NCBI GenBank assembly: GCA_028821605.1
Contig: JAPPFM010000059.1
Coordinates: 1 to 64,000 of the forward strand
DNA length: 64,000 bases
Source of the DNA: Candidatus Poribacteria bacterium
Lineage (GTDB): Bacteria > Poribacteria > WGA-4E > WGA-3G
Direction: 5' to 3'
Of the stretch, positions 1 to 64,000 are shown in pieces. The notes under the pieces are model-generated. The model searched no databases, was not told the DNA's origin, and worked only from the letters and a program-made list of their open reading frames with translations. Every line of letters begins with the position of its first letter. Position 1 is the first letter of the stretch. A program made the translations under genes and the position numbers.

Positions 1-1881
1 TTTCAACTGCAAACCATCAGGGTATACGGTTCAAATCGCTCTCTTTCACAGTTTGAGGAAACAACTGACTTAGCATTGGGTGAAGCGGAACTCCAAAAAC
101 GATTAGGTATGACCTTGGCGAACACGTTGGCAGATGAGACGGGCATTTCACAACGAACGATGGGACGAGCGATTGCTCGTCCTGTTATTCGTGGATTGGG
201 CGGTGACAGGCTGCTTATTCTCGAAAACGGTGAACGCACGGGTGATAAATCTGCCTCCAGTGCTGACCATGCCGTATCCATTGATCCGACGACTGCTGAA
301 GGTGTTGAAATTACGCGGGGTCCCGCATCGCTCATTTACGGCTCAAGTACGTTGGGCGGTGTTATTAATGTCAAAAGCAATCACATACCGCAAATTCTAC
401 CGAGACAGCTTGATATGCATCTAACGTTCCAAGGTGAATCTGTAAACTCAGGTTTGACCGGAACAACAGGTTTTACGTTCCCAATTGGTGATTTTGCGGG
501 CAATGTAGAATGGAATCGTCGCCTTGCATCTGACATACAAACGCCGATAGGTGTACTCGAAAACACCGACTTGTCAAATGTTAATTTTTCAGGCGGTGCT
601 TCGCTGATTAAGCCGTGGGGTTTCATCGGTGCCTCTGGAAGCAGTTATCGCTCAGATTATGGCGTTCCGGGCTCACCAGAGGGACATATTAGCGGGGTCA
701 ACATCGCACTCGACAAGCAACGTTATGAAGGACAGATGGAGTACCGCTTCAATACAGCAATACTTGAAAAGGTAAAACTCCAGACTGCCTATACGCGTTA
801 TCAGCATCAAGAATGGGAGTCCAACGGGAGACTTGGTGTCGAATTCGGTCTGTTAACCTACAACGTATCAGCGATGGCGCATCTATTAGACAACGCGATT
901 GCAGGTGTTTGGTGGGAATACCGAGACCATGCCACAGACGGATTTTACTGGACCCCGCACACCCGTGAGTTCGCGTTGGCAGGATTTTATCTAAACCAGC
1001 GTAACTTCGACAAACTCACCTTACAGGGGGCTATCCGCTACGACCTTAGGCGTTCGGAACCGTTTAGACCTGGGGCAGTTGTCCGAGCCGGAGCCGTCCA
1101 ACGCCGCGATTTCAACGGTTTCTCCGGGGCTGCCTCTGGAATTTACCATTGGACGGATAGGCTGAGTACCAGGGCTACCCTGATGAAAACGTTTCGCGCA
1201 CCAGGGATCGAGGAACTTTTCAGCGATGGTCCCCACTTGGCTGTCTATTCCTACGAAATCGGCAATGCAGAACTGGGCCCCGAAAACGGATACGGCACTG
1301 AATTCTTCGTCAAATACGCAGACGACAGGTTCAGACTCAATCTTGCGCTTTTCAGGAATCAGATACAGAACTATCTCGTTCCGACGAACAGCGGTGAAAA
1401 AGAGTGGGGCAGCGGTGCAGCAGGATGGTTATGGATTTATCAATACATGGGACACGATGTTGTGATGGATGGGGCTGAAATCCAGATAGGTGGTGAGGTA
1501 CTGCCCCAGGTCCATCTTCAGCTCAATATGAGTTACGTCAACGGAACGATTCAAACCAATGGGCGACCGTTGGAGCGTGTCCCGCCCCTCAACGGTAAAT
1601 TCGTCATCAGTTACACGCCTGCCCCATGGCATTTGTATGTCGCATCCCGTTTCTCAGGCAGCCAGACCCAACTCGGTGAATTTGAGGAACCGACAGACGG
1701 CTATGTCGTCTATGATATCGGCAGCTATCTCAATTTTTCGTGGTGGCAGCTTGAGAACATGGTCGTTTTCGAGATTGAAAACCTCTTTGATACAACGTAT
1801 CGCGAACATCTGTCCCGCATCAAAGAAGCAATGCCGGAACCGGGACGGAATATGAAACTCTTGTATAAACTTAATTTTTAA
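1..1881 (+). CDS. TonB-dependent outer-membrane receptor, ZnuD-like (5' partial)
   Basis: Outer-membrane beta-barrel receptor that would import a metal or metal complex with TonB energy. The reading frame is open from base 1, so the N-terminus (signal peptide, TonB box) lies outside the window. The plug domain is clear: VIRGLGGDRLLILENG, then SADHAVSIDPTTAEGVEI and TRGPASLIYGSSTLGGVINV. The Asp-His-Ala segment before the RGPA motif recalls ZnuD-type zinc receptors. The rest is a long barrel ending in an aromatic C-terminus (YKLNF), as expected for barrel insertion. Downstream genes (MerC-like, TroA-like, CobW) support a metal role. Zinc as substrate is inferred from context; another transition metal or a siderophore-like ligand is possible. 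Confidence 0.88.
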   Translation, partial: FQLQTIRVYGSNRSLSQFEETTDLALGEAELQKRLGMTLANTLADETGISQRTMGRAIARPVIRGLGGDRLLILENGERTGDKSASSADHAVSIDPTTAEGVEITRGPASLIYGSSTLGGVINVKSNHIPQILPRQLDMHLTFQGESVNSGLTGTTGFTFPIGDFAGNVEWNRRLASDIQTPIGVLENTDLSNVNFSGGASLIKPWGFIGASGSSYRSDYGVPGSPEGHISGVNIALDKQRYEGQMEYRFNTAILEKVKLQTAYTRYQHQEWESNGRLGVEFGLLTYNVSAMAHLLDNAIAGVWWEYRDHATDGFYWTPHTREFALAGFYLNQRNFDKLTLQGAIRYDLRRSEPFRPGAVVRAGAVQRRDFNGFSGAASGIYHWTDRLSTRATLMKTFRAPGIEELFSDGPHLAVYSYEIGNAELGPENGYGTEFFVKYADDRFRLNLALFRNQIQNYLVPTNSGEKEWGSGAAGWLWIYQYMGHDVVMDGAEIQIGGEVLPQVHLQLNMSYVNGTIQTNGRPLERVPPLNGKFVISYTPAPWHLYVASRFSGSQTQLGEFEEPTDGYVVYDIGSYLNFSWWQLENMVVFEIENLFDTTYREHLSRIKEAMPEPGRNMKLLYKLNF

Positions 1882-1947
1882 AAGTGTAGGACGGGGATGA
1901 TGATTTCTATCATCGCTCCCCGTTCTCGATTTTCTAAGGAGATAAAA

Positions 1948-2370
1948 TTGAAAAGATATTTTAACCACGAATTGGCGGATACAACTGGCGCGTGTCTCTC
2001 TGTCGCGTGCGCGGCGTGTCTCCCTTTCGCATGCGCGATCCATTGCCTCGCTATGCCGCTTTTAGGAACAGTTTTACCTTTGATTGGGTTGAGTTTCCTT
2101 GCGAATGAGCGTGTTGAGTTTATCCTTATTGCTAGCGCAATTGGACTGGCAATCGGGAGTTTAGCGTGGGGTGTTCGACGCCACCGGAACTGGCGAGCGT
2201 TTTTGGTACTGATAGCGGCGTTGGCATTCATCGCTACCGCTCAGACAGCCGTTGAAGGCACTTTTGAAGTGGTCTTCTACAGTATCGGCGGCGTTTTACT
2301 CGCATCGGCGCATCTCGTGAATCGGCACCTCTGTAAGACCTGTTTAACATGTGAGGCAGAAAATGCATAA
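1948..2370 (+). CDS. MerC-like small integral membrane protein
   Basis: A 140-residue membrane protein with about four hydrophobic segments. The first carries Cys residues and the CAIHC motif followed by a long apolar stretch, resembling MerC-domain proteins, which move mercury or other thiophilic metals through the inner membrane. A Cys-rich tail (CKTCLTC) could bind metal. I place the start at TTG 1948 because AAGGAG lies six bases upstream; the in-frame ATGs near 1897 lack a ribosome site. It follows the TonB receptor by 66 bp and its end overlaps the start of the next gene, so the three are probably one operon. Metal identity is not shown by the sequence. Confidence 0.72.
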   Translation: MKRYFNHELADTTGACLSVACAACLPFACAIHCLAMPLLGTVLPLIGLSFLANERVEFILIASAIGLAIGSLAWGVRRHRNWRAFLVLIAALAFIATAQTAVEGTFEVVFYSIGGVLLASAHLVNRHLCKTCLTCEAENA

Positions 2371-3316
2371 AATTATGCAGAGAATATACATTTCAGTGTG
2401 TTTGATAGGTATACTGGTATGGTCTGGCTGTGATCCGAAGAGACAACAGGGTGCTGCCCCAGGGGATAAACTTCGCGTTGTTACCACGATCGGTATGATT
2501 ACTGATATTGTTAAAAATGTTGGCGGTACGCGCGTTGAGGTGACCGGGATAGTGGAACCTGGTGTAGACCCACACTTTTACAACCTGACACCTAAAGATG
2601 TTCAAAGGCTGAGTTCGGCACACATTATCTTCTATAACGGGCTGCACCTTGAAGCAAAAATGGTGGACATCCTTGCGAAGATGTCGGAGGACACGCTGAC
2701 GGTCGCCGTAACAGATGCCGTAGATCGGAGTCTACTGCTAACACCCGCAGAATACGAAGGACTCTACGATCCGCACCTATGGTTTGACGTGAAGCTTTGG
2801 ATGCTAGCGGCGGGAAAGGTGCGCGATGCCCTGAGTGAATTCGATGCCGATAATACTCTCCTGTACCGAAGCAATGCCGAACGCTACCTCACGAAACTCA
2901 TGGAACTCGAGGCATACGTAAAGTCGCAAGTGGAACGCGTGCCATCTCAGCAACGCGTCCTTGTGACGGCACACGACTGTTTTAACTACTTCGGAAAGGC
3001 GTACGGGTTTGAGGTACGCGGATTACAAGGTGTTAGCACCGCGACAGAAGTCGGTATCGCTGATGTACAGGAATTGGCGACGTTTATTGCGGACCGGCGT
3101 ATCTCTGCTATTTTTGTAGAGTCATCCGTCTCTCCACGGAGTCTCGAAGCCGTGAAAGCCGCTGTGAAGTCAAAAGGATTTGATGTGAAGATTGGTGGTG
3201 TGCTCTTCACAGACGCTATGGGAAACGAGGGAACACCTGAAGGTACCTACATCGGGATGATCCGACATAATATTGATACGATTGTACATGCTTTGATTGG
3301 GAAATCGGAGTTATAA
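2363..3316 (+). CDS. Zinc/manganese ABC transporter substrate-binding lipoprotein (TroA/ZnuA family)
   Basis: A 317-residue lipoprotein with lipobox VWSGC near residue 22. It belongs to the cluster A-I metal-binding proteins: candidate ligands are His in VDPHFYN, His in DPHLWFD, His in VTAHDCFNYFG and Asp in VLFTDAMG. That His-His-His-Asp set is the TroA arrangement, so zinc or manganese is expected. The loop after the first His is short and lacks the His-rich stretch of many ZnuA proteins. ATG 2363 is preferred over GTG 2351 because GAGG precedes it; it overlaps the MerC-like gene by 8 bp. No permease or ATPase of the transporter lies in the window, so these partners must be elsewhere. Confidence 0.87.
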   Translation: MHKIMQRIYISVCLIGILVWSGCDPKRQQGAAPGDKLRVVTTIGMITDIVKNVGGTRVEVTGIVEPGVDPHFYNLTPKDVQRLSSAHIIFYNGLHLEAKMVDILAKMSEDTLTVAVTDAVDRSLLLTPAEYEGLYDPHLWFDVKLWMLAAGKVRDALSEFDADNTLLYRSNAERYLTKLMELEAYVKSQVERVPSQQRVLVTAHDCFNYFGKAYGFEVRGLQGVSTATEVGIADVQELATFIADRRISAIFVESSVSPRSLEAVKAAVKSKGFDVKIGGVLFTDAMGNEGTPEGTYIGMIRHNIDTIVHALIGKSEL

Positions 3317-3356
3317 ACCGTTAAAGCGGATGGTTATTTTGAAATAAGTGCCGATA

Positions 3357-3400
3357 AGATTCATCACTACCCTTGAATGTCATAGGGTAGTGATGAATCT
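3357..3400. terminator. Long perfect hairpin after the metal operon
   Basis: Bases 3357-3373 and 3384-3400 form a 17-bp perfect inverted repeat (AGATTCATCACTACCCT and its complement) with a 10-nt loop, 40 bp after the TroA-like stop codon. There is no U-tract, so it may be a processing or stability hairpin rather than a classic intrinsic terminator. Confidence 0.5.
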
Positions 3401-3512
3401 GTATATTCGCAGGAGTGTAACGGCTCATGTTAAGAAATAGTGCAAAGAAACCGACAGTTCTTGACACCGCTTTTGAATTACTTCGTGACCTTATCAACTT
3501 TTTAAGTTCTAT

Positions 3513-3541
3513 TTGACATAGACACAATCGCGTGCTATAAT
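3513..3541 (+). promoter_or_regulatory. Consensus sigma70 promoter
   Basis: TTGACA (3513-3518), a 17-bp spacer and TATAAT (3536-3541) match the consensus exactly. It lies 55 bp before the His/Cys-rich membrane protein gene at 3596. I see no clear palindromic Zur-type operator overlapping it. Confidence 0.8.
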
Positions 3542-3595
3542 TTATCGCAAGTTTATTGGCACTCATTTTTTTTATGATACGATAGGTTCTGGTTT

Positions 3596-3967
3596 ATGAG
3601 AAATGGCAGAATATTTTCCAATCAGTTAATATTTGGGCGTAGTTTGAAAATCTGTGTTTTAGCAGGTTTATTTTGCTACGTCGTGCTGCTGGGTATTATC
3701 GGACTGGCACACGATCATGGCGAACATTCGCATTGCCATAATTGCCATACCGAACATTCGCAGCGCGAGGATACCTGCGCAGCCTGTTTCTTTTGCAGCC
3801 AGCACGTCGGTGTCGAGATTGAACCCTTTGCACTTGACGCACCTTTCTTTTTTCATACTGAACTCCGACTTTATGAAGACACTTTTATCCCTCTAAAACT
3901 GGTCATCCACACGCGAAGTCGTGCCCCACCTGTATTCTCCACTGAACTCGCAAATTATGCCATTTAA
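3596..3967 (+). CDS. Small His/Cys-rich membrane protein
   Basis: A 123-residue protein with one hydrophobic segment (about residues 15-37) followed by a metal-ligand cluster: HDHGEHSHCHNCHTEHS, then CAACFFCSQH. Such clusters bind zinc, copper or similar ions, so the domain after the membrane segment may sense, buffer or deliver metal in the periplasm. The C-terminal half has no motif I recognise. It has its own perfect promoter at 3513-3541 and lies between the TroA-like gene and the CobW group. It resembles short DUF2946-type proteins only loosely. The Shine-Dalgarno is weak, so the start is likely but not certain. Confidence 0.62.
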   Translation: MRNGRIFSNQLIFGRSLKICVLAGLFCYVVLLGIIGLAHDHGEHSHCHNCHTEHSQREDTCAACFFCSQHVGVEIEPFALDAPFFFHTELRLYEDTFIPLKLVIHTRSRAPPVFSTELANYAI

Positions 3968-4286
3968 AGGCAGATTTTGTTTTTTCTTTATATCCTTGAT
4001 TGTACGAAGATCGCGGGGTTACCTATGACGCACCCCGCGCTTTGTACACCGCTGCTTTGCAACGTATCGTAGTGTTTCTGTAGTAAACGCTATCTGATTG
4101 TGGACCAATGCGTGGTCGGCTTTCAGGATGTCTATATGCACATCTATTACGCGAACAAAGCATTCGTTACTCACTACATGTCAACACGCGTTTTATACGT
4201 TTCGCGTGGCATGTTCGCCGTTAAGTGTAATTTCATTTAACAGGACTTACGCAATTTTGAGTCTATAACGCTTCGTTAGACAATTT
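3968..4286. other. Intergenic region without recognised gene
   Basis: This 319-bp stretch holds no convincing reading frame. Near 4240 there is a segment containing ACAGGACTTACGCAATTTTG, which resembles interspersed repeat ends in other genomes. No promoter match was convincing. Confidence 0.4.
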
Positions 4287-4904
4287 ATGCTACAGAAGGC
4301 ACAAACTAACAGTTCTGGCAGAACTGACGACGAATCTGCGCTTTGGTCAGGTGCATTGAACAAGGTCAGGAAGATCGGGACGACGCTGTTGGACCAACAG
4401 TTGTGGTGTTGGGGACAGGATGTTCGCCGGGCAGAGGGAAATGCTTTGCTCGCCTACGGTTTTACCAAACATCGACCGCCGGAAGGCAAGCACGGAAGTA
4501 CCGCTTATGAGTGGCGTGGTTCTGGCAGAAGCCGAGTTATTTTATGGGGATTCGGGTTTTTCTATGGCGATGGGGGCCGAGGAGGGCTTTTCTTGCAGCG
4601 TTACAAATTCGCGCCCAAACAGACAGCAGCGGTCGATTTTTCGTTGCCTATATGGAAACCGGAGCAACTTCCTGAGCTTACGCATCCATGTGATGTGGAA
4701 GCGTGGCGTCGCGTTTTCAGCTTGCTCACTCAAGGTCTCGCATGGATAGATGACTACGAGCGGTGGATTATTTCTGAATACGGACTTGACTATCGCCAAC
4801 GGTGTACTGACGCATGGAAGAAGAAATGTATTCCTGCACACGAGATGGCTGCAAAGTGGCATGAACTCGTCGAATACTTGCTTTCACAGCGTGGAAGCGA
4901 TTGA
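4287..4904 (+). CDS. Conserved-looking protein of unknown function in the metal cluster
   Basis: A 205-residue soluble protein with no signal peptide or membrane segment. It is rich in Trp and aromatic residues (LWCWGQDVRRAEG, GSTAYEWRG, ILWGFGFFYGD). I do not recognise the family. It stands between a metal-binding membrane protein and a [2Fe-2S]/CobW set, so a role in metal handling or cofactor assembly is possible by context only. After its stop another frame stays open to 4962 and reads AIDKYQAQIIEEYHQQRQ, a plausible helical tail. A recent frameshift near 4890 may therefore have shortened the protein; comparison with relatives would settle this. Confidence 0.6.
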   Translation: MLQKAQTNSSGRTDDESALWSGALNKVRKIGTTLLDQQLWCWGQDVRRAEGNALLAYGFTKHRPPEGKHGSTAYEWRGSGRSRVILWGFGFFYGDGGRGGLFLQRYKFAPKQTAAVDFSLPIWKPEQLPELTHPCDVEAWRRVFSLLTQGLAWIDDYERWIISEYGLDYRQRCTDAWKKKCIPAHEMAAKWHELVEYLLSQRGSD

Positions 4905-4967
4905 TAAATATCAAGCTCAGATAATAGAGGAATATCATCAGCAACGCCAAGCGGAGATTTGAACAGT

Positions 4968-5396
4968 ATGCAGGAAAAAGGTATGAGAGCAAATAGAATC
5001 GAATCGTCGCCCAAACTCGCATCAAAGCGGCGTGTCTTAGTGCATATACTCGTCTGTAAGGGTTGTTGTTGTGGGATGACAGAGAAACAGAAACCGCCTG
5101 TCCCGGTCGAGTGGCTCATCAAGGAGTGGCGGAACAGGCGGCTGTCCGCTTCAATAACATTGACAATCAGCAAGGGCTGTCTCGGTCCGTGCGATCTCGC
5201 AAATGTTATCTGTATCACATCACCGCACGGTGTCGTGTGGTTAGGACGGATAGAACTCCATCTACACTATGCGCGACTCGTGGATTGGGCGGAAGCCGTG
5301 GCCCGAACAGATGCATTACTTCCGTTGCCTTCAGCCTTTGATAGTCACCGTTTTGATCGGTTTCGATCTTCCTCGTTCGGGTTTCAGAAAAAATAA
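4968..5396 (+). CDS. Thioredoxin-fold [2Fe-2S] ferredoxin-like protein
   Basis: A 142-residue protein with VHILVCKGCCCG near residue 30 and KGCLGPCDLANV near residue 70. The spacing of these Cys groups is that of thioredoxin-like [2Fe-2S] ferredoxins and the NuoE fold. Such proteins are often encoded beside CobW-type GTPases and cobalt or zinc genes, as here, so electron transfer or cluster donation in metal cofactor work is likely. The C-terminal part after residue 95 (HLHYARLVDWAEAVARTDALLP) looks like the family's closing helix. Alternative starts are TTG 4959 and ATG 4983; the latter has AGGA upstream. The Ser/Phe-rich end may be a local extension. Confidence 0.68.
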   Translation: MQEKGMRANRIESSPKLASKRRVLVHILVCKGCCCGMTEKQKPPVPVEWLIKEWRNRRLSASITLTISKGCLGPCDLANVICITSPHGVVWLGRIELHLHYARLVDWAEAVARTDALLPLPSAFDSHRFDRFRSSSFGFQKK

Positions 5397-5515
5397 GCGA
5401 ACCGTGAGTTACAAGGCTTCACAGTGGCAAGCGTTCGCTGGGCAGGTTCCTGTCGTACAACGTTGCTACATTGATACGAGCTTGATGACAGACGGTTTAA
5501 AGGAGGCCATAAACA

Positions 5516-5776
5516 GTGCTGAATTTTTTCAATTCGCAAAAAGAGAGTGACCCACAGCAACTCGTCCGAGTCAAATCGTGGGTCTCCGAAGTCTTTGACC
5601 TATCAGAAGACATTTCCGTGATGATTACTCAGTTGCAATGCACCGAAGAGGGCTGCCCGCCTATTGAAACGGTCATTGCAATCATGGAGACACCGGGAAA
5701 GCCCCGGCAATACAAGATTCACAAACCGCTGGCGGATGTGGATCAGACGGACATCGTTAGCTTGACCGCTGACTAA
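5516..5776 (+). CDS. Small conserved protein of the CobW cluster
   Basis: An 86-residue acidic, soluble protein. It contains MITQLQCTEEGCPPIETVI, a Cys-rich turn that could bind a metal or cluster, followed by a basic YKIHKPLADV segment. It begins at GTG 5516, eight bases after a strong AAGGAGG. It sits 19 bp before the CobW-family GTPase and is surely co-transcribed with it. I recall similar small proteins next to CobW genes but cannot assign a function. A partner or client of the GTPase is an inference from this linkage. Confidence 0.72.
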   Translation: MLNFFNSQKESDPQQLVRVKSWVSEVFDLSEDISVMITQLQCTEEGCPPIETVIAIMETPGKPRQYKIHKPLADVDQTDIVSLTAD

Positions 5777-5795
5777 ATTCTACAAGGAGAGAAAG

Positions 5796-7148
5796 ATGAA
5801 CACAGCCATGCTAAACAATCAAGTCCCCGTCACCGTGTTGACGGGCTTTTTGGGGTCTGGTAAAACCACGCTTCTCAACCGCATTCTCACCGAAAACCAT
5901 GGCAAACGTATCGCCGTCATCGAAAACGAGTTTGGCGAGATCGGTGTCGATAATGATTTGGTCATCGGTGCCGAAGAAGAGATTTTCGAGATGAACAATG
6001 GTTGCATTTGCTGCACGGTTCGCGGTGATCTCATCCGTATTTTGGGGAATCTGATGAAGCGTCGCGATAAGTTTGACTACATCATGGTCGAAACCACAGG
6101 ACTTGCGGACCCCGGGCCAGTTGCTCAGACGTTCTTCATGGACACCGAAATGCAGGAGAAACTGCAACTGGATTCCGTCACGACGCTGGTTGATGCCAAA
6201 CACATCTGGCAGCACATCGATGACAGCGACGAGGCGCGTGAACAGATTGCCTTTGCCGATGTCATTTTGTTGAACAAGATTGACCTTGTGACCGAGGGAG
6301 AGTTAGAACAACTGGAAGCCAGAATTCGCAGCATGAACGCTGCAGCGAAGATTTATCGAACGAAAGATGCCGTGGTTGAAATGGACAAGATTCTCAATGT
6401 CGGCGGATTCGATCTGGATCGGGCGATGGAGGTTGACCCACAGTTTATGGAACCGGAGTATCCCTTTGAATGGGCTGGTGTTTATAACCTTTCGGCAGGC
6501 ACGCATGAACTGGTTCTCCAAGAAGGTCCTGACCCGACGATGAAAGTCGCGTTGGTGCCCGTAAGTGAGTCAACCGACGAAGCTTTGGAGGCCGCTGTTG
6601 AGCCAGTCGTTATGGTTTTCTCCGATGATGAGCATGAACTTTCGGCGGGTGGCACCCTTCAACCGAGTGGATGCCTCATTGCATTGAATCTCACGGCGGA
6701 CGAATTACGCTTTGAGGTGCAGATCGGCCGCCCCGGCACTTACGCGCTGTTTACCGAGCATCACCCCGACGAATTTCAAGCACAACTCTTTGGCAGCGGT
6801 ACCCTTGTCAAGCCAGTTGTTGAACGCGAATTTAAGCCGGACCACGAACATGATGACGAAGTCACATCGGTCGGCATCACAACCCCCGGCGACCTCGACC
6901 CCGACCGGCTGAACGATTGGATTGGCAACCTGCTTCGGACAAAAGGTCCCGACATCTTCCGCATGAAAGGTATTCTGAGCATCAAGGGGCAGCCAGAACG
7001 ATTCGTCTTCCAAGGGGTTCATATGCTCTTCGACGGTCGCCCCGACCGCCCGTGGGGTGGTGAACCGCGCTACAATAGCCTTATCTTCATCGGGCGCAAC
7101 CTCGACCGGTCTAAATTGACTGAAGGATTTGAAGCATGTCTCGCTTGA
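5796..7148 (+). CDS. CobW/COG0523-family GTPase, putative metallochaperone
   Basis: A 450-residue G3E-family GTPase. The P-loop is GFLGSGKTT (residues 14-22), the metal motif is GCICC (about 68-72), ETTGLADP is the switch region and LNKIDL is the guanine-specificity motif. A CobW C-terminal domain occupies about residues 355-450. Between them is a roughly 140-residue segment with EPEYPFEWAGVY and TYALFTEHHPDEFQ, plus a His/Asp-rich linker (DHEHDD) that could bind metal. Family members deliver zinc or cobalt to client enzymes. AAGGAGAG stands before the ATG. The end overlaps the WD40 gene by 13 bp, suggesting translational coupling. Zinc is the likeliest metal given its neighbours. Confidence 0.88.
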   Translation: MNTAMLNNQVPVTVLTGFLGSGKTTLLNRILTENHGKRIAVIENEFGEIGVDNDLVIGAEEEIFEMNNGCICCTVRGDLIRILGNLMKRRDKFDYIMVETTGLADPGPVAQTFFMDTEMQEKLQLDSVTTLVDAKHIWQHIDDSDEAREQIAFADVILLNKIDLVTEGELEQLEARIRSMNAAAKIYRTKDAVVEMDKILNVGGFDLDRAMEVDPQFMEPEYPFEWAGVYNLSAGTHELVLQEGPDPTMKVALVPVSESTDEALEAAVEPVVMVFSDDEHELSAGGTLQPSGCLIALNLTADELRFEVQIGRPGTYALFTEHHPDEFQAQLFGSGTLVKPVVEREFKPDHEHDDEVTSVGITTPGDLDPDRLNDWIGNLLRTKGPDIFRMKGILSIKGQPERFVFQGVHMLFDGRPDRPWGGEPRYNSLIFIGRNLDRSKLTEGFEACLA

Positions 7149-8191
7149 ACAACCTGAGCAACCGCTTTTTCCAGCCCTCTCAACTGCGCGAAAATTGGAC
7201 GGTAACCATCAGCGACCACGTCATTGATCTGGCGTGGTCCCCTGATGGGAGATACATTGCTGCCGCGTCGGTTCTCGGTCCGGTTACAATTTTTGAAGGT
7301 GGTCGTCGAACGGTTATCCACACCTTCAAAGGGCATGAATTCGGTACAATGTCAATCGCATGGCGTCCAGACAGCAAGGTGCTTGCAAGCGCAGGACAAG
7401 ATGGGAAAATTCGGTTGTGGGATATGGCGAGTGGCGAAGCGACCCATTCGCTTGACGGGGGCGCTGCATGGGTTGAGCATCTATCTTGGAGTGGCGGCAA
7501 GAAACCGATACTCGCCTCTGCCGCGGGTCGTAAGCTGAAACTCTGGAACGCTGTCGGCGATCTTGTTCGCGAATATTCCGATCATCAGAGCACGATTTCC
7601 GATCTCCAGTGGAGACCGCGTGTAAGACAACTTGCCTCGATTGCCTACGGCGGTGTCACGCTGTGGGACCCGCAACAGTCGGAAGCCGTCCGCCGATTGG
7701 AATGGAAAGGCTCATCACTGGTAATTGCGTGGAGCCCTGACGGCAAACACATCGCCACCGGAGATCAAGATTCGACCGTACATTTCTGGATTATGTCTAC
7801 CGGTGAAGACTTGCAAATGACTGGCTATCCGACGAAAGTGCGAGAACTCTCGTGGGATGCCACGAGTCGATACTTGGCTACCGGAGGCAGTCAGGAAGTT
7901 ACGGTGTGGGATTGTTCCGGTCGCGGCCCGGCTGGGACCAACCCGATCACGCTTTCCAGGCATCAGGATTTTCTCAGCGTTGTGCGTTTTCAACATCGCG
8001 GAAAACTGCTCGCCTCAGGTGGTGCTGACGGTCTGATCTACGTCTGGCAATTGCGAGGCAGAATGAGTTCTCTGGCGGTTCATGAAGCCGCCCTGGCAGC
8101 GGGGGTTACAAGCCTCGTTTGGTCACCGAATGACCAGTATCTTGCTGTTGGTGACGAGTCGGGTGGGGTGAGCGTTTTTTCGCTAAGTTAA
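7136..8191 (+). CDS. WD40-repeat beta-propeller protein
   Basis: A 351-residue protein with about seven to eight WD40 blades, for example LAWSPDGRYIAAAS, IAWRPDSKVLASAGQDG then IRLWD, and IAWSPDGKHIATGDQDS. There is no signal peptide, so it should be cytoplasmic, where such propellers act as binding platforms. It overlaps the CobW gene by 13 bp and ends the operon. That pairing suggests it is a partner or scaffold for the GTPase or its client; no catalytic residues are seen. The molecular target cannot be read from the sequence. Confidence 0.88.
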   Translation: MSRLNNLSNRFFQPSQLRENWTVTISDHVIDLAWSPDGRYIAAASVLGPVTIFEGGRRTVIHTFKGHEFGTMSIAWRPDSKVLASAGQDGKIRLWDMASGEATHSLDGGAAWVEHLSWSGGKKPILASAAGRKLKLWNAVGDLVREYSDHQSTISDLQWRPRVRQLASIAYGGVTLWDPQQSEAVRRLEWKGSSLVIAWSPDGKHIATGDQDSTVHFWIMSTGEDLQMTGYPTKVRELSWDATSRYLATGGSQEVTVWDCSGRGPAGTNPITLSRHQDFLSVVRFQHRGKLLASGGADGLIYVWQLRGRMSSLAVHEAALAAGVTSLVWSPNDQYLAVGDESGGVSVFSLS

Positions 8192-8719
8192 AGTTCAACA
8201 TTCAAACGGAACCAGTTGCACGAGTTCTTACTTTAGTTCCTTAACCGAGGGTGGTGCATAAATATCCTCGTAGGGGTGTTTTTGCTTGGGTGTTTCCGCC
8301 AGGTTCCCCAACCCGTAAGATGAACAGATAGCAGCGTTTGCCAGGGGGCGAGGGAACCTCGCCCCTGCAATCAAATCAGATACCACCATTTTGAAACTGG
8401 ATAGAACACTACCGGTGTGCTGTTTTGAGCGCACCTCATAACATCGTAGGTTGGGTTGAACGGATACCACCAAAACCGTGAAAATCATAGAAAAACGAAC
8501 TTTTCTCCTGACACGCCACATACGCCGCAGAACGAGTGAAACCCAACGCTCTTGGTCTGAAGTGCCACACCTCTGACGGTACGTATGAAGTTGGGTTTCA
8601 CTCTGTTCTTGAGTGTATATCGCAGCCTCTTAGATTTGAGGTGTGTTTGAAACACCCACATCTCCCTCTCAACGCCGTTCAACCCAACCTACAAGAGCAC
8701 AGAATTCCTAAATTGACAC
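8192..8719. repeat. Intergenic nested inverted repeat (MITE-like)
   Basis: A perfect 18-bp inverted repeat (GTAGGTTGGGTTGAACGG at 8446-8463 and its complement at 8675-8692) brackets a second inverted pair (GAGTGAAACCCAAC at 8534-8547 with 8590-8603). A direct repeat containing TGCTGTTTTGAGCGCACC occurs near 8418 and again at about 8727, where it overlaps the 3' end of the LamG gene. A GC-rich hairpin (GGGGCGAGG, GAA, CCTCGCCCC) lies at 8345-8365. No gene was seen. Confidence 0.6.
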
Positions 8720-9511
8720 CTATGGTGCTGTTTTGAGCGCACCCCATACAGTCGTCAACTTTCCGAAGGCATCAACAGCAGACGGTTGCTGTCCTGATTG
8801 TTCAAGTTCCGCGGCGGTCAAAGGACGGTTCCACACCTTCACTTCATCAATGAGTCCCTTGTAATACCGGTTCAGATGCTCTCCTACCCAAATTGACTGC
8901 CCGCTGTTGATGTCCTTTGTATTGTCATCAACTTCATCAATCAACTTACCGTCTATATAGAATCTGATCTTTTTTGCTTTCTGGTCTCGAACACCCGCCA
9001 GGACATGCCACTTGTTATCGTTCAGGAAGTCAGGAGAAGTTATCCCAGCACTATTTGCACGTCCTTTGTCCCGGACACTAAAAGCCATTTTGCCACGCGT
9101 TGCTGGGTTATCGCCGCTGACAGAGAGTATCCAAACCGCATCAGTACCCGGACGATAGTTCCCGACAATCCCATCGTTCTTTGGTGGCTCATCGTCTGTT
9201 TTTACCCACACTTGGACTGTTAGTGAATCGCCAGTGGAAAAGGTAATTGAATCTTCCAGTGGTACTTCAACAAAGTCATCCTTGCCATCAAACTCCAATG
9301 CGTCGCCATGCTTTCCAGCGACCATCGTTGCGTTACCGTTAATGATCCCATCATTGCCTTCCTCAGACAGATCTTTTGCGGTATCGCCTTGAATGCTATT
9401 TTTGTCAAAACTCAGATGCAGCACTAATCCGTCCGGCGGATTGGCTTTACTACACGGTGCAAAACTGATAAATATGCCCATCACTGCGAAAACCATAAAA
9501 ACGCTTTTCAT
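8720..9511 (-). CDS. Secreted LamG-domain protein
   Basis: A 263-residue exported protein. Residues 1-23 form a signal sequence (MKSVFMVFAVMGIFISFAP) ending near a Cys, so it may be a lipoprotein. The body is a concanavalin-like LamG/laminin G3 domain: GLVLHLSFDKNS, GDALEFDGKDDFVEVP, VQVWVKTDD and GLIDEVKVWNRPLTAAEL. Such domains bind carbohydrate or matrix. The last residues, GKLTTVWGALKTAP, match the tail of the LamG protein at 59094 and may be a sorting or anchoring motif. Start ATG 9511 has AAAAGGAG upstream; a longer frame to 9601 lacks one. It stands alone, beside an IS element. Confidence 0.8.
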   Translation of the reverse strand: MKSVFMVFAVMGIFISFAPCSKANPPDGLVLHLSFDKNSIQGDTAKDLSEEGNDGIINGNATMVAGKHGDALEFDGKDDFVEVPLEDSITFSTGDSLTVQVWVKTDDEPPKNDGIVGNYRPGTDAVWILSVSGDNPATRGKMAFSVRDKGRANSAGITSPDFLNDNKWHVLAGVRDQKAKKIRFYIDGKLIDEVDDNTKDINSGQSIWVGEHLNRYYKGLIDEVKVWNRPLTAAELEQSGQQPSAVDAFGKLTTVWGALKTAP

Positions 9512-9734
9512 GATAAACTCCTTTTGAGAGGTTAAAAAAAAGAAACAGGTCTCGGAACCAGTGAAAATACGCTTAACCGCGTACCACCACATCAATTGCA
9601 AAAATGATAGCAGATTTAACCAAAAGAGTCAAAAAATTCTTATCAAACGTTTCGGTTGTAAAACCCCCTTGCTTTAGTTGGGGGATACACAACCGCCCTT
9701 GTGTGTTAGACCACAGCGTGGGTGTAAAAAAAAC

Positions 9735-9764
9735 TTGACGAATATAGTAAAGTTGTGGTATACT
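9735..9764 (+). promoter_or_regulatory. tnpB promoter inside the IS left end
   Basis: TTGACG (9735-9740), an 18-bp spacer and TATACT (9759-9764). The expected start site, about seven bases downstream, coincides with the first strand of the structured leader. The deleted copy on the minus strand has TTGACA-N17-TATACT in the same place. Confidence 0.65.
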
Positions 9765-9768
9765 CTTC

Positions 9769-9844
9769 TTACATCGTGGCGGTGGAGACGATACTCCTGC
9801 TTAGGAGTACCACCGCACCGAATCGTCTCGGTCTCACGATGTAA
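9769..9844 (+). promoter_or_regulatory. Pseudoknotted structured leader of tnpB
   Basis: Helix A: 9769-9778 with 9835-9844 (10 bp). Helix B: GCGGTGG 9779-9785 with CCACCGC 9810-9816. Helix C: AGACGAT 9786-9792 with ATCGTCT 9822-9828. Helix D: ACTCCT 9793-9798 with AGGAGT 9803-9808, loop GCTT. The order A-B-C-D-D'-B'-C'-A' makes B and C an H-type pseudoknot enclosed by A. The same order with different bases occurs at 52978-53057. CACGATGT (end of A') recurs at 9851-9858 across the start codon, so strand A has two possible partners. Confidence 0.72.
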
Positions 9845-9854
9845 AGGAAACACG

Positions 9855-11009
9855 ATGTATACCACACATTACAAACTCTTTCGTGCGCCACGCACTCGTA
9901 ACTTAAAACGCAAAACGTGGATCGCACACACAATATGGAACTACTTTCTCGGTTGGCAACGCACGCGATATTCTCTTGGGCTGCGGTATCTCTCCTATAA
10001 AGAAATGTCAGGTGCATTTACCATTTTGCGTAAGTCGCATCCTGAAGTGTTTTCACACTGGCGTGAGTTAGATTCGTGGGCAGCACGGCAAGTCCTCAAA
10101 CGTCTCGATGAAGGTTACCAGCGGTTCTTTAAGAAGATCGCGAAACGACCTCCAAGATTCAGATCATTTCGTAAACCTTACTCGTTCACAATGTGTCCAT
10201 CTGGATACAAGTTTGATACGCCTATAGCGGGGAATAAAGGATTCGGCATCTACAGCGATCGCGTGGCGATCATGGGGCAAACATATCGATTTAATCTCAG
10301 TCGCCCTATATTTGGCACTATCAAAACTGTTACAATCAAAGAAGATGCACTTGGCGATTTTTACATGTCTGTTGTTACAGATCACGTTCAATCGCATCTC
10401 AAACCAATGACGGGTAATGCTGCGGGGTTTGATATGGGAATCAAAACAATGCTGACATGTTCTAACGGCAGACGATATGAATCGCCTCAATTTTACACAG
10501 CATCCATTAACAAAGTGAGAACTGCCAATCGCCAATTGTCGACAAAACAGCGCGGAAGCAACAACCGAGAACGTGCGCGCCAACACTCTGCACGTATGCA
10601 CCGCAAGGTTACAAGGCAGCGCGAAGATCACCACTGGAAACTCGCACTTGAACTTGTGCGTCGGTTTGATGTTCTGTTCTTTGAAACGCTGAACCTTGAT
10701 GGAATGAAACGCCTCTGGGGACGCAAGGTATCTGATATAGGATTCTACACATTCTTGCAGAAACTCAAGTGGCAAGCCAAGAAACGTGGCAAGCGTGTTG
10801 AATGCATTGATCAATGGCAACCGACAACTCCTATTTGCCACGTTTGCGATACACGTGTTTCTCTTGACTTGAGCGATAGAAGATGGACGTGTAAACAGTG
10901 TAAGACTCACCATGACCGCGATATAAATGCGGCTATAAACATCCTTAAGGTTGGGACATCAACCTTTGGAGTAGAGGACGTTAGACTTGCGATAGCAAGC
11001 TGTCCTTAA
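9855..11009 (+). CDS. tnpB: TnpB RNA-guided nuclease-like protein
   Basis: A 384-residue TnpB. The N-terminal half matches OrfB helix-turn-helix proteins (NYFLGWQRTRYSLG). RuvC residues are Asp in AAGFDMGIKT (about 196), Glu in VLFFETLNLDGM (about 279) and Asp in HDRDINAAINIL (about 360). A zinc ribbon lies between the last two (CHVCDTR and CKQCKTHHD). Family members cut DNA guided by an omega-RNA made from the 3' end of the gene and the right end of the element, and promote retention of the IS. The core residues look intact. ATG 9855 follows AAAGGAAA; the longer open frame from 9678 is the leader, not protein. Confidence 0.92.
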   Translation: MYTTHYKLFRAPRTRNLKRKTWIAHTIWNYFLGWQRTRYSLGLRYLSYKEMSGAFTILRKSHPEVFSHWRELDSWAARQVLKRLDEGYQRFFKKIAKRPPRFRSFRKPYSFTMCPSGYKFDTPIAGNKGFGIYSDRVAIMGQTYRFNLSRPIFGTIKTVTIKEDALGDFYMSVVTDHVQSHLKPMTGNAAGFDMGIKTMLTCSNGRRYESPQFYTASINKVRTANRQLSTKQRGSNNRERARQHSARMHRKVTRQREDHHWKLALELVRRFDVLFFETLNLDGMKRLWGRKVSDIGFYTFLQKLKWQAKKRGKRVECIDQWQPTTPICHVCDTRVSLDLSDRRWTCKQCKTHHDRDINAAINILKVGTSTFGVEDVRLAIASCP

Positions 11010-11048
11010 TGATACCAGAATCTCCCAGGCTTTAGCAGGGAGAGTATG

Positions 11049-12500
11049 TCAATTCAGATCACATTTGAGAAAGGACAACTGTGCTGCAGTGAAGAACAAG
11101 ATATTAAAAAGGATTAACAGCCCAACGGGAAAAATCACGCTTTGATAGGAGATATGTTCTTTAAACCTTGGTATAGCGTTTGGGTCCACTGGTTTCTGAG
11201 ACAAACCCTCCCGCACAGGATAGATATGTAAACTCTCCGGGTCGTTCCTATCCTCTGTTTTGATGAAATCTATAAACGTTTGTCTGTAACGGCGAACTTG
11301 TTTAACAAAATCCATATAACTAACAATCCCAGTGTTTGCAAGCCCTTCCATTGCATATTGGAAGCACACTATCGGAGAGATTTGGGTGAGTTCCCTGGCG
11401 AGTTTCACCTGCCTCAATTGTTGATCTACGTGTTCGTCGGCTATACGGGTTTTCGTTTCGTACCTTCTCGTAAAATACGTCGCCCATCGGCGTGTGGCTG
11501 ATGGATTATTAGGTGAAGGTGCCTCGCTTAGTTTGGTTACCTCCAACAACTCCATTGGACGAAATTCATCCTCAATGTTTGCTAATTGTGCACGTTTTCG
11601 CGAGGAGACTATTTCTATTGACGGAATCGGATCGAGGGTGCCAACGAAAAGTCCGAGTAGGCTCGGAAAGATGAACGCTAAGCATACCCAAGTTAATAGC
11701 AGCCATACTAAACTGGTGATGGCGTTTGATACCCGACTTGAGAAGAACAGTCCGAGAAAAATAAAGATAGAGATATGCAGCGTAAAAAGTCCGACCATCC
11801 CTAAAATTCTAAGCCAATCACTCGAACTAAACGAAATACTCCCTGAAAGATAGATGACCAGTAGGTTCATGAGGATACCTATTGTGAGCGGCACCATGAG
11901 TGTAAAAAACGTGCCCAGATATTTCGCGAATAGCATCTGCCCTCGGGAAATCTGGTTAGACATCATGAGGCTCAGTGTTCCCTTTGTCCGTTCCCCGGCA
12001 ATGGCATCGAAAGTGAATAGTATAACAAAGAAACCCATGAAGATACCGATGAATACCCAGTCAATTTTGATGAGTGTGGTTGCGTCACTGCCGTGATTTG
12101 AGGGTAGGTATTCGAGTGCCCATAGTTCTCGCCAGCTGTAGGATGTCGTTACGCCTCCGCCGCGGCCTCCGCCCGCGCTTTCTGACAATGGAACAGAACG
12201 CGGGATGAGTTCATCAGTCCCATCAGCGCAGAATTTGAACGGACTCGGACGCTTGTAAATCTCACCAGGCCCGCGCATTGCGAGTTTGCCTAAACTCTCC
12301 TGTGCATTGTTTTTGACATAGGATAATCTGCTTTCCATCGCGCGATTATACGTATTGACTTCTTCTCTATAACCGCTATCGCCGAAGCCGTATATAAACG
12401 CGTTTGCTACCATCAAGACAGGCAGAAGGATTATCATCAAAACGAACCGCAGCGTCATGAGGTTGTGATATATCTCTTTTTTCGCAATATGCCAAATCAT
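11049..12500 (-). CDS. ABC-2 type transporter permease (type A, copy 2)
   Basis: A 483-residue membrane protein. It has one N-terminal membrane segment (LRFVLMIILLPVLMVANAF), a large extracytoplasmic loop, then about five segments starting with FIGIFMGFFVILFTFDAI and a final one at the C-terminus. ERTKGTLSLMMSN after segment 2 is the ABC-2 coupling motif. It is a paralogue of 14161-15585 (same MIWHIAK start and ITQISPIVCFQY block). No ATPase gene lies nearby. The stop codon lies within the IS605-type right end, but paralogues end at the same point (FLRYDMS, FVRVEI), so the product is probably complete. The start is set by the AAGGAA of a leader repeat at 12501-12560. Confidence 0.82.
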   Translation of the reverse strand: MIWHIAKKEIYHNLMTLRFVLMIILLPVLMVANAFIYGFGDSGYREEVNTYNRAMESRLSYVKNNAQESLGKLAMRGPGEIYKRPSPFKFCADGTDELIPRSVPLSESAGGGRGGGVTTSYSWRELWALEYLPSNHGSDATTLIKIDWVFIGIFMGFFVILFTFDAIAGERTKGTLSLMMSNQISRGQMLFAKYLGTFFTLMVPLTIGILMNLLVIYLSGSISFSSSDWLRILGMVGLFTLHISIFIFLGLFFSSRVSNAITSLVWLLLTWVCLAFIFPSLLGLFVGTLDPIPSIEIVSSRKRAQLANIEDEFRPMELLEVTKLSEAPSPNNPSATRRWATYFTRRYETKTRIADEHVDQQLRQVKLARELTQISPIVCFQYAMEGLANTGIVSYMDFVKQVRRYRQTFIDFIKTEDRNDPESLHIYPVREGLSQKPVDPNAIPRFKEHISYQSVIFPVGLLILFNILFFTAAQLSFLKCDLN

Positions 12501-12560
12501 TTTTTTAATTTTCCTTGCGGTTCGGTTAGGACGGATGTATCAAGAACGTTCCTCTCCGTA
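12501..12560 (-). repeat. Leader repeat with Shine-Dalgarno, copy a
   Basis: On the minus strand, TACGG (12560-12556) is followed 37 nt after its first base by GAACCGCAAGGAA, AATTAAAAAA and the ATG of the permease. Upstream, AAGTCC and GGACT flank a short loop as in copy b. AAGGAA acts as the ribosome site. Confidence 0.75.
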
Positions 12561-12631
12561 TATTCAGTCCGGCGCGTTGCTTGGACTTACATTATCTTGT
12601 CCTCACGTTATACCTATGGTAAATGTTCAGT

Positions 12632-14131
12632 TCAGCTCATATCGTATCGTAGGAAAGATAGGTATGCGCCCATAAACAAGATAATGTTCCACGCTAACAA
12701 AATAAAAATATCTCCCGCCGCACGAGAGAGACTCTCAGAAAGCGCATTATATTGGTGCCGAAAAACAGGTAGATCTGCAAACTCGGCTTTTCCTTTATCG
12801 CTGGAAAACCATGCCCGCGTTGAAAATGCTTCTTTCCCGGCGAGGTAGTCAACAATTTGACGTTTATAAGTTCTCGCCTGTCCGATAAAATCGTTGTAAC
12901 TTTCCCTATCCGTGCCGGTTATTGTCCCGACAGCAACATGGTACACGTCCGCGAAAGAGATTCGGGAAACATTTGCTGCGAATTGCCTATTCCTCTCGCC
13001 AATATTTTCGCGCCGTTTAAGGATTTCCTCCGCTCTGTTCGCATAGTCAATCCGGAGGGGTTCTTCATAACCGACTATCTCCTGATATTTGGAGGTGTTC
13101 ATCTTGTGAATCGGTTTAACCGTGTAGATCTCTTCATATCCGATTCCGCCTGCTGATTTTGTGTCCATCATAAGTGACATTTCTCCCTCAGTTATAATCG
13201 CGTGGATGGGGTGTTTGTAACCGAACTCCTTGAGGATATGGGCATCCCGTTCTTCCCTGAAATCTTTCCATATCTTTCCAATCTGTTGTAGAGCTTCTTT
13301 TTCAGGTTGAGGTGTGGACGGTGGGAATTTCGCCACTGTAAACGTTGCCACATTTGAATGAACGATCGTCAGGATGCCCCAGATAAACATCGAGAGGATC
13401 AATGTTGTCGCTGCTTCCTTTGTCCATACCGATAAGAGCATCCCTAAAAGATAGCAGATTGACACATACAACAGCGAAACAACGAGTACTATAACGAGGC
13501 GTAGCAGATCACCAACATTAAAATCAGTAGCAGGAGAGGCGGACGCGATAACAAGTCCGACAATAAAACTTATCACAACGATTGGAAACAGAGACAACAC
13601 GCCGCCGAGGTATTTACCGAGCACGAGTGCGTCCCTCGGAATCGGATTGGATAATACCAGTTTTAGGGTGCCATCCTCCCGTTCCCCTGAAATCGTATTG
13701 TAAGCGAATAGGATCGCCAACGCACTCAGCACGATTTTGAAGACGAAGATGACATCAATGGCAAGGAAAATTGAGAGGAACGGGTTGTCTGACCCCTGTT
13801 TCTGTGCCTGTTTCTCCCAAATAGGTATCGCGAGCCGAATACTCACCATATCCGCACCGGACTTTTCCATCCCTACGTTAAAGATGCTGAGCGGGTTCGG
13901 CTTCCTGTGTGCTTTCGGGTTAATTTGGCGATAGGTGTCCCATGTTTGTGTCTCTTCTTGATATTCCCGAACAGCAGTGTGATATGCCGACAATCGCTTT
14001 TCGTAATCCGCAACCTGAACAAAAACGGCAGCAGCCGTTGACATCAGACAGACGACAAAACCGATCATGAATCGGGATGTCAGCACATTTGAGACGAATT
14101 CTCGCTGGATAATTAGCCAAAGTGTTGTCAT
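12632..14131 (-). CDS. ABC-2 type transporter permease (type B, copy 2)
   Basis: A 499-residue membrane protein with the same plan as its neighbours: a first segment (ISRFMIGFVVCLMSTAAAV region), a long loop with NPLSIFNVG, then a five-segment core that begins with VFKIVLSALAILFAYNTI and carries GEREDGTLKLVLSNPI. A second large loop (Glu/Lys-rich) and a last segment (LAWNIILFMGAYLSFLRYDMS) complete it. It is paralogous to 15747-17258. ATG 14131 (MTTLWLIIQREF) fits the start of the paralogues better than the upstream in-frame codon. It lies 29 bp after the type A gene 14161-15585 and is likely in one operon with it. Confidence 0.83.
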   Translation of the reverse strand: MTTLWLIIQREFVSNVLTSRFMIGFVVCLMSTAAAVFVQVADYEKRLSAYHTAVREYQEETQTWDTYRQINPKAHRKPNPLSIFNVGMEKSGADMVSIRLAIPIWEKQAQKQGSDNPFLSIFLAIDVIFVFKIVLSALAILFAYNTISGEREDGTLKLVLSNPIPRDALVLGKYLGGVLSLFPIVVISFIVGLVIASASPATDFNVGDLLRLVIVLVVSLLYVSICYLLGMLLSVWTKEAATTLILSMFIWGILTIVHSNVATFTVAKFPPSTPQPEKEALQQIGKIWKDFREERDAHILKEFGYKHPIHAIITEGEMSLMMDTKSAGGIGYEEIYTVKPIHKMNTSKYQEIVGYEEPLRIDYANRAEEILKRRENIGERNRQFAANVSRISFADVYHVAVGTITGTDRESYNDFIGQARTYKRQIVDYLAGKEAFSTRAWFSSDKGKAEFADLPVFRHQYNALSESLSRAAGDIFILLAWNIILFMGAYLSFLRYDMS

Positions 14132-14160
14132 AAATGGTCCCACAATTGTTGTTATCTGTA

Positions 14161-15585
14161 CTAAATCTCAACACGTACAAAGGCAAGATACGCCCCGGAT
14201 AGTAGGACTATAACGAACAATGTTAGCAACAGCAGATCGACTGCTGCTGTGTTGAAGTCCTTATTGAGACTCAAGGTATCTTCAAATGTTGGAATCGCCT
14301 CTGGAGCGACAGGCTTTTGTGACATCCCTTCACGAACCCCAAAGATGTGAAGACTCTCCAGATCGGCTTGATCGGTGTCAACGATGAAAACCCGAAATTG
14401 TTGGGCATAGGATTTAGCGTTCTCTAAAAATTGCAAATGTCGCTCAAACCCCGTTCCGGCAAAGGCTTCAAGGAGGTGATAGAAAATGGTGACGGGTGAA
14501 ATTTGGGTGATCGCACGCGCCCGACGGACCTGAGAAATTTGCTGTTTTAAGCGTTCTTCATGTAGGCGTTCCTGCTGCGCTGCGTCTTTGGTGACGAACT
14601 CGCCTGCCACTTGTAATATTTGGATTTGAGTTAAAGGCTTATTTGAACCATATTGGAGCGTGTAGTATTCGCGCAGAAGTTCCTCCTCAAGTTGAGCACT
14701 GCGTTCAGAAAATCCGAGCGTAGACGTTGACGGTGCAGAACGCCCTGCAATCGAAACGAGTGTACTGGGCATAAAAACGACAAGGGTGACCCAAGCCAAG
14801 AGGAGTATCACGAGACTCACCGCGCTCCGTTGTACACGTGCCGACACAAGCAGCCCCAACGCCAGAAATAGACTTGTGTACAAAAGCGCAATAAAGAAAA
14901 TGAGCCCTAAACGCCCCCACGCCTCCGCACTAAGGTGTACATCGCTCGACGTGGAAATCATTAAGAGATTCACCAAGACTGCAAGTGTGAAAGGAATGTT
15001 TATACTGATTAATGCCCCTAAAAACTTACCAATCAGAACGGTATGACGCGGAATCGAATTCGCCAACATCAATCGCAGTGTGCCTCGCTCACGCTCGTGG
15101 GAAATCGCATCGAAGGTGAATAGGAGCGCGATGAGACTTAAGACGTAACCGATGATAAAACCCCAATCCACTTTGGTGACGTTTGTGCGAACGTTATGCA
15201 GGTCCGGGGTAACCGATGGATAGCTCAGTATCCAGAAACTTTCTAAGGGCGGTTGCCCGCCGTGTCCCCAACGGTCGGCACCACCTATCGCATAATTTGG
15301 CAGAAACGCCTCGCCGCCTTCTGCACAGAAACGGAGGACGGATGGCTGCTTATGGAGATCCCCAGGTCCCTGCTCCGCGAGTTTATACAAACTATCCCCA
15401 GCATGAAATGCTAAGCGATTCTGATATTCGACGACATAATTGCGATATTCCTCGACGCGTTTCGGATGTTCTCGGAGATGCACAATCGCGTTGGTCAACA
15501 TCAAGCCGAGCAACAATACCGTTGTCAGTGCAAATCGGAGGCTATTGAGGTTATCGTAGAGTTCGCGTTTCGCAATATGCCACAT
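14161..15585 (-). CDS. ABC-2 type transporter permease (type A, copy 1)
   Basis: A 474-residue permease beginning MWHIAKRELYDNLNSLRF, with a first membrane segment, an extracytoplasmic loop (PSVLRFCAEGGEAFLP, matched by PSPFKFCADGTDELIP in 11049-12500), and a core with VLSLIALLFTFDAISHERERGTLRLMLANS. ITQISPVTIFYHLLEAFAGTG precedes the final segment, as in the paralogue. Proteins of this kind pair with a separate ATPase to export lipids, peptides or polymers. None is encoded beside it, so the ATPase and substrate are unknown. Its start overlaps an intergenic repeat region containing several CAGTTGTCAGT-like units. Confidence 0.83.
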   Translation of the reverse strand: MWHIAKRELYDNLNSLRFALTTVLLLGLMLTNAIVHLREHPKRVEEYRNYVVEYQNRLAFHAGDSLYKLAEQGPGDLHKQPSVLRFCAEGGEAFLPNYAIGGADRWGHGGQPPLESFWILSYPSVTPDLHNVRTNVTKVDWGFIIGYVLSLIALLFTFDAISHERERGTLRLMLANSIPRHTVLIGKFLGALISINIPFTLAVLVNLLMISTSSDVHLSAEAWGRLGLIFFIALLYTSLFLALGLLVSARVQRSAVSLVILLLAWVTLVVFMPSTLVSIAGRSAPSTSTLGFSERSAQLEEELLREYYTLQYGSNKPLTQIQILQVAGEFVTKDAAQQERLHEERLKQQISQVRRARAITQISPVTIFYHLLEAFAGTGFERHLQFLENAKSYAQQFRVFIVDTDQADLESLHIFGVREGMSQKPVAPEAIPTFEDTLSLNKDFNTAAVDLLLLTLFVIVLLSGAYLAFVRVEI

Positions 15586-15746
15586 TGGTTATCAGTCCTC
15601 AGTTGTCAGTTCTCAGTACGGATTACTGCGTAATCCTTTCAGTCGTCAACTAATGCCTTGTGGCAGCGGCAGTTGCTGTTGTCTCCACAAAACACCTCTT
15701 AACTCTCACCGCGAGGCAAACTGACAACTGATAACTGACAACTATT
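15586..15746. repeat. TTATCAGT-type degenerate repeats
   Basis: Units such as GGTTATCAGTCCTCAG and GTTGTCAGTTCTCAGT open the region, and complementary units (ACTGACAACTGATAACTGAC) close it near 15718-15742. This makes a loose inverted repeat between the two permease pairs. Similar clusters lie at 37374-37400, 39712-39860 and 56358-56380. Confidence 0.6.
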
Positions 15747-17258
15747 CTACACTTCACTCTTAATGAAGATTAGAAATATCACGATGAAAATAATGACATT
15801 AAGCATGAGTAGTATGCTTAAATCCGGCAAGGCTCGCTTTGCATTTGTGTTCACATCGACCCTTTGAAAAGAGAACTGTGGCAAATTGCTCCAATCTGCG
15901 GCACCCTTGTCCGAAGAAAACCACTCTCGAGACTTGAACACCTCTTCATCATAGAAATAGTCAATTACGCGCTGTCTGTGTCGTCTCGCAGCGTCGAGAA
16001 AATCTCTGACACCGAGCAGGTCTGTGCCCGCCCAGGCTTGTGTTGCGACATCATACAACCCCACAGGCGAGAGTTTCAGATAGAGTCGCTCCACATTTGC
16101 GGGTTGAGTGAAGATGCCTTCCAGTGCGGGCTTTCGGATGAGCCATGTTTGGTCTGCTGTCCCGATAACTTGGGTCCCGAGGAAACCGAAATAATTCTGC
16201 GCGTACGGAATCTTAGGTTCAGCTTCATCGTTAAGGCTACCAGCCGACATGCTGCTGTTGTAGGCATACAACAGGCGACCAGGGTCACCCCAAAGACCTT
16301 CACTATACCCACCACTGCCCAGAATGTTAAAATGCCAGTCTTCCCCTGGGAGCGCGTCGGTGGCGAGGAACCGTTTCCGGTCTCTGTCAAATTCCTCCCA
16401 CATCTGTTCGATTTGATTAAAAGCGGATGCCCGGCGCGCTTGCGGTGCCTCCGGTTGCGGGACCACGGCAAGAATCATATTCGGATAGACGAGAACTAAA
16501 AATCCCCACACAAACATGGAGAGCATCAACGCAGTTCTGGTTCGACGCGTCGCCGCCGAAATCAACAGTCCGATGAGATAGAACACGGAAAGATATACAA
16601 CGGTTGTTAAGATAATCCCGACGATCCGCAAAAAATCGCCGGTGTTCAGAGAAATGGAAGGGGTCATCGTCAGCAAGATGACTGAGAGAAGCAGGCTCAT
16701 TAGCAACGGCACAAGTAAGCAAAGCATCGCACTGATATATTTGGCAAGCAGGATATGCCCGCGACGGACCGGATGCGTCAACACCAGCCGTAATGTGCCA
16801 CGTTCATATTCTCCAGCGAGCGTATCGTAGGCGAAAATCAGTGCCAATAAACTCAGAATCACCTCAAAGATAAAAACAATATCCAGCGAAGCGAACATAT
16901 CCATAAACGGATTGTCCGACCCATGCATCCCGGTGTCCCACAACGATGGAACATACGAATGGGATATCTGAACCTCGTTTCCGAGCTGCTTATCGAACCC
17001 GACATTGAAAATGCTTAATGGATTCGGGGGTCGGTCGACGGCTAATTTCTTTATCCCTACGGAATACGTTTTCTCCGCCTGAAGCTGCCGCTGATGCATT
17101 TTCACCGCAGCGTTATGGCTTGCCAAGCGTTGCTCGTGATCCTTGATGAGCACCGAAGTATTCGCGACGACAAGCAACAGCATAATCAAGGCGGCTGCAG
17201 CAAATCGGAATGTCATGAGGTTGTCGAGGAGTTCCCGGCGAATGAGTGTTGTTAGCAT
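15747..17258 (-). CDS. ABC-2 type transporter permease (type B, copy 1)
   Basis: A 503-residue membrane protein with first segment FRFAAAALIMLLLVVANTSV, a loop carrying NPLSIFNVGFDKQ, and a core starting VFIFEVILSLLALIFAYDTL with GEYERGTLRLVLTHPV. This is the ABC-2 coupling region. A second loop of about 170 residues (TADQTWLIRKPALEGIF) precedes the last segment, LLMLNVIIFIVIFLIFIKSEV. It is the paralogue of 12632-14131 and is the first gene of the four-permease run. The order A-B-A-B indicates duplication of a pair. The substrate is unknown and no ATP-binding gene is adjacent. Confidence 0.83.
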   Translation of the reverse strand: MLTTLIRRELLDNLMTFRFAAAALIMLLLVVANTSVLIKDHEQRLASHNAAVKMHQRQLQAEKTYSVGIKKLAVDRPPNPLSIFNVGFDKQLGNEVQISHSYVPSLWDTGMHGSDNPFMDMFASLDIVFIFEVILSLLALIFAYDTLAGEYERGTLRLVLTHPVRRGHILLAKYISAMLCLLVPLLMSLLLSVILLTMTPSISLNTGDFLRIVGIILTTVVYLSVFYLIGLLISAATRRTRTALMLSMFVWGFLVLVYPNMILAVVPQPEAPQARRASAFNQIEQMWEEFDRDRKRFLATDALPGEDWHFNILGSGGYSEGLWGDPGRLLYAYNSSMSAGSLNDEAEPKIPYAQNYFGFLGTQVIGTADQTWLIRKPALEGIFTQPANVERLYLKLSPVGLYDVATQAWAGTDLLGVRDFLDAARRHRQRVIDYFYDEEVFKSREWFSSDKGAADWSNLPQFSFQRVDVNTNAKRALPDLSILLMLNVIIFIVIFLIFIKSEV

Positions 17259-17446
17259 TAATCATACCTCTATATGCATTTCGTTCCCATCACTTTATAG
17301 TAAAACCGAAAAATAAATTTACACTTGTAGCATAGGCTGTTAGCCTGTGCCATCGGGATACACAACTTCACAGTTCACACGACGATACCAGTGTCTAAGT
17401 CATTACGGAATCTACTATAAACAGCCTCTGCCATAAGCGTCCGCGT

Positions 17447-20254
17447 CTACTGATTGGCACGTTCAAAACGGAGTACGCCACGATGTTCTGTCCCGACGTA
17501 AAAGGTATCCCCGTCAACAACGAGAGAAGTTATAGCATCCGGAATTTCAGGCACGATTTGTTCCCAAGTCCCTGTTTCCTTTTCTAAGTGATGGATGCCG
17601 TCATCATTCGCGCCATAGACAGCATCCCCTGCTGTCGCTAACGACTTAATGATAACGCTTGCCCTCTCTTTATCGGTGATTGCCTTCCACACAACACCAT
17701 CTATTGAATTGAAAACACCTTTGTCGGTTGCGACATGAACCCTTGAATCAGCAAAGACAATTTGATTGAATTGCGTAATAGGTAGCGATAGGTGTGATGT
17801 AATGTCGTTCCAACTATCACCCTCATCAAGCGATTGGACGAGGTGTCCATCCCGCTTGCCAACATAGACGGTTTCTCCTGAAGCAGCAATTTTAAAACGT
17901 TGTGCCATGTTTTCACGTGTGAGTTCGCAAGTTTCTTCTACACCGGTATCCGCCCACCTTGTGTCACCCGGTTTCCATCGGAAGAGTTTATAGTTGTACT
18001 CCATATAGTATGTTTCCCCACTGACAGCGAAGTCGCCGTATAAGCCTTCCAACATCAAATCGTAAGTTAGTTGACGATCGCCTTGTTTTTGACCCAACAG
18101 TTCCAGAAAACATTCTGCGCCAAATTTTGGATTCTCGCGTATTATCTGGGTTGATAAATGCTCAACATCAGCGTCTGGATCTGTAGAGCGAGTAAAGGTA
18201 ATTTGTCCCTCCTGTTTCGGTAACCGATAAGAATCAAAGGGGAGTGTTATTCCCTCAAACACGGTCCACATGAGCCTTCCTGAATCTCGCGGGGGCGGTG
18301 TCTTTCCCTCTTGAAAAATATAACCCTCTACAGGAAATAGGCAATTTTTGCCCGGATCTAAACGATAGTAAGCCGTCTCGCTATTCCGTCGAATTCCTTT
18401 TGCATATAGGACACCATTGACTTCAAAAATCTGCACAATTAGTGGTGTGTCTTCCCTATCTTTTAATTTCGCATTGAACTTTGGCACCTCAAGCGTATAC
18501 TTTGGTCGTTCGATGTCAACAGCAGTCCAGGAACTACCTGCGTCTGTTGATTCGACCACACCCCCAGCAACCGTTGCGTACAGCACTTGAGATGCTTTTG
18601 AATTTGGACGCGTCTCTAAACTGATTAAGTTATTCACACGGCACTCAAGTCTTGTATTGAATCGGTGCCACGTTTCACCGCCATCCTTTGATTGATGGAT
18701 TCCAGTGATGCCACCGGTATAAAAGGTGTTTTCGTCTAAAGCGACAGCAGAACCCACACTAAACTGCATAGATGTAATACCGGAAGATTCTGTGGAACGC
18801 CAAGTGTTTCCACAGTCCGTTGAGCGAGCCACAACGCCTTCCTCTCCACCTATCAGTAAGACGGTTTTTCCAGATGCGACCAGTTTAATCGGAGGCAACG
18901 TTTTCATCAGACTCTGGCGGGCATCCGCAGGCGTTATGTCTGTCCAAGAATCGCCACCATCGGTTGATCGGAATACCCACCACGAATCCTTACTGATGTC
19001 ACACAAATTATGGTAATTTTCATCTGGCGTTCCGTCACCTTCCATTATATTTACCTCTACGGCGACATAGATAGTGTCTTCAGACACCGCCAAAGAACGC
19101 ACTACCACAGTATTATCCACTGGCAACTGTAGGTGTTCCCAAGTTCCCGTCTTGAAGCGGTAGATTCCCAGAGAGGTTCCGGCAAACAGAGTGCCTCCGC
19201 TCAACTGTAATGTATAAATTCCCGATTTCTGTGTGAAGCGGCTGTCTAAACCGTTGTTCATGTTTATCCACGAATTTCCAGCATCGTCAGATCGGAAAAT
19301 ACCTTCATTAAGGACAATATAAAAGGTATCTTCTGTAATCAGTAATTCCCTCACATGCCCGTTTGGACAAGGACCGATAGAATTCCAAGTTTTACCATCA
19401 TCCGTTGAAGCAAACATTTCATCAGATGGGATAATATAGAGCGTCCCGTTGTGTTCAGCAATGGGGATATTGCCCTTGGTTCCTTGACGTAAAAAATCCG
19501 CGTTAACAAGTTGCCATTCATTTTCACCCGCAGGCAATTTGTAAATGTTCTCATAACCCATCACTGCGTAGAGCGACCCATCTGAGGTTTCCGTTAATGT
19601 CCCTACTGGAACCGCTACACCGGGTTCATTCATCTGAATCCACTTCATAACATCCTCCATGAGATCGTCTGACACGTGGAAACCGCCCAAGGCTTCGCGA
19701 ACCATGGGAGCCTCTTTCCTTAATCGTTTTCGGGCGCGGTGGAGTCGACTCTTGACCGTGTTCGGTGACATCTCCAGAAAGTCGCCGATTTCTTCACAAC
19801 TCATCTCACTCAGATAGTGAAGTGCCACCACTGTCCGTTCATTCGCGGTCAGTTTTTGAAGAAGGTATTCAACGATTTCGCGCTGTTTTTCTGTTGCCGA
19901 CCTTTCAGTCTGTTCTGCCATATACTGGGTGTAGAACAGTGCCTCTACTTCTGCTTCACTCATCGCTTCTAAGGATTGCATCGGATTTTTTTTCTCGCCG
20001 AGCCATGTAAGGAAACAACGGGTAGCAATCATATAAAGCCATCCTGAAAACCGATTTGGATTCCTCAGCGTGCCAAGTTTTTCGTAAGCTCTGAGAAAAG
20101 TATCCTGCGTAATCTCTTCAGCGATGTGGTAATCCCTCACCCTCCGCCATACGAACGCGTGTATCTGCTTTTCGTACTTTTTCACGAGAGCAGTGAAAGC
20201 CACTTCGTCGCCCACCAAGATACGTTCGATCCATTTTGCATCGTCGTTTTTCAT
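17447..20254 (-). CDS. ECF sigma factor fused to Asp-box beta-propeller (copy 1)
   Basis: A 935-residue protein. Residues 1-185 are a complete ECF sigma factor: region 2 (FTALVKKYEKQIHAFVWRR, then ITQDTFLRAYEKL and FSGWLYMIATR) and region 4 (LTANERTVVALHYLSEMS, then MSPNTVKSRLHRARKRLRK). The remaining 750 residues carry at least seven Asp-box (BNR) motifs, S-x-D-x-G-x-S/T-W, such as STDDGKTW, RSTDGGDSW and QSLDEGDSW. These form sialidase/sortilin-like propellers. There is no membrane segment, so the propeller is predicted to be cytoplasmic with the sigma domain. It may bind a ligand or protein and control sigma activity in cis. A near copy lies at 22347-25070 with a shared promoter region. 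Confidence 0.85.
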   Translation of the reverse strand: MKNDDAKWIERILVGDEVAFTALVKKYEKQIHAFVWRRVRDYHIAEEITQDTFLRAYEKLGTLRNPNRFSGWLYMIATRCFLTWLGEKKNPMQSLEAMSEAEVEALFYTQYMAEQTERSATEKQREIVEYLLQKLTANERTVVALHYLSEMSCEEIGDFLEMSPNTVKSRLHRARKRLRKEAPMVREALGGFHVSDDLMEDVMKWIQMNEPGVAVPVGTLTETSDGSLYAVMGYENIYKLPAGENEWQLVNADFLRQGTKGNIPIAEHNGTLYIIPSDEMFASTDDGKTWNSIGPCPNGHVRELLITEDTFYIVLNEGIFRSDDAGNSWINMNNGLDSRFTQKSGIYTLQLSGGTLFAGTSLGIYRFKTGTWEHLQLPVDNTVVVRSLAVSEDTIYVAVEVNIMEGDGTPDENYHNLCDISKDSWWVFRSTDGGDSWTDITPADARQSLMKTLPPIKLVASGKTVLLIGGEEGVVARSTDCGNTWRSTESSGITSMQFSVGSAVALDENTFYTGGITGIHQSKDGGETWHRFNTRLECRVNNLISLETRPNSKASQVLYATVAGGVVESTDAGSSWTAVDIERPKYTLEVPKFNAKLKDREDTPLIVQIFEVNGVLYAKGIRRNSETAYYRLDPGKNCLFPVEGYIFQEGKTPPPRDSGRLMWTVFEGITLPFDSYRLPKQEGQITFTRSTDPDADVEHLSTQIIRENPKFGAECFLELLGQKQGDRQLTYDLMLEGLYGDFAVSGETYYMEYNYKLFRWKPGDTRWADTGVEETCELTRENMAQRFKIAASGETVYVGKRDGHLVQSLDEGDSWNDITSHLSLPITQFNQIVFADSRVHVATDKGVFNSIDGVVWKAITDKERASVIIKSLATAGDAVYGANDDGIHHLEKETGTWEQIVPEIPDAITSLVVDGDTFYVGTEHRGVLRFERANQ

Positions 20255-20290
20255 GCGTGTCCTCCAATTAATAACATTGGCTTGTGACCT

Positions 20291-20320
20291 GTGACAGAGA
20301 TTATAGGAGAGAAGGTTGCA
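20291..20320 (-). promoter_or_regulatory. Candidate ECF promoter of sigma-propeller copy 1
   Basis: On the minus strand TGCAACC (20320-20314) is followed after 15 nt by TCTGTCAC (20298-20291), with TATAAT between. The same motif pair with the same spacing precedes the paralogue, although the flanks differ. TGCAACC resembles ECF -35 elements, which would suggest autoregulation; this is inference. Confidence 0.42.
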
Positions 20321-20419
20321 TATTCGTAATTTTATTTTAGATTTTCATTTTAGAAGTCTATCAAACCGTGCCTATCAGCAAGGGTAACACTTCGTTACTC
20401 ATCAGCGAACTATCCCTAA

Positions 20420-22297
20420 TCAGCTATAACGTTGAGACTGAAGCGTATACATCCTCGCGTAAGTGCCGTTTTGCGCCATCAATTCATCATGTGTGCCTTT
20501 CTCCATCAAGATGCCATCTTCTAACACCAAAATTCGATCTGCCATTTTGACCGTGGAGAAGCGATGTGAAATGATAACCGATGTTTTTCCTGCTGTCAAT
20601 TCATTGAAACGCTGGAAAATCTCCTCTTCTGCAACTGCGTCAAGTGCTGCGGTGGGTTCATCAAGGATTAATATCTGTGCATCTCGCATGAAGGCACGCG
20701 CCAGTGCAATCTTCTGCCATTCACCTCCGGAAAGATCAACACCTTCCTCTAAAGTGCGACCCAATATCGTATCAAACTGTTTTGGTAATTTTTCAATACG
20801 GGGTAAACTGCCTGATTTTTCAGCTGCGGTGCGAATACGCGCTATATCTTCACGGGCATCCACCTGTCCAAATCCAATATTATCGCCTACACTGAAGTGA
20901 TACTGGATAAAATCCTGAAATACGACGCTCATTTGGCTGTGGAGGTCTTTGAGATGATATGCTCGAAGGTCGGTTCCATCAAGGCGAATGCTACCGTCGT
21001 TCGGATCATAGAGACGGGTAAGGAGTTTGACTAAGGTAGTTTTCCCTGCGCCATTGCGTCCAACAATCGCTACGCACTCGCCAGGAGAAATAGTGAAACT
21101 GACATCTTTCAGAACGGATTCCTCTGTTCCGGGATATGTGAACGACACCCCTTCAAACACAATGCCTTCTTGAAGTGGACGACCAACCTCCTTGAGTTTA
21201 GTGCCTTTTTCAGGCTGATGGAGCGTGCCTTCGACTGCTTTCGGATCCAGGTCCAAAAAACTAAACAAGTGTTCAAGGAATAGGCTATTTTCGTAGAAGG
21301 TACCACTAGACCTAAATACATTCACAATCGTAGATCGCGCTCTTTCTGAGGCTTGAAAATAGAGCATCATATCACCGATCGTAATCTGCTGTCCGATGGC
21401 GCGAAATGCCGCGTATAACCAGACACCAGCAGTGCTGAGCGTTGAAAGTAAATTCAACACAATTTGGGATATTTCTTGGGTGATTGATAATGTATGATTT
21501 TCGCGCACGAACTTCTGGGATAACGTACGAAAACGCTCAATAAGCATTCTGTGGAGACCAAAGAGCTTAATCTCTTTCACCGGCTCACGGGTGCTAAGTA
21601 GATTTGAGAGATAGTTTACTAAGCGGCGTTCAGCGGTTTGCCGAAACAGCAAACGGAACCAGCGTTTCCCGAAATAACTTGTCGCTATAAGATGCGGAAT
21701 TGATAGAACAATTATGCCCAACATTGCCAAGATGTGGAGATTTGCTACCATAATTAACAGGCTCACCAGTATCAATATATTTGACAGTAGTCCTGCGAAA
21801 TTGTTAACAAAGTTTGGAATGCGTTGAATGGATTGTTCTCGCGCGTGCGCCATTTGATCAAAGAAAGTTGGGGATTCAAAGAAAGCCAAATCTAATCTTG
21901 CGAGTTTCTGAAAAATGAGTTCTTCGGTGTAATGTGAGACTCTCAAGCCCATCGGATATCTGAGCATATTTATGATACTGGTGGTAGCGTTGCTCGCCAA
22001 CCAAATGAGGAGTTGTAATCCGACGAGAAACGCAATCTGTCGGAGGTGTGCAGTGCCTTGCGTTACTTGAACCGCAGCAACCACTTCATCAATGATGTAC
22101 TTTGAGAGCCATATTTGTAGAGGTGTAACTGCAGCTGAGAGCAAATTGAATACGGAAAATACAACCGTCTCTTTCGGACTAGCTCGGAACATCAGCCCAA
22201 CAGCTCTGGGATAATGTCTAACAGTCCTGCCAATTTCAGATAGAGATTTCATAGGATCACTAAAAGAATACCTTGAAGAATTCTCAGTAGCGTTCAT
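20420..22297 (-). CDS. ABCB/MsbA-type ABC exporter (fused membrane and ATPase domains)
   Basis: A 625-residue half-transporter. An N-terminal membrane domain with about six segments (VFSVFNLLSAAVTPLQIWLSK, LLIWLASNATTSIINML) is followed by an ATPase domain: Walker A AIVGRNGAGKTTLVKLL, Q-loop VVFQDF, signature LSGGEWQKIALARAF, Walker B ILILDEPTAALDA and the H-loop IISHRFST. It would work as a homodimer exporting lipid, peptide or drug-like molecules. ATG 22297 has AGGAG upstream and lies 50 bp after the stop of the sigma fusion 22347-25070, so the two likely form an operon. The frame continues upstream, overlapping that gene, but without a ribosome site. Confidence 0.9.
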   Translation of the reverse strand: MNATENSSRYSFSDPMKSLSEIGRTVRHYPRAVGLMFRASPKETVVFSVFNLLSAAVTPLQIWLSKYIIDEVVAAVQVTQGTAHLRQIAFLVGLQLLIWLASNATTSIINMLRYPMGLRVSHYTEELIFQKLARLDLAFFESPTFFDQMAHAREQSIQRIPNFVNNFAGLLSNILILVSLLIMVANLHILAMLGIIVLSIPHLIATSYFGKRWFRLLFRQTAERRLVNYLSNLLSTREPVKEIKLFGLHRMLIERFRTLSQKFVRENHTLSITQEISQIVLNLLSTLSTAGVWLYAAFRAIGQQITIGDMMLYFQASERARSTIVNVFRSSGTFYENSLFLEHLFSFLDLDPKAVEGTLHQPEKGTKLKEVGRPLQEGIVFEGVSFTYPGTEESVLKDVSFTISPGECVAIVGRNGAGKTTLVKLLTRLYDPNDGSIRLDGTDLRAYHLKDLHSQMSVVFQDFIQYHFSVGDNIGFGQVDAREDIARIRTAAEKSGSLPRIEKLPKQFDTILGRTLEEGVDLSGGEWQKIALARAFMRDAQILILDEPTAALDAVAEEEIFQRFNELTAGKTSVIISHRFSTVKMADRILVLEDGILMEKGTHDELMAQNGTYARMYTLQSQRYS

Positions 22298-22346
22298 CAA
22301 GTAGAACTCCTCATCTGTAACGGGACACAACCAGCAATGCCTACCT

Positions 22347-25070
22347 TTATTCGGTACGTTTGAAGCCAAGCACACCTTGCCGTTCCGTGCCAACGTAAAA
22401 CATATTTTCATCAACAACGAGAGAAGTCACAACGCCTGAAATTTCCGGGGCGACTTGTTCCCAAGTGTCTGTATCGCTTTGCAGGCGATAGATGCCTTCA
22501 TCGTTAGCACCGTAAACGGAATCCCCTATTGTTGCTAACGACTTGAGAATAACAGACGCTTCTGCCTCATTAGTAAGCAGACACCAGGTAACACCGTCCT
22601 TTGAATTGAAGACACCTTTGTCAGTTGCAACGTGAACTGTTGAGTCGGCAAAGACAATTTGATTGAAGTGTTCAACAGACAGCGGCAGGCTTGATGTAAT
22701 GTCGTTCCAATTGTCCCCGCCATCAAGCGACTGTAAGAGATGCCCATCCCGTTTACCGACGTATACTGTTTCGTCTGATGCAGCGATTTTAAAGCCTCTC
22801 CATATATTATCCCGTGAGAGTTCACCAGTCTCCTCAACACCGGTGTCGTGCCACTCTGAGTCACCGGGTTTCCATCGGAAGAGTTTGTAGTTGTATTCCA
22901 TATAAAACGTTTCATAACTAACAGTGAAACTTCCACTTAACCCTGCTTGAACCATTTCGTACGCCAGTCGAGCATCTATTTGTCCCAATCGCTCGAAAAA
23001 GAGGTCTGCCCCAAAAACCGGGTTTTCAAATAGCGGTCTGCCAGTTAACGAATCCATCTCAAAAACTGGAGTCTTTCCTCTTGTTCCACGTAACGTATGA
23101 TCGAATAGTTCACGTGAATGAAAAGAAGGCGGTCCTCCCTCAGCACAAGTTAAGGCACTGTCATCATCGGACAATCGAAAAATCAAAACTTCGGACTTCC
23201 TCCGCTTTACTTTAGCATAGAGAACGTTATCAGTGTCCGCTATCTGCGTGACCTCCAGCGTTGTTTCCCTATATCTACCGTGCGATAGGACCATCTCTAC
23301 GTCAACAGCATTCCATGATACGCCGCCATCGGTTGACTTAACGACATCTCCACCGATCCTATCAACCGATTTTGTGATTTCCCTCCCAACCCTTGCATAA
23401 AGGACAGTGGATATACCCTGAACTTGATTCCTCATGAAACCTACTAAATTATCAACTCGGCTCTCCAACCTTGTATTAAATCGGTGCCATGTTTTACCAC
23501 TATCGGTTGAACGATGTACCCCGCTGTTTCCGGCTGTATAAAGTGTGTTTTCGTCCAACACTAAGGTCTTTCTCACGCTACCCCACGTAGCGGAAATACC
23601 TGTAGATTGTAAGGGAGTCCATGTGTCTCCCCTATCCATCGAACGCACCATCGTCCCATCCTCTTTTCCCATCGCCAATAGCACCTTTTCCGTAGCAATC
23701 AACGTTATATCGGGACGCAAACCTGTCAGATTCCAAGCGTTCATCGGTGTTACGTCTGTCCATGAATCTCCACCATCAATTGATCGAAAAATCCACCACG
23801 AACGTTTTTCACCTTTCCACAGTTGTTCCCAAATCCCTTCCGATGCGCCATAGAATCTTAAAAAATTCACTGATGCCGCAACATAAATCTGGTCTTCATA
23901 CACCGCGAGAGAACCCACATGTACCATATCATCCACTGGCAGCTGTAGGTATTTCCAACGCCCCTCATCAAGGCGATAGGGTCCGATATCTGTCATTACA
24001 AATAGCGTGTCTTGGTTTATCCGTAATGAGTGAACCCCAGAATGGTCTGCCAAACGACTGTCCAAACCATCATTCATAGCCTCCCACGAACTGCCAGCAT
24101 CATCGGACCGAAATATCCCATGACCAAGGCAGAGATAGAAGGCATCTTCCGTTATCAGAAGTTCTCGCGTATAACCTTTTGGACAGGGACCAACAAATTC
24201 CCATGTTACACCCCCGTCAGTTGACGCAAACAGTTCATGAGATGGAATAATATAAAGTATACCATCCCGCTCTGCTATGGGTATTTCGCCGCGAGTATTC
24301 TGACGCAGAAAGTCAGTATTTACAAGCTGCCATGCCTCCTCACCCATTGGCAATTTGTAGATACTTTCATCCTCCACAACAACATAAAGGGTATTTTCCG
24401 AAGTTGCAGACAGGGTTCCTACTGACCCCGCTACACCGGGTTCATTTACTTGTGTCCATTTTATAATGTCATCTATAAGGTCATCAGAGTTCTGAAAGTT
24501 GCCTAATGTTTCGCGAACCATAGATTCCTCCCCTTTCAGCCGCTTCCGAGCGCGATGGAGTTGGCTCTTAACCGTGTTCGGTGATACCTCCAGAAAATCG
24601 CCAATCTCTTCGCACGTCATTTCACTGAGATAATGAAGCACCACCGCTGTCCGCTCACGCGCCGGTAATTTTTGAAGGAGATACGCAACGACTTGGCGTT
24701 GCTTTTCTGTCGCTAACTTTTCGGTCTGTTCCGCCATATATTGGGCGTAAAACAGTGCTTCTACTTCTGCTTCACTCATCGCTTCTAAGGACTGCATTTG
24801 GATTCTTTTCTGCCCAAGCCATGTCAGGAAACAACGGGTAGCGATCATATAAAGCCACCCTGAAAACCGATTTGGATTCCTCAGCGTGCCAAGTTTTTCA
24901 TAAGCTCTGAGAAAAGTATCCTGCGTAATCTCTTCAGCGACGTGGTAATCCCTTACCCTCCGCCATACGAACACGTGTATCTGTTTTTCGTACTTTTTCA
25001 CGAGAGCAGTGAAGGCAGCTTCGTCGCCTGCCAAGATGCGTTCGATCCGTTGAGCATCATCGTTTTTCAT
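22347..25070 (-). CDS. ECF sigma factor fused to Asp-box beta-propeller (copy 2)
   Basis: A 907-residue paralogue of 17447-20254. The sigma part is nearly identical (ITQDTFLRAYEKLGTLRNPN; VSPNTVKSQLHRARKRLK), and the propeller carries Asp-boxes such as STDGGVTW, RSDDAGSSW, RSIDGGDSW, RSTDSGKTW and QSLDGGDNW. The propeller has diverged more than the sigma part, as expected if the two proteins sense different signals or regulate different promoters. ATG 25070 matches the start of copy 1 (MKNDD) and has GGAGG upstream; an extended frame to 25106 is unlikely. The exporter 20420-22297 follows directly and is a candidate target or partner. No separate anti-sigma gene is adjacent. Confidence 0.85.
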   Translation of the reverse strand: MKNDDAQRIERILAGDEAAFTALVKKYEKQIHVFVWRRVRDYHVAEEITQDTFLRAYEKLGTLRNPNRFSGWLYMIATRCFLTWLGQKRIQMQSLEAMSEAEVEALFYAQYMAEQTEKLATEKQRQVVAYLLQKLPARERTAVVLHYLSEMTCEEIGDFLEVSPNTVKSQLHRARKRLKGEESMVRETLGNFQNSDDLIDDIIKWTQVNEPGVAGSVGTLSATSENTLYVVVEDESIYKLPMGEEAWQLVNTDFLRQNTRGEIPIAERDGILYIIPSHELFASTDGGVTWEFVGPCPKGYTRELLITEDAFYLCLGHGIFRSDDAGSSWEAMNDGLDSRLADHSGVHSLRINQDTLFVMTDIGPYRLDEGRWKYLQLPVDDMVHVGSLAVYEDQIYVAASVNFLRFYGASEGIWEQLWKGEKRSWWIFRSIDGGDSWTDVTPMNAWNLTGLRPDITLIATEKVLLAMGKEDGTMVRSMDRGDTWTPLQSTGISATWGSVRKTLVLDENTLYTAGNSGVHRSTDSGKTWHRFNTRLESRVDNLVGFMRNQVQGISTVLYARVGREITKSVDRIGGDVVKSTDGGVSWNAVDVEMVLSHGRYRETTLEVTQIADTDNVLYAKVKRRKSEVLIFRLSDDDSALTCAEGGPPSFHSRELFDHTLRGTRGKTPVFEMDSLTGRPLFENPVFGADLFFERLGQIDARLAYEMVQAGLSGSFTVSYETFYMEYNYKLFRWKPGDSEWHDTGVEETGELSRDNIWRGFKIAASDETVYVGKRDGHLLQSLDGGDNWNDITSSLPLSVEHFNQIVFADSTVHVATDKGVFNSKDGVTWCLLTNEAEASVILKSLATIGDSVYGANDEGIYRLQSDTDTWEQVAPEISGVVTSLVVDENMFYVGTERQGVLGFKRTE

Positions 25071-25106
25071 GCGTATCCTCCAATTAACAACATTGCCTTG
25101 TGACAC

Positions 25107-25136
25107 GTGACAGATATTATAGGCGATAGGGTTGCA
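25107..25136 (-). promoter_or_regulatory. Candidate ECF promoter of sigma-propeller copy 2
   Basis: On the minus strand TGCAACC (25136-25130), 15 nt, then TCTGTCAC (25114-25107), as upstream of copy 1. TATAAT also lies between the two motifs. Conservation may partly reflect recent duplication. Confidence 0.42.
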
Positions 25137-25226
25137 AATTCGTAATTTTCCGTTTCAAATGTCTAAAAAATTTCTTCAGCATCCCAGAATTGGAAGGCAT
25201 TTTGTAGCGTAAACTGTTAGTTTGCA

Positions 25227-25332
25227 GACACAGAAGCACAGACTAACAGTCTATGCTACTTGACCAAAGAGGAGAAAGACATAGCCGCGAATTACCGCGG
25301 ACACAGAAGCACAGACTAACAGTCTATGCTAC
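25227..25332. repeat. 33-bp direct repeats with TGTTAGTCTGTGC motif
   Basis: A 33-bp unit containing CACAGACTAACAGTCTATGC is present at 25227-25259 and again, identical, at 25300-25332. A related, partly inverted unit (GTAGCGTAAACTGTTAGTTTGC) overlaps 25204-25225 and another relative lies at 17325-17350. This is an interspersed repeat; the rest of 25137-25484 shows no gene. Confidence 0.6.
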
Positions 25333-25484
25333 AACACTTCTGATCATCTAATAGATTCTGATACATAGGTGGCAACTTGGATTAACTATAGGTACAAAGA
25401 GGGAGATATTCAACGAAAAGGTTTAAAAAAGGTATCGAAATTAAAGCACAAGTCTATGCGGGTTGTAGAAAGTGTAAAGGAGAC

Positions 25485-26153
25485 TTAATGCGCAGTTTGG
25501 GATCTCATATAAAAATCGGCTCTCTCAAAATCTTCAGGTGTGTTGATGTTGAAAAAGGACATGCCTTCTGAATCGAACGTTTGCCAGACTTCAGGCGAAA
25601 CGCGTTGGACGTATGCGCGCTCTGCCAGCGCATGAACACGCAATTCGGACTCCTGCAGCATCAGTTCTATGATAGGCAGACAACGCTTAGTGTAGGCAGC
25701 GCACAATGTTTGGAGGATTATCTGATCTTCTTCACTGCGACGGGCAGGATTTTCTTGGTAAGTATAAGGCATTACGGCATCATATTCATCCAAAACGGAG
25801 ACAAGATAGGTGAGCAAATTCGGCACTAAAAAGGGGTTATCACACCCAACACAAAGCACTGCGTCGTATGAAGCGTACGTCAAGCCGGTATAGATACCAC
25901 CCAACGCACCGGTATCTGGAATAATATCACCGTACATTGGCACATTAAGGGGCGCATATTCAGCAGGGCTATTGGTGATAAGCAAAAGTTCGTCAACAAC
26001 AAGGTGCATGCGGCGGATAACATGTTCAATGAGTGAATCGTCACCGAGCTGAATTAACGCCTTATTCTGCCCCATCCGCCGACTCTTACCGCCGGCGAGG
26101 ATAACCCCAGTGACTGGAAGTGTTTTCTTAGGCACGTTTAATGACCTCGACAA
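25485..26153 (-). CDS. mobA: Molybdenum cofactor guanylyltransferase
   Basis: A 222-residue nucleotidyltransferase that would attach GMP to molybdopterin. The N-terminal signature is VILAGGKSRRMGQNKALIQLG (nucleotide binding, with the Lys of the family), followed by PDTGALGGIYTGL and VGCDNPFLV with the metal-binding Asp. The length fits MobA (about 200). The ATG overlaps the end of the M28 peptidase gene by 26 bp, so it is the last gene of the sulfatase-peptidase-mobA operon. No other molybdenum cofactor gene is in the window. A related NTP-transferase activity (MocA type) is possible but the LAGG/RMG pattern favours MobA. Confidence 0.85.
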   Translation of the reverse strand: MSRSLNVPKKTLPVTGVILAGGKSRRMGQNKALIQLGDDSLIEHVIRRMHLVVDELLLITNSPAEYAPLNVPMYGDIIPDTGALGGIYTGLTYASYDAVLCVGCDNPFLVPNLLTYLVSVLDEYDAVMPYTYQENPARRSEEDQIILQTLCAAYTKRCLPIIELMLQESELRVHALAERAYVQRVSPEVWQTFDSEGMSFFNINTPEDFERADFYMRSQTAH

Positions 26154-27291
26154 TTAACTCACCTACCTGTTGTAGACTTTCAACATTGAGTAAATCGCTC
26201 CTATCCCGTTTCGAGTGAATCCTCAGAGCAGCACTACCTACATCTCCTGCTGTTAGCGTAACCGTTTCAAATCCACGGCTCGCAATTGGAATGCTATCCA
26301 ACCCAACACCGATCGGTAGGTAACGTTCCGAAACCTGTATGCCGAGCGACTCACCTGATGTCCGAAATAGACTTATTAATGCACGCGTTGTCCGGACGGG
26401 TGGAATTCCGTAGTGTGTAACGACGTTAACGCCATTCCCCATACCAAGTCCGTCTAAATTAATAACGTAGGTATTTTCTAGGTCATATTCATCGGTATGC
26501 GCTTGGACATAGCGTAATGCGCCGCACATGCCGTACTCTTCTGCACCAGCGGCGAGGAATGTGATGGACCTTCTTTCACCACGTTCGACGACCGCACGTG
26601 CTACTTCAAGCATAACCCCTACACCCGAAGCGTTATCAAACGCCCCCGGAGAGTGGTTCTGGGTCAAGTTGATTTGTAAGAGCAATAGACAAAAAGTGGT
26701 GATTCCAGCGACACTCCAGACGATGTAATCAGGTAACCAGACACCCCTGCCAACTTTAACGACCATCACGATTGTCAATATAACAAGACCGATAATTGCG
26801 ATCCCGTAAGATATCGCACGCACAGCAATTGGCAATACTTGTGATTTGGAATCGTAGTGTGCGACGAGCAAAAAGGCTGGGGTGTTATCGTCCGGTTTCC
26901 CGTCATTTGTTGCGATAATATTCTCTGTGCGATGGCTTCTACCAACATCATACAATCCTTCAAACCTTTTGTGCCACTGGGTACAGAACATTGCTACAGA
27001 AAGGCTCAATAGACAGGTGAGACATACGGGTATTGGAAATTGCACACCGAACCACGGCACGGATAAAACTACCGGCACAAAGAGGGCAGAAAGGATGCGC
27101 GGCAATACTTCGGCGGGGAATTTTGTAAATAAAAAAGGTTCCCATGAAACATTGAGTCCCAACGCTTTGAATTGTTGGATGATATAGTCTTGTGCTTCAG
27201 CCTCACCAGCACTGCCTACCAATCTCGGAAAAGCGAGTTGTGTGATGTGGTGATATGCACGTTCGGCATCATAAGTGTGGTTCGTATCCAT
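26128..27291 (-). CDS. M28-family metallopeptidase with membrane segments
   Basis: A 387-residue peptidase. Zinc ligands and catalytic residues appear in LLVAHYDSKS (His, Asp), GAFDNASGVGVML (bridging Asp) and LAAGAEEYGMCGALRY (catalytic Glu pair), with a late His in AALRIHSKRDRSD. Two hydrophobic blocks (about residues 68-105 and 165-205) interrupt the fold and suggest a membrane-bound enzyme, a variant known in the family. It would release N-terminal amino acids from peptides. It starts 9 bp after the sulfatase stop and overlaps mobA, so it lies in the middle of a three-gene operon. Confidence 0.85.
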   Translation of the reverse strand: MDTNHTYDAERAYHHITQLAFPRLVGSAGEAEAQDYIIQQFKALGLNVSWEPFLFTKFPAEVLPRILSALFVPVVLSVPWFGVQFPIPVCLTCLLSLSVAMFCTQWHKRFEGLYDVGRSHRTENIIATNDGKPDDNTPAFLLVAHYDSKSQVLPIAVRAISYGIAIIGLVILTIVMVVKVGRGVWLPDYIVWSVAGITTFCLLLLQINLTQNHSPGAFDNASGVGVMLEVARAVVERGERRSITFLAAGAEEYGMCGALRYVQAHTDEYDLENTYVINLDGLGMGNGVNVVTHYGIPPVRTTRALISLFRTSGESLGIQVSERYLPIGVGLDSIPIASRGFETVTLTAGDVGSAALRIHSKRDRSDLLNVESLQQVGELIVEVIKRA

Positions 27292-27300
27292 CCCAATTTA

Positions 27301-28680
27301 TCAATCCTTACCCAATTCCGACCGGAATCGTCTCCCTAAACGTCCTTTGAGTGTTCCCGCAATTTTGCGTTCTGACTGCGCGATGTTGTGCAGCTCCGCG
27401 GGATCGTTTTCTAAATCGTAGAGTTCAGTTACGTCGTTGTAGTTTTCGATGAGTTTATGCGTCGCTGTCCGGATACATCGAAAGTTTCGGAGGGCACTCA
27501 CCGTTTCAGTGCGATGCGTTTCCGTTTCACCACGCAGGATAGGGGCAATAGACTTTGCATCAATACGCGGCAACACCGGCACGCCAGCGAAGTCGCATAT
27601 CGTTGGATTTAGATCAATCAACTCAACCAAACCGTCTGAAATTTGATTTTTCGGAATCCCAGGTCCCGCAACGATAAGCGGTACTCTTAGGGATGCTTCA
27701 TAAGCGACACTCTTAGTGTAAAGTCCATGGTCACCGAGCATTTCTCCGTGGTCGCTTGAATAAATGATATAGGTATTGTCAAGCATTCCTCGCTGTTCAA
27801 GCGCGCGAAGCATTTCGCCGATCTGGTCATCAATAAGTTCCGTCGCGGCGCAGTACTGTTGTCGTGTTACGGTAATCTCTTCAGGAGTGATGTTAACAAC
27901 GCGCCGTTTGACCCACTCAGGCTTCCCCTCCATATCGTCAACGATAGCAGAAGGCATCTCCGCATTCCGGTACTTATCACCATATTCAGTCGGTGGATCA
28001 AAGGGATCGTGCGGTCCGACGAAACTTACGAACATGTGCCATGGGAAGTCATCAGGAATGGTTTCAATAAATTCCGTCGCACGTCTGCCGATGTAAGTAT
28101 CGGCGAAGTCCTCCGTTGAGAGAACAGAATCGTGAGAGCCATTTTTAATCCAGCCGCCACTACTCCGTTTCCGATAATCTTCGTGGAACGCCTTGAGCAC
28201 GCCTTTTTCCTGAAGGTAGTGGGTATAAGGACCGATAGGCGTTGGTGAACTTCCAGCATGCATTTTGCCTTCACACTCTTCAGGATGCGTGAACCCCCAA
28301 CTGTAGGTGCGTGGACGGTCACCGTAGCGTCCGTTATAGCCATCGGGTTTCGCAAGGTCGAGTTTTCCGACACACCCGACGTGGTAGTCGTGATCGCGGA
28401 GTTGCTGATAGTAGGTCGGTACGGTGGCAGGTAGGAAGCTTCCGTTGTCCACTGCCCCTAATCGAGAGGGTTGCAGTCCCGATGCGAGTGCGATTCGTGA
28501 TGGCGCACAAACAGGTGCATTGACTGTGCAATTTGGAAAACTCACGCCTGCTTCTGCCAACCGCCGCAGGTTAGGGGTATTGAGTGCCGTAGGTGCCCCC
28601 TCAACAGTTTCGAGATAGTCGTATCGGTGCTGGTCGGACATGATAAAGAGAACATTCGGTCTATCGGTTTTTCGATTCAT
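27301..28680 (-). CDS. Sulfatase (formylglycine type)
   Basis: A 459-residue alkaline phosphatase-superfamily sulfatase. NVLFIMSDQHRYDYL gives the first metal ligand. The catalytic Cys lies in NAPVCAPSRIALASG (C-x-P-S-R), which is converted to formylglycine by a maturase not seen here. IIYSSDHGEMLGDHGLYTKS supplies the second metal site. No signal peptide is apparent, so it may act in the cytoplasm or be exported by another route. Sulfatases are abundant in sponge-associated Poribacteria, where sulfated polysaccharides are substrates; the substrate here is unknown. It is the first gene of an operon with M28 and mobA, driven by the promoter at 28753-28781. Confidence 0.9.
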   Translation of the reverse strand: MNRKTDRPNVLFIMSDQHRYDYLETVEGAPTALNTPNLRRLAEAGVSFPNCTVNAPVCAPSRIALASGLQPSRLGAVDNGSFLPATVPTYYQQLRDHDYHVGCVGKLDLAKPDGYNGRYGDRPRTYSWGFTHPEECEGKMHAGSSPTPIGPYTHYLQEKGVLKAFHEDYRKRSSGGWIKNGSHDSVLSTEDFADTYIGRRATEFIETIPDDFPWHMFVSFVGPHDPFDPPTEYGDKYRNAEMPSAIVDDMEGKPEWVKRRVVNITPEEITVTRQQYCAATELIDDQIGEMLRALEQRGMLDNTYIIYSSDHGEMLGDHGLYTKSVAYEASLRVPLIVAGPGIPKNQISDGLVELIDLNPTICDFAGVPVLPRIDAKSIAPILRGETETHRTETVSALRNFRCIRTATHKLIENYNDVTELYDLENDPAELHNIAQSERKIAGTLKGRLGRRFRSELGKD

Positions 28681-28752
28681 TTATAAATACCTTACTTATA
28701 GGAACGTTTTAGTAGCGTGCTGTATGGGGTTTTTGCCCTTTAATTTAGCACC

Positions 28753-28781
28753 ATTATAGACGGTAATGCCCTCATTTTCAA
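28753..28781 (-). promoter_or_regulatory. Sigma70-type promoter of the sulfatase operon
   Basis: On the minus strand TTGAAA (28781-28776), 17 nt, TATAAT (28758-28753). It lies about 70 bp before the sulfatase ATG and is divergent from the VOC promoter. Confidence 0.65.
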
Positions 28782-28814
28782 CTAAAAAATCGCACCAAAA
28801 CACACGCAAACTTC

Positions 28815-28843
28815 TTGCCAAAATCTATCCAGTATGTTATTAT
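28815..28843 (+). promoter_or_regulatory. Sigma70-type promoter of the VOC gene
   Basis: TTGCCA (28815-28820), 17 nt, TATTAT (28838-28843), 31 bp before ATG 28875, which is preceded by GGAGGAG. Confidence 0.6.
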
Positions 28844-28874
28844 GTCGCCATAACTTTTACGGAGGAGATCCATA

Positions 28875-29297
28875 ATGGCAGTTTTTTTACACACACGGGT
28901 TCGCGTCAGCGACCTTGACGGTTCTATCGATTGGTATTGCGATCACTTGGGGTTTAAAGTTCTCAGTCGAAGTGATAAATCTCCGGCTGGCAATCAGATC
29001 GTACATCTTGAACTTCCGGGCAACGCACATACATTGGAGCTAACCTATTCACCCGATTTTGAACTTCAAGTCCAAGAAGATTTGATGCACTTTGCCATCG
29101 GTGTTCCAGATATTGTCGAATTTTGCGACGGATTAGAGAAGGCAGGGTTGGAAATTTGGCCCGATGAATGGCGGGAGCAATTCACATCCGGTGGAATGAA
29201 AATGGCATTCATTACCGATCCAGATGGTTATGAAGTCGAAATTTTAGAACGTGCAGATGCTTCTGGCGATCCGCTCGATGTTCTTGACGAATCCTAA
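28875..29297 (+). CDS. VOC-superfamily protein (glyoxalase I-like)
   Basis: A 140-residue protein with two beta-alpha-beta-beta-beta modules typical of the vicinal oxygen chelate superfamily. Candidate metal ligands are His in FLHTRVRVSD, Glu in THTLELTYS, His in DLMHFAIGV and Glu in DGYEVEILER, the glyoxalase I set. The module starts and the ITDPDGYEVEIL ending are classic for lactoylglutathione lyase-like proteins. The exact reaction (glyoxalase, dioxygenase or binding protein) cannot be fixed. GGAGGAG lies before the ATG. The stop codon overlaps that of the convergent M55 gene by two bases. Confidence 0.85.
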   Translation: MAVFLHTRVRVSDLDGSIDWYCDHLGFKVLSRSDKSPAGNQIVHLELPGNAHTLELTYSPDFELQVQEDLMHFAIGVPDIVEFCDGLEKAGLEIWPDEWREQFTSGGMKMAFITDPDGYEVEILERADASGDPLDVLDES

Positions 29298-30109
29298 GCG
29301 TAGGGCCAGAACTGATTCCACGCTGTCAGCCAATCTTTTGCGCGGCTTTCAACAGTGACGGGACCTGCTATCTCAACGCCTGATCGTCCTTTGAATTCCG
29401 CGAGTTTATCCACACTTGCGAGTTCGATTTTGATTGTTGTCGGTGCTTCAGGGACATAAGGTTTAACTCGCGTCAGATCTGTGAGCGCATCTCTTGCTGC
29501 GTCCTCGATTAATTGGCGGGCACGTACCGGTGGAAGTTGCCTGGCACTAAATCGGCTTAACCCTTGTTTAACGGCGACTGTAGGCAGCGCGTCGCCGAGG
29601 AGTTCTTTGGCTTCTCGGCAGACTGCCGCGTCGCCTGTGACAAGCGCGACCGGCACACCGTATACTCCGTTGAGCGCAGCGTTCACCCCAGTTTCACCGA
29701 CAAGGTCATCGTTGAACCAAAGGTTGCGGTATTGTACGCTGGAAATCGTATGGCATAACACACCATCGGGTGTGCCATTGCGGGCGTGCATACCGATGAG
29801 TAAGCACGCATCACACCCATCCTTCCACATATCGTCGTAGCGTCCCCATCCGTGATGCGCTACCCACTCACAATCTGGATGAATTTTATCAGGAATAAGC
29901 GAGTTAAAGGTCCAGCCTTGTCCTGCCCCATGACAATCCACAACGACAATCTCCGTTGCCCCTGCGGCTTTGGCACCACGTACTGCGGCGTTAATCTCTT
30001 CCGTGTAGAGGTGCCGTCCTTCTTCAAACATTGCCGCACCGCCGCTCACCTGATCCCACACGACGATGCCGCTGACACCTTCCATATCCGACATAATGAG
30101 TACTCGCAT
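29294..30109 (-). CDS. M55-family D-aminopeptidase (DppA-like)
   Basis: A 271-residue zinc peptidase of the DppA family. MSDMEGVSGI near the N-terminus gives the Asp-x-Glu ligands; VVDCHGAGQGW and VAHHGWGRYDD give His ligands, and LIGMHARNGT contains another conserved His. DppA releases D-amino acids from small peptides and was described with D-Ala dipeptide use. Start ATG 30109 (MRVLIMSDMEG) fits the family; upstream in-frame codons add an unrelated basic stretch. It is convergent with the VOC gene, with overlapping stop codons, and has no partner transporter nearby. Confidence 0.9.
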   Translation of the reverse strand: MRVLIMSDMEGVSGIVVWDQVSGGAAMFEEGRHLYTEEINAAVRGAKAAGATEIVVVDCHGAGQGWTFNSLIPDKIHPDCEWVAHHGWGRYDDMWKDGCDACLLIGMHARNGTPDGVLCHTISSVQYRNLWFNDDLVGETGVNAALNGVYGVPVALVTGDAAVCREAKELLGDALPTVAVKQGLSRFSARQLPPVRARQLIEDAARDALTDLTRVKPYVPEAPTTIKIELASVDKLAEFKGRSGVEIAGPVTVESRAKDWLTAWNQFWPYA

Positions 30110-30247
30110 TGTTCCACATCCTTCTGTACGCTTTTTTATCATTATAGAATGGCAACTCTTAAAATGCAAGCAGAAAATAGGAATGTTCCAGAGTCATTCG
30201 GTTTTCCATTCTTCGCTCTAATTTTCGCCTCTGGACCCGGTAGGTGC

Positions 30248-30265
30248 GGTTTCCGAACCGCATCA
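30248..30265. repeat. TGCGGTTT/AACCGCA hairpin
   Basis: TGCGGTTT, CCG, AACCGCA form a short hairpin between the M55 gene and the small gene at 30353. A close relative (GTGGTTT, C, AAACCGCAT) lies at 56116-56133, so it is an interspersed unit. Confidence 0.5.
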
Positions 30266-30352
30266 GATTATGAAAAAAGACGCGAAACCCGATTTCCTTT
30301 GTCTCATTTGAGGATATACCATATCACTAACAAGCCGATGTCAAAAAACCAA

Positions 30353-30592
30353 CTATCCGGATCCGTGCCCGTCGCAAGGACACGGAACTGCGTGATATTT
30401 TGCCAAGAGTTTTTTCAGCTCTTCAGCGGTTCCAGCGAACGTTATAGTATTGTGGTCCGGTGTTTTTACACCACATGCTACGGTTATAGATTCTCCTGTT
30501 ACGAATTGGAGTATGCAAACTCTTGACCCGATCCGCTTGAAGCGATGTATGCGTTTTGGGTCTATTGTTATGGGACCGATGCGGATTTTCAT
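30353..30592 (-). CDS. Small hypothetical protein
   Basis: A 79-residue protein that begins MKIRIGPITIDPKRIHRFK, an amphipathic beta-rich stretch, and ends in a Cys/His-rich tail (CPCDGHGSG). I do not recognise the family. The ATG at 30592 has AAAGGA seven bases upstream and codon use looks like its neighbours, so it is probably expressed. The tail could bind a metal. It stands alone between the M55 gene and a decayed gene fragment. Confidence 0.55.
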   Translation of the reverse strand: MKIRIGPITIDPKRIHRFKRIGSRVCILQFVTGESITVACGVKTPDHNTITFAGTAEELKKLLAKYHAVPCPCDGHGSG

Positions 30593-30661
30593 GGCGTTCC
30601 TTTCGTGTACTAAACTTTGAAGAATTTTTGAGAAACCTCATGTCTTTGTTGCTAAATAACA

Positions 30662-30778
30662 TCACGGTTTTTTCAACGCGTCCCAGGTCGTGACGAGTTT
30701 TCGCAGGATCGCCGACGGAGCACCCGGTGCAGCCATTTCAGGTAGATTGGTTAAGCTTGTCCACTGCGATGGAAGTTA
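30662..30778 (-). pseudogene. 3' remnant of a secreted protein gene
   Basis: Read on the minus strand, the frame PSQWTSLTNLPEMAAP, then AILRKLVTTWDALKKP and a stop matches the C-terminal tail style (TTW-x-x-LK) of the two LamG proteins. There is no start codon with a ribosome site, and the frame is short. I take it as a leftover 3' end, probably of a LamG or related exported protein. Confidence 0.5.
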
Positions 30779-30882
30779 ATTCCCCAAAAAAAATGACAAA
30801 GTCTGTATCTGGTGTCTAAATAGTTCTATAATCCACCAGAGTTTTTGCGTAGGAGAGATCTCCGAATCCGGACATATCATTA

Positions 30883-31407
30883 TTATTGTTTCTTCAGATC
30901 CGCCCACTTCCCCACTAAGTTCACGCCCTGTAAGGAGGGTGCTCCCGGCACATTGACCGGAACCGTCCACTCACTCCTGATAAACCAAGCGGCATTCCAG
31001 TCAATATCTTTAAGAGAGACATTCCGTAAAACCTTCGGATCTTCCATATCCCTAAGTGCTTGGAAAATACCACCGCGCTTGTAGCAGGCAATCCCAAAGT
31101 CGACCTTGCGACCCGTCTCATCATACAGACGATAATCAAAGCCTGGAACGGTTGCTCCGGTGTATCCCATCCCTGTCATCGGGAAGGGTGCCTCTTCTGG
31201 GTTTTCTATGAACGCAAAGCCACCTTCTACAAATCCAGCATCGACAACAACGGAGTTCTCCGCTGTGAGGAGATACGCTCTATGGTGATTATACGGGACT
31301 GCGACGTGGAGTTTCCATCCCTCCAAGTTCTCAAGTCCTTCATCTGGGTGTACATAGATAGCGACCCAGATCGGTTTATAGATGGAGACGAGGTTCTGTA
31401 AATCCAT
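30883..31407 (-). CDS. Poribacteria-type hypothetical protein
   Basis: A 174-residue protein containing WVAIYVHPDEGLENLEGW, AYLLTAENSVVVDAGF, FPMTGMGYTGATVPGFDYRL and a tail VGKWADLKKQ. It looks well conserved and beta-rich, but I cannot name a function. The tail resembles the W-x-x-L-K ending of the LamG proteins here, so export or anchoring by a shared route is possible. No clear signal peptide is seen in the chosen frame. The start is uncertain: ATG 31407 has a weak ribosome site and the frame stays open to GTG 31500. The overlapping frame at 31376-31747 may hold the original 5' part, so a frameshift is possible. Confidence 0.55.
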   Translation of the reverse strand: MDLQNLVSIYKPIWVAIYVHPDEGLENLEGWKLHVAVPYNHHRAYLLTAENSVVVDAGFVEGGFAFIENPEEAPFPMTGMGYTGATVPGFDYRLYDETGRKVDFGIACYKRGGIFQALRDMEDPKVLRNVSLKDIDWNAAWFIRSEWTVPVNVPGAPSLQGVNLVGKWADLKKQ

Positions 31408-31747
31408 AAAATGTCCGATGCATGCTGATGTCAAGGGTATCAAGTCGAATCGACGTTTGGTTGTGTAATGCGACACCAAAAATAGCCAGCGACGAGACAC
31501 TCCGTGTGAGACGAAGGAGGCGCGGGCGCGAAGAAACCAGCACAGTGATAACTGCTGATACTGTATTATGAAGAATATTGCTTGATATTTGTAAAGCGGG
31601 GGAGGGCAGCGGGAAATCTAACGGCTTGTTGGCAGTCTTCAGGGATGACGCGACGGTGCGACGCGGAACTAGGTCTTGGGAGATATCCACTTCTATCGCC
31701 GGATAAATCATTTTGGCAATGTGAGCATCAGTGGGTCTGTTTAACAT
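31376..31747 (-). CDS. Hypothetical protein, possibly the 5' part of a broken gene
   Basis: A 123-residue frame starting MLNRPTDAHIAKM with GGAG before the ATG. The first 30 residues (IYPAIEVDISQDLVPRRTV) look protein-like; later residues are Ser/Leu/Arg-rich. Its 3' end overlaps the start of the next minus-strand gene in another frame. It may be a separate small gene or the frameshifted 5' end of 30883-31407. Without homologues neither can be preferred. Confidence 0.3.
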   Translation of the reverse strand: MLNRPTDAHIAKMIYPAIEVDISQDLVPRRTVASSLKTANKPLDFPLPSPALQISSNILHNTVSAVITVLVSSRPRLLRLTRSVSSLAIFGVALHNQTSIRLDTLDISMHRTFYGFTEPRLHL

Positions 31748-32696
31748 GGTCGCTCCGTTGTTCAACGTTTTGCTATTTCGACCATCACCGTTGTCTATCA
31801 GCCAGACGCATCAAACAAGCACAATATAGTTATGGTAGGTCAATTCTAAATATTTTTTACAATTAAAAAATAAATAAAACCTATGTAACTATGAATTATA
31901 AGATATTTTCAGAGAAAATGCAAATTATTTCCGTAAAAATTGCTGTTTTTCCTTGAAAAGGTCACCATACTTTAGAATTTCATCTCACTTTTTGTGAGAT
32001 AAACCTTGTGAGGGCGTTTCTGATGACACACTTGTGTGATAAAATGTCCAATCCGTGCTGGTTTCAAGTCGATCTTTACAATCGAATCGGCGTATAGGGT
32101 TATATCAGGTCAATTCTAAATATTTTTACAATTAAAAAAATAAATAAATCCTGTGTAACTCTAAAAAGTCCATTCTCCATCTTCTTTCACCTTCCAAAAA
32201 CTGCCGATTCGGTGTGGCAATTTTTGTGGGGCACTCTACAGTTTTTGCGTATCAATGAAATGAGTGGGGTAAAACAGGTTCAGTTTTCTTCTGCCTTGAA
32301 AGTATATTTGGAGATCTCAGGAGGGATCTGGATACAGGTGTGGGTTTGTTAGAGGTGTGGCAGGAAACTTGCTAACATGCGAAAACAAATTACCTGCTTT
32401 ACCATTTAAAATTTGGTTAAAAATGGGATTTTTGATAATATATACTATTAACTTATGTAAAAATATGAAGTTTGTGAACATCGGATAATAGTTATTTTTT
32501 TTAGGCGCGAGTTTGCCACAAACACCCCGGGTAAGCTGAAGCGAAATCAATAAAAAATCATACGCATTTGAAATAACCATTAGCAGTCGGCGATCAGTGC
32601 TCTGTCAGGCTAATTTTCATTCATATCAAAAAGTCGATTTAGCGTTCCTTGATAGAATAGGTATAATGAAAATCACCTTATTGTAGTTGGGGTAGT
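31748..32696. repeat. AT-rich intergenic region with 54-bp direct repeats
   Basis: Two nearly identical 54-bp units lie at 31837-31890 and 32107-32160 (each starts AGGTCAATTCTAAATATTTT), 270 bp apart. Between them are palindromes ATCTCAC-TTTTT-GTGAGAT (31982-32000) and CACACTTGTGTG (32027-32038). No convincing gene is present. The region precedes the primase-like gene and may be its control region, a replication-type site, or the scar of an insertion. A weak TATAAT lies near 32663. Confidence 0.6.
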
Positions 32697-35552
32697 ATGT
32701 CAATGACAACCAATATATTACAAGATATGATTGCACGCTGTCATCAGCGTCACAAGAAGCCGCTTGAACAACGGAAGACAACCGTAACACCTCTACTTTA
32801 TAAAGGGCTTCCTTACTATTTCACAGTCTATTGTGCGCACAGATACCCTGTGCTGCTTCAAGACTTGGAGGAGGCGAGCATTTCGTTTATGCCCATAGGA
32901 CGCGCACCTGGAACTGACCGTCCCCCGCGGTCTTTTGGCGGTGAACGGTTCTTGAAACGTCAAGAGGCGAGAGACTGGGATCCCATCCGATGGCACAAGT
33001 CGTGGGGGATTCACGTGTATACGGGTCTTCCCTCAGCACGCGATGGCGCGCTATGGCACGACATCGACTTTAAATATGAAGCCATCTGTGCCGCACCTGA
33101 CACCGTTCTCGCTTGTGTCCACGCCCTCGTTGATGCGGTTACGAACCCGTTGTTGACGTTGTCAAAGTCCGGTGGCTTACGTTTTTCTTGTAGGATACCG
33201 GGGTACCTGCACCCAAACGCTGGGGAGGCACGGTTGTATGTCTATAAGGGAACGCCGACAGCAGAGAACCCGTATCAACACGACGCGTATCTTGAAATTT
33301 TCGGCGAGAAAGGACATAATTGTTGGGATGCGCGCCATGAGATTCTGATGGGGGATCTGTCAGATCCGCCTGTGATTTCTGAAGAGGTGCTCTTTGCACC
33401 TATCGATGCATTTCGCGCAGCACTTCACAAACCCGGTCCCCAAAACGTACAAGACGAGGACGGCCTCTCCGAGACACCATACTCTCTCGGATCGGGGAGA
33501 CTTGATCTCGCGAAAGAGGCATTTTTCAAGCGCGGATTTTCTTACGTCAAACACGCCGATGGACTTCACTATTGGAGCAGACAGAATGATGAAATTCGCA
33601 ACGCAGAGGTGTCATTGTGGGAGGACGAAGGTGGGGTCTGGATATGTTCATCTACACCTGATACGGGGCTGCCGATGGAAGCAACGCTCATCACAGATGT
33701 TTGGAAGGATACCGGCATTCTGCCACCGATTCCGGAAACAGGGCTGCCTATAGACGATAAGGTACGTGTCATTCGGGAAGGGAAACTCAGTCCACTATCA
33801 ATAAAACGTCCTGCTCCGGTATTACATAAGTCAAACGCTACCGAAAAGGTTTATGAAACACGCGAAGCAATTCCAGTTGAAGTCCAACGCGCTTTCAATA
33901 ACGGGGTGCGCGTTCTTGGACTTATCCCCGAGGCGGATTCAGAGAAAAACCGTGAAGTGGAATCCATTCTGCGTAATAATCAGGCGATCTGTTTAGAGCA
34001 CTTTCAACTGTTTTTGGACCCACAATATGCGAAAATAATGAAACAACTTCTCGAAGCACTCGATGGAACACAGCGACTTTATACCATCAGTGCCAAGAGA
34101 GCGAATCAACTGTTTCTTAAATGCGAATTATCAAAAACCACATTGGAGGAGTGGGTTGTCAGATGGCAAGGTGATGCCTTAGGAAATCTTGCCATATCTT
34201 TACTGAATGCAGTAGAAATCAGAGACAGATCCCATGCCAAATCCATCAAACGCCTCCGGACAGTGATACGGACGTTTGAATGGCTGGAAGAAGAACTCAT
34301 CCAACAGATATGCTATGTCAATATACAGAACAGGATAGACACAGGAGATGCAATGGAGGCAGAGACAGGAGAGGCGTTAACACGCTTTACAATTTGGCAT
34401 CAACTCAAGTGTTTCTTTGCCCATTACACGCGAGACACCGATGCCCCAATGCGGTGGGATAACGAAGTGCTACAGTTCTGGGTGCCCCCGCGACTCCATC
34501 CGAGCGTCGGCTGCGTTTTGATCACCGCTCCGGTTCTCTGCGATGAACATCTACGTCGGACGTTTTTGGACGAAAAAACTGAGGTACTGCACACGCAACC
34601 CAGAGCATGGGTTCCCGGAAACCGCGTCTTCCAGATTCGCACCGACGTTTATCCACGGAAGACAATTTTAGACCTCAGTGACACCTGGGACGTTCTCGGT
34701 ATGTCTGAAACGGGGCAACACATTTTTTTGAAAATCCAATCTGAAATAGAAAGAGATCCGAATATTAAGCATGGGATTATAACCCATGTTCACGCAATAG
34801 AACAGCTGAAGGGTATCGCGAGAAATGAGAACGTCTGTTTTTTGACGCGTTTTCGACGGATAGAAGGATTGGAAACCGCTTTTCAAGAGGCGGATGTCAT
34901 CTGGATAGTTGGCATGCCGGAAATGGGACCACGCGCCCTTTTAGAACGCACTCGGCTCTTGTTTGGAAACGACGAAGAGCCCCTCTCTTATGAAATGGAA
35001 CCGGGTTCCCACCGTTACAAAGACAAACGCGTCCAGAGCGTTTATGAAGTGGGGGTCTTCCATGTATTCAGACAGATGATAGAACTGGCTCAACTGAACC
35101 GTTTGTCAAACAAAAAAATTATGTTGATTACGGGGTTCCGAATTCCCGAGATCACTGACCGACCTGAAACGCTCCTTTTTGATTGGGCAGACATCGATGT
35201 TGCCGGTGGGTTAGAGAAACTCGATGAGGTGATAGCGACACGTCAACGTTTTGAGGCCGAACGCGACAATCTGACGGCTGAATCCAGCAGAAAAGAGGTC
35301 GAGCGGGTTCTCGGATGCCCCCCAAGGCAGGCGAATCGAATCTTGCAAAAGTTGAGGGGCGGGAAAATTTTGCGTGTCCCTTTCCGCGAGCAAATTCTTG
35401 CACTTCTTGCTGACGGAGAGAAAAAAACACCGGAATTCGTGGCGGCGATTCAAGGACATCCAAAAGCAATCAATACAGAACTCACGCGTCTTGTAAAGAC
35501 AGGTGAGATTACAAAGATCAAGCGGGGTGTCTATAAACTTCCAGAGGCGTGA
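32697..35552 (+). CDS. Large primase-like protein with helicase-C-like and winged-helix regions
   Basis: A 951-residue protein not seen as a standard housekeeping enzyme. About residues 95-190 resemble an archaeo-eukaryotic primase/polymerase core: WHDIDFKYE (Asp-x-Asp metal motif) and LTLSKSGGLRFSCRIPGY. Residues 680-830 resemble a helicase C-terminal domain: IKHGIITH, FLTRFRRIEGLETAF, ADVIWIVGMPEMGP and RALLERTRLLFGND. The last 110 residues look like two winged helices (VLGCPPRQANRILQKLRGG; LVKTGEITKIKRGVYKLP). I find no Walker A motif, so ATPase activity is doubtful. It may be a replication protein of an integrated element or plasmid, or a defence-type protein. It stands alone after an AT-rich repeat region. 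Confidence 0.55.
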   Translation: MSMTTNILQDMIARCHQRHKKPLEQRKTTVTPLLYKGLPYYFTVYCAHRYPVLLQDLEEASISFMPIGRAPGTDRPPRSFGGERFLKRQEARDWDPIRWHKSWGIHVYTGLPSARDGALWHDIDFKYEAICAAPDTVLACVHALVDAVTNPLLTLSKSGGLRFSCRIPGYLHPNAGEARLYVYKGTPTAENPYQHDAYLEIFGEKGHNCWDARHEILMGDLSDPPVISEEVLFAPIDAFRAALHKPGPQNVQDEDGLSETPYSLGSGRLDLAKEAFFKRGFSYVKHADGLHYWSRQNDEIRNAEVSLWEDEGGVWICSSTPDTGLPMEATLITDVWKDTGILPPIPETGLPIDDKVRVIREGKLSPLSIKRPAPVLHKSNATEKVYETREAIPVEVQRAFNNGVRVLGLIPEADSEKNREVESILRNNQAICLEHFQLFLDPQYAKIMKQLLEALDGTQRLYTISAKRANQLFLKCELSKTTLEEWVVRWQGDALGNLAISLLNAVEIRDRSHAKSIKRLRTVIRTFEWLEEELIQQICYVNIQNRIDTGDAMEAETGEALTRFTIWHQLKCFFAHYTRDTDAPMRWDNEVLQFWVPPRLHPSVGCVLITAPVLCDEHLRRTFLDEKTEVLHTQPRAWVPGNRVFQIRTDVYPRKTILDLSDTWDVLGMSETGQHIFLKIQSEIERDPNIKHGIITHVHAIEQLKGIARNENVCFLTRFRRIEGLETAFQEADVIWIVGMPEMGPRALLERTRLLFGNDEEPLSYEMEPGSHRYKDKRVQSVYEVGVFHVFRQMIELAQLNRLSNKKIMLITGFRIPEITDRPETLLFDWADIDVAGGLEKLDEVIATRQRFEAERDNLTAESSRKEVERVLGCPPRQANRILQKLRGGKILRVPFREQILALLADGEKKTPEFVAAIQGHPKAINTELTRLVKTGEITKIKRGVYKLPEA

Positions 35553-35568
35553 AAATTACTGCCCCTAT

Positions 35569-35597
35569 TTGACATGCACCTCCTATTATGATATAAT
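35569..35597 (+). promoter_or_regulatory. Consensus sigma70 promoter of argS
   Basis: TTGACA (35569-35574), 17-bp spacer, TATAAT (35592-35597): a perfect match, 64 bp before ATG 35661. Confidence 0.82.
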
Positions 35598-35660
35598 TTC
35601 CCGTGTTAAAAATGTGAATCCTATAGAAAACTGGTAAATAAACATCGTACATTTGCTGAT

Positions 35661-37370
35661 ATGGATACAATTAAAGCAGAAATCTACAATATTATAGAAG
35701 GCGCGATCGACGCAGCTGTTGCTGCCAAGGAAATCACTATACCCGAGGTGCCGAAGATCCCGTTCTCACCGACAAAAACGCCTGAACACGGGGACGTTGC
35801 TACCCCGATTGCCCTTGGACTCGCGAAACAGGCACGGATGGCACCCCGCAAGATAGCCGAAATAATTGTTGCACACATCAATCTCGATGCCCATCCAACC
35901 ATCCGTCAAATTGACATTGCCGGTGCTGGTTTCATCAATATTCACCTCGCCGATAACTGGCTCTACGACACACTCCAGACAATCGCTACGACGCAGGAAA
36001 CATACGGGACCTGTAACAAAGGAGAAGGAAAGCAACTTCAAATTGAGTTCGTTAGTGCGAATCCTACGGGACCGATTAACATCGTCAGTGGACGCGCCGC
36101 AGCGGTCGGGGATACCCTTGTCAATCTCTTGAACGCCATCGGCTATAAAGCAATTCGGGAGTATTACGTCAACGATGCCGGTGGGCAGGTGGAACGCTTG
36201 GGTGAATCAATTGATGTCCGCTATCGGCAGGTACTCGGTGAGGAAGGTTTAGAAATTCCAGAGGGAGGCTATCAAGGAGAATACCTGCAGGAGTTCGCTC
36301 AAACTATCGCGGATACGGAGGGGGATATCTATCTTCAGCTTAAAACAAGCGAACGTGTCGCACGCTTTCGAGACGAAGGCATTGCACACATCTTAGCACA
36401 GCAAAGAACGTCTTTAGAACGTTTCGGTGTCAATTTCGATGTCTGGTCGAGTGAGAAAGCGATTCGAGACAGCGGAAAGCCGGAGGAAATTATCCAAGTG
36501 TTTCGCGAGAAGGAATACCTCTACGAAGCGGAAGGCGCGACGTGGTTTCGGATGACAGACTTCGGAGACGACAAAGATTGTGTTGTCATCCGGAGCAATG
36601 GCGAATACACCTATTTTGTGCCAGATGCTGCCTATCATCGCGATAAGTTCGATAGGGGATTCACAACAGTTATTGATTTGCTGGGACCGGATCATCAAGG
36701 ACATATCACCCGCCTTAAAAACTTCGTCAAGGCACTCGGTATGCCCGATGATTGGCTCGAAATTTCCATCATTCAATGGGTGAACATTATCGATGCAGAA
36801 GGCAACCGATCAGAGATGTCAAAACGGCGAGGACAGTTTCTTACCCTTGATGACCTCATTGACGAACTCGCAGAGACTGTCGGCGAGCAATTCGCGGTGG
36901 ATGTTGCCCGCTATTTTTTCCTGATGCGTGCCAATAATACACACCTCGATTTCAATATGGAATTGGCAGTAACACACGCCAGCGAGAACCCGGTCTTCTA
37001 CATTCAATACGCGCACGCACGGTGCTGTAGCATTTTCGAGCAGGGAGATGAACAGGGAATCACACCCAAGCCAATTGAAGATACATCTCTAAAACAACTC
37101 ACGGAACCGATGGAACACGAATTAATTCGGAAATTAGCCGAATTCCCATCAATCGTGCTTCTGAGTGCGGAGGCACGGGAAGCGCATCGTATTCCACATT
37201 ATTTACATGAACTGGCAGGACTTTTTCATCCATACTACAATCAACACCGGGTACTGGACCCGTCAGACATGGAAAAGACGTACGCACGGCTTATTCTAAT
37301 ACAAAGCGTACAAACAGTTTTGAAAAACGGATTAACACTTTTAGGCATTTCCGCGCCTGTGTCTATGTAG
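35661..37370 (+). CDS. argS: Arginyl-tRNA synthetase
   Basis: A 569-residue class I synthetase that charges tRNA-Arg. It has an N-terminal domain, the catalytic core (EFVSANPTGP, REYYVNDAGGQVERLGES, DLLGPDHQGHITRLK), a KMSKS-type loop (SEMSKRRGQFLTLDDL) and the anticodon-binding DALR domain at the end (FHPYYNQHRVL). The HIGH signature, normally HVGH after NPTGP, reads NIVS here (NPTGPINIVSGRAAAVGD), so both His residues are absent. I recall that some bacterial ArgRS proteins carry such a variant, so the gene is probably functional, but the change is notable. It has its own perfect promoter. Confidence 0.92.
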   Translation: MDTIKAEIYNIIEGAIDAAVAAKEITIPEVPKIPFSPTKTPEHGDVATPIALGLAKQARMAPRKIAEIIVAHINLDAHPTIRQIDIAGAGFINIHLADNWLYDTLQTIATTQETYGTCNKGEGKQLQIEFVSANPTGPINIVSGRAAAVGDTLVNLLNAIGYKAIREYYVNDAGGQVERLGESIDVRYRQVLGEEGLEIPEGGYQGEYLQEFAQTIADTEGDIYLQLKTSERVARFRDEGIAHILAQQRTSLERFGVNFDVWSSEKAIRDSGKPEEIIQVFREKEYLYEAEGATWFRMTDFGDDKDCVVIRSNGEYTYFVPDAAYHRDKFDRGFTTVIDLLGPDHQGHITRLKNFVKALGMPDDWLEISIIQWVNIIDAEGNRSEMSKRRGQFLTLDDLIDELAETVGEQFAVDVARYFFLMRANNTHLDFNMELAVTHASENPVFYIQYAHARCCSIFEQGDEQGITPKPIEDTSLKQLTEPMEHELIRKLAEFPSIVLLSAEAREAHRIPHYLHELAGLFHPYYNQHRVLDPSDMEKTYARLILIQSVQTVLKNGLTLLGISAPVSM

Positions 37371-37508
37371 TTGGCTGTCAGCAGTCAGCGGTCAGCAATC
37401 AGCAAAGAGGGCTGTGGAATCAAACAATTACGATCATCATGATCGTGTGACTTCTGATGGGACCTGATGGCTGATGGTTTCCGATAGCCAATGACGATAG
37501 GAAAAAAT
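37371..37508. repeat. CAGTCAGC-type repeats between argS and the aminotransferase
   Basis: GCTGTCAGCAGTCAGCGGTC and related units start the gap, with partial complements (CTGATGGCTGATGG) near 37463. A 17-nt palindrome (ACGATCAT, C, ATGATCGT) lies at 37430-37446. It belongs to the same loose family as the TTATCAGT repeats elsewhere. Confidence 0.5.
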
Positions 37509-38855
37509 ATGACAAAAGACTATAGACAAGTTGATAAAGCACACGTGTGGCATCCGCTGTTTCAACACCAACGCCTTGAGGAAACATCGTTAGTCGTTTT
37601 TGAATCGGCACACGGGACAACGCTTGTAGATTCAGAAGGCAACGAATACTTAGATGCTTATTCCGCGCTCTGGAACGTCAATGTAGGATATGGACGACAG
37701 GAGATTGCGGATGCAGTCTATACGCAGATACAAAAACTGTCTTACTATCCACATTCACAGATTAACGTTCCCGCCACTGTATTAGCGGAGCAGCTCGCGG
37801 CGTGCCTTCCCGGTGATTTGAACCACGTCTATTTTTCCAACAGCGGCTCGGAGGCGAACGAAACCGCAATCAAAATGGCGAGGCAGTACGGCAGGCAAAC
37901 CTATCCGGGAGAGAATCGCTACAAGATTATCAGTCGTTACCGTGGGTATCACGGATTTACGTATGGTGCGCTGTCGGCAACAGGACAAGCACGTAGACGG
38001 AAAGCATTTGAGCCGCTTGTTCCAGGGTTCGTACATGCACATCCACCCTACTGCCATCGATGCCCGATCGGGTTAGAGTATCCATCCTGCGGTACGGAAT
38101 GCGCCGATGAAATTGAACGGATGATTCAATGGGAAGGTCCAGAAACTGTAATTGGTGTCATCGCGGAACCCATCATCGGTGGCGGTGGTGTGATCGTCCC
38201 ACCGGACGAGTATTTCCCAAAACTGCGGCAAATCTGTGATGATTACGGGTTGCTACTCATTCTTGACGAGGTAATCACCGGTTTTGGACGTACCGGAAAG
38301 ATGTTTGCCTGCGAGCATTGGGATGTCCAACCTGACATCATCACGCTGGCAAAGGGGTTGACAAGTGGTTATCTACCACTCGGTGCGTGTGTCGCTTCAA
38401 CAGCGGTCTTCAACGCATTCCTCGGGGAAACCGATGAAAATAGAGAGTTTGCCCAAGTCTGCACTTATGGTGGGCACCCAGTGGCGTGTGCCGCAGGTGT
38501 CGCCAATCTCAAAATTCTGCAAGAGGAACGGCTCTGGGAAAATGCCGAAAAGGTGGGTGCTTATCTACACTCGAAATTAGAAACGTTGCGTGATTTATCT
38601 ATTGTCGGTGATGTTCGCGGCAAAGGATTGATGCTCGCCGTGGAACTCGTCCAGCCCGATGGGACCCATCTGGAAACAGCAACAACCAACCAAATTGTCG
38701 GACAATTACGAGAAGAAGGAGTCATCGTCGGAAAAATCGGGCACGCTGTCGATGAACCGGAAAACATCATTTACATCGCGCCGCCCCTAATTCTGACAGA
38801 AGCGGAGGCGGATAGGATCTTCGAGACGCTACGCCAAGTACTTGTCCAACAGTAA
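37509..38855 (+). CDS. Class III pyridoxal-phosphate aminotransferase
   Basis: A 448-residue PLP enzyme. VWHPLFQHQ and YLDAYSALWNVNVGYG lie near the N-terminus, SNSGSEANETAIKMARQY binds the cofactor phosphate, ILDEVITGFGRTGKMFA holds the ring Asp, and TLAKGLTSGYLPLGA carries the Schiff-base Lys. The opening residues and length resemble omega-amino acid:pyruvate or taurine:pyruvate transaminases more than acetylornithine transaminase, but the amine donor cannot be assigned. ATG 37509 has AGGA nine bases upstream; ATG 37491 in the same frame is less likely. Its end overlaps the convergent mtnP gene by 27 bp. Confidence 0.88.
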   Translation: MTKDYRQVDKAHVWHPLFQHQRLEETSLVVFESAHGTTLVDSEGNEYLDAYSALWNVNVGYGRQEIADAVYTQIQKLSYYPHSQINVPATVLAEQLAACLPGDLNHVYFSNSGSEANETAIKMARQYGRQTYPGENRYKIISRYRGYHGFTYGALSATGQARRRKAFEPLVPGFVHAHPPYCHRCPIGLEYPSCGTECADEIERMIQWEGPETVIGVIAEPIIGGGGVIVPPDEYFPKLRQICDDYGLLLILDEVITGFGRTGKMFACEHWDVQPDIITLAKGLTSGYLPLGACVASTAVFNAFLGETDENREFAQVCTYGGHPVACAAGVANLKILQEERLWENAEKVGAYLHSKLETLRDLSIVGDVRGKGLMLAVELVQPDGTHLETATTNQIVGQLREEGVIVGKIGHAVDEPENIIYIAPPLILTEAEADRIFETLRQVLVQQ

Positions 38856-39686
38856 CTTTAGTTCGTGCCGTTTAGCGACCGATATCTTGTCGGGATGTGT
38901 CGCGAGCGCGTATTGAAGGGCGGTTGAACACGCACAGGTTCGCTCACCTTCAGGGATCTTAGCGACAGCAGCTCGGACCGTTTTTTTAGAAGTTTCAACG
39001 TTGAAACGGACATTATCAAGGATCATCTCGGTTGTCACGTTATCGTGTTCAAGGTGCCAACAATCGTAATCGGTAGAACATGCGAGGACAGCGTAACAGA
39101 TTTCAGCCTCACGGGCAAGTTTGGCTTCCGGTGCGGCAGTCATTCCAATGATGTCAAACCCGAAGTGCCTGTAGAGTTCAGACTCCGCCTGTGTAGAAAA
39201 CGCCGGTCCCTCCATACAGATGTAGGTACCGCCGTTATGGACAACCGTACCGGCTTCTGTTGCTGATGACGATAAAAAGGAACTGAGTTGTGAACAGAAA
39301 GGATGTGCAAGACTGACGTGGGCGGCAATACCGTCGCCGAAAAAGGTAGACTTCCGGTCCTTGGTGTGATCGTAGAGTTGATTCGGTACAACAAAATGGC
39401 GAGGTTCAATATCTTGTCGCAGACTGCCTACAGCACTAACGGAGATAAGCCATTCAACACCTAACGATTTTAAAGCATAGATATTGGCACGGACATTAAT
39501 ATCAGACGGGAGCAACCGGTGACCAACACCGTGTCGGGGTAGGAAAACAACGGGCTTCCCATCAAGGTTGCCCAGAATAAGGGCATCGCTCGGTTTGCCG
39601 AATGGGGTTTCGATCTCGATTTCTTCGATATCCGTTAAACCTTCCATCTGATAAAAACCGCTGCCGCCAATAATTCCGATACGCAT
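38829..39686 (-). CDS. mtnP: S-methyl-5'-thioadenosine phosphorylase
   Basis: A 285-residue purine nucleoside phosphorylase-family enzyme that splits methylthioadenosine to adenine and methylthioribose-1-phosphate in methionine salvage. It begins with IGIIGGSGFYQMEGL; FLPRHGVGHRLLPSDINVRANI is the phosphate and base region; GGTYICMEGPAFSTQAES and IIGMTAAPEAKLAREAEICY are the PNP/MTAP signatures; STDYDCWH supplies the base-contacting Asp. The length and the Met-Thr pair fit MTAP rather than PNP. It overlaps tail to tail with the aminotransferase by 27 bp. No other salvage gene lies in the window. Confidence 0.92.
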   Translation of the reverse strand: MRIGIIGGSGFYQMEGLTDIEEIEIETPFGKPSDALILGNLDGKPVVFLPRHGVGHRLLPSDINVRANIYALKSLGVEWLISVSAVGSLRQDIEPRHFVVPNQLYDHTKDRKSTFFGDGIAAHVSLAHPFCSQLSSFLSSSATEAGTVVHNGGTYICMEGPAFSTQAESELYRHFGFDIIGMTAAPEAKLAREAEICYAVLACSTDYDCWHLEHDNVTTEMILDNVRFNVETSKKTVRAAVAKIPEGERTCACSTALQYALATHPDKISVAKRHELKLLLDKYLA

Positions 39687-39711
39687 TTTTTGTCCTTTCG
39701 TAAGGCGTGAA

Positions 39712-39865
39712 TAATCAGTTATCGGTTATCAGTCGTCAGTTGTCAGTGCTTGGCAAGAACAGAGGGACTGATGAGTCGATACCAGTACTTCGCTAAGTCA
39801 CTGAAAACCGATAACTAATGACTGATATCCATACTTCTGACAACTGATAACTGACGACCTTAACC
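39712..39865. repeat. Large imperfect inverted repeat of TTATCAGT units
   Basis: Units on the left (ATCAGTTATCGGTTATCAGT, CGTCAGTTGTCAGT) and complements on the right (ACAACTGATAACTGACGAC) make a roughly 150-nt imperfect palindrome between divergently read mtnP and the RNase Z-like gene. It is the clearest member of the family. Confidence 0.6.
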
Positions 39866-39921
39866 ACCAACTCGTCTTCTACATTTTCAGTGGCACGAGT
39901 TGATGATTAAAACTATTCAAT

Positions 39922-40743
39922 ATGGCACTACTGCACTGTGGTAATTTAACACTTGAGGGAAAATCCAGTTCCGCCGTCGCTACCTATGTTCGAGTAAAAG
40001 AGCTAGATCTTGTTTTTGATTTAGGTAGATGTCCGATGAATTTTATCGGCATCGGCAACGTCTTCATTTCCCACTTCCACTTAGATCACTACTTTGGGTT
40101 ACCTATCTATATCAGTCAACGCTGGCTTTCGGGAATACCACCGGGAAATATTTACGTTCCGTGGAGTGGCTCTAAACAATTGATGCACATTCTCGATAGA
40201 ATCTCGGCGTTGGACACGGGTAGGAGTTGGGCATATCAAATTACACCCGTTCGGGCAGGCGATGCGATTCCGTTTCGGCAAAATTTAGTCGCGCACATTT
40301 TGCCCGGCAACCACAGTGTACCCGCGGTCTCTTATCTGATTTGTGAGGTTCGCAAGAAACTCAAACCAGAATTCCAACACTTGTCGGGGCGCGACATCGC
40401 GGAATTGAGACAGTCAGGGGTAGAGGTAACAACAGAGGTGCAGTTGCCCTTAATCGCCTACTTAGGAGATACGCGGAACATCCCGATTGATGCGCATCCC
40501 TTACTCAAACAGTGCAAAGTCCTAATTTGTGAATGCACGTTTATCCTACCGGAGCATCGGGTGCGTGCGAAAAAGACGATGCATATACATCTTGAGATGT
40601 TACCTTCCATGTTAGCCGATATCGAGAGTGAGCATATCGTCCTAACGCACTTCTCCCGCCGCTACACGCCGGAACTTATCCGGCAAAAAGTTTTCAACTA
40701 CTTACCACCGGAGGAACGTTCCCGCGTTCATCTGTTTATCTAA
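39922..40743 (+). CDS. Metallo-beta-lactamase-fold hydrolase, RNase Z-like
   Basis: A 273-residue MBL-fold protein. SHFHLDHYFGLPIYI is the HxHxDH zinc motif, with further ligands likely in LPGNHSVPAVSYL, LIAYLGDTRN and IVLTHFSRRY. The last two correspond to the Asp and His of the RNase Z family, which trims tRNA 3' ends. The length is close to RNase Z (about 300), but the exosite arm between motifs is not obvious, so another phosphodiesterase activity is possible. It starts at ATG 39922 and has no tight operon partner. Confidence 0.82.
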   Translation: MALLHCGNLTLEGKSSSAVATYVRVKELDLVFDLGRCPMNFIGIGNVFISHFHLDHYFGLPIYISQRWLSGIPPGNIYVPWSGSKQLMHILDRISALDTGRSWAYQITPVRAGDAIPFRQNLVAHILPGNHSVPAVSYLICEVRKKLKPEFQHLSGRDIAELRQSGVEVTTEVQLPLIAYLGDTRNIPIDAHPLLKQCKVLICECTFILPEHRVRAKKTMHIHLEMLPSMLADIESEHIVLTHFSRRYTPELIRQKVFNYLPPEERSRVHLFI

Positions 40744-40816
40744 TGCGCGGTCCGCACGCATCTGTGGGGGACAGGCTTCAAACAAGCACTTAAAAATGTG
40801 ATGCTGAGTTGTGTTT

Positions 40817-40876
40817 GTAGAGGCGAGCTTCCATGGCGTTCATCTTCGTGTGTCCACGTCGGAAGCCTCGCCCTAC
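40817..40876. repeat. GTAGxGGCGAGG-family inverted repeat
   Basis: GTAGAGGCGAGCTTCC at the left and GGAAGCCTCGCCCTAC at the right (40861-40876) frame a 28-nt spacer. It lies in the gap between convergent genes. Relatives occur at 8345, 45394, 47065 and 59034. Confidence 0.6.
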
Positions 40877-40952
40877 AAAATACGACTCACATTTTTTGCA
40901 AAAGCAGCATAGGGAAACCGAGGTGTGGGAAGGTGGTTCCCTAAAATTTGGG

Positions 40953-42353
40953 TTAGCTACCCATCCCGGGATGAGAGCTTGCATCCTGGTCGGATGTTCC
41001 CGCTTCTTGCTCTTCGTAGAACTTGTATCCGTCTTCGTCTTGGTCAAGTTCATACTGGCGTACAATCTGCTCTGCTTCACGAAGGTAGGGTACATCCCCC
41101 TTCGTAATGCTCATATAGGCTTTGAAGCCTTCATAAGCGGCTCCGAATTCACGGATAGAACGGTAGCAAACAGCCTGTTGGTAAACGGCTTCGTTCCGCC
41201 ATGTAGACTCCGGCGCGAGTTCAAACAGATTCTGGTACGCCTCAATCGCACGTTCGTACTCACCATTTTGCTGATAGAGCGTACCGGTACGATAGAGTGC
41301 GTCTGCCGCAGCGAATTTCTTATGCGACAGATCTCTTGCCAATGTCTTGTATGCATTAATAGCACGCGGGTAGTTGCGGAGTTTTTCCCAGTTATTCGCA
41401 ATCTGCTGGAAATTTTGAACGACCTGGTCGCCCATTCCCATCACCCACATGTCAGCAGGGGTAATTTTCCGTCCGGTCTGTTGGTATTGGACCGCTTTCT
41501 TATTGCGATACTTATCAATTTCATCCTTCAAAAAGTTAATTTCCGTCAGAATTTCGGCTGTCTGCTTAAGGAGCGTCCCAGCCTGTGAGGCTTCGTAGGA
41601 ATCTTCGAACTTCTCAGTGACTGCAACAAAGGCGGGCCATCCACCGAGATAGTCATGAAGCGTGTAAAAATAGACGTTACCAACTTGGAATTGTGCTTGC
41701 GATGCTTTGGAATGCTCAGGAAATTCCTCTACCATTCGCTCGTAATTGCGGATGGCTTCGGTATAGTTCTCTAAACTTTCATAAGCGCGCGCGACCTCGT
41801 AGAGTGCCTCTGCAGCAATATTAAAGGTCTCATCTGTCGGTGAATTATCGTAAATCGCTTTATAGTTTTGGTATTCAGCCCGCTTCGTCTTGATGATCTC
41901 GCGGTTCTTCCGAATATTCGCCGTGCCAGCTTTTGCTTCGTTTGCGTAATATCCGGTGGGATCCAAGGCAACAATGGCTTGGTAATGCTCCGTCGCTTTA
42001 TCCCAATCGTAGCGACGTTTGTAGATTTTAGCGATCTGGAAATGTGCACGCTGTGCCCATTTTCCTTTTGTGTCGCGTTCAATGACCTCTAAATAGAGAG
42101 CCATCGCTCTATCGTAAAGTTCCTGCTGCCTCTGGCGATTCTTCTCCATCTTTTCCTGATCCTCATCGCGCACTTCAACTGTCTCTGCCTCGTCAAACGC
42201 GCTGTCGGCGTTTTGCAGCTTAGCACCAAGAGGAATGATACTAATACCGCCTCCGCCGCAACCGAGAATCGTCACTGCAAGAAAAGCGAACGCAAGAATG
42301 AGAAGATGGGCTCGATCTATTCGGAGACCGAAGCCGTATGTAAAACGGTTCAT
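40953..42353 (-). CDS. TPR-repeat lipoprotein
   Basis: A 466-residue exported protein. A signal segment (LLILAFAFLAVTILGC) with lipobox ILGC near residue 32 makes it a lipoprotein. After a charged linker come many TPR motifs: AHFQIAKIYKRRYDWDKATEHYQ, AEALYEVARAYESLENYTEAI, ALYRTGTLYQQNGEYERAIEAYQ and more. Architecture and location suggest an envelope assembly or scaffold role, similar to BamD or YbgF-type proteins, though I cannot equate it to either. The C-terminus is acidic and low in complexity. It is transcribed alone from the promoter at 42447-42474. Confidence 0.82.
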   Translation of the reverse strand: MNRFTYGFGLRIDRAHLLILAFAFLAVTILGCGGGGISIIPLGAKLQNADSAFDEAETVEVRDEDQEKMEKNRQRQQELYDRAMALYLEVIERDTKGKWAQRAHFQIAKIYKRRYDWDKATEHYQAIVALDPTGYYANEAKAGTANIRKNREIIKTKRAEYQNYKAIYDNSPTDETFNIAAEALYEVARAYESLENYTEAIRNYERMVEEFPEHSKASQAQFQVGNVYFYTLHDYLGGWPAFVAVTEKFEDSYEASQAGTLLKQTAEILTEINFLKDEIDKYRNKKAVQYQQTGRKITPADMWVMGMGDQVVQNFQQIANNWEKLRNYPRAINAYKTLARDLSHKKFAAADALYRTGTLYQQNGEYERAIEAYQNLFELAPESTWRNEAVYQQAVCYRSIREFGAAYEGFKAYMSITKGDVPYLREAEQIVRQYELDQDEDGYKFYEEQEAGTSDQDASSHPGMGS

Positions 42354-42446
42354 TGTGAGTCCTCCTTAGGAAAGTAGAAATCTGCCGGTATGTTTTCAGC
42401 CAGAAAGAAAAGCTTAATCAACCGGCTTCCATTCATCGTTCTGAAG

Positions 42447-42474
42447 ATTATAACAAATTTACAAAAAATGTCAA
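42447..42474 (-). promoter_or_regulatory. Sigma70 promoter of the TPR lipoprotein
   Basis: On the minus strand TTGACA (42474-42469), 16 nt, TATAAT (42452-42447), 94 bp before the start codon. Confidence 0.7.
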
Positions 42475-42595
42475 TATTTTTTTAAATTTTTTGATCAATT
42501 GATTTTCATTAAGGTTAGCGATAAGTTGGAAATGCTCAGCATATCACTATCCAGAAACCACTTCCATTAGCACAACAAAAGCAAACAAGAAACAC

Positions 42596-42623
42596 TTGAC
42601 AAACATCTGCAAATATGTAAAAA
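42596..42623 (+). promoter_or_regulatory. Possible promoter of the dehydrogenase operon
   Basis: TTGACA (42596-42601), 16 nt, TAAAAA (42618-42623). The -35 is perfect and the -10 is weak. ATG 42723 has AAGGAG upstream. Confidence 0.4.
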
Positions 42624-42722
42624 TGAAACTCACGTAAAGCGATTGGCACTCCAATTGCCAGATAACATATTCAGTAATATAGATGTGCAGTGTGAAAATT
42701 AGTAATAACTAAGGAGACAAAC

Positions 42723-43619
42723 ATGGCAGATTACAAAATTGGTGTTGTAGGTGTAGGAAGAATGGGTGCGAATATCGCCCGACATCTCAATGACGAAGGG
42801 TTTGACGTGACAGTTGTCTACGACGTTGCAAGTGAACGCGCACAAGAACTCGCAACAGAAATAGGAGCAACGGCAGCGGAAGAACTTGCGAAGGTCACAG
42901 CACTCGCAGACTACATCATCACCGTTGTCACGGATGACGCGGCGATGCGGGCAATTTTCTCGGATGATGCGGACGACAGCCTACTTCAAGGCGCATCTGG
43001 CAAAGTCTTTATTAATTGTGCAACAATCAGCCCACAGGTCCACGTGGACATCGAACAACTCGCGGCGGAGCACGGAGCAGAGAGTCTCGAAGGGTGCATG
43101 GCGAGCAGCATTACACAAGCGCGCGAAGGCACGCTCTATCTCATGTGTGGCGGTAAAAAGGAAACGTTTGACAAGACACGCGCAATTCTGGATTCAATGA
43201 GCATTTCCCTTCGTTACATCGGTGAAGCCGGTCAAGCAGCACAAGTGAAAGCACTCGTTAACATGGTAATGAATATCAACACGGCAGGACTCGCCGAAGG
43301 ACTCGGCTTGGGTGCCGCACTCGGATTGGATCTGGCGATGCTACAGGAGGTTTTCGCCCAAACAGGTGCAAACTCCCGCGTCTTAGAAACCGATGGCGAA
43401 GATATGGAAGCGCGCGATCATGAATGCTATTTCTCATCTGCCCATGCCTCGAAAGATTCGGGCATCGCCCTCGATTTGGCAGACGATGCTGGTATTTCTC
43501 TCCCACTCGCGCAGGCAACGAAAGCGCAGTACGACCGGATGATTGAACTCGGATTGGGCGATCTGGATAAGTCCGGTGTTGCTGAACTCACTTTCCCCGG
43601 ACGAGGAGAAAATAGTTAA
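42723..43619 (+). CDS. NAD(P)-dependent beta-hydroxyacid dehydrogenase
   Basis: A 298-residue oxidoreductase of the 3-hydroxyisobutyrate/6-phosphogluconate dehydrogenase superfamily. IGVVGVGRMGANIARHL is the GxGxxG Rossmann motif; VFINCATISPQVHVDI and GCMASSITQAREGTLYLMCGG form the substrate loop; GQAAQVKALVNMVMN carries the catalytic Lys. The Asp after the second strand (VVYDVASERAQ) suggests NAD preference. The substrate is unknown. It lies 3 bp before the nucleotidyltransferase gene, so the two are probably translated together. Confidence 0.87.
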   Translation: MADYKIGVVGVGRMGANIARHLNDEGFDVTVVYDVASERAQELATEIGATAAEELAKVTALADYIITVVTDDAAMRAIFSDDADDSLLQGASGKVFINCATISPQVHVDIEQLAAEHGAESLEGCMASSITQAREGTLYLMCGGKKETFDKTRAILDSMSISLRYIGEAGQAAQVKALVNMVMNINTAGLAEGLGLGAALGLDLAMLQEVFAQTGANSRVLETDGEDMEARDHECYFSSAHASKDSGIALDLADDAGISLPLAQATKAQYDRMIELGLGDLDKSGVAELTFPGRGENS

Positions 43620-43622
43620 GTT

Positions 43623-44348
43623 ATGCTCAAAGGCGTAATCCTCGCAGGTGGACTCGGCACCCGTTTGCATCCACTCACTAAAGTTACAAGTAAGCATCTT
43701 CTCCCTGTCGGTAACGAACCGATGATTTTTCACAGCGTCAAGCAACTCACGACAGCAGGCGTTACGGATATTCTTATCGTAACCAACCCACAATACGTTG
43801 GGGACTTTGTGAACGCATTAGGGAGTGGCAAAGATTTCGGATGTGAATTTACCTATCGAGTGCAAGAGGAGGCGAAAGGAATCGCGCACGCGCTGGCGTT
43901 GGCGGAAGGGTTTGCCGCCAGTGGCAAAATTGTCGTCTTACTTGGCGATAATATTTTTGAAGCCCCCATCCACCAAGCGGTTTCTGATTTCCATGCCCAA
44001 CAAGCCGGAGCACGCGTGATGCTCAAACAGGTAGACGACCCGGAGCGTTATGGTGTCGCGACTTTGGACGGAAATCGCATCGTCGCTATTGAGGAAAAAC
44101 CGACGCACCCCAAGAGTGACTACGCCGTAGTAGGTGTCTATTTCTACGACGCGTCCGTGTTTGACATCATCCGCACCGTTGAGCCTTCAGCCCGCGGGGA
44201 ATATGAGATCACGGCTGTCAATAACGCCTATATCCATCGTGCCGAGCTTGAATACAGTTTTGTGCAAGGCAAATGGGTTGACGCTGGCACTTTCGACTCG
44301 CTCACCGAAGCACATCAGATTCTGTTGAACTCTCCGGATTGGCAGTAA
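43623..44348 (+). CDS. Sugar-1-phosphate nucleotidyltransferase (RmlA-like)
   Basis: A 241-residue enzyme of the glucose-1-phosphate thymidylyltransferase family. VILAGGLGTRLHPLTKVTSKHLLPVGNEPM is the nucleotide-binding signature (split here by continuous sequence), VVLLGDNIFE the metal site, ERYGVATLDG and AIEEKPTHPKSDYAVVGVYFY the sugar-binding region, and GKWVDAGTFDSL the closing motif. It would make dTDP- or UDP-sugars for surface polysaccharide. It is shorter than RmlA (about 290) at the C-terminus, as in the short archaeal-type enzymes. Downstream is a glycosyltransferase gene, consistent with a small envelope-sugar operon. Confidence 0.85.
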   Translation: MLKGVILAGGLGTRLHPLTKVTSKHLLPVGNEPMIFHSVKQLTTAGVTDILIVTNPQYVGDFVNALGSGKDFGCEFTYRVQEEAKGIAHALALAEGFAASGKIVVLLGDNIFEAPIHQAVSDFHAQQAGARVMLKQVDDPERYGVATLDGNRIVAIEEKPTHPKSDYAVVGVYFYDASVFDIIRTVEPSARGEYEITAVNNAYIHRAELEYSFVQGKWVDAGTFDSLTEAHQILLNSPDWQ

Positions 44349-44393
44349 GACCCTTATGTTCGGTTGAGCAGAACAAAATTAACTGGAGACTGC

Positions 44394-44480
44394 AAGTCCA
44401 ACCAACGGGCGGACTGGATATACGGGGAGGACCGCTTTTGCTATAGCCCTCCTCTGCGAACCGCAAGGAACATTAAAAAA
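44394..44480 (+). repeat. Leader repeat with Shine-Dalgarno, copy b
   Basis: AAGTCC (44394-44399) and GGACT (44411-44415) can pair. TACGG starts at 44421; GAACCGCAAGGAA starts at 44458, exactly 37 nt later, and ends 10 nt before ATG 44481 of the glycosyltransferase. AAGGAA is its ribosome site. Confidence 0.75.
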
Positions 44481-45722
44481 ATGGAGGAAAAACCGACGCT
44501 ATCCATCGTAGTCCCGGTTTACAATGAAGAAGAAAACGTTCGCCCGTTGTTTGAAAAGATTCAAGCGGTATGCGAGGCAATTGGTGAGACTTATGAGGTG
44601 TTATTTGTAGATGATGGAAGCCGAGATGAAACCTTCGCGGTGCTTGCTGAATTAAGTAGAGAGAAATCGCAACTGGTAGTTATCCGGTTCCAAGAGAATG
44701 CTGGACAAACAGCAGCAATGGCAGCAGGATTTGAATACGCGCGGGGACAACGGATTATCAGCATGGACGGCGATTTGCAAAACGATCCAGGGGATATTCC
44801 CAAGCTGCTTCAAAAGTTGGATGAAGGCTACGATCTGGTGTGCGGATGGCGGAAAGATCGACAGGATAAATTCTGGACACGGCGTGTCCCTTCCATCGTT
44901 GCGAATTGGATAATCGGCAAGGTGACAGGTGTCCCTATTCACGACAACGGTTGTTCACTCAAGGCATACCGCGCCTCAGTTATCAAGCAGGTATCGCTCT
45001 ATGGAGAGATGCACCGATTTATTCCAGCAATGTCCACGGTGGTAGGGGCGCGGATCGCTGAAATTGTCGTTACACATCATCCGCGACGTTTCGGAAAAAG
45101 TAAGTACGGACTCGGCAGAATATGGCGTGTGATGTTAGACATTATAGCGTTCAAATTCATCATCTCCGTCTTTGCGCAGCGTCCTACCCCACAAAGAACT
45201 TCACTTTGGGAACGGTTGTCAAAAGTCCTTTTCAGACCCAAGCAGAAAGCCTTTCGCGTCGCCGCATTCCTAAGCCTCCCTTTCTTTGTTTTAGGACGTA
45301 TTTTGTTTGGAAATGCGAACATCGCAGCACTGAGCTGCCTCAGTTTAGCAATAGTTTTGCTAATCCTGGGATGGATAACAGAGGATAAAATCCGTAGGGG
45401 CGAGGTGACCTCGTCCGTACAACAGGAAACACCAAAGTTAGGAGCACTCACACGTTTCTTTAGTTCTCGATGCAAACGGAGACCTATCCGGTTTTTTGGT
45501 CCCATTGGTGTAGCGTTGTTCATACTCGGTGGAATTCTTCCAATCGCGCCCATTAGTACACTTCTGTTCAAAGTGTGGAACGTTGCAGTCCTGAACTTGA
45601 GTGCTATTTTCATCACGAGCGGAATTCTGGTGTTCTGCTTTGGATTGTTCGGTGAACTCATCACATTTGCGAACGCAAAACAGGTGAAAGATTACACGGT
45701 TGAAACACTCCTAAATTTTTAA
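44481..45722 (+). CDS. Family 2 glycosyltransferase with membrane segments (DPMS/GtrB-like)
   Basis: A 413-residue protein. Residues 1-230 are a GT2 domain: LSIVVPVYNEEENV, VLFVDDGSRDET, ISMDGDLQNDPGDI (metal DxD) and GWRKDRQDKFW, all typical of dolichol-phosphate-mannose synthase and GtrB. Then come about four hydrophobic segments, with two near 275-300 and two near 350-400. It would transfer a sugar to a lipid carrier. The start is ATG 44481; the longer frame to 44364 covers the leader repeat. A palindromic repeat (45394-45420) lies in frame in a cytoplasmic linker between membrane segments. It is probably in an operon with the dehydrogenase and RmlA-like genes. Confidence 0.85.
   Translation: MEEKPTLSIVVPVYNEEENVRPLFEKIQAVCEAIGETYEVLFVDDGSRDETFAVLAELSREKSQLVVIRFQENAGQTAAMAAGFEYARGQRIISMDGDLQNDPGDIPKLLQKLDEGYDLVCGWRKDRQDKFWTRRVPSIVANWIIGKVTGVPIHDNGCSLKAYRASVIKQVSLYGEMHRFIPAMSTVVGARIAEIVVTHHPRRFGKSKYGLGRIWRVMLDIIAFKFIISVFAQRPTPQRTSLWERLSKVLFRPKQKAFRVAAFLSLPFFVLGRILFGNANIAALSCLSLAIVLLILGWITEDKIRRGEVTSSVQQETPKLGALTRFFSSRCKRRPIRFFGPIGVALFILGGILPIAPISTLLFKVWNVAVLNLSAIFITSGILVFCFGLFGELITFANAKQVKDYTVETLLNF
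45394..45420. repeat. Palindromic repeat in the glycosyltransferase coding region
   Basis: GTAGGGGCGAGGT, G, ACCTCGTCCGTAC: a 27-nt inverted repeat with two mismatches. In frame it encodes part of a polar linker (RRGEVTSSV). The same family is seen at 47065-47091. Confidence 0.65.
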
Positions 45723-45775
45723 TTATTCCTTGCGGTTCGGTCAGGTATGTTTAGGTATTGGCGTTTTCCTCCGTA
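45715..45775 (-). repeat. Leader repeat, copy c (no gene follows)
   Basis: On the minus strand TACGG (45775-45771) is followed 37 nt from its first base by GAACCGCAAGGAA, then TAATTAAAAATTT. There is no ATG and no minus-strand gene: the repeat points into the 3' end of the glycosyltransferase gene, in inverted orientation to copy b. Confidence 0.7.
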
Positions 45776-45847
45776 GATTTGCCTTCCACTTCGTTTCAGG
45801 CTACTGGGTTCTTTTTAAGAGTGGAAGTCAAGAAAGGGTAATATGTA

Positions 45848-46999
45848 GTGAACAGTGCTTCTGATAGCAAACCACGTCAGGACTGGCGCAGTGAATTTCC
45901 GGTGACCGAAACCTATATCTATATGAATCACGCCGGTGTCGCTCCATTATCACGCCGAGTCCGAGAGGCGATGGCAGGATTCATAGAGGATGCCACCGTG
46001 AATGGTGCCGTGAATGCCGAGGATTGGGCAGAGACTGCTGAGGTATGTCGCGGTGCAGCAGCACAACTCATCAACGCCAATCTCACAGAAATCGCATTTA
46101 TGAAGAATACGACGCAAGGTATTCTCATCGCGGCGAACGGTATAGATTGGCAGGAAGGGGATAACGTCGTCACGACAGCGGTTGAGTTCCCTGCTAATGT
46201 CTACCCGTGGTGGAGTTTGAAGGAACGTTACGGTGTTCAAACACGTATGATACCGGAGCGAGATGGGTGTATTTCTATCGAAGATATTGCTGCCGCTATT
46301 GACACACGTACGCGTGCTTTGACAATCAGCCATGTAGAGTTCGCTTCCGGCTTCCGAAACGACATTCAGGCGCTCGGTGAATTGTGCCGAGAACACGACA
46401 TCTGGTTCATTGTCGACGCTATTCAGAGCCTCGGGGCGATTGAAGTAGACGTGAAATCCTGTAACGTTGATATTCTCGCCGCAGACGGGCATAAATGGTT
46501 GCTGGCACCGGAAGGAGCAGCAATATTCTACTGTGCCGATGAAAGACGAGAGCAGCTCATTAACACCAACATCGGTTGGGCAAGTGTCGTGAATCCGCGC
46601 GATTTTCTCGATTACGATTTGACGCAAAAACCGGACGCGACTCGTTTTGAAGAAGGCTCTTACAACAGCGTTGGACTTTATGGACTCACAGCAGCAATTG
46701 ATTTACTGCTTGACATTAGCATTCCTACAATTGAAACAAGCGTTCTGGAACTCACAGCAGGTTTAATAGTGGGATTAGAGGCGAAGGGCTATCGAGTTAT
46801 TACACCGAAAAAGGACTTGGAACGAGCAGGAATTGTCATCTTTGAAAGCGAGCAGCACACGCCTGCTGAAATCTATGAAATGCTTCACGCCGAAAATATA
46901 ATTACAGCAGAGCGAGGCAGTGGGGTCAGAGTCTCACCCCATTTTTACAATACACCATCTGAGATCGAACGCCTTCTTGAAGTACTACCAGATTTGTAA
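45848..46999 (+). CDS. Class V aminotransferase (cysteine desulfurase-like)
   Basis: A 383-residue PLP enzyme. YIYMNHAGVAPLSRRVREAM is the N-terminal family motif, FMKNTTQGILIAANG and LTISHVEFASGFRND line the cofactor site, FIVDAIQSLGAIEVD gives the ring Asp, and ILAADGHKWLLAPEG holds the Schiff-base Lys. A mobile-loop Cys of true cysteine desulfurases is not evident near residue 330 (AERGSGVRVSPHFYNT), so the activity may be different, for example isopenicillin epimerase-like or kynureninase-like. The start codon is GTG 45848 with a weak ribosome site. Confidence 0.82.
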   Translation: MNSASDSKPRQDWRSEFPVTETYIYMNHAGVAPLSRRVREAMAGFIEDATVNGAVNAEDWAETAEVCRGAAAQLINANLTEIAFMKNTTQGILIAANGIDWQEGDNVVTTAVEFPANVYPWWSLKERYGVQTRMIPERDGCISIEDIAAAIDTRTRALTISHVEFASGFRNDIQALGELCREHDIWFIVDAIQSLGAIEVDVKSCNVDILAADGHKWLLAPEGAAIFYCADERREQLINTNIGWASVVNPRDFLDYDLTQKPDATRFEEGSYNSVGLYGLTAAIDLLLDISIPTIETSVLELTAGLIVGLEAKGYRVITPKKDLERAGIVIFESEQHTPAEIYEMLHAENIITAERGSGVRVSPHFYNTPSEIERLLEVLPDL

Positions 47000-47033
47000 C
47001 GCCAATATCAACAAAGTAAATGAGGAAAACAAA

Positions 47034-48548
47034 TTGGAAACCATACATACACGAAACAACATTTGTAGGGGCTGGGTGACCCAGCCCCTACTCACAACAA
47101 TCTGTTTATCGTTTATTTTAGGCACCCTGTTGACGCTCTCCGCTTGTACGATGCCAGGGGGTCAACAGAAGATTAGCAAAATCCGTCTTTCGATCCAAAA
47201 CACATTACCCATCGCACGGAAAAAAGTACCGATTGTGTTGACCGGGGCGCAACTTCGACAAGTGAATCCCGACTTCACTTTTAAAGCCTACTCCGTCGCC
47301 ACCGGAGAAGCACCGCGCGAAGTGATGATTCCAGCACAAGCAGATGATTTGGACTATGACGGTGAACGCGATCAACTCTGCTTTCTGTTAGACTTTGAAG
47401 AAGGAGAGACAAAAGAAATATCAATCCTTTACGATCCGAATATCAAGGCGACACTAACGCTTGACATCAACAAGCAGACGCGCGCTGCTATCCTTCCTGA
47501 ACTGAACGCCGTAGCAGCAATAGAATCAAATTTGATCGCATACCTACTGAAACCAAATTGGTCTAACATTACCTACGGCAAAAAACGAAGGGAACTTTTC
47601 AGTGTTGATACAATGTTTCAACACGAGTTGGATTATGAGCAACCGCAACCGCTCTCACCAGAATTTAGACAACATTTCGAGACCCACGGTGTTACCCTCT
47701 CCCAACAGGTTAAAATCGAGATAGAGAAACCGGAGCAACAGTGGATAATCCGAGATCTTGAGAATCAAGAGAACTACTTTATCCGAAAATCACAAAACAA
47801 CGAAATTGATCTCGGTCAGGAAACTGAAACAGCAGGTCAGTTGAACGTCAGCGAATCAATCGGCTTATCACTGAACGCGCTCCTCAAACCTGAAACCCCT
47901 GAGATGGTCGCACTAACGCAATCAGAAGGGCTAATAAGTTGTGGCGGCATCGCGCTGTGGCACCGAGAAAAAGGGGAGATGATCCCACTTCCCACCGAGG
48001 GTGACTACGTCCGAATTCTCGCCGACGGTGCCATCCGTTCTATCGTCCAACGGATTTTGCCGGAGGGTGAACTAGAAGATACAGTAGGCAAACTCACGTC
48101 AACCACTTTCATCTACGGGGAAAACGCGTGGATCGAGCATCATATCCACATCGACGGAAACCTATCACCGACTTATGCGATTGTCACAGGTATCCCAAAT
48201 CTGAACGGTGCTTACAGTGAAGACAAAGAACAGGGTTGGATATGGAGCTGGGGAACAGATCCAAGCGGCATAGACACACTCGGCGTTGCATTCATTTTAC
48301 CTGCCAGCAGCAATGCACAGGATATAGACACGCCGACTGATCTCAACGCATCGGGAAAACCGCTGTTGCCGATTGTCCTAACCCCTGACGCGGAAGGTAG
48401 ACTCAACTATCGCACACTTGCTATCTGGGGTGGCGGTATTAACGGCATCGAGACCGAAACGGAATTCGCGGAGCACATCCAAATCACAACAACCGCATTG
48501 AAGACTCCGCCCCGTATCAAGTTCTTGCCGAAAGAAGAGGAGAAGTAG
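47034..48548 (+). CDS. DUF4861-like lipoprotein
   Basis: A 504-residue exported protein. It has a membrane segment (TTICLSFILGTLLTLSAC) with lipobox LSAC, then a long beta-rich region with IARKKVPIVLTGAQL, IPAQADDLDYDGERD and LCFLLDFEEGETKEI, which resembles DUF4861 proteins found near polysaccharide-degrading genes. No catalytic residues are known to me. The likely start is TTG 47034, seven bases after GAGGAAA; the frame upstream to 46920 has no ribosome site and overlaps the previous gene. The n-region of the signal peptide (CRGWVTQPL) is encoded by a perfect palindromic repeat. Confidence 0.7.
   Translation: METIHTRNNICRGWVTQPLLTTICLSFILGTLLTLSACTMPGGQQKISKIRLSIQNTLPIARKKVPIVLTGAQLRQVNPDFTFKAYSVATGEAPREVMIPAQADDLDYDGERDQLCFLLDFEEGETKEISILYDPNIKATLTLDINKQTRAAILPELNAVAAIESNLIAYLLKPNWSNITYGKKRRELFSVDTMFQHELDYEQPQPLSPEFRQHFETHGVTLSQQVKIEIEKPEQQWIIRDLENQENYFIRKSQNNEIDLGQETETAGQLNVSESIGLSLNALLKPETPEMVALTQSEGLISCGGIALWHREKGEMIPLPTEGDYVRILADGAIRSIVQRILPEGELEDTVGKLTSTTFIYGENAWIEHHIHIDGNLSPTYAIVTGIPNLNGAYSEDKEQGWIWSWGTDPSGIDTLGVAFILPASSNAQDIDTPTDLNASGKPLLPIVLTPDAEGRLNYRTLAIWGGGINGIETETEFAEHIQITTTALKTPPRIKFLPKEEEK
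47065..47091. repeat. Perfect palindromic repeat inside a signal-peptide coding region
   Basis: GTAGGGGCTGGGT, G, ACCCAGCCCCTAC: a 27-nt perfect inverted repeat, 13 bp per arm, in frame in the lipoprotein signal peptide. It is the best-preserved member of the GTAGGGGC family in the window. Confidence 0.75.
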
Positions 48549-48574
48549 CACCAAACAAGGTCCCAACTCTCGCT

Positions 48575-48595
48575 GGCGAGGATTGTATCCTCGCC
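48575..48595. terminator. GC-rich hairpin between lipoprotein and TPP genes
   Basis: GGCGAGGAT, TGT, ATCCTCGCC: 9-bp stem, 26 bp after the stop codon. There is no U-tract. It could be a weak terminator or another repeat unit. Confidence 0.45.
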
Positions 48596-48618
48596 TATCC
48601 GTATAATTGGAGAAAACT

Positions 48619-49221
48619 ATGCTCATCAAGGAAGAGTGCCTGCAACTTATTGCAAATCAACGTACAGATGAAATCGTCGTCACAACAATGGGACTTACTG
48701 TGCCGTGGGGCAAAATATCGACGCATCCACTGGACTACGCCTCCGTCGGCAGCGCGATGGGACACGCCGCTGACTTCGCACTCGGTATCGCGCTCGCTAA
48801 ACCAGACAAAAAGGTGGTCGTGCTCAACGGGGACGGCAGCATGTTGATGTGCTTGGGTACATTGGCGACAATTACTGCCCTCAATACGCCGCCCCCCAAC
48901 TATCTGCTTTTTGTCTGTGACAACGGCACCTACGAGGTCACAGGCAACCAACCCGTCCCTGATGGTAACGCTGGTTTCAACTGGACCACGATTGCGGAAG
49001 GTGTAGGCTTTGAACAGGTTTATGAATTTGATAACTCAGATGAACTCAAATTAGAACTACCGAAAATCTGGAACCAAACCGGACCCATTTTCGTGAATCT
49101 GAAGATTGCACAAGCACACGAGCCGCCGCCCGACCGGTGGGGCGGTTTTCCTTATCCGTATCTACAAGAGTCACTCGCGGAATCTACGCATAAGTTAAAA
49201 GAAGCATTGGTGGCACAGTAA
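48619..49221 (+). CDS. Thiamine pyrophosphate-binding protein (single C-terminal domain)
   Basis: A 200-residue protein equal to the PP-type TPP-binding half of decarboxylases. GSAMGHAADFALGIALA precedes the TPP motif NGDGSMLMCLG, with the partner Asn in CDNGTYEVTG. It resembles the beta subunit of sulfopyruvate or phosphonopyruvate decarboxylase, which works with an alpha (Pyr) subunit. No alpha subunit gene is adjacent, so the partner is encoded elsewhere or lost. The C-terminal tail (PPPDRWGGFPYPYLQESL) is compatible with that group. ATG 48619 has TTGGAG upstream. Confidence 0.8.
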   Translation: MLIKEECLQLIANQRTDEIVVTTMGLTVPWGKISTHPLDYASVGSAMGHAADFALGIALAKPDKKVVVLNGDGSMLMCLGTLATITALNTPPPNYLLFVCDNGTYEVTGNQPVPDGNAGFNWTTIAEGVGFEQVYEFDNSDELKLELPKIWNQTGPIFVNLKIAQAHEPPPDRWGGFPYPYLQESLAESTHKLKEALVAQ

Positions 49222-49235
49222 GGCGTACTTCTATT

Positions 49236-49277
49236 GTCTGAACGAGGATTTACAAGATTAAAGGATTTTCAGGATAG
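49236..49277. repeat. AGGATTTACAAGATTAAAGG-type interspersed repeat
   Basis: The stretch around AGGATTTACAAGATTAAAGG followed by ATTTTCAGGAT is a degenerate repeat type I recall from other genomes. It lies in the gap before the aldo/keto reductase, in an open frame that probably is not translated. Confidence 0.5.
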
Positions 49278-49329
49278 GAGATTGGAAGTTCCATTTTTCC
49301 TTCCGACAAGAAAGGGAAGAAAAACAATT

Positions 49330-50226
49330 ATGGCGCAGAAATTAGAAATCAGACGGATGGGACGTACTGAGATGCGTCCGAATGCCCTTGCGCTCGGTGC
49401 AGCATGGCTGTGGCAGAAACCGGATGCTGAAGTCATCGGCGCAATCCGACGCGGTATTGAACTCGGCATTAACTATATTGACACCTACCCAGGGCACGCG
49501 GAACACCTCTGGGGGGAGGCACTCTCTGATGGGTTAAGAGAAAAAGTCTATTTGCAAGCGAAAGTCGGCACACATCCAGAACGCCGGAAAGATTTCTCCG
49601 CAGAAGGTACGCGATGGAGTGTCACAAACAGCCTCAAAGACTTCCGCACGGATTATTTAGACGCTGTGCTCATCCACGATCCAATTGATATGGAAAGCGT
49701 GTTAGCACCTGGACGCGCTCTGGATACGTTGTTAGAGATGAAAGCAGAGGGAACCGTTCGACACATCGGTGCCGGTGTACGTTCCCATGAATTCCACAAA
49801 GAACTTATTGAAACGGGACATATTGATATTATCCTAACCTTCTTAGACTACACGCTGTTATCCCAATCCGTGGCAGAGACGACATTGCCGTTGGCGCGTG
49901 AACACGATGTCGGTATCATCCTCGCAAGTCCATTAGGCATGGGGGGCTTGACTGGCGCGGAACCGAACGTTGAAGATGAACGCAGACGTAATCCCGATGC
50001 TGAACCGAAGGCATACGCAATGTGGAAGTGGTGTCAAGAGCGCGAGGTCAATATCCGTCATCTCGCAATACAGTTTTGCCTTGCTGCACCGATAGACGGG
50101 GTTGTTATGTTTGGTCCTGCGGATAAAGCACAAGTAGAAGACGGATATGAAGCGGCTACAGCTGACATCTCAGAAAACGTTTGGGAAGCATTTGAGTCAG
50201 AATTCGGTATCAAGCGTGGGATATAG
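49330..50226 (+). CDS. Aldo/keto reductase family protein
   Basis: A 298-residue TIM-barrel oxidoreductase. INYIDTYPGHAEHLWGEAL is the N-terminal region with the catalytic Asp, YLQAKVGTH has the Lys and YLDAVLIHDPI the His. The Tyr of the usual tetrad is normally five residues after the Asp; here a Tyr comes two residues after it and the loop is shorter, so catalytic geometry may differ. The NADPH site near the end is not well defined. ATG 49330 has AGGGAAG upstream; the frame upstream to 49234 overlaps a repeat. The substrate is unknown. Confidence 0.82.
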   Translation: MAQKLEIRRMGRTEMRPNALALGAAWLWQKPDAEVIGAIRRGIELGINYIDTYPGHAEHLWGEALSDGLREKVYLQAKVGTHPERRKDFSAEGTRWSVTNSLKDFRTDYLDAVLIHDPIDMESVLAPGRALDTLLEMKAEGTVRHIGAGVRSHEFHKELIETGHIDIILTFLDYTLLSQSVAETTLPLAREHDVGIILASPLGMGGLTGAEPNVEDERRRNPDAEPKAYAMWKWCQEREVNIRHLAIQFCLAAPIDGVVMFGPADKAQVEDGYEAATADISENVWEAFESEFGIKRGI

Positions 50227-50252
50227 GAACGTAACTTGAGGAGGATCAATTT

Positions 50253-50464
50253 GTGATTACGCCAAACCTTTCTGAAAAGAAAACCAGCAAACTACCCCAA
50301 AACAAGCGAAGGCATCGACTTGGAATGCGCTTCAACGCGTCATGAATAGCGTTCATGAGAAAAACAAAGGTGTGAGAGAAGCGGAGGTCATAGCGGATGT
50401 CCAACGGGCAGTTACCGAACTTCGTCAAGAAGAATATGAGAAGAAAGCCTCGCGTTGTTTTTGA
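50253..50464 (+). pseudogene. Frameshifted antitoxin-like gene
   Basis: GTG 50253 follows GAGGAGG and opens a frame that ends at 50345 (MITPNLSEKKTSKLP, then an unlikely Arg-rich stretch). A second frame is open from about 50276 to the stop at 50464 and reads KQAKASTWNALQRVMNSVHE, then VREAEVIADVQRAVTELR. Such Asp/Glu-rich helical ends are common in antitoxins that precede PIN-domain toxins. The two frames together resemble one small antitoxin broken by a frameshift near 50290. ATG 50342 overlaps the first stop, so limited translation is possible. Confidence 0.5.
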
Positions 50465-50492
50465 TAGTTCAGTGTTTATCTCAGGCTTTTTG
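50436..50492 (+). pseudogene. Truncated PIN-domain toxin fragment
   Basis: ATG 50436 overlaps the end of the antitoxin frame and reads MRRKPRVVFDSSVFISGFL, the first strand and conserved Asp of VapC-like PIN RNases. After residue 19 the frame runs into the antisense strand of the next gene and similarity ends, so over 100 residues are missing. This looks like the 5' stub of a lost toxin gene. Confidence 0.55.
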
Positions 50493-51086
50493 TGCTACCA
50501 TGCTTGCGAGAATACCGAGAATTCTGTCGCACCGCTCCAACATATAGGTTTCCATGTCGATATGGAGTCGCTTGCCTTCCAATTTGAGGAAGAGCCAATG
50601 CGTCCCAGTTGTCGTAGCACCATAAACATGTGTAATGTCATTTCCTTTTTCGGCATTAAAGCGTTGCGCAGCGATCATCTCTGCTGTGCACTGCCCGAGG
50701 CCTGTTACGAGGTCATCCTTCTTGGCTTCAACGAGGATGATGACAGGTGCCTCCAAATAATACTGGTTGGGGGATAGACTCACCAAAAAATCACAGACAC
50801 CTGTCAACTCATTTTCCGTATCAACATTGAAATCAATACCTGAAAAAAGACTAATACGATGCTCAAAGTGTTCCCGGAGTTCAACGAGTATATCGGCAAC
50901 TATCATCTCCGACTTCGCTTTTTCTGTGCCTATCGCGACGGCTAAGGGGACCTTCTTTGCCAGTGCCTTGCTGAGTTCCGAGCTCGGATTGACCTGCTCC
51001 GTTTCGGAGAAGATGCCTATAGACTGAACCATTTCCAATTGAAATGTTTTTTGTGCTGCTTCTAAAGTGAAGTTGCTATAAGCCAT
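50481..51086 (-). CDS. PD-(D/E)xK-like conserved protein
   Basis: A 201-residue soluble protein. SGIDFNVDTENELTGVCDFLVS followed by VIILVEAKKDDLVTGLGQCTAEM gives an Asp then Glu-x-Lys pattern typical of restriction-endonuclease-like folds. The remaining C-terminus (HVYGATTTGTHWLFLKLEG) completes a conserved family common in cyanobacteria and Chloroflexi, to my recollection. The function is unknown; nuclease activity is possible but not shown. It overlaps the truncated toxin fragment, which suggests it replaced or inserted next to the toxin-antitoxin locus. Confidence 0.68.
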   Translation of the reverse strand: MAYSNFTLEAAQKTFQLEMVQSIGIFSETEQVNPSSELSKALAKKVPLAVAIGTEKAKSEMIVADILVELREHFEHRISLFSGIDFNVDTENELTGVCDFLVSLSPNQYYLEAPVIILVEAKKDDLVTGLGQCTAEMIAAQRFNAEKGNDITHVYGATTTGTHWLFLKLEGKRLHIDMETYMLERCDRILGILASMVAQKA

Positions 51087-51123
51087 GTGTTGAATCCTCC
51101 ATCTGTTAAATCCGGGAGATTCT

Positions 51124-51924
51124 TTACAACTTGACCCCGGCAGCCAAATCCGATGCGAATTGCTTCACCGCAGTGAGTAATTTCGCCTCGTCGTTGATAT
51201 GCTCTTCAATAACATCGACAATAGCACTCCCCACAATCACACCATCAGCGATCTGCGCGACTTGTGCTGCCTGCTCAGGTGTTGATACACCGAACCCGAC
51301 GCTAAGCGGCTTGTCCGTGTGTTTTCGCAGCTCTGTAATCATCGGCGCGATCTCATCTGACAACATCCCGCGCGCCCCTGTTACGCCGGTTACCGAGACG
51401 CAATAGATAAACCCTGTACTAACCGATGCGATTAATTGCATCCGTTCCGGTGGGCTTGTCGGCGCGGCGAGAAAAATGGTTGAGAGGTTATAGTTCGGTG
51501 CGACTTCAAGAAGCCGTTGTGCTTGCTCCGGCGGCAGATCTGGCACGATGACACCGTCAACCCCTGCGTCCTGTGCTGCTTTACAAAATGCCGCCTCCCC
51601 CATCCGAAAGATCGGGTTATAGTAACTCATGAGGGCAATAGGGATATCTGTCTGTGTACGGAGGTTCGTGACCATCTCCAGAATCTGCTGGAGTGAGATG
51701 CGATGTGTGAGTGCCCGCTCGCTTGCGCGTTGGATGGTGGGTCCGTCTGCAATCGGATCGGAGAAGGGAACACCGAGTTCGATGAGGTCTGCACCGGCTT
51801 CCTCAAGCGTAAGAAGGAGTTTAGAGGTAAGTTCGGGGTTCGGGTCTCCGGCACAGAGATACGGCATAAATGCGCGGGCACCTTCATGTCGGAGTACTTG
51901 AAATTTTTGGTCAATTCGATTCAT
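51124..51924 (-). CDS. trpA: Tryptophan synthase alpha subunit
   Basis: A 266-residue TIM barrel that cleaves indole-3-glycerol phosphate. LIELGVPFSDPIADGPTIQ holds catalytic Glu and Asp, YCVSVTGVTGARG binds phosphate, SVGFGVSTPEQA closes the barrel. The start ATG 51924 (MNRIDQKFQ) fits the family; the frame upstream adds a basic stretch without ribosome site. It normally works with TrpB, which is not adjacent, and no other trp gene is in the window. The gene appears intact. Confidence 0.93.
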   Translation of the reverse strand: MNRIDQKFQVLRHEGARAFMPYLCAGDPNPELTSKLLLTLEEAGADLIELGVPFSDPIADGPTIQRASERALTHRISLQQILEMVTNLRTQTDIPIALMSYYNPIFRMGEAAFCKAAQDAGVDGVIVPDLPPEQAQRLLEVAPNYNLSTIFLAAPTSPPERMQLIASVSTGFIYCVSVTGVTGARGMLSDEIAPMITELRKHTDKPLSVGFGVSTPEQAAQVAQIADGVIVGSAIVDVIEEHINDEAKLLTAVKQFASDLAAGVKL

Positions 51925-52101
51925 GGATATAATTGATTTTGGCTTTCTGTTAATAGATTTTCTCAATTATACCTTGCACGAATCGAATTGTCAAGCAGAA
52001 CTTGCCGAGCTAATAACAGTGAAGTCGCTGAAATTCTGCTTATGATATGCTATGATTTAATATCAATAGGTTCAAAATACCTCATAGTCATGGAGACCTG
52101 T

Positions 52102-52680
52102 ATGTCATCTCTCGCAGCACAAACCATCTTCACTCCAGAGGAATATCTTGCTTTAGAACGCAAGACGACAGTCAAAAGTGAATACCTCAACGGCGAAATA
52201 CGCGCAATGCCCAGGGTGAATTTCGCTCATAACCTTATCACGGTGGATATAGCGACTGAGCTTAATATTCAATTGCGGGTGCCCGGTTGGGATGTCTGTA
52301 TGAGTAATATGCGCGTAAAGACGGGTCCGAAAGGTGCCTATTTTTACCCAGATGTTGTCGTTTTCTGTGGCGATCCTCAATTTGAGGATAATGTCTTTGA
52401 TACACTTCTCAATCCAATCATTGTTATAGAGGTGCTTTCACCATCAACGGAAGCGTATGACAAAGGCGAAAAATTTAGGCACTATCAAGAACTCGCCTCT
52501 TTACAGGAATACGTCCTCGTCTCACAAGATAGGGTTCGCGTTGAACACTATCGTCTTACCAAGACGCAGTGGGTGCAAACGGAGTTTCGCGCCCCTGAAG
52601 ATGTGTTACACCTCGCTTCGATCAGATGCGAACTACCGTTGCGGGATATCTATAGACGCGTCCCTGAAGTCATTTGGTGA
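52102..52680 (+). CDS. Uma2-family (DUF820) endonuclease-like protein
   Basis: A 192-residue protein. FTPEEYLALERKTTVKSEYLNGEI is the Uma2 N-terminal motif; FYPDVVVFCGD and IIVIEVLSPSTEAYDKGEKF give the Asp and Glu-x-x pattern of the PD-(D/E)xK fold, and YQELASLQEYVLVSQD is the family helix. The role of Uma2 proteins is unknown; they are numerous in cyanobacteria and related genomes. ATG 52102 follows GGAG by eight bases; ATG 52090 is the alternative. The stop is at the edge of the deleted IS605-type element. Confidence 0.8.
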   Translation: MSSLAAQTIFTPEEYLALERKTTVKSEYLNGEIRAMPRVNFAHNLITVDIATELNIQLRVPGWDVCMSNMRVKTGPKGAYFYPDVVVFCGDPQFEDNVFDTLLNPIIVIEVLSPSTEAYDKGEKFRHYQELASLQEYVLVSQDRVRVEHYRLTKTQWVQTEFRAPEDVLHLASIRCELPLRDIYRRVPEVIW

Positions 52681-52977
52681 TAGCACCCACAACCTAAAGA
52701 TTGGGGCTTCGGCTTCGTAGCGACTGCGGTTTTCTCAAAGAGTCCACCGGCTTATTTTCGCTCCACCAGCAGGCGATTCCCCAAAGGGTGAAAAATCCCT
52801 TCGGGCATATCAAGTCAGAAGATTCTTGGCTATCCCCGCCTGCCTCTCTCCAATCGGAGAGAAGAGTTGAAGGAGGGCAGCAATACAACGTGCAGACTTT
52901 CACCTCTGCCCCGATTCACACTTTCGTGCAATTACGCGTCAACTGCCCAAAGATACTTTTTAGGTGGTATTGACACC

Positions 52978-53057
52978 TGACACCTTTTGACTACTTCTCA
53001 CGGTAGCGGACACCACCTCTACAAGGTGTAGAGGGTGAGAACGGTGTCCAAGTGTCA
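52978..53057 (-). promoter_or_regulatory. Pseudoknotted leader of the deleted IS605-type element
   Basis: Minus-strand helices: A 53057-53050 with 52985-52978 (one G-U pair); B GGACACC 53049-53043 with GGTGTCC 53014-53008; C TTCTCAC 53041-53035 with GTGAGAA 53001-52995; D CCTCTAC 53034-53028 with GTAGAGG 53022-53016. The order equals that of 9769-9844 although sequences differ. A second copy of the A' strand follows at 52978-52971 and includes the GTG start. Confidence 0.7.
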
Positions 53058-53062
53058 GTAAG

Positions 53063-53091
53063 AGTATACCACACATTAAGGTGAATGTCAA
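53063..53091 (-). promoter_or_regulatory. Promoter in the left end of the deleted element
   Basis: On the minus strand TTGACA (53091-53086), 17 nt, TATACT (53068-53063). The predicted start site falls on the first base of helix A. Confidence 0.7.
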
Positions 53092-53163
53092 GTTTATTTT
53101 TCAACAACAAACCCAACGCCCGTCTACATCCCCAAGCTAAAGCATGGGGTTTTGACAGGTAGA

Positions 53164-53381
53164 TTGATAATTTCTTGAATCGCTTCCCCTGCCTTTGCGG
53201 AGATAGGTTGTATAACCGACGCGTTCAAAGAAAAGCGGAGAAGTCAAACCTTCAGTTTCACGCTTTTTGACAATTTCTAAGGCGGATTCGCCGAACCAAA
53301 TCCTCCCGCTTTTCGGATCAATACCAGCCGTCTGCCCGATTCGTATTCTTCAACTTCGGGATCTATGATGTGTTTGAGCAT
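53164..53381 (-). pseudogene. Frameshifted small gene downstream of clpB
   Basis: ATG 53381 has a strong AGGAGG that lies inside the last codons of clpB, so translation is coupled. The first frame (MLKHIIDPEVEEYES) stops at 53277. Another frame continues from there: GQTAGIDPKSGRIWFGES, then ALEIVKKRETEGLTSPLFF and VGYTTYLRKGRG, running up to the IS605-type left end. The joined product would be about 75 residues and resembles no family I know. It is probably broken by one frameshift and cut by the element. Confidence 0.5.
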
Positions 53382-53383
53382 TA

Positions 53384-55966
53384 TCAGTTCCTCCTAAAAA
53401 CAAATTCCTCGTTTTCAAAGTCAACGGCGATCGCATCGCCATCGTGGAAGGTACCTTCCAACATCTGAATCGCCAGCGGATTGAGAATATCGCGTTGGAG
53501 TGTTCGGCGAAGCGGACGCGCACCGTAGACTGTATCAAATCCGCGTTTTACCAATTCCTCATTTGCAGATTCAGAGAGCGTCAAGGTCATCTCCTTCTCC
53601 GCAAAGCGTTTGCTCAGTTGTACAAGTTCCAGTGTGACAATCCGTTTCAACGCCTCAATACCGAGGCGATCGAAAACAATCAGATCGTCAATACGGTTCA
53701 GGAATTCGGGTGGGAAGTGCGTCTGGACGGCTTCCATTACCTTCCGACGAATCTCTTTCCCATCCAAAAGCGCGTCGCTAATCCATTGACTCCCGATATT
53801 GGAGGTCATAATGACAACAGCATTTTTGAAATCGACGGTACGTCCTTGCCCGTCGGTCATTCTACCATCGTCAAGCATCTGGAGCAAGACGTTGAACACT
53901 TCTGGATGTGCCTTCTCAACCTCATCAAGTAGAATGACGCAGTACGGGTGTCGTCGGACTGCTTCTGTCAACTGTCCGCCCTCATCGTAGCCGACATAGC
54001 CCGGTGGCGCGCCGATTAATCGTGAGACAGTGTGTTTCTCCATGTACTCGCTCATATCAATACGCGCCATAGCGTTCGCATCGTCGAACAGGAACTCGGC
54101 GAGCGACTTGGCGAGATGCGTCTTGCCGACACCTGTCGGTCCCATGAAGAGGAAGGAACCGAGTGGTCGGTCAGGGTCACCGAGACCAACGCGGGCACGG
54201 CGAATCGCATTAGAGACAGCACTCACCGCCTCATCCTGTCCAATGACCTGCTCCTGCAAACGTTCTTCCATGTGGATCAGTTTCTGTGTCTCGCCCTCCA
54301 TGAGTCGATAAACAGGGATACCGGTCCATTTCGCCACAATTTCGGCAATATCTTCCGCGCTCACATGCTCCTTTAACATCTGTGTCCTGTGTGTATCCGC
54401 TTCAACCACCTCTCGGACCCTTTTCAGTTGTGTTTCTAATGCGGGTATCTGTCCATATTCAAGTTCTGAAGCTCTGGCGAGATTACCTGTACGTTTGGCT
54501 TGCTCCGATTCAATGCGGAGTCCCTCGATCTGTTCCATCAACTCGCCAATCTGTGTTAAATTCGCCTTTTCGTTCTGCCATGCGGCTTTGAGCGCGTTCG
54601 CTCGTTCTTTGAGTTCGGCAAGCTCAGCGATGAGTTTTTCGAGACGTTGTTGAGAAGCACCGTCTTCCTCTTTCTCCAGTGCCTGCTGCTCAATCTGAAG
54701 TTGAATAATGCGGCGCTCAACCTCGTCAATTTCCTCTGGCACGCTGTCGATCTCAATCCGTAGACGCGACGCGGCTTCATCTACCAAGTCTACGGCTTTG
54801 TCTGGCAGAAAACGTTCGGAGATATAGCGTTTTGAAAGGGTAGCCGCATCGACAATCGCGTTGTCCTGAATTTGCACGCCGTGATGCGTTTCATAGCGTT
54901 CCTTTAATCCCCGTAGAATGGCAATCGTGTCCTCAACCGAGGGTTCTTCAACCTGCACGGGCTGGAATCGTCGTTCTAAGGCAGCATCCTTTTCAATGTG
55001 TTTGCGATACTCATCAAGCGTTGTCGCACCGATGCAGCGTAGTTCACCGCGAGCCAACGCGGGTTTGAGCATGTTTGATGCATCCACTGCACCTTCTGCA
55101 GCACCCGCGCCAACGATGGTATGAAGTTCATCGATGAAGAGTACCACTTGCCCCTCCGCCTGCTCAACGTCGGCAAGGACAGCCTTCAACCGGTCCTCAA
55201 ATTCACCACGGTATTTACTTCCGGCGATGAGCGCGCCTAAATCGAGAGCAATCAACCGCTTCTCGCGAAGACTTTCTGGGACATCACCATCAGCGATGCG
55301 TTGTGCCAACCCTTCTACAATCGCTGTTTTTCCGACTCCTGGCTCACCAATTAGTACAGGGTTATTTTTGCGCCTACGGGAAAGCACTTGCATCACACGG
55401 CGGATTTCATCATCCCGACCGATAACTGGGTCAAGCTTCCCCGAAATCGCCTCCTGCGTGAGTTCCCTGCCAAATCGCGTGAGTGCCTGATACTTGTCCT
55501 CTGGATTCTGATCGGTTATCCGCTGCGTACCGCGGATATCAACGAGTGCCTTGAGAATCTTGTCCTTTGTTACATCGGCTTCGCGTAGGATTTTACCTAC
55601 TTCGTTCTGCTTCGTTTCAGCACATGCTATCAGGAGATGTTCTGTGCTGACGTATTCGTCCTTAAGTGCTGTTGCTTCTTTGAATCCAGCATCCAAAACA
55701 GATTGGAGTGCGGGGGCGATCCGCATTTCGGAAGCAGCACCCTGCACTTTCGGTACTTTTTGGACGGCAGCCTCAACCATTGAGGTAATTTCAGCAGTAT
55801 CAACACCCAATTTCTGAAAAATTGGTGTGACAATTCCATCCGTCTGCCTAATGAGAGCCAACATCAGATGCTCAACACCGAGTTCAGGACTTTGGGCATC
55901 TGTGGCTAAATTCTGCGCTGTTTCAAGTGCTTCTTGTGCTTTAATTGTAAATCTATCAAATCTCAT
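53384..55966 (-). CDS. clpB: ATP-dependent disaggregase ClpB
   Basis: An 860-residue Hsp100 protein that rescues aggregated proteins with DnaK. It has the N-terminal Clp repeat domain ([16 protein letters not shown]), first AAA+ ([32 protein letters not shown]), the coiled-coil middle domain (about 410-520, [20 protein letters not shown]), and the second AAA+ ([38 protein letters not shown]). The length and middle domain identify ClpB rather than ClpC or ClpA. Its start is set by a leader repeat (55967-56026). No CIRCE-type or HrcA operator was seen. The end overlaps the ribosome site of the small broken gene. Confidence 0.96.
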
Positions 55967-56026
55967 TTTTTAATTATTCCTTGCGGTTCGATGAGGTAAG
56001 TTTGCTACTTGACGTTCATCGCCGTA
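55967..56026 (-). repeat. Leader repeat with Shine-Dalgarno, copy d
   Basis: On the minus strand TACGG (56026-56022) precedes GAACCGCAAGGAA by 37 nt counted from its first base; TAATTAAAAA and the clpB ATG follow. In this copy CGATGA and TCATCG inside the spacer can pair. Confidence 0.75.
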
Positions 56027-56055
56027 GAACCGCCCTCCAAATGTAAAGCAAAGAC

Positions 56056-56081
56056 AAATTATGCCATTTAAGGCATAATTT
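56056..56081. repeat. Hairpin AAATTATGCC/GGCATAATTT
   Basis: A 10-bp perfect stem with a 6-nt loop, upstream of clpB. The rest of the 56027-56444 gap holds a TGTGGTTTCAAACCGCAT unit, GTAAGTCTTACTG-like motifs and one TTATCAGT unit, but no gene. Confidence 0.5.
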
Positions 56082-56444
56082 CATTACGGGCTACGCGCTT
56101 TTGTTATGGTGGATGTGGTTTCAAACCGCATTTACCAGGAAAGTGCGCAAGTCCTAAACGATATATTTCACCAAGCAAGTCGTTATTTTACGGATTCAAC
56201 CCTCTAAATCCCCTTTATCAGGGACTTTAAGAGGGATTATGTAAGTCTTACTGTTGTTAGTAATATAGCAAGATTTATGCCATTTTAATAGTTGTAGGTT
56301 CGGTCTTCAGTTAAGAGGCGTTTTGCTTGGGCGTTCTCTCGTTTAGTAACACCCTCTTGTAACTGACAACTGATAACCACTAAGCCATTTTGGCATCTAA
56401 TATGCAAATCTGGCAGAAAAGACAGGTGGAGTCGTGTCAATTTT

Positions 56445-58202
56445 TCATTCATCTGAAAGAGGTTCGGTCACCACAAATTCTTGATTCGCCGCGAGGTTTT
56501 CCAATATCTGCACAGCACCGCTCTGCCAACGGATATGAACTCTATCCACAACGGTTCGTTCCCCAATCCCAAAAAGCAGCCTTGGATCGTTACTACTGAG
56601 ATAACTGTACCCTACATGTACTTCGCGCGTTTGGGATTCATCTCCGAGCATCAACGTTACGCGCGCGCCGATGCTATCACGATTGCTGCGGGTCCCAACT
56701 AATTTGAGGCGGAACCAATTGTTGTGAGTGCCACCCTCATTCCGAAGAAGGGTCACTTTGTCGTTCAACTGCGTGACAAGGACATCTATATCGCCATCGT
56801 TGTCATAATCGCCGAAAAGAGTGCCGCGGCTGACAGCACGCTGCTCCCCAAGTCGCACCTCGGCAAACGTACCATCATCTTGATTCAAAAAGAGTTGATT
56901 CAGCTGCTTATATGAGATCACATCTGTGGTGCGCTCAACATTCGGAAAAATATGTCCATTCGCGACGAAAATATCAAGGTGTCCATCGTTATCTGCATCA
57001 AAAAACCCTGTCCCGAATCCTAAAAGGAGATAACTCTCTTCACCAAGCCGCGCTTTATAACTGACATCCGTGAAAGTTCCGTCACCGTTATTCCGATAAA
57101 GGGTGTTCGTCTCATAGGAGAAATTGGTGACGAAGATATCCAGATGACCATCTCCGTTGTAGTCACCAGCATCAACTCCCATACCTGCTTGTGCGATTCC
57201 ATCCGCGCTGTAGGCACAACCTGCGAGGATGGCAATTTCAGCGAACGTGCCATCGCCTTTGTTATAAAAGAGATAGTTCGGTGTGTCGTCGTTGGCAACG
57301 TAAAGGTCAGGATTGCCATCGGCATTAAAGTCTGCTGCAACAACCCCTAACCCTTTACCGAGAAACATGCCACCCGGATCCCGAACATTGGCAGCCTCAG
57401 TGACATCTGTGAAAGTCCCATCACCGTTGTTTCGGTAGAGGCTGTCGGGCACGCCTTCAAAGTGTTTTGGGTGGCAATAACCGCGAACCTTTTCAGTAGC
57501 ACCAAACGTGGGATTCTCAAAACAGGTAGGCGCAGAGCCATCTAACTTGTAATTGACATAGTTAACAACGTAGAGATCCAAATCACCATCGCCGTTGTAA
57601 TCGAAAAAAGTCGCACTACTACTCCAACGCGCATCCCCTGTCCCCGATTCAGCCGTGACATCCGTGAACGTTCCATCGCCGTTGTTATGATAAAGCCGGT
57701 TCGCACCGAAATTGGTTACGTAAATGTCCACGTAACCGTCATTGTCGTAATCTCCACAGGCAACGCCGTGTCCATAACTCCCTTGATTGCTGACACCAGC
57801 GGACGCGGTGACATCCGTGAAGGTTCCATCGCCGTTATTTCGATAGAAGACGCTTGGCGCAGCACTATCAACGAGATAGAGATCGAGATAGCCATCGTTG
57901 TCATAATCGAAGAATGCACCCCCTGCACCAAGGGTTTCAGGTAGATGGAACTCGCCCGATGCTCCATTGGTGTGCCCAAAATAGATGCCAGCAGTATCGG
58001 TAACATCTGTAAAATGGATAGAGGGTTCTGCTGATAGCGCAGGAAAGGGAATGTGGAAAAAAGAGAGGACAAAACAGATTACAATCGTGGTTAGTTGACC
58101 ATATTCTAAAGAGGCGAAGTTACAAACCTCGCCAGCATCAGTAGTAGAGCAGTCGTAAAACCTATCATGCTCTAAAGTGGCATTTAACGCGAGGGCATTC
58201 AT
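56445..58202 (-). CDS. CRTAC1-type FG-GAP/ASPIC-UnbV repeat protein
   Basis: A 585-residue exported protein. A hydrophobic segment near residues 38-58 (TIVICFVLSFFHIPFPALS) is a signal sequence placed unusually far from the chosen start, so a later start is possible. Repeats of the FG-GAP/VCBS type follow, each with DYDNDGYLDLYLVD-like calcium loops and NNGDGTFTDVT. The end is an ASPIC/UnbV domain (SIGARVTLMLGD, HIRWQSGAVQILENLAANQEF). Such propeller proteins bind calcium and act in adhesion or carbohydrate contact at the cell surface. A short gap separates it from the DraG gene. Confidence 0.85.
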   Translation of the reverse strand: MNALALNATLEHDRFYDCSTTDAGEVCNFASLEYGQLTTIVICFVLSFFHIPFPALSAEPSIHFTDVTDTAGIYFGHTNGASGEFHLPETLGAGGAFFDYDNDGYLDLYLVDSAAPSVFYRNNGDGTFTDVTASAGVSNQGSYGHGVACGDYDNDGYVDIYVTNFGANRLYHNNGDGTFTDVTAESGTGDARWSSSATFFDYNGDGDLDLYVVNYVNYKLDGSAPTCFENPTFGATEKVRGYCHPKHFEGVPDSLYRNNGDGTFTDVTEAANVRDPGGMFLGKGLGVVAADFNADGNPDLYVANDDTPNYLFYNKGDGTFAEIAILAGCAYSADGIAQAGMGVDAGDYNGDGHLDIFVTNFSYETNTLYRNNGDGTFTDVSYKARLGEESYLLLGFGTGFFDADNDGHLDIFVANGHIFPNVERTTDVISYKQLNQLFLNQDDGTFAEVRLGEQRAVSRGTLFGDYDNDGDIDVLVTQLNDKVTLLRNEGGTHNNWFRLKLVGTRSNRDSIGARVTLMLGDESQTREVHVGYSYLSSNDPRLLFGIGERTVVDRVHIRWQSGAVQILENLAANQEFVVTEPLSDE

Positions 58203-58227
58203 AGTATATGTCTACACTTTTGCGGAT

Positions 58228-59013
58228 TTAACCTTCCGATGTTTGATACATCTCCGAGATTATTTCAAGCATATCGGGTGCGTTGGCGAGGTAGTGGCTT
58301 TCTGCCTGTTCCTTAATTTCCGCGGGAATTCCGTGTAGTGCCTCGGCGATAGCACCAGCGATTGAACCAAGCGTGTCGGAATCACCTCCCAGAGAGATAG
58401 CATTCCGCACAGCATCTTCATAACTCTCTGATTCCAAAGCACACGTGACCGCCTGTGGCACCGTGCCTTGGCACGTCATATCAAAAACATAATCGGGTCG
58501 GATGTCGTCTACCGTCTGCGTCAAATCGTAGCCGTATTCAGTAGTGATAACCTCTCGGATAGTCGCGACATCTTCGCCCTGATAGGCGAGCCAGATAGCA
58601 TGCGTTGTCGCCCGCGCGCCTTTTATTCCTTCAGGATGATCGTGACTGATAACGGTTACTTTATTGGCGGCAACGAGCGCGGTATCCAGATCCTCTCGGT
58701 TCAGAAACGCTGCTGGGGAAACACGCATCGCCGCGCCGTTGCGGAAAGTACAGTTCGGTGCATCTCCATCGGAATAGATCCAGTCCTTAAAAATTTGACT
58801 GAAACCGCACCTTGGATACCGCTTCCCCCACTTCCGCATCGTTTCTGCTGGTGGGAAATCGTGCAAGAGGGTATCAGCGACAGCAGTTGTGCAAACCGAA
58901 TCATCTGTGAAACGGCAGTCCTCACTGAAAAAAGGAAAATCTTTAGTCTTAATCCGGCGATCTTTGGGTTCATAGATAGACCCAACAATATCCCCGATAA
59001 TTGCACCCAGCAT
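58228..59013 (-). CDS. ADP-ribosylglycohydrolase (DraG family)
   Basis: A 261-residue all-helical hydrolase that would remove ADP-ribose from proteins or small molecules. GAIIGDIVGSIYE is the N-terminal motif, RFTDDSVCTTAV supplies Thr-Asp-Asp metal ligands and LGGDSDTLGSIAGAIAEAL holds the second Asp pair. Both magnesium sites look complete. No partner ADP-ribosyltransferase is adjacent. ATG 59013 begins MLGAIIGDIVG as in the family. It lies 25 bp upstream of the CRTAC1-type gene and may share its transcript. Confidence 0.9.
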   Translation of the reverse strand: MLGAIIGDIVGSIYEPKDRRIKTKDFPFFSEDCRFTDDSVCTTAVADTLLHDFPPAETMRKWGKRYPRCGFSQIFKDWIYSDGDAPNCTFRNGAAMRVSPAAFLNREDLDTALVAANKVTVISHDHPEGIKGARATTHAIWLAYQGEDVATIREVITTEYGYDLTQTVDDIRPDYVFDMTCQGTVPQAVTCALESESYEDAVRNAISLGGDSDTLGSIAGAIAEALHGIPAEIKEQAESHYLANAPDMLEIISEMYQTSEG

Positions 59014-59033
59014 GTTTGAGTCCTTTAAAGAAG

Positions 59034-59064
59034 TGTAGGGCTGAGGTACAGAAACCTCGCCCTA
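59034..59064. repeat. GTAGGGCTGAGGT-family inverted repeat
   Basis: GTAGGGCTGAGGT, ACAGA, AACCTCGCCCTAC: 13-nt arms with one or two mismatches, in the gap between the DraG and LamG genes. It is another member of the palindromic family. Confidence 0.6.
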
Positions 59065-59093
59065 CAGCACACATATACAAATAAAAATAGATA

Positions 59094-59924
59094 TTATTGC
59101 AGTGTGCGTTGTGCTTTCAAGTTTGCCCAAGTTGTTGTAAATTTGCCTTGCGGCTCAACGCTGAGCGGACTTGCAAGATCTGCAAAATCACCTTCGTCAA
59201 AGGCGGAACCGTATACGATGACTTCGTCAATTAAACCGGCGAACCAGTCAATGTTAGTGCCACTACCGCCTTCATCATGATAGACAGCGTTTTGGTTGGT
59301 AAATCCGATACCAATGTCATCCCCGTGTGCATGGAGTTGACCGCCTTTCTCTTGGGCGATGCGTTTGCCATCCAACCACATCTCAAACTTTTTGCTCTCT
59401 ACCTTAGCGGCTGCATCGCGAATAACTAAGCCGACGTGATACCAACGCTTTGACTTAACCTCGGCAGAAGGCCATTCGCCGTTCCAGTTATATTCAGCGC
59501 GATTCCAACCGCCGACGTAGACCTTGCCATCGTAGACATAGATGACCAAGCCACGCGTCCGTCCACCCTCCTCGTAAATTACCTGTTTCCGACTATCAAT
59601 CCCGACATCATCGCAGTTGAAGAGCGCAGCGACCGTCCGGTTGGTATACGGACCGACTGTATTTATGTCCGCGGAATCTGGAATTTTTATGCCATCATCT
59701 TCACCGTCAAACTGCAACGCTTTTCCGGCGATGCCATCAACGGCTTTCGGTTTTCCACTAAAATTGCCATTCAATCCTTTCTTTGAGGTATCTTTGGCAC
59801 TGCCGTCATTAAAGGTCCAGTTTGCAGCGACTGTCGCTTCATCTCGTTGTGCATCCACTGCTACAATGGGTAATAACACACCCAGCAGCACAATACAGAA
59901 TGTAGAAATAAACACTCGAATCAC
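59094..59924 (-). CDS. Secreted LamG-domain protein
   Basis: A 276-residue exported protein with signal peptide (FISTFCIVLLGVLLPIVAVDA) and one LamG/concanavalin-like domain: ANWTFNDGSAKDTSKKG, GKALQFDGEDDGIKIP, RTVAALFNCDD and FAGLIDEVIVYGSAFDEG. The tail VEPQGKFTTTWANLKAQ matches the tail GKLTTVWGALK of the LamG protein at 8720 and may mark a shared sorting or anchoring route. A sugar or matrix-binding role is expected. ATG 59924 has a weak AGGAG-like site (TCAGGAG). Confidence 0.82.
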   Translation of the reverse strand: MIRVFISTFCIVLLGVLLPIVAVDAQRDEATVAANWTFNDGSAKDTSKKGLNGNFSGKPKAVDGIAGKALQFDGEDDGIKIPDSADINTVGPYTNRTVAALFNCDDVGIDSRKQVIYEEGGRTRGLVIYVYDGKVYVGGWNRAEYNWNGEWPSAEVKSKRWYHVGLVIRDAAAKVESKKFEMWLDGKRIAQEKGGQLHAHGDDIGIGFTNQNAVYHDEGGSGTNIDWFAGLIDEVIVYGSAFDEGDFADLASPLSVEPQGKFTTTWANLKAQRTLQ

Positions 59925-60054
59925 TTTTTATTTCTCCTGAATATTCTTTCCTCTTTTATATTTGGAGGTTAAGGTTCTTGAGATAGAGGTATCTGTACCT
60001 CAAATTGCTACGGATATAGGCGGGTCAAAACAACTCCTTCAATATGTCAGGTTA

Positions 60055-60268
60055 TTACCCGTTTAATTTATTAATCTTCATTAGGAGTGCGGTCGCTTAA
60101 ATACACCGTTTCTATTCTCACTGCGAAGCAATATCACCGATAATGAGGTTTAACAAATAACTTGGATAATTGTGGAGACCACGCAACGTGCGATGAATCG
60201 CACGACTACGAACCGATCCATTTGTTATCACCCGTCATAGAATTACCGATTAAATTATTAATCTTCAT
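60055..60268. repeat. Direct repeats TTATTAATCTTCAT and hairpin
   Basis: A 25-nt unit ending TTATTAATCTTCAT is present at about 60056-60080 and again at 60244-60268. Between them CGTGCGAT, GA, ATCGCACG makes a hairpin (60187-60204). The segment may be a small inserted element. No gene is seen in 59925-60283. Confidence 0.5.
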
Positions 60269-60283
60269 ATAGACAATTCTTAC

Positions 60284-60312
60284 TTGACAGAAGTTAACAG
60301 ATATTCTATAAT
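60284..60312 (+). promoter_or_regulatory. Consensus sigma70 promoter of the small RNA candidate
   Basis: TTGACA (60284-60289), 17 nt, TATAAT (60307-60312): a perfect match with no open reading frame after it. Confidence 0.8.
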
Positions 60313-60318
60313 GATAAA

Positions 60319-60484
60319 TGTGGTATACTGGGGTTTCCCCCAGTATAGATGCAGTTGGAAGGCAGAGAGTACCAGTCAATGTCTTCCATGTTAACGTTGG
60401 CAGTTAAGAACACAAGGGATTGGGTCTTTTGCTGCCTATTGTTATTGAAGGGGCGTTTAACGCGCCCTTTCAACTGCTCTTTTA
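60319..60484 (+). ncRNA. Candidate structured small RNA
   Basis: Transcription from the consensus promoter would start near 60319. The RNA begins with a 10-bp hairpin (TATACTGGGG, TTTC, CCCCAGTATA at 60324-60347). GCAGTTG (60351-60357) can pair with CAACTGC (60471-60477) and AGGCAG (60360-60365) with CTGCCT (60432-60437), closing a long irregular domain. It ends with a 12-bp terminator stem and CTCTTTT. There is no ribosome site or reading frame. The length of about 165 nt and the closed-domain shape could suit a 6S-like RNA, but I see no diagnostic motif. Confidence 0.62.
60445..60483 (+). terminator. Intrinsic terminator of the small RNA
   Basis: TTGAAGGGGCGT pairs with GCGCCCTTTCAA around loop TTAAC (60445-60473, two G-U pairs), followed by CTGCTCTTTT. 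Confidence 0.7.
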
Positions 60485-60576
60485 GTGTAGCATATTTTCG
60501 CACAATTAGTAAAGCAGTTTAGCGAAAATTTGAAGATATCTTTTAGGAAAAATAGTAGGGTCTTAAGGAGTACATT

Positions 60577-60729
60577 ATGAAAAAGTTACTTGCTCTCTCT
60601 ATAACACTAACAATGTGCTGGTGCATGGGATGCGCCCCAAGAGAACACCTATCGCGTGATGACATTTCCCCATGGGACGAATCTATAGCGAATTTAACAA
60701 ATCCTAAAACGACTTATCGGGCTTTTTAA
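60577..60729 (+). CDS. Tiny lipoprotein
   Basis: A 50-residue protein starting MKKLLALSITLTMCWCMGC: a basic n-region, a hydrophobic core and Cys residues including a CMGC lipobox. The mature part (APREHLSRDDISPWDESI) is short and polar. AAGGAG stands seven bases before the ATG. It is typical of small outer-membrane or entericidin-like lipoproteins; I cannot assign a function. It lies just after the small RNA candidate and 5 bp before a tiny membrane protein gene. Confidence 0.6.
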   Translation: MKKLLALSITLTMCWCMGCAPREHLSRDDISPWDESIANLTNPKTTYRAF

Positions 60730-60734
60730 CAGTA

Positions 60735-60911
60735 ATGAAATATCTCATTAGAGTAGCTATACATATAATTCTCGTAATTGGTATAGGGATTGTATACTAT
60801 TACCACCCTACTAAACGTATCATTCATTTTCTAATCGCCGTTCCAGTCTTTTTGATAGGTCTATATTTCTTGTATCAAACAATAAAAGAACTAAAGGATA
60901 CTGATGTCTAA
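60735..60911 (+). CDS. Tiny two-segment membrane protein
   Basis: A 58-residue protein with two membrane segments (VAIHIILVIGIGIVYYY and FLIAVPVFLIGLYFLY) separated by a short basic loop (HPTKR). It starts 5 bp after the tiny lipoprotein stop and has no separate ribosome site, so translation is likely coupled. I do not recognise the family. The pair may be a small envelope or stress module; a toxin-like role is not excluded. Confidence 0.5.
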   Translation: MKYLIRVAIHIILVIGIGIVYYYHPTKRIIHFLIAVPVFLIGLYFLYQTIKELKDTDV

Positions 60912-61093
60912 AGGTTTTGCGATAAAACCCTTCAGTTTTTCCGAACATATATGAGAGAGGGATAGTGTTGAAACAATAGAGTGGACAAAAGGCACTTTTG
61001 ATATTATTATTGCCAGAATCTATCCTAAAGAGCAGATTCAAATTGTTGCCTAAAAAATTGATTGTGACACCCCAATAGGTCTCGCTGTTTTTG

Positions 61094-61122
61094 TTGACAA
61101 TAGGGCATGAAAATTCTATACT
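61094..61122 (+). promoter_or_regulatory. Sigma70-type promoter before the transposase fragment
   Basis: TTGACA (61094-61099), 17 nt, TATACT (61117-61122). It probably belonged to the IS and may now drive the LRR gene downstream. Confidence 0.6.
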
Positions 61123-61168
61123 ATTTACTGTGAAAAATGAACTGTATGAAACCAGTGGATGATTCGTT

Positions 61169-61395
61169 ATGAAGGTTTTCAAGGATAAACCGCAACAACT
61201 TCTGTCTCTGACAGGTTTTAACCCTGAAGAGTTCTCGGCACTCCTACCGTCCTTCTCCAAGCGATTCTCCTTATTCGTTGAAACAGAGATGCTTGATGGT
61301 AGAGACCGGCAGAAACGGCAGTATACATGCTATAAAAATAGTTGTTTTTCGGGCACTGAAGACATATTGCTCTTTATTTTTAATATAGTGTCTAA
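61169..61395 (+). pseudogene. N-terminal fragment of an IS5-type transposase
   Basis: ATG 61169 encodes LLSLTGFNPEEFSALLPSF, then LDGRDRQKRQYTCYKNS and FSGTEDILLFIF. I recall this as the helix-turn-helix N-terminus of IS5-like DDE transposases (LTGL-x-x-x-EF, R-x-x-x-Y-x-x-YKNS-x-x-x-x-x-ED-x-LLFI). Similarity ends after about 75 residues and no DDE domain follows. The frame runs on to 61486 over the start of the LRR gene. Confidence 0.7.
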
Positions 61396-61419
61396 TAGTA
61401 GAAAAGGAGATCATCCTGC

Positions 61420-63531
61420 ATGCAATTCACCAAAACACAACATATTTCCGTTTACATGTTCGTGCTTTGCGCAACGCTATTCTTGATATTTCCAGCGACA
61501 GCATCCGCACAAACTGTTAACATTCCCGACACGAACCTGCGCGCGGCAATTGCAGAAGCACTCGGTAAAACATCAAACGCGCGGATTACCGCAGATGAGA
61601 TGGCAAGATTGACACACCTTGAAGCGCATAATGCGGATATCAGCAACCTGACAGGACTTGAATTTGCAACAGAATTGCAAGTTATAAGATGCAACAACAA
61701 TTTGATTTCTGATCTATCGCCACTTGCGGGATTGATTAGACTACGCGTTATAGAGTTAGGAAGAAACGCAATACGCGATTTATCACCAATTGCGGGGTTG
61801 ATCAACCTGAACCATCTACATATCGGACATAATCTGATATCTGACCTTTCACCGCTCGAAGAATTAATCAACTTGCATCACTTAGGTATTTCAGATAATA
61901 TCATATACGACTTATCTCCGCTCGCGGGTTTGATGAAACTGAATTCTATAGGGATGAGCAGGAATCCGCCAGCGGATTTGTCCCCCCTTACAGGGTTAAC
62001 CAGTCTGACCCGTTTTCACTCTTGGGGTACTCCGATCTTAGACTTGGCACCGTTTGCAAAATTACCAAAATTGCGCACCTTGGATATTTGCGGGGGTGAA
62101 TTATCAGACCTTTCCGCTTTGGAGGGGTTAACAGGTTTAAAAGAACTCTATCTTGTAGGCAATGAAATTACGGATATCTCACCGGTGGCGAGTTTAACGG
62201 GGTTGACCCGATTGAACCTTTCGGAGAACCAGATATTGGACGTATCTCCACTGGCGGGGTTAACCAACTTGACATGGATAGGAATTACCCACAATCCAAT
62301 ATCGGATTTATCGGCTTTAGGAGGATTGTCTATTCCTATCCTTCACCACAACACCTCAGCGTTTCCAACGGGGGGTCCGATAATAGAGGGACCGTGGTTA
62401 TGGGTGTTAGTGCCTGGGAACCGTGTCGGCGACGGAGATTTGCTTGCACAAGCGAGTAACGGAACCGTAACAGAAGGGAAAGTCGCGACTGTCGGGGCAT
62501 CGGAAGGAAAATTAGTTGGAGAAAATGAATGGACAGCCGATAACATCACTCCTGCTGGGGGTAATAACATCGGTGAAATGCTGGGGGTCCAAGGTATGGG
62601 AAACCTCGTCGTCTATGGCTCTGCCACCTTGAAATCCCCTCACGAACAGGAAACACGGATGTTTGTCGGACACCGGGATGGGGTCAAAGTCTATCTTAAT
62701 GGCGAACTGGTTCACCAGAAACGTGACGGACATTGGGGTGAGGGTTACCACAGGTTTTTTCCTGTCACCCTCGACGAGGGCACAAACGTATTATTAGTCG
62801 CACTTGACAACCATCACTTTAATCAGTGGAAAGGGTTTTTTGGGTTTGACACTGACACCAAATATACGGTGAACCCGCCGATTTCCCGAAGTGCATCAGA
62901 AACTCCCACTTATGATGTAAATGAAGATGGACAAATCAATATTCTGGATTTAATCCTCGTGGGGCAAGATATGGGAAAAGCGCAGCCAATCAACGCGCGA
63001 ACAGACGTGAATGGCGACGGAAAGCGTAATATATCAGACCTCATCCTTGTAGCACAGCATCTCGGCGAAATCACGGGGATTCCCACCGCCCCTGCTGCAC
63101 TTGCACGAGACAGCATGAAATTAGACCCAGCAGTCATACAATCGTGGATAGCACAAGCGCAGGTTGAAAACGATGGCTCGCTTACGTTTCAACAAGGTAT
63201 TTCAAACTTAAAACGTCTTTTAATGTTGTTGATTCCAGAAAGGACAGCATTGCTTGCAAACTATCCTAATCCATTCAATCCAGAGACATGGATACCCTAT
63301 CAACTCGCAACAAGTGCTGCCGTTCAAATTCGTATCTATGCGACAAACGGCACCTTGGTTCGGACTCTGGATGTGGGGCATCAATCCGCGGGGATTTACC
63401 AACAGCGAAGTCGTGCAGCGTATTGGGACGGACGCAATCAACTCGGTGAATCGGTTGCCAGCGGTGTCTATTTTTATATATTTACAGCCGGTGACTTTAC
63501 GGCAACGGGTAAGATGTTAGTGAAAAAATAA
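61420..63531 (+). CDS. Secreted leucine-rich-repeat protein with dockerin and sorting domains
   Basis: A 703-residue exported protein. After a signal peptide (CATLFLIFPATASA) come about ten internalin-like LRRs of 22 residues, each with ISDLSPLAGL-type centres. A middle beta domain (about 330-490; MFVGHRDGVKVYLNGELVHQ) resembles a PA14/carbohydrate-binding module. Two dockerin-like calcium loops follow (VNEDGQINILDLILVG; VNGDGKRNISDLILVA). The C-terminus has LLANYPNPFNPETWIPYQLA and ASGVYFYIFTAGDFTATGKM, the FlgD/T9SS-like tail characteristic of Poribacteria proteins. It likely acts in surface binding to host or matrix. ATG 61420 has AAGGAG upstream. Confidence 0.9.
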   Translation: MQFTKTQHISVYMFVLCATLFLIFPATASAQTVNIPDTNLRAAIAEALGKTSNARITADEMARLTHLEAHNADISNLTGLEFATELQVIRCNNNLISDLSPLAGLIRLRVIELGRNAIRDLSPIAGLINLNHLHIGHNLISDLSPLEELINLHHLGISDNIIYDLSPLAGLMKLNSIGMSRNPPADLSPLTGLTSLTRFHSWGTPILDLAPFAKLPKLRTLDICGGELSDLSALEGLTGLKELYLVGNEITDISPVASLTGLTRLNLSENQILDVSPLAGLTNLTWIGITHNPISDLSALGGLSIPILHHNTSAFPTGGPIIEGPWLWVLVPGNRVGDGDLLAQASNGTVTEGKVATVGASEGKLVGENEWTADNITPAGGNNIGEMLGVQGMGNLVVYGSATLKSPHEQETRMFVGHRDGVKVYLNGELVHQKRDGHWGEGYHRFFPVTLDEGTNVLLVALDNHHFNQWKGFFGFDTDTKYTVNPPISRSASETPTYDVNEDGQINILDLILVGQDMGKAQPINARTDVNGDGKRNISDLILVAQHLGEITGIPTAPAALARDSMKLDPAVIQSWIAQAQVENDGSLTFQQGISNLKRLLMLLIPERTALLANYPNPFNPETWIPYQLATSAAVQIRIYATNGTLVRTLDVGHQSAGIYQQRSRAAYWDGRNQLGESVASGVYFYIFTAGDFTATGKMLVKK

Positions 63532-63541
63532 AAGGAGATTG

Positions 63542-64000
63542 ATGATGAAACCCGGAAAAGACTTCGGAATCCAAACGCACGGTTTGTGCTACACTGCAAT
63601 TATCTTAACACTCATTCTATTAGGATTTGGAAGCGCGGAGGCACAGCAGAACCTTGCACAACAGGCATACAATATCTTTCAACAGAACTGCCTCACCTGC
63701 CACGGACCAAACGGTTCCTTTACCGAACAACTCATCATTGAATCTGCCCAAGGATTGATTGCTACCGGGACAGTTGTTCCTGGAAGCCCCGATGCCTCCG
63801 AGTTCTATAAGCGGTTGCTTGGTCCTACCGAAAACGGTGCCCAGATGCCTTTTGCACAACCGCCACTTCCACCGGCAGCAATTGAGACAATTCGACAATG
63901 GATTGCCGAAGGCGCGCAGGATTGGGAGGTCCAGCACGACATCACCTTCATTACAACCGATGCAATGCTTACCGCAATCCAGGCACACCTTGCCACCCTC
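63542..64000 (+). CDS. Cytochrome c-domain protein, Planctomycete-type (3' partial)
   Basis: The frame is open to the window end (153 codons seen). A signal peptide (AIILTLILLGFGSAEA) is followed by QNCLTCHGPNG, the heme-binding CxxCH, and later MPFAQPPLPPAAIETIRQWI, where the Met is a likely axial ligand. The layout is that of planctomycete-type (PSC1/DUF1549-associated) cytochromes that precede WD40, LRR or DUF1553 domains. AAAGGAGATTG lies before ATG 63542 (ATG 63545 is an in-frame alternative). It follows the LRR gene by 10 bp, probably as an operon. Confidence 0.82.
   Translation, partial: MMKPGKDFGIQTHGLCYTAIILTLILLGFGSAEAQQNLAQQAYNIFQQNCLTCHGPNGSFTEQLIIESAQGLIATGTVVPGSPDASEFYKRLLGPTENGAQMPFAQPPLPPAAIETIRQWIAEGAQDWEVQHDITFITTDAMLTAIQAHLATL

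Follow-up and report, generated by a model that had tools for sequence, protein, structure and literature searches.

A covarying, pseudoknotted 5'-leader RNA with a duplicated closing strand ahead of IS605-type tnpB genes in Poribacteria

Introduction

The TnpB-linked RNAs named in PMC11061315 and PMC10278001 are 3' guide scaffolds. These omegaRNAs or reRNAs, among them RAGATH-18 (PMC11061315) and IS605-orfB-I (Rfam RF03065), are structured RNAs that lie beside tnpB, as does the RNA analysed here. A structured RNA is also found at the opposite end of a transcript: an excerpt of PMC12594629 describes a stem-loop in the 5' UTR of tnpA from Salmonella IS200, a structured 5' mRNA end able to hide the ribosome-binding site, and the same excerpt reports a small RNA, 5'tnpA, which derives from the 5' end of this mRNA. 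The present work concerns the 5' leader of an IS605-type tnpB within a 64,000-nucleotide stretch of Poribacterial DNA (the window), in which a sequence-only reading had proposed a pseudoknotted RNA at two places. To our knowledge, little is known about how the production of TnpB is limited in natural elements.

Results

Organization of the leader

The tnpB element of the window comprises the following features.

9664..9684, + strand: left-end hairpin of the IS605-type element, CCCCC/GGGGG (from the sequence; position kept in other copies)
9735..9764, + strand: promoter-like TTGACG, 18 nt, TATACT, with TG upstream of the -10 (from the sequence)
9769..9844, + strand: leader RNA with helices A, B, C (pseudoknot), D and E (from the descriptor, folding and covariation in related leaders)
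9769-9778/9835-9844, + strand: helix A, copy 1
9779-9785/9810-9816, + strand: helix B, copy 1
9786-9791(92)/(9822)9823-9828, + strand: helix C, copy 1
9792-9798/9803-9809, + strand: helix D, copy 1
9817..9832, + strand: hairpin E, ACCG 9817-9820/CGGT 9829-9832, whose loop contains C' (from the descriptor and folding)
9835..9844, + strand: A'1 (CACGATGTAA), first 3' strand of helix A
9843-9847, + strand: Shine-Dalgarno-like AAGGA between the cores of A'1 and A'2
9851..9859, + strand: A'2 (CACGATGTA), second A' copy, including the tnpB start codon (9855-9857)
9855..11009, + strand: tnpB, 384 aa, OrfB_IS605 and a Cas12f1-like TNB domain
11022..11042, + strand: right-end hairpin of the element, CTCCC/GGGAG (from the sequence)

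Across leaders, a closing stem A of 6-13 bp surrounds a stem B of 6-12 bp, which runs on into hairpin D (about 5-9 bp, with a loop of mostly four bases); strand C, 5-8 nt long, connects the 5' strand of B to that of D, and hairpin E, situated 3' of B', contains C' in its loop. The C:C' pairing is a kissing pseudoknot, joining a bulge strand to a hairpin loop inside the closing stem A. In the minimum-free-energy folds of both window copies A, B, D and E are formed while C and C' are open (z = -4.8 and -4.1). The order of pairing given by the sequence-only reading was recovered in both copies, by direct inspection and by an independent descriptor search; its inventory of helices A to D stands, and is completed by helix E and by a second copy of A', which it had missed. 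Transcription starts, which it had placed on the first base of helix A, map to the opening bases of that helix as judged from TTGAC-18-TATACT, in rough agreement with its placement. Other copies likewise have a TTGAC promoter with an extended -10, commonly TGTGGTATAAT, which ends a few bases 5' of A in most of them.

The leaders were sorted by sequence into five classes: class i, the type of window position 9769; class ii, the GGCAGACA type, which is the majority; class iii, the GGTAGAGA type; class iv, family f4; and class v, the leaders of elements without tnpB, of the type at window position 53058.

IS605 elements are mobilized as single strands whose ends form hairpins, and the structure might act as single-stranded DNA during transposition. 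The end hairpins, of the kind recognized by TnpA, are separate from the leaders (9664-9684 and 53148-53129), the left-end hairpin being about 85 nt upstream, while the leader itself adjoins the promoter and the start codon; a role as single-stranded DNA is accordingly very improbable.

Covariation of the helices

The leader alignments were built by MAFFT from sequence alone, and the structure was written down from the same sequences. In alignment A1, which holds 49 leaders of classes ii-iv, 90.6% of the cells are paired; partners slid out of register are paired in 28-44%, a control that is somewhat biased in favour of the structure because the latter was taken from the aligned sequences. Two-sided changes number 331, as against 98.6 +/- 9.4 after shuffling (0/500). 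The pseudoknot helix C covaries at all of its seven pairs and is 93% paired. In a second alignment, of 18 leaders from tnpB-less elements, 98.9% of the cells are paired, with helices C and E at 100%, E appearing as CCAC/GTGG, CTTC/GAAG, CTAC/GTAG, CTCC/GGAG and ACCC/GGGT; this agreement of two leader families is stronger support than the slid controls. The claim of a selected, pseudoknotted RNA is thereby borne out in comparison with the shuffled and slid controls, and related leaders, when inspected for a want of complementary changes in B and C, proved to contain such changes.

In class ii, helices B, C and D have G-U in 31 cells and A-C in none, and helices B-E of the tnpB-less set contain 10 G-U cells versus a single A-C. 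The wobbles read as G-U on the mRNA strand, the pattern that a structure in the sense strand of tnpB would give. Alignment A1 has only three invariant columns, and there is little conserved sequence outside the helices. The leader folds into a structure of about 80 nt that is selected for its shape while its sequence changes freely, and that this structure is real and under selection we regard as practically certain.

Distribution among tnpB loci

The descriptor, which required B, C, D, B' and C' together with the enclosing A, was applied to both strands of 583 kb made up of tnpB loci and the window. It returned 114 matches scoring at least 65, which include loci fetched twice and correspond to about 95 distinct leaders, and 15 more scoring 58-65; a dinucleotide-shuffled copy of the same 583 kb gave three matches, all below 60 and none reaching 65. 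Both window leaders were among those recovered, 9769-9844 (+) with a score of 86 and 53058-52977 (-) with 84. The leader is present upstream of 103 of the 133 tnpB copies whose start is intact and for which 200 nt of preceding sequence are available, compared with 0/133 shuffled upstreams, and about 100 further Poribacteria loci have this fold ahead of tnpB. A covariance model (R1), trained on classes ii-iv and blind to the window copies, matches 57 of 85 Poribacterial genomes at about 780 places (summed; families f1 and f4 only); for classes i and v these counts are minimum values, given the training set. In most loci fetched by this model, tnpB starts a few nucleotides 3' of the leader.

Beyond Poribacteria, a set of 47 tnpB loci was drawn from plasmids (with cyanobacteria, Bacteroidota, Rhodothermota and others among their records), from phages and from viral contigs. 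It gave 16 matches, hardly more than the 12.7 per shuffled set, and clear leaders among them occur in a single viral contig (L246). This contig (IMGVR_UViG_3300033059_000057), which is filed as viral, has two leader copies, one immediately 5' of tnpB. The leader is best read as a new family of 5'-leader RNAs, so far in Poribacteria.

Several loci depart from the common arrangement. A leader-like fold at L099:2016-2093 (+), score 78, comes without the usual promoter or a subsequent tnpB start. The leaders of L159, L166, L179 and L196 have no profile-detected tnpB downstream; downstream of the L196 leader a short open frame resembles the beginning of a more remote tnpB, and L179 has a noncoding insert together with both end hairpins. 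A chimeric leader, found at L172 and L010 (own genome C33:38223-38315), combines a GGAAACC-type 5' half with a TGTCTGCC-type 3' half, so that helix B is broken and C is intact; it would be compatible with modular exchange or with decay.

The TnpB proteins of L002 and L035 are 90% identical, yet their leaders belong to classes i and ii, respectively: leaders are exchanged between TnpB lineages. This bears on the proposal that TnpB binds the leader as an omegaRNA decoy and so represses its own synthesis. Autoregulation by an RNA-binding protein on its own mRNA is a common logic, and here a pseudoknotted RNA adjoins the gene of such a protein; swapping of leaders between TnpB lineages nevertheless makes it less likely, and leaders also persist where tnpB is missing, so that a decoy seems quite unlikely.

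A duplicated A' strand at the tnpB start

The 3' strand of the closing stem is present twice, A'1 being followed by A'2 at, or immediately upstream of, the tnpB start codon. A'2 includes this codon in classes i and iii, in which a Shine-Dalgarno-like stretch is situated between the two A' copies; in classes ii and iv, A'2 finishes a few bases before the start codon. Two separate sites complementary to A over at least 6 bp occur in 72 of 91 tnpB leaders, versus 11.5% when A is swapped between leaders. The second strand tracks A across unrelated sequences (ACGATGTA, AACAATGC, TGTAATGC, TGTCCTGC, CTATGC and AGACA), and at L083 the in-frame start position is CTG, where relatives have ATG, the CTG preserving the A'2 pairing. 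In some leaders either A'1 or A'2 is imperfect.

Owing to the repeat, A can pair either with A'1, which leaves the start free, or with A'2, which blocks it, and the two pairings are mutually exclusive. In most tnpB leaders A:A'2 could hide the ribosome-binding site or start codon, in competition with A:A'1; the duplex energies give no uniform answer, favouring A:A'1 in only 62% of 84 leaders.

A guard against read-through transcripts is known from IS10 and IS50. Pairing of the -10 (GTGGTA) with the bases that follow A'2 (TACCAC) was considered as such a guard and rejected: the -10 differs between copies with no corresponding change in its supposed partner, and class iii is without this complementarity.

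An amplified family of elements without tnpB

The second window copy lies on the opposite strand, in an element organized as follows.

53129..53148, - strand: left-end hairpin of the tnpB-less element, CCCC/GGGG
52977..53058, - strand: leader RNA of the tnpB-less element, helices A to E (from the descriptor and covariation)
53058-53051/52984-52977, - strand: helix A, copy 2
about 53048-53042/53014-53008, - strand: helix B, copy 2
53041-53035/53001-52995, - strand: helix C, copy 2
53034-53027/53023-53016, - strand: helix D, copy 2
53006-53003/52994-52991, - strand: helix E, copy 2, CTAC/GTAG
52971..52977, - strand: A'2 of the tnpB-less element, GGTGTCA repeated
52781..52970, - strand: structured noncoding region in the place of tnpB
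52680..52781, - strand: 3' end, an omegaRNA-like region and the right-end hairpin (common to the 3' flank of tnpB copies)

The 297 bases that lie 3' of this leader have many full-length relatives in the genus, at 72-87% identity, and the last 100 or so (query positions 196-297) match sequences just 3' of tnpB ORFs. The same leader fold is found in 18 of 19 related tnpB-less copies examined, the exception being L217. The middle region of about 190 nt has a conserved structure of its own, with two-sided changes in several stems (for example GGGCAG/CTGCCC versus AGACCG/CGGTCT). The minus-strand copy had been taken for a deleted element; its relatives indicate instead that it is a member of an amplified tnpB-less family that keeps a covarying leader under selection. 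With its leader, structured middle and common 3' end, this family is apparently RNA-only. Promoter, leader, noncoding region and omegaRNA-like 3' end recur together (window 52680-53165 (-), relatives L213-L231), and the members are possibly free-standing guide RNA loci. In alignment A3, the CCACY that follows A'2 (columns 21-25; window 52967-52963, -) can pair with a GGTGG of the 3' omegaRNA-like region (columns 234-238; near 52760, -); both motifs are nearly invariant, so that covariation speaks neither for nor against this pairing.

Complementarity of A'2 to A over at least 6 bp also occurs in 16 of the 18 tnpB-less elements, and at 7 bp in 4/18, versus 54/91 tnpB leaders. A loss of A'2 in this family is ruled out by the count, and only the length of A'2 shrinks. 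Its retention where no tnpB start exists suggests that the duplicated strand may have a function unrelated to translation.

The persistence of the leader without tnpB argues that part of its role concerns the transcript itself, through stability or antitermination. The leader could thus be a 5' stabiliser or antitermination element that allows the synthesis and persistence of the whole transcript, a long and partly untranslated RNA ending in the omegaRNA, whether tnpB is present or not: it stands at the extreme 5' end beside the promoter in both kinds of element, its covariation is maintained in those without tnpB, and it is traded between TnpB lineages (L002/L035). Such a role alone does not account for a second A' placed precisely at the tnpB start, and as the full account it is possible but doubtful.

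Alternatively, the leader might be cleaved off as a small RNA acting in trans on other transcripts, like the 5' end of the Salmonella IS200 tnpA mRNA, a precedent in the IS200/IS605 superfamily described in the excerpt of PMC12594629. The stable fold would suit such an RNA, as would a family that seemingly makes only RNA; almost no unpaired sequence is conserved for targeting, however, and the strands differ among copies within one genome, so that we consider a trans-acting product unlikely.

Discussion

Cis control of the expression of IS605-type elements through an exchange between A'1 and A'2 is the likeliest of the functions considered here, and it might equally prove right or wrong. It builds on the observed fold, its covariation, its position and a duplicated strand that covaries with A, whereas we infer that the exchange occurs, that it gates translation and that something triggers it. 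The leader would form the 5' end of the element's transcript, with closing stem A enclosing the B-D stem and hairpin E, and with strand C paired to the E loop. When A is paired with A'1, the leader would be closed on itself and the tnpB start region open; pairing of A with A'2 would instead bury the start codon in classes i and iii, and the sequence immediately upstream of it in classes ii and iv. The kissing helix C would set the stability of the A:A'1 form. The location of the tandem A' strands at the start argues for such a cis switch of tnpB translation.

A wider picture, which is offered tentatively and is more probably wrong than right, is that of a strand-exchange switch common to coding (tnpB) and amplified noncoding IS605-type elements, whereby one 5' strand has two tandem partner copies. 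The RNA would be a control device, perhaps also in trans, and the noncoding members may be free-standing guide-RNA loci.

The leader may thus switch the production of an RNA-guided cutter, TnpB, on and off in mobile elements of sponge-associated Poribacteria. Its conservation at the tnpB start makes the control of TnpB production testable, since there are two pairings with defined strands and natural compensatory variants. The tnpB-less family, which keeps the leader together with an omegaRNA-like 3' end, would, if transcribed, be a naturally occurring collection of guide RNAs, served in trans.

Comparison with known RNAs

No Rfam 15 family reaches its gathering threshold in the window; around either copy no TnpB-linked or ribozyme family appears up to E 10, and the leaders of 15 further loci are unmatched at E up to 1. 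The few Rfam matches listed are weak, lie outside the leaders or represent a tRNA. The comparison with Rfam TnpB-linked motifs and HDV-like ribozymes, which the sequence-only reading had called for, thus gave no match to the leaders. A full-text literature search found no structured tnpB leader, an earlier mention being possible in structured-RNA surveys of other journals.

HDV-like ribozymes have the order P1-P2-P3-P1'-P2', which equals the B-C-D-B'-C' of the leader, and a self-cleaving ribozyme of this or another type might be suspected. In these ribozymes, P4 and J4/2 with its catalytic C lie between P1' and P2'; the leader has neither, the sequence-only reading having likewise found neither evident, and its B'-C' interval of 3-9 nt is used by helix E. 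In addition, the leader has its C' within a hairpin loop and is enclosed as a whole by an outer stem A, and the length of B varies from 6 to 12 bp. No HDV-like covariance model and no other Rfam ribozyme family matches it even at lax thresholds, and self-cleavage is extremely improbable.

An omegaRNA lies 3' of tnpB or overlaps its end, carrying a guide beyond the right end of the element. The leader, by contrast, precedes the gene, being situated between promoter and start codon, lacks a guide position and matches no Rfam TnpB-RNA model, and is therefore not an omegaRNA or reRNA; a separate 3' region, distinct from the leader, is common among the elements.

Small pseudoknotted riboswitches with an extra hairpin exist, for example preQ1-II. 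Like the leader, they combine a pseudoknot and an additional hairpin before a gene with alternative pairing near the start, yet the leader has almost no conserved unpaired bases for a ligand pocket and belongs to a mobile element rather than to a metabolic gene. The scarcity of invariant columns and of conserved unpaired sequence speaks against a riboswitch.

The IS200 tnpA 5' UTR resembles the leader in its membership of the IS200/IS605 superfamily and in its structured 5' end, but it precedes another gene, tnpA, and is described as a simple inverted repeat, for which the excerpt of PMC12594629 describes no pseudoknot or duplicated 3' strand. The tnpB leader is an RNA family absent from Rfam, with a kissing topology in which a bulge strand meets a hairpin loop inside a closing stem.
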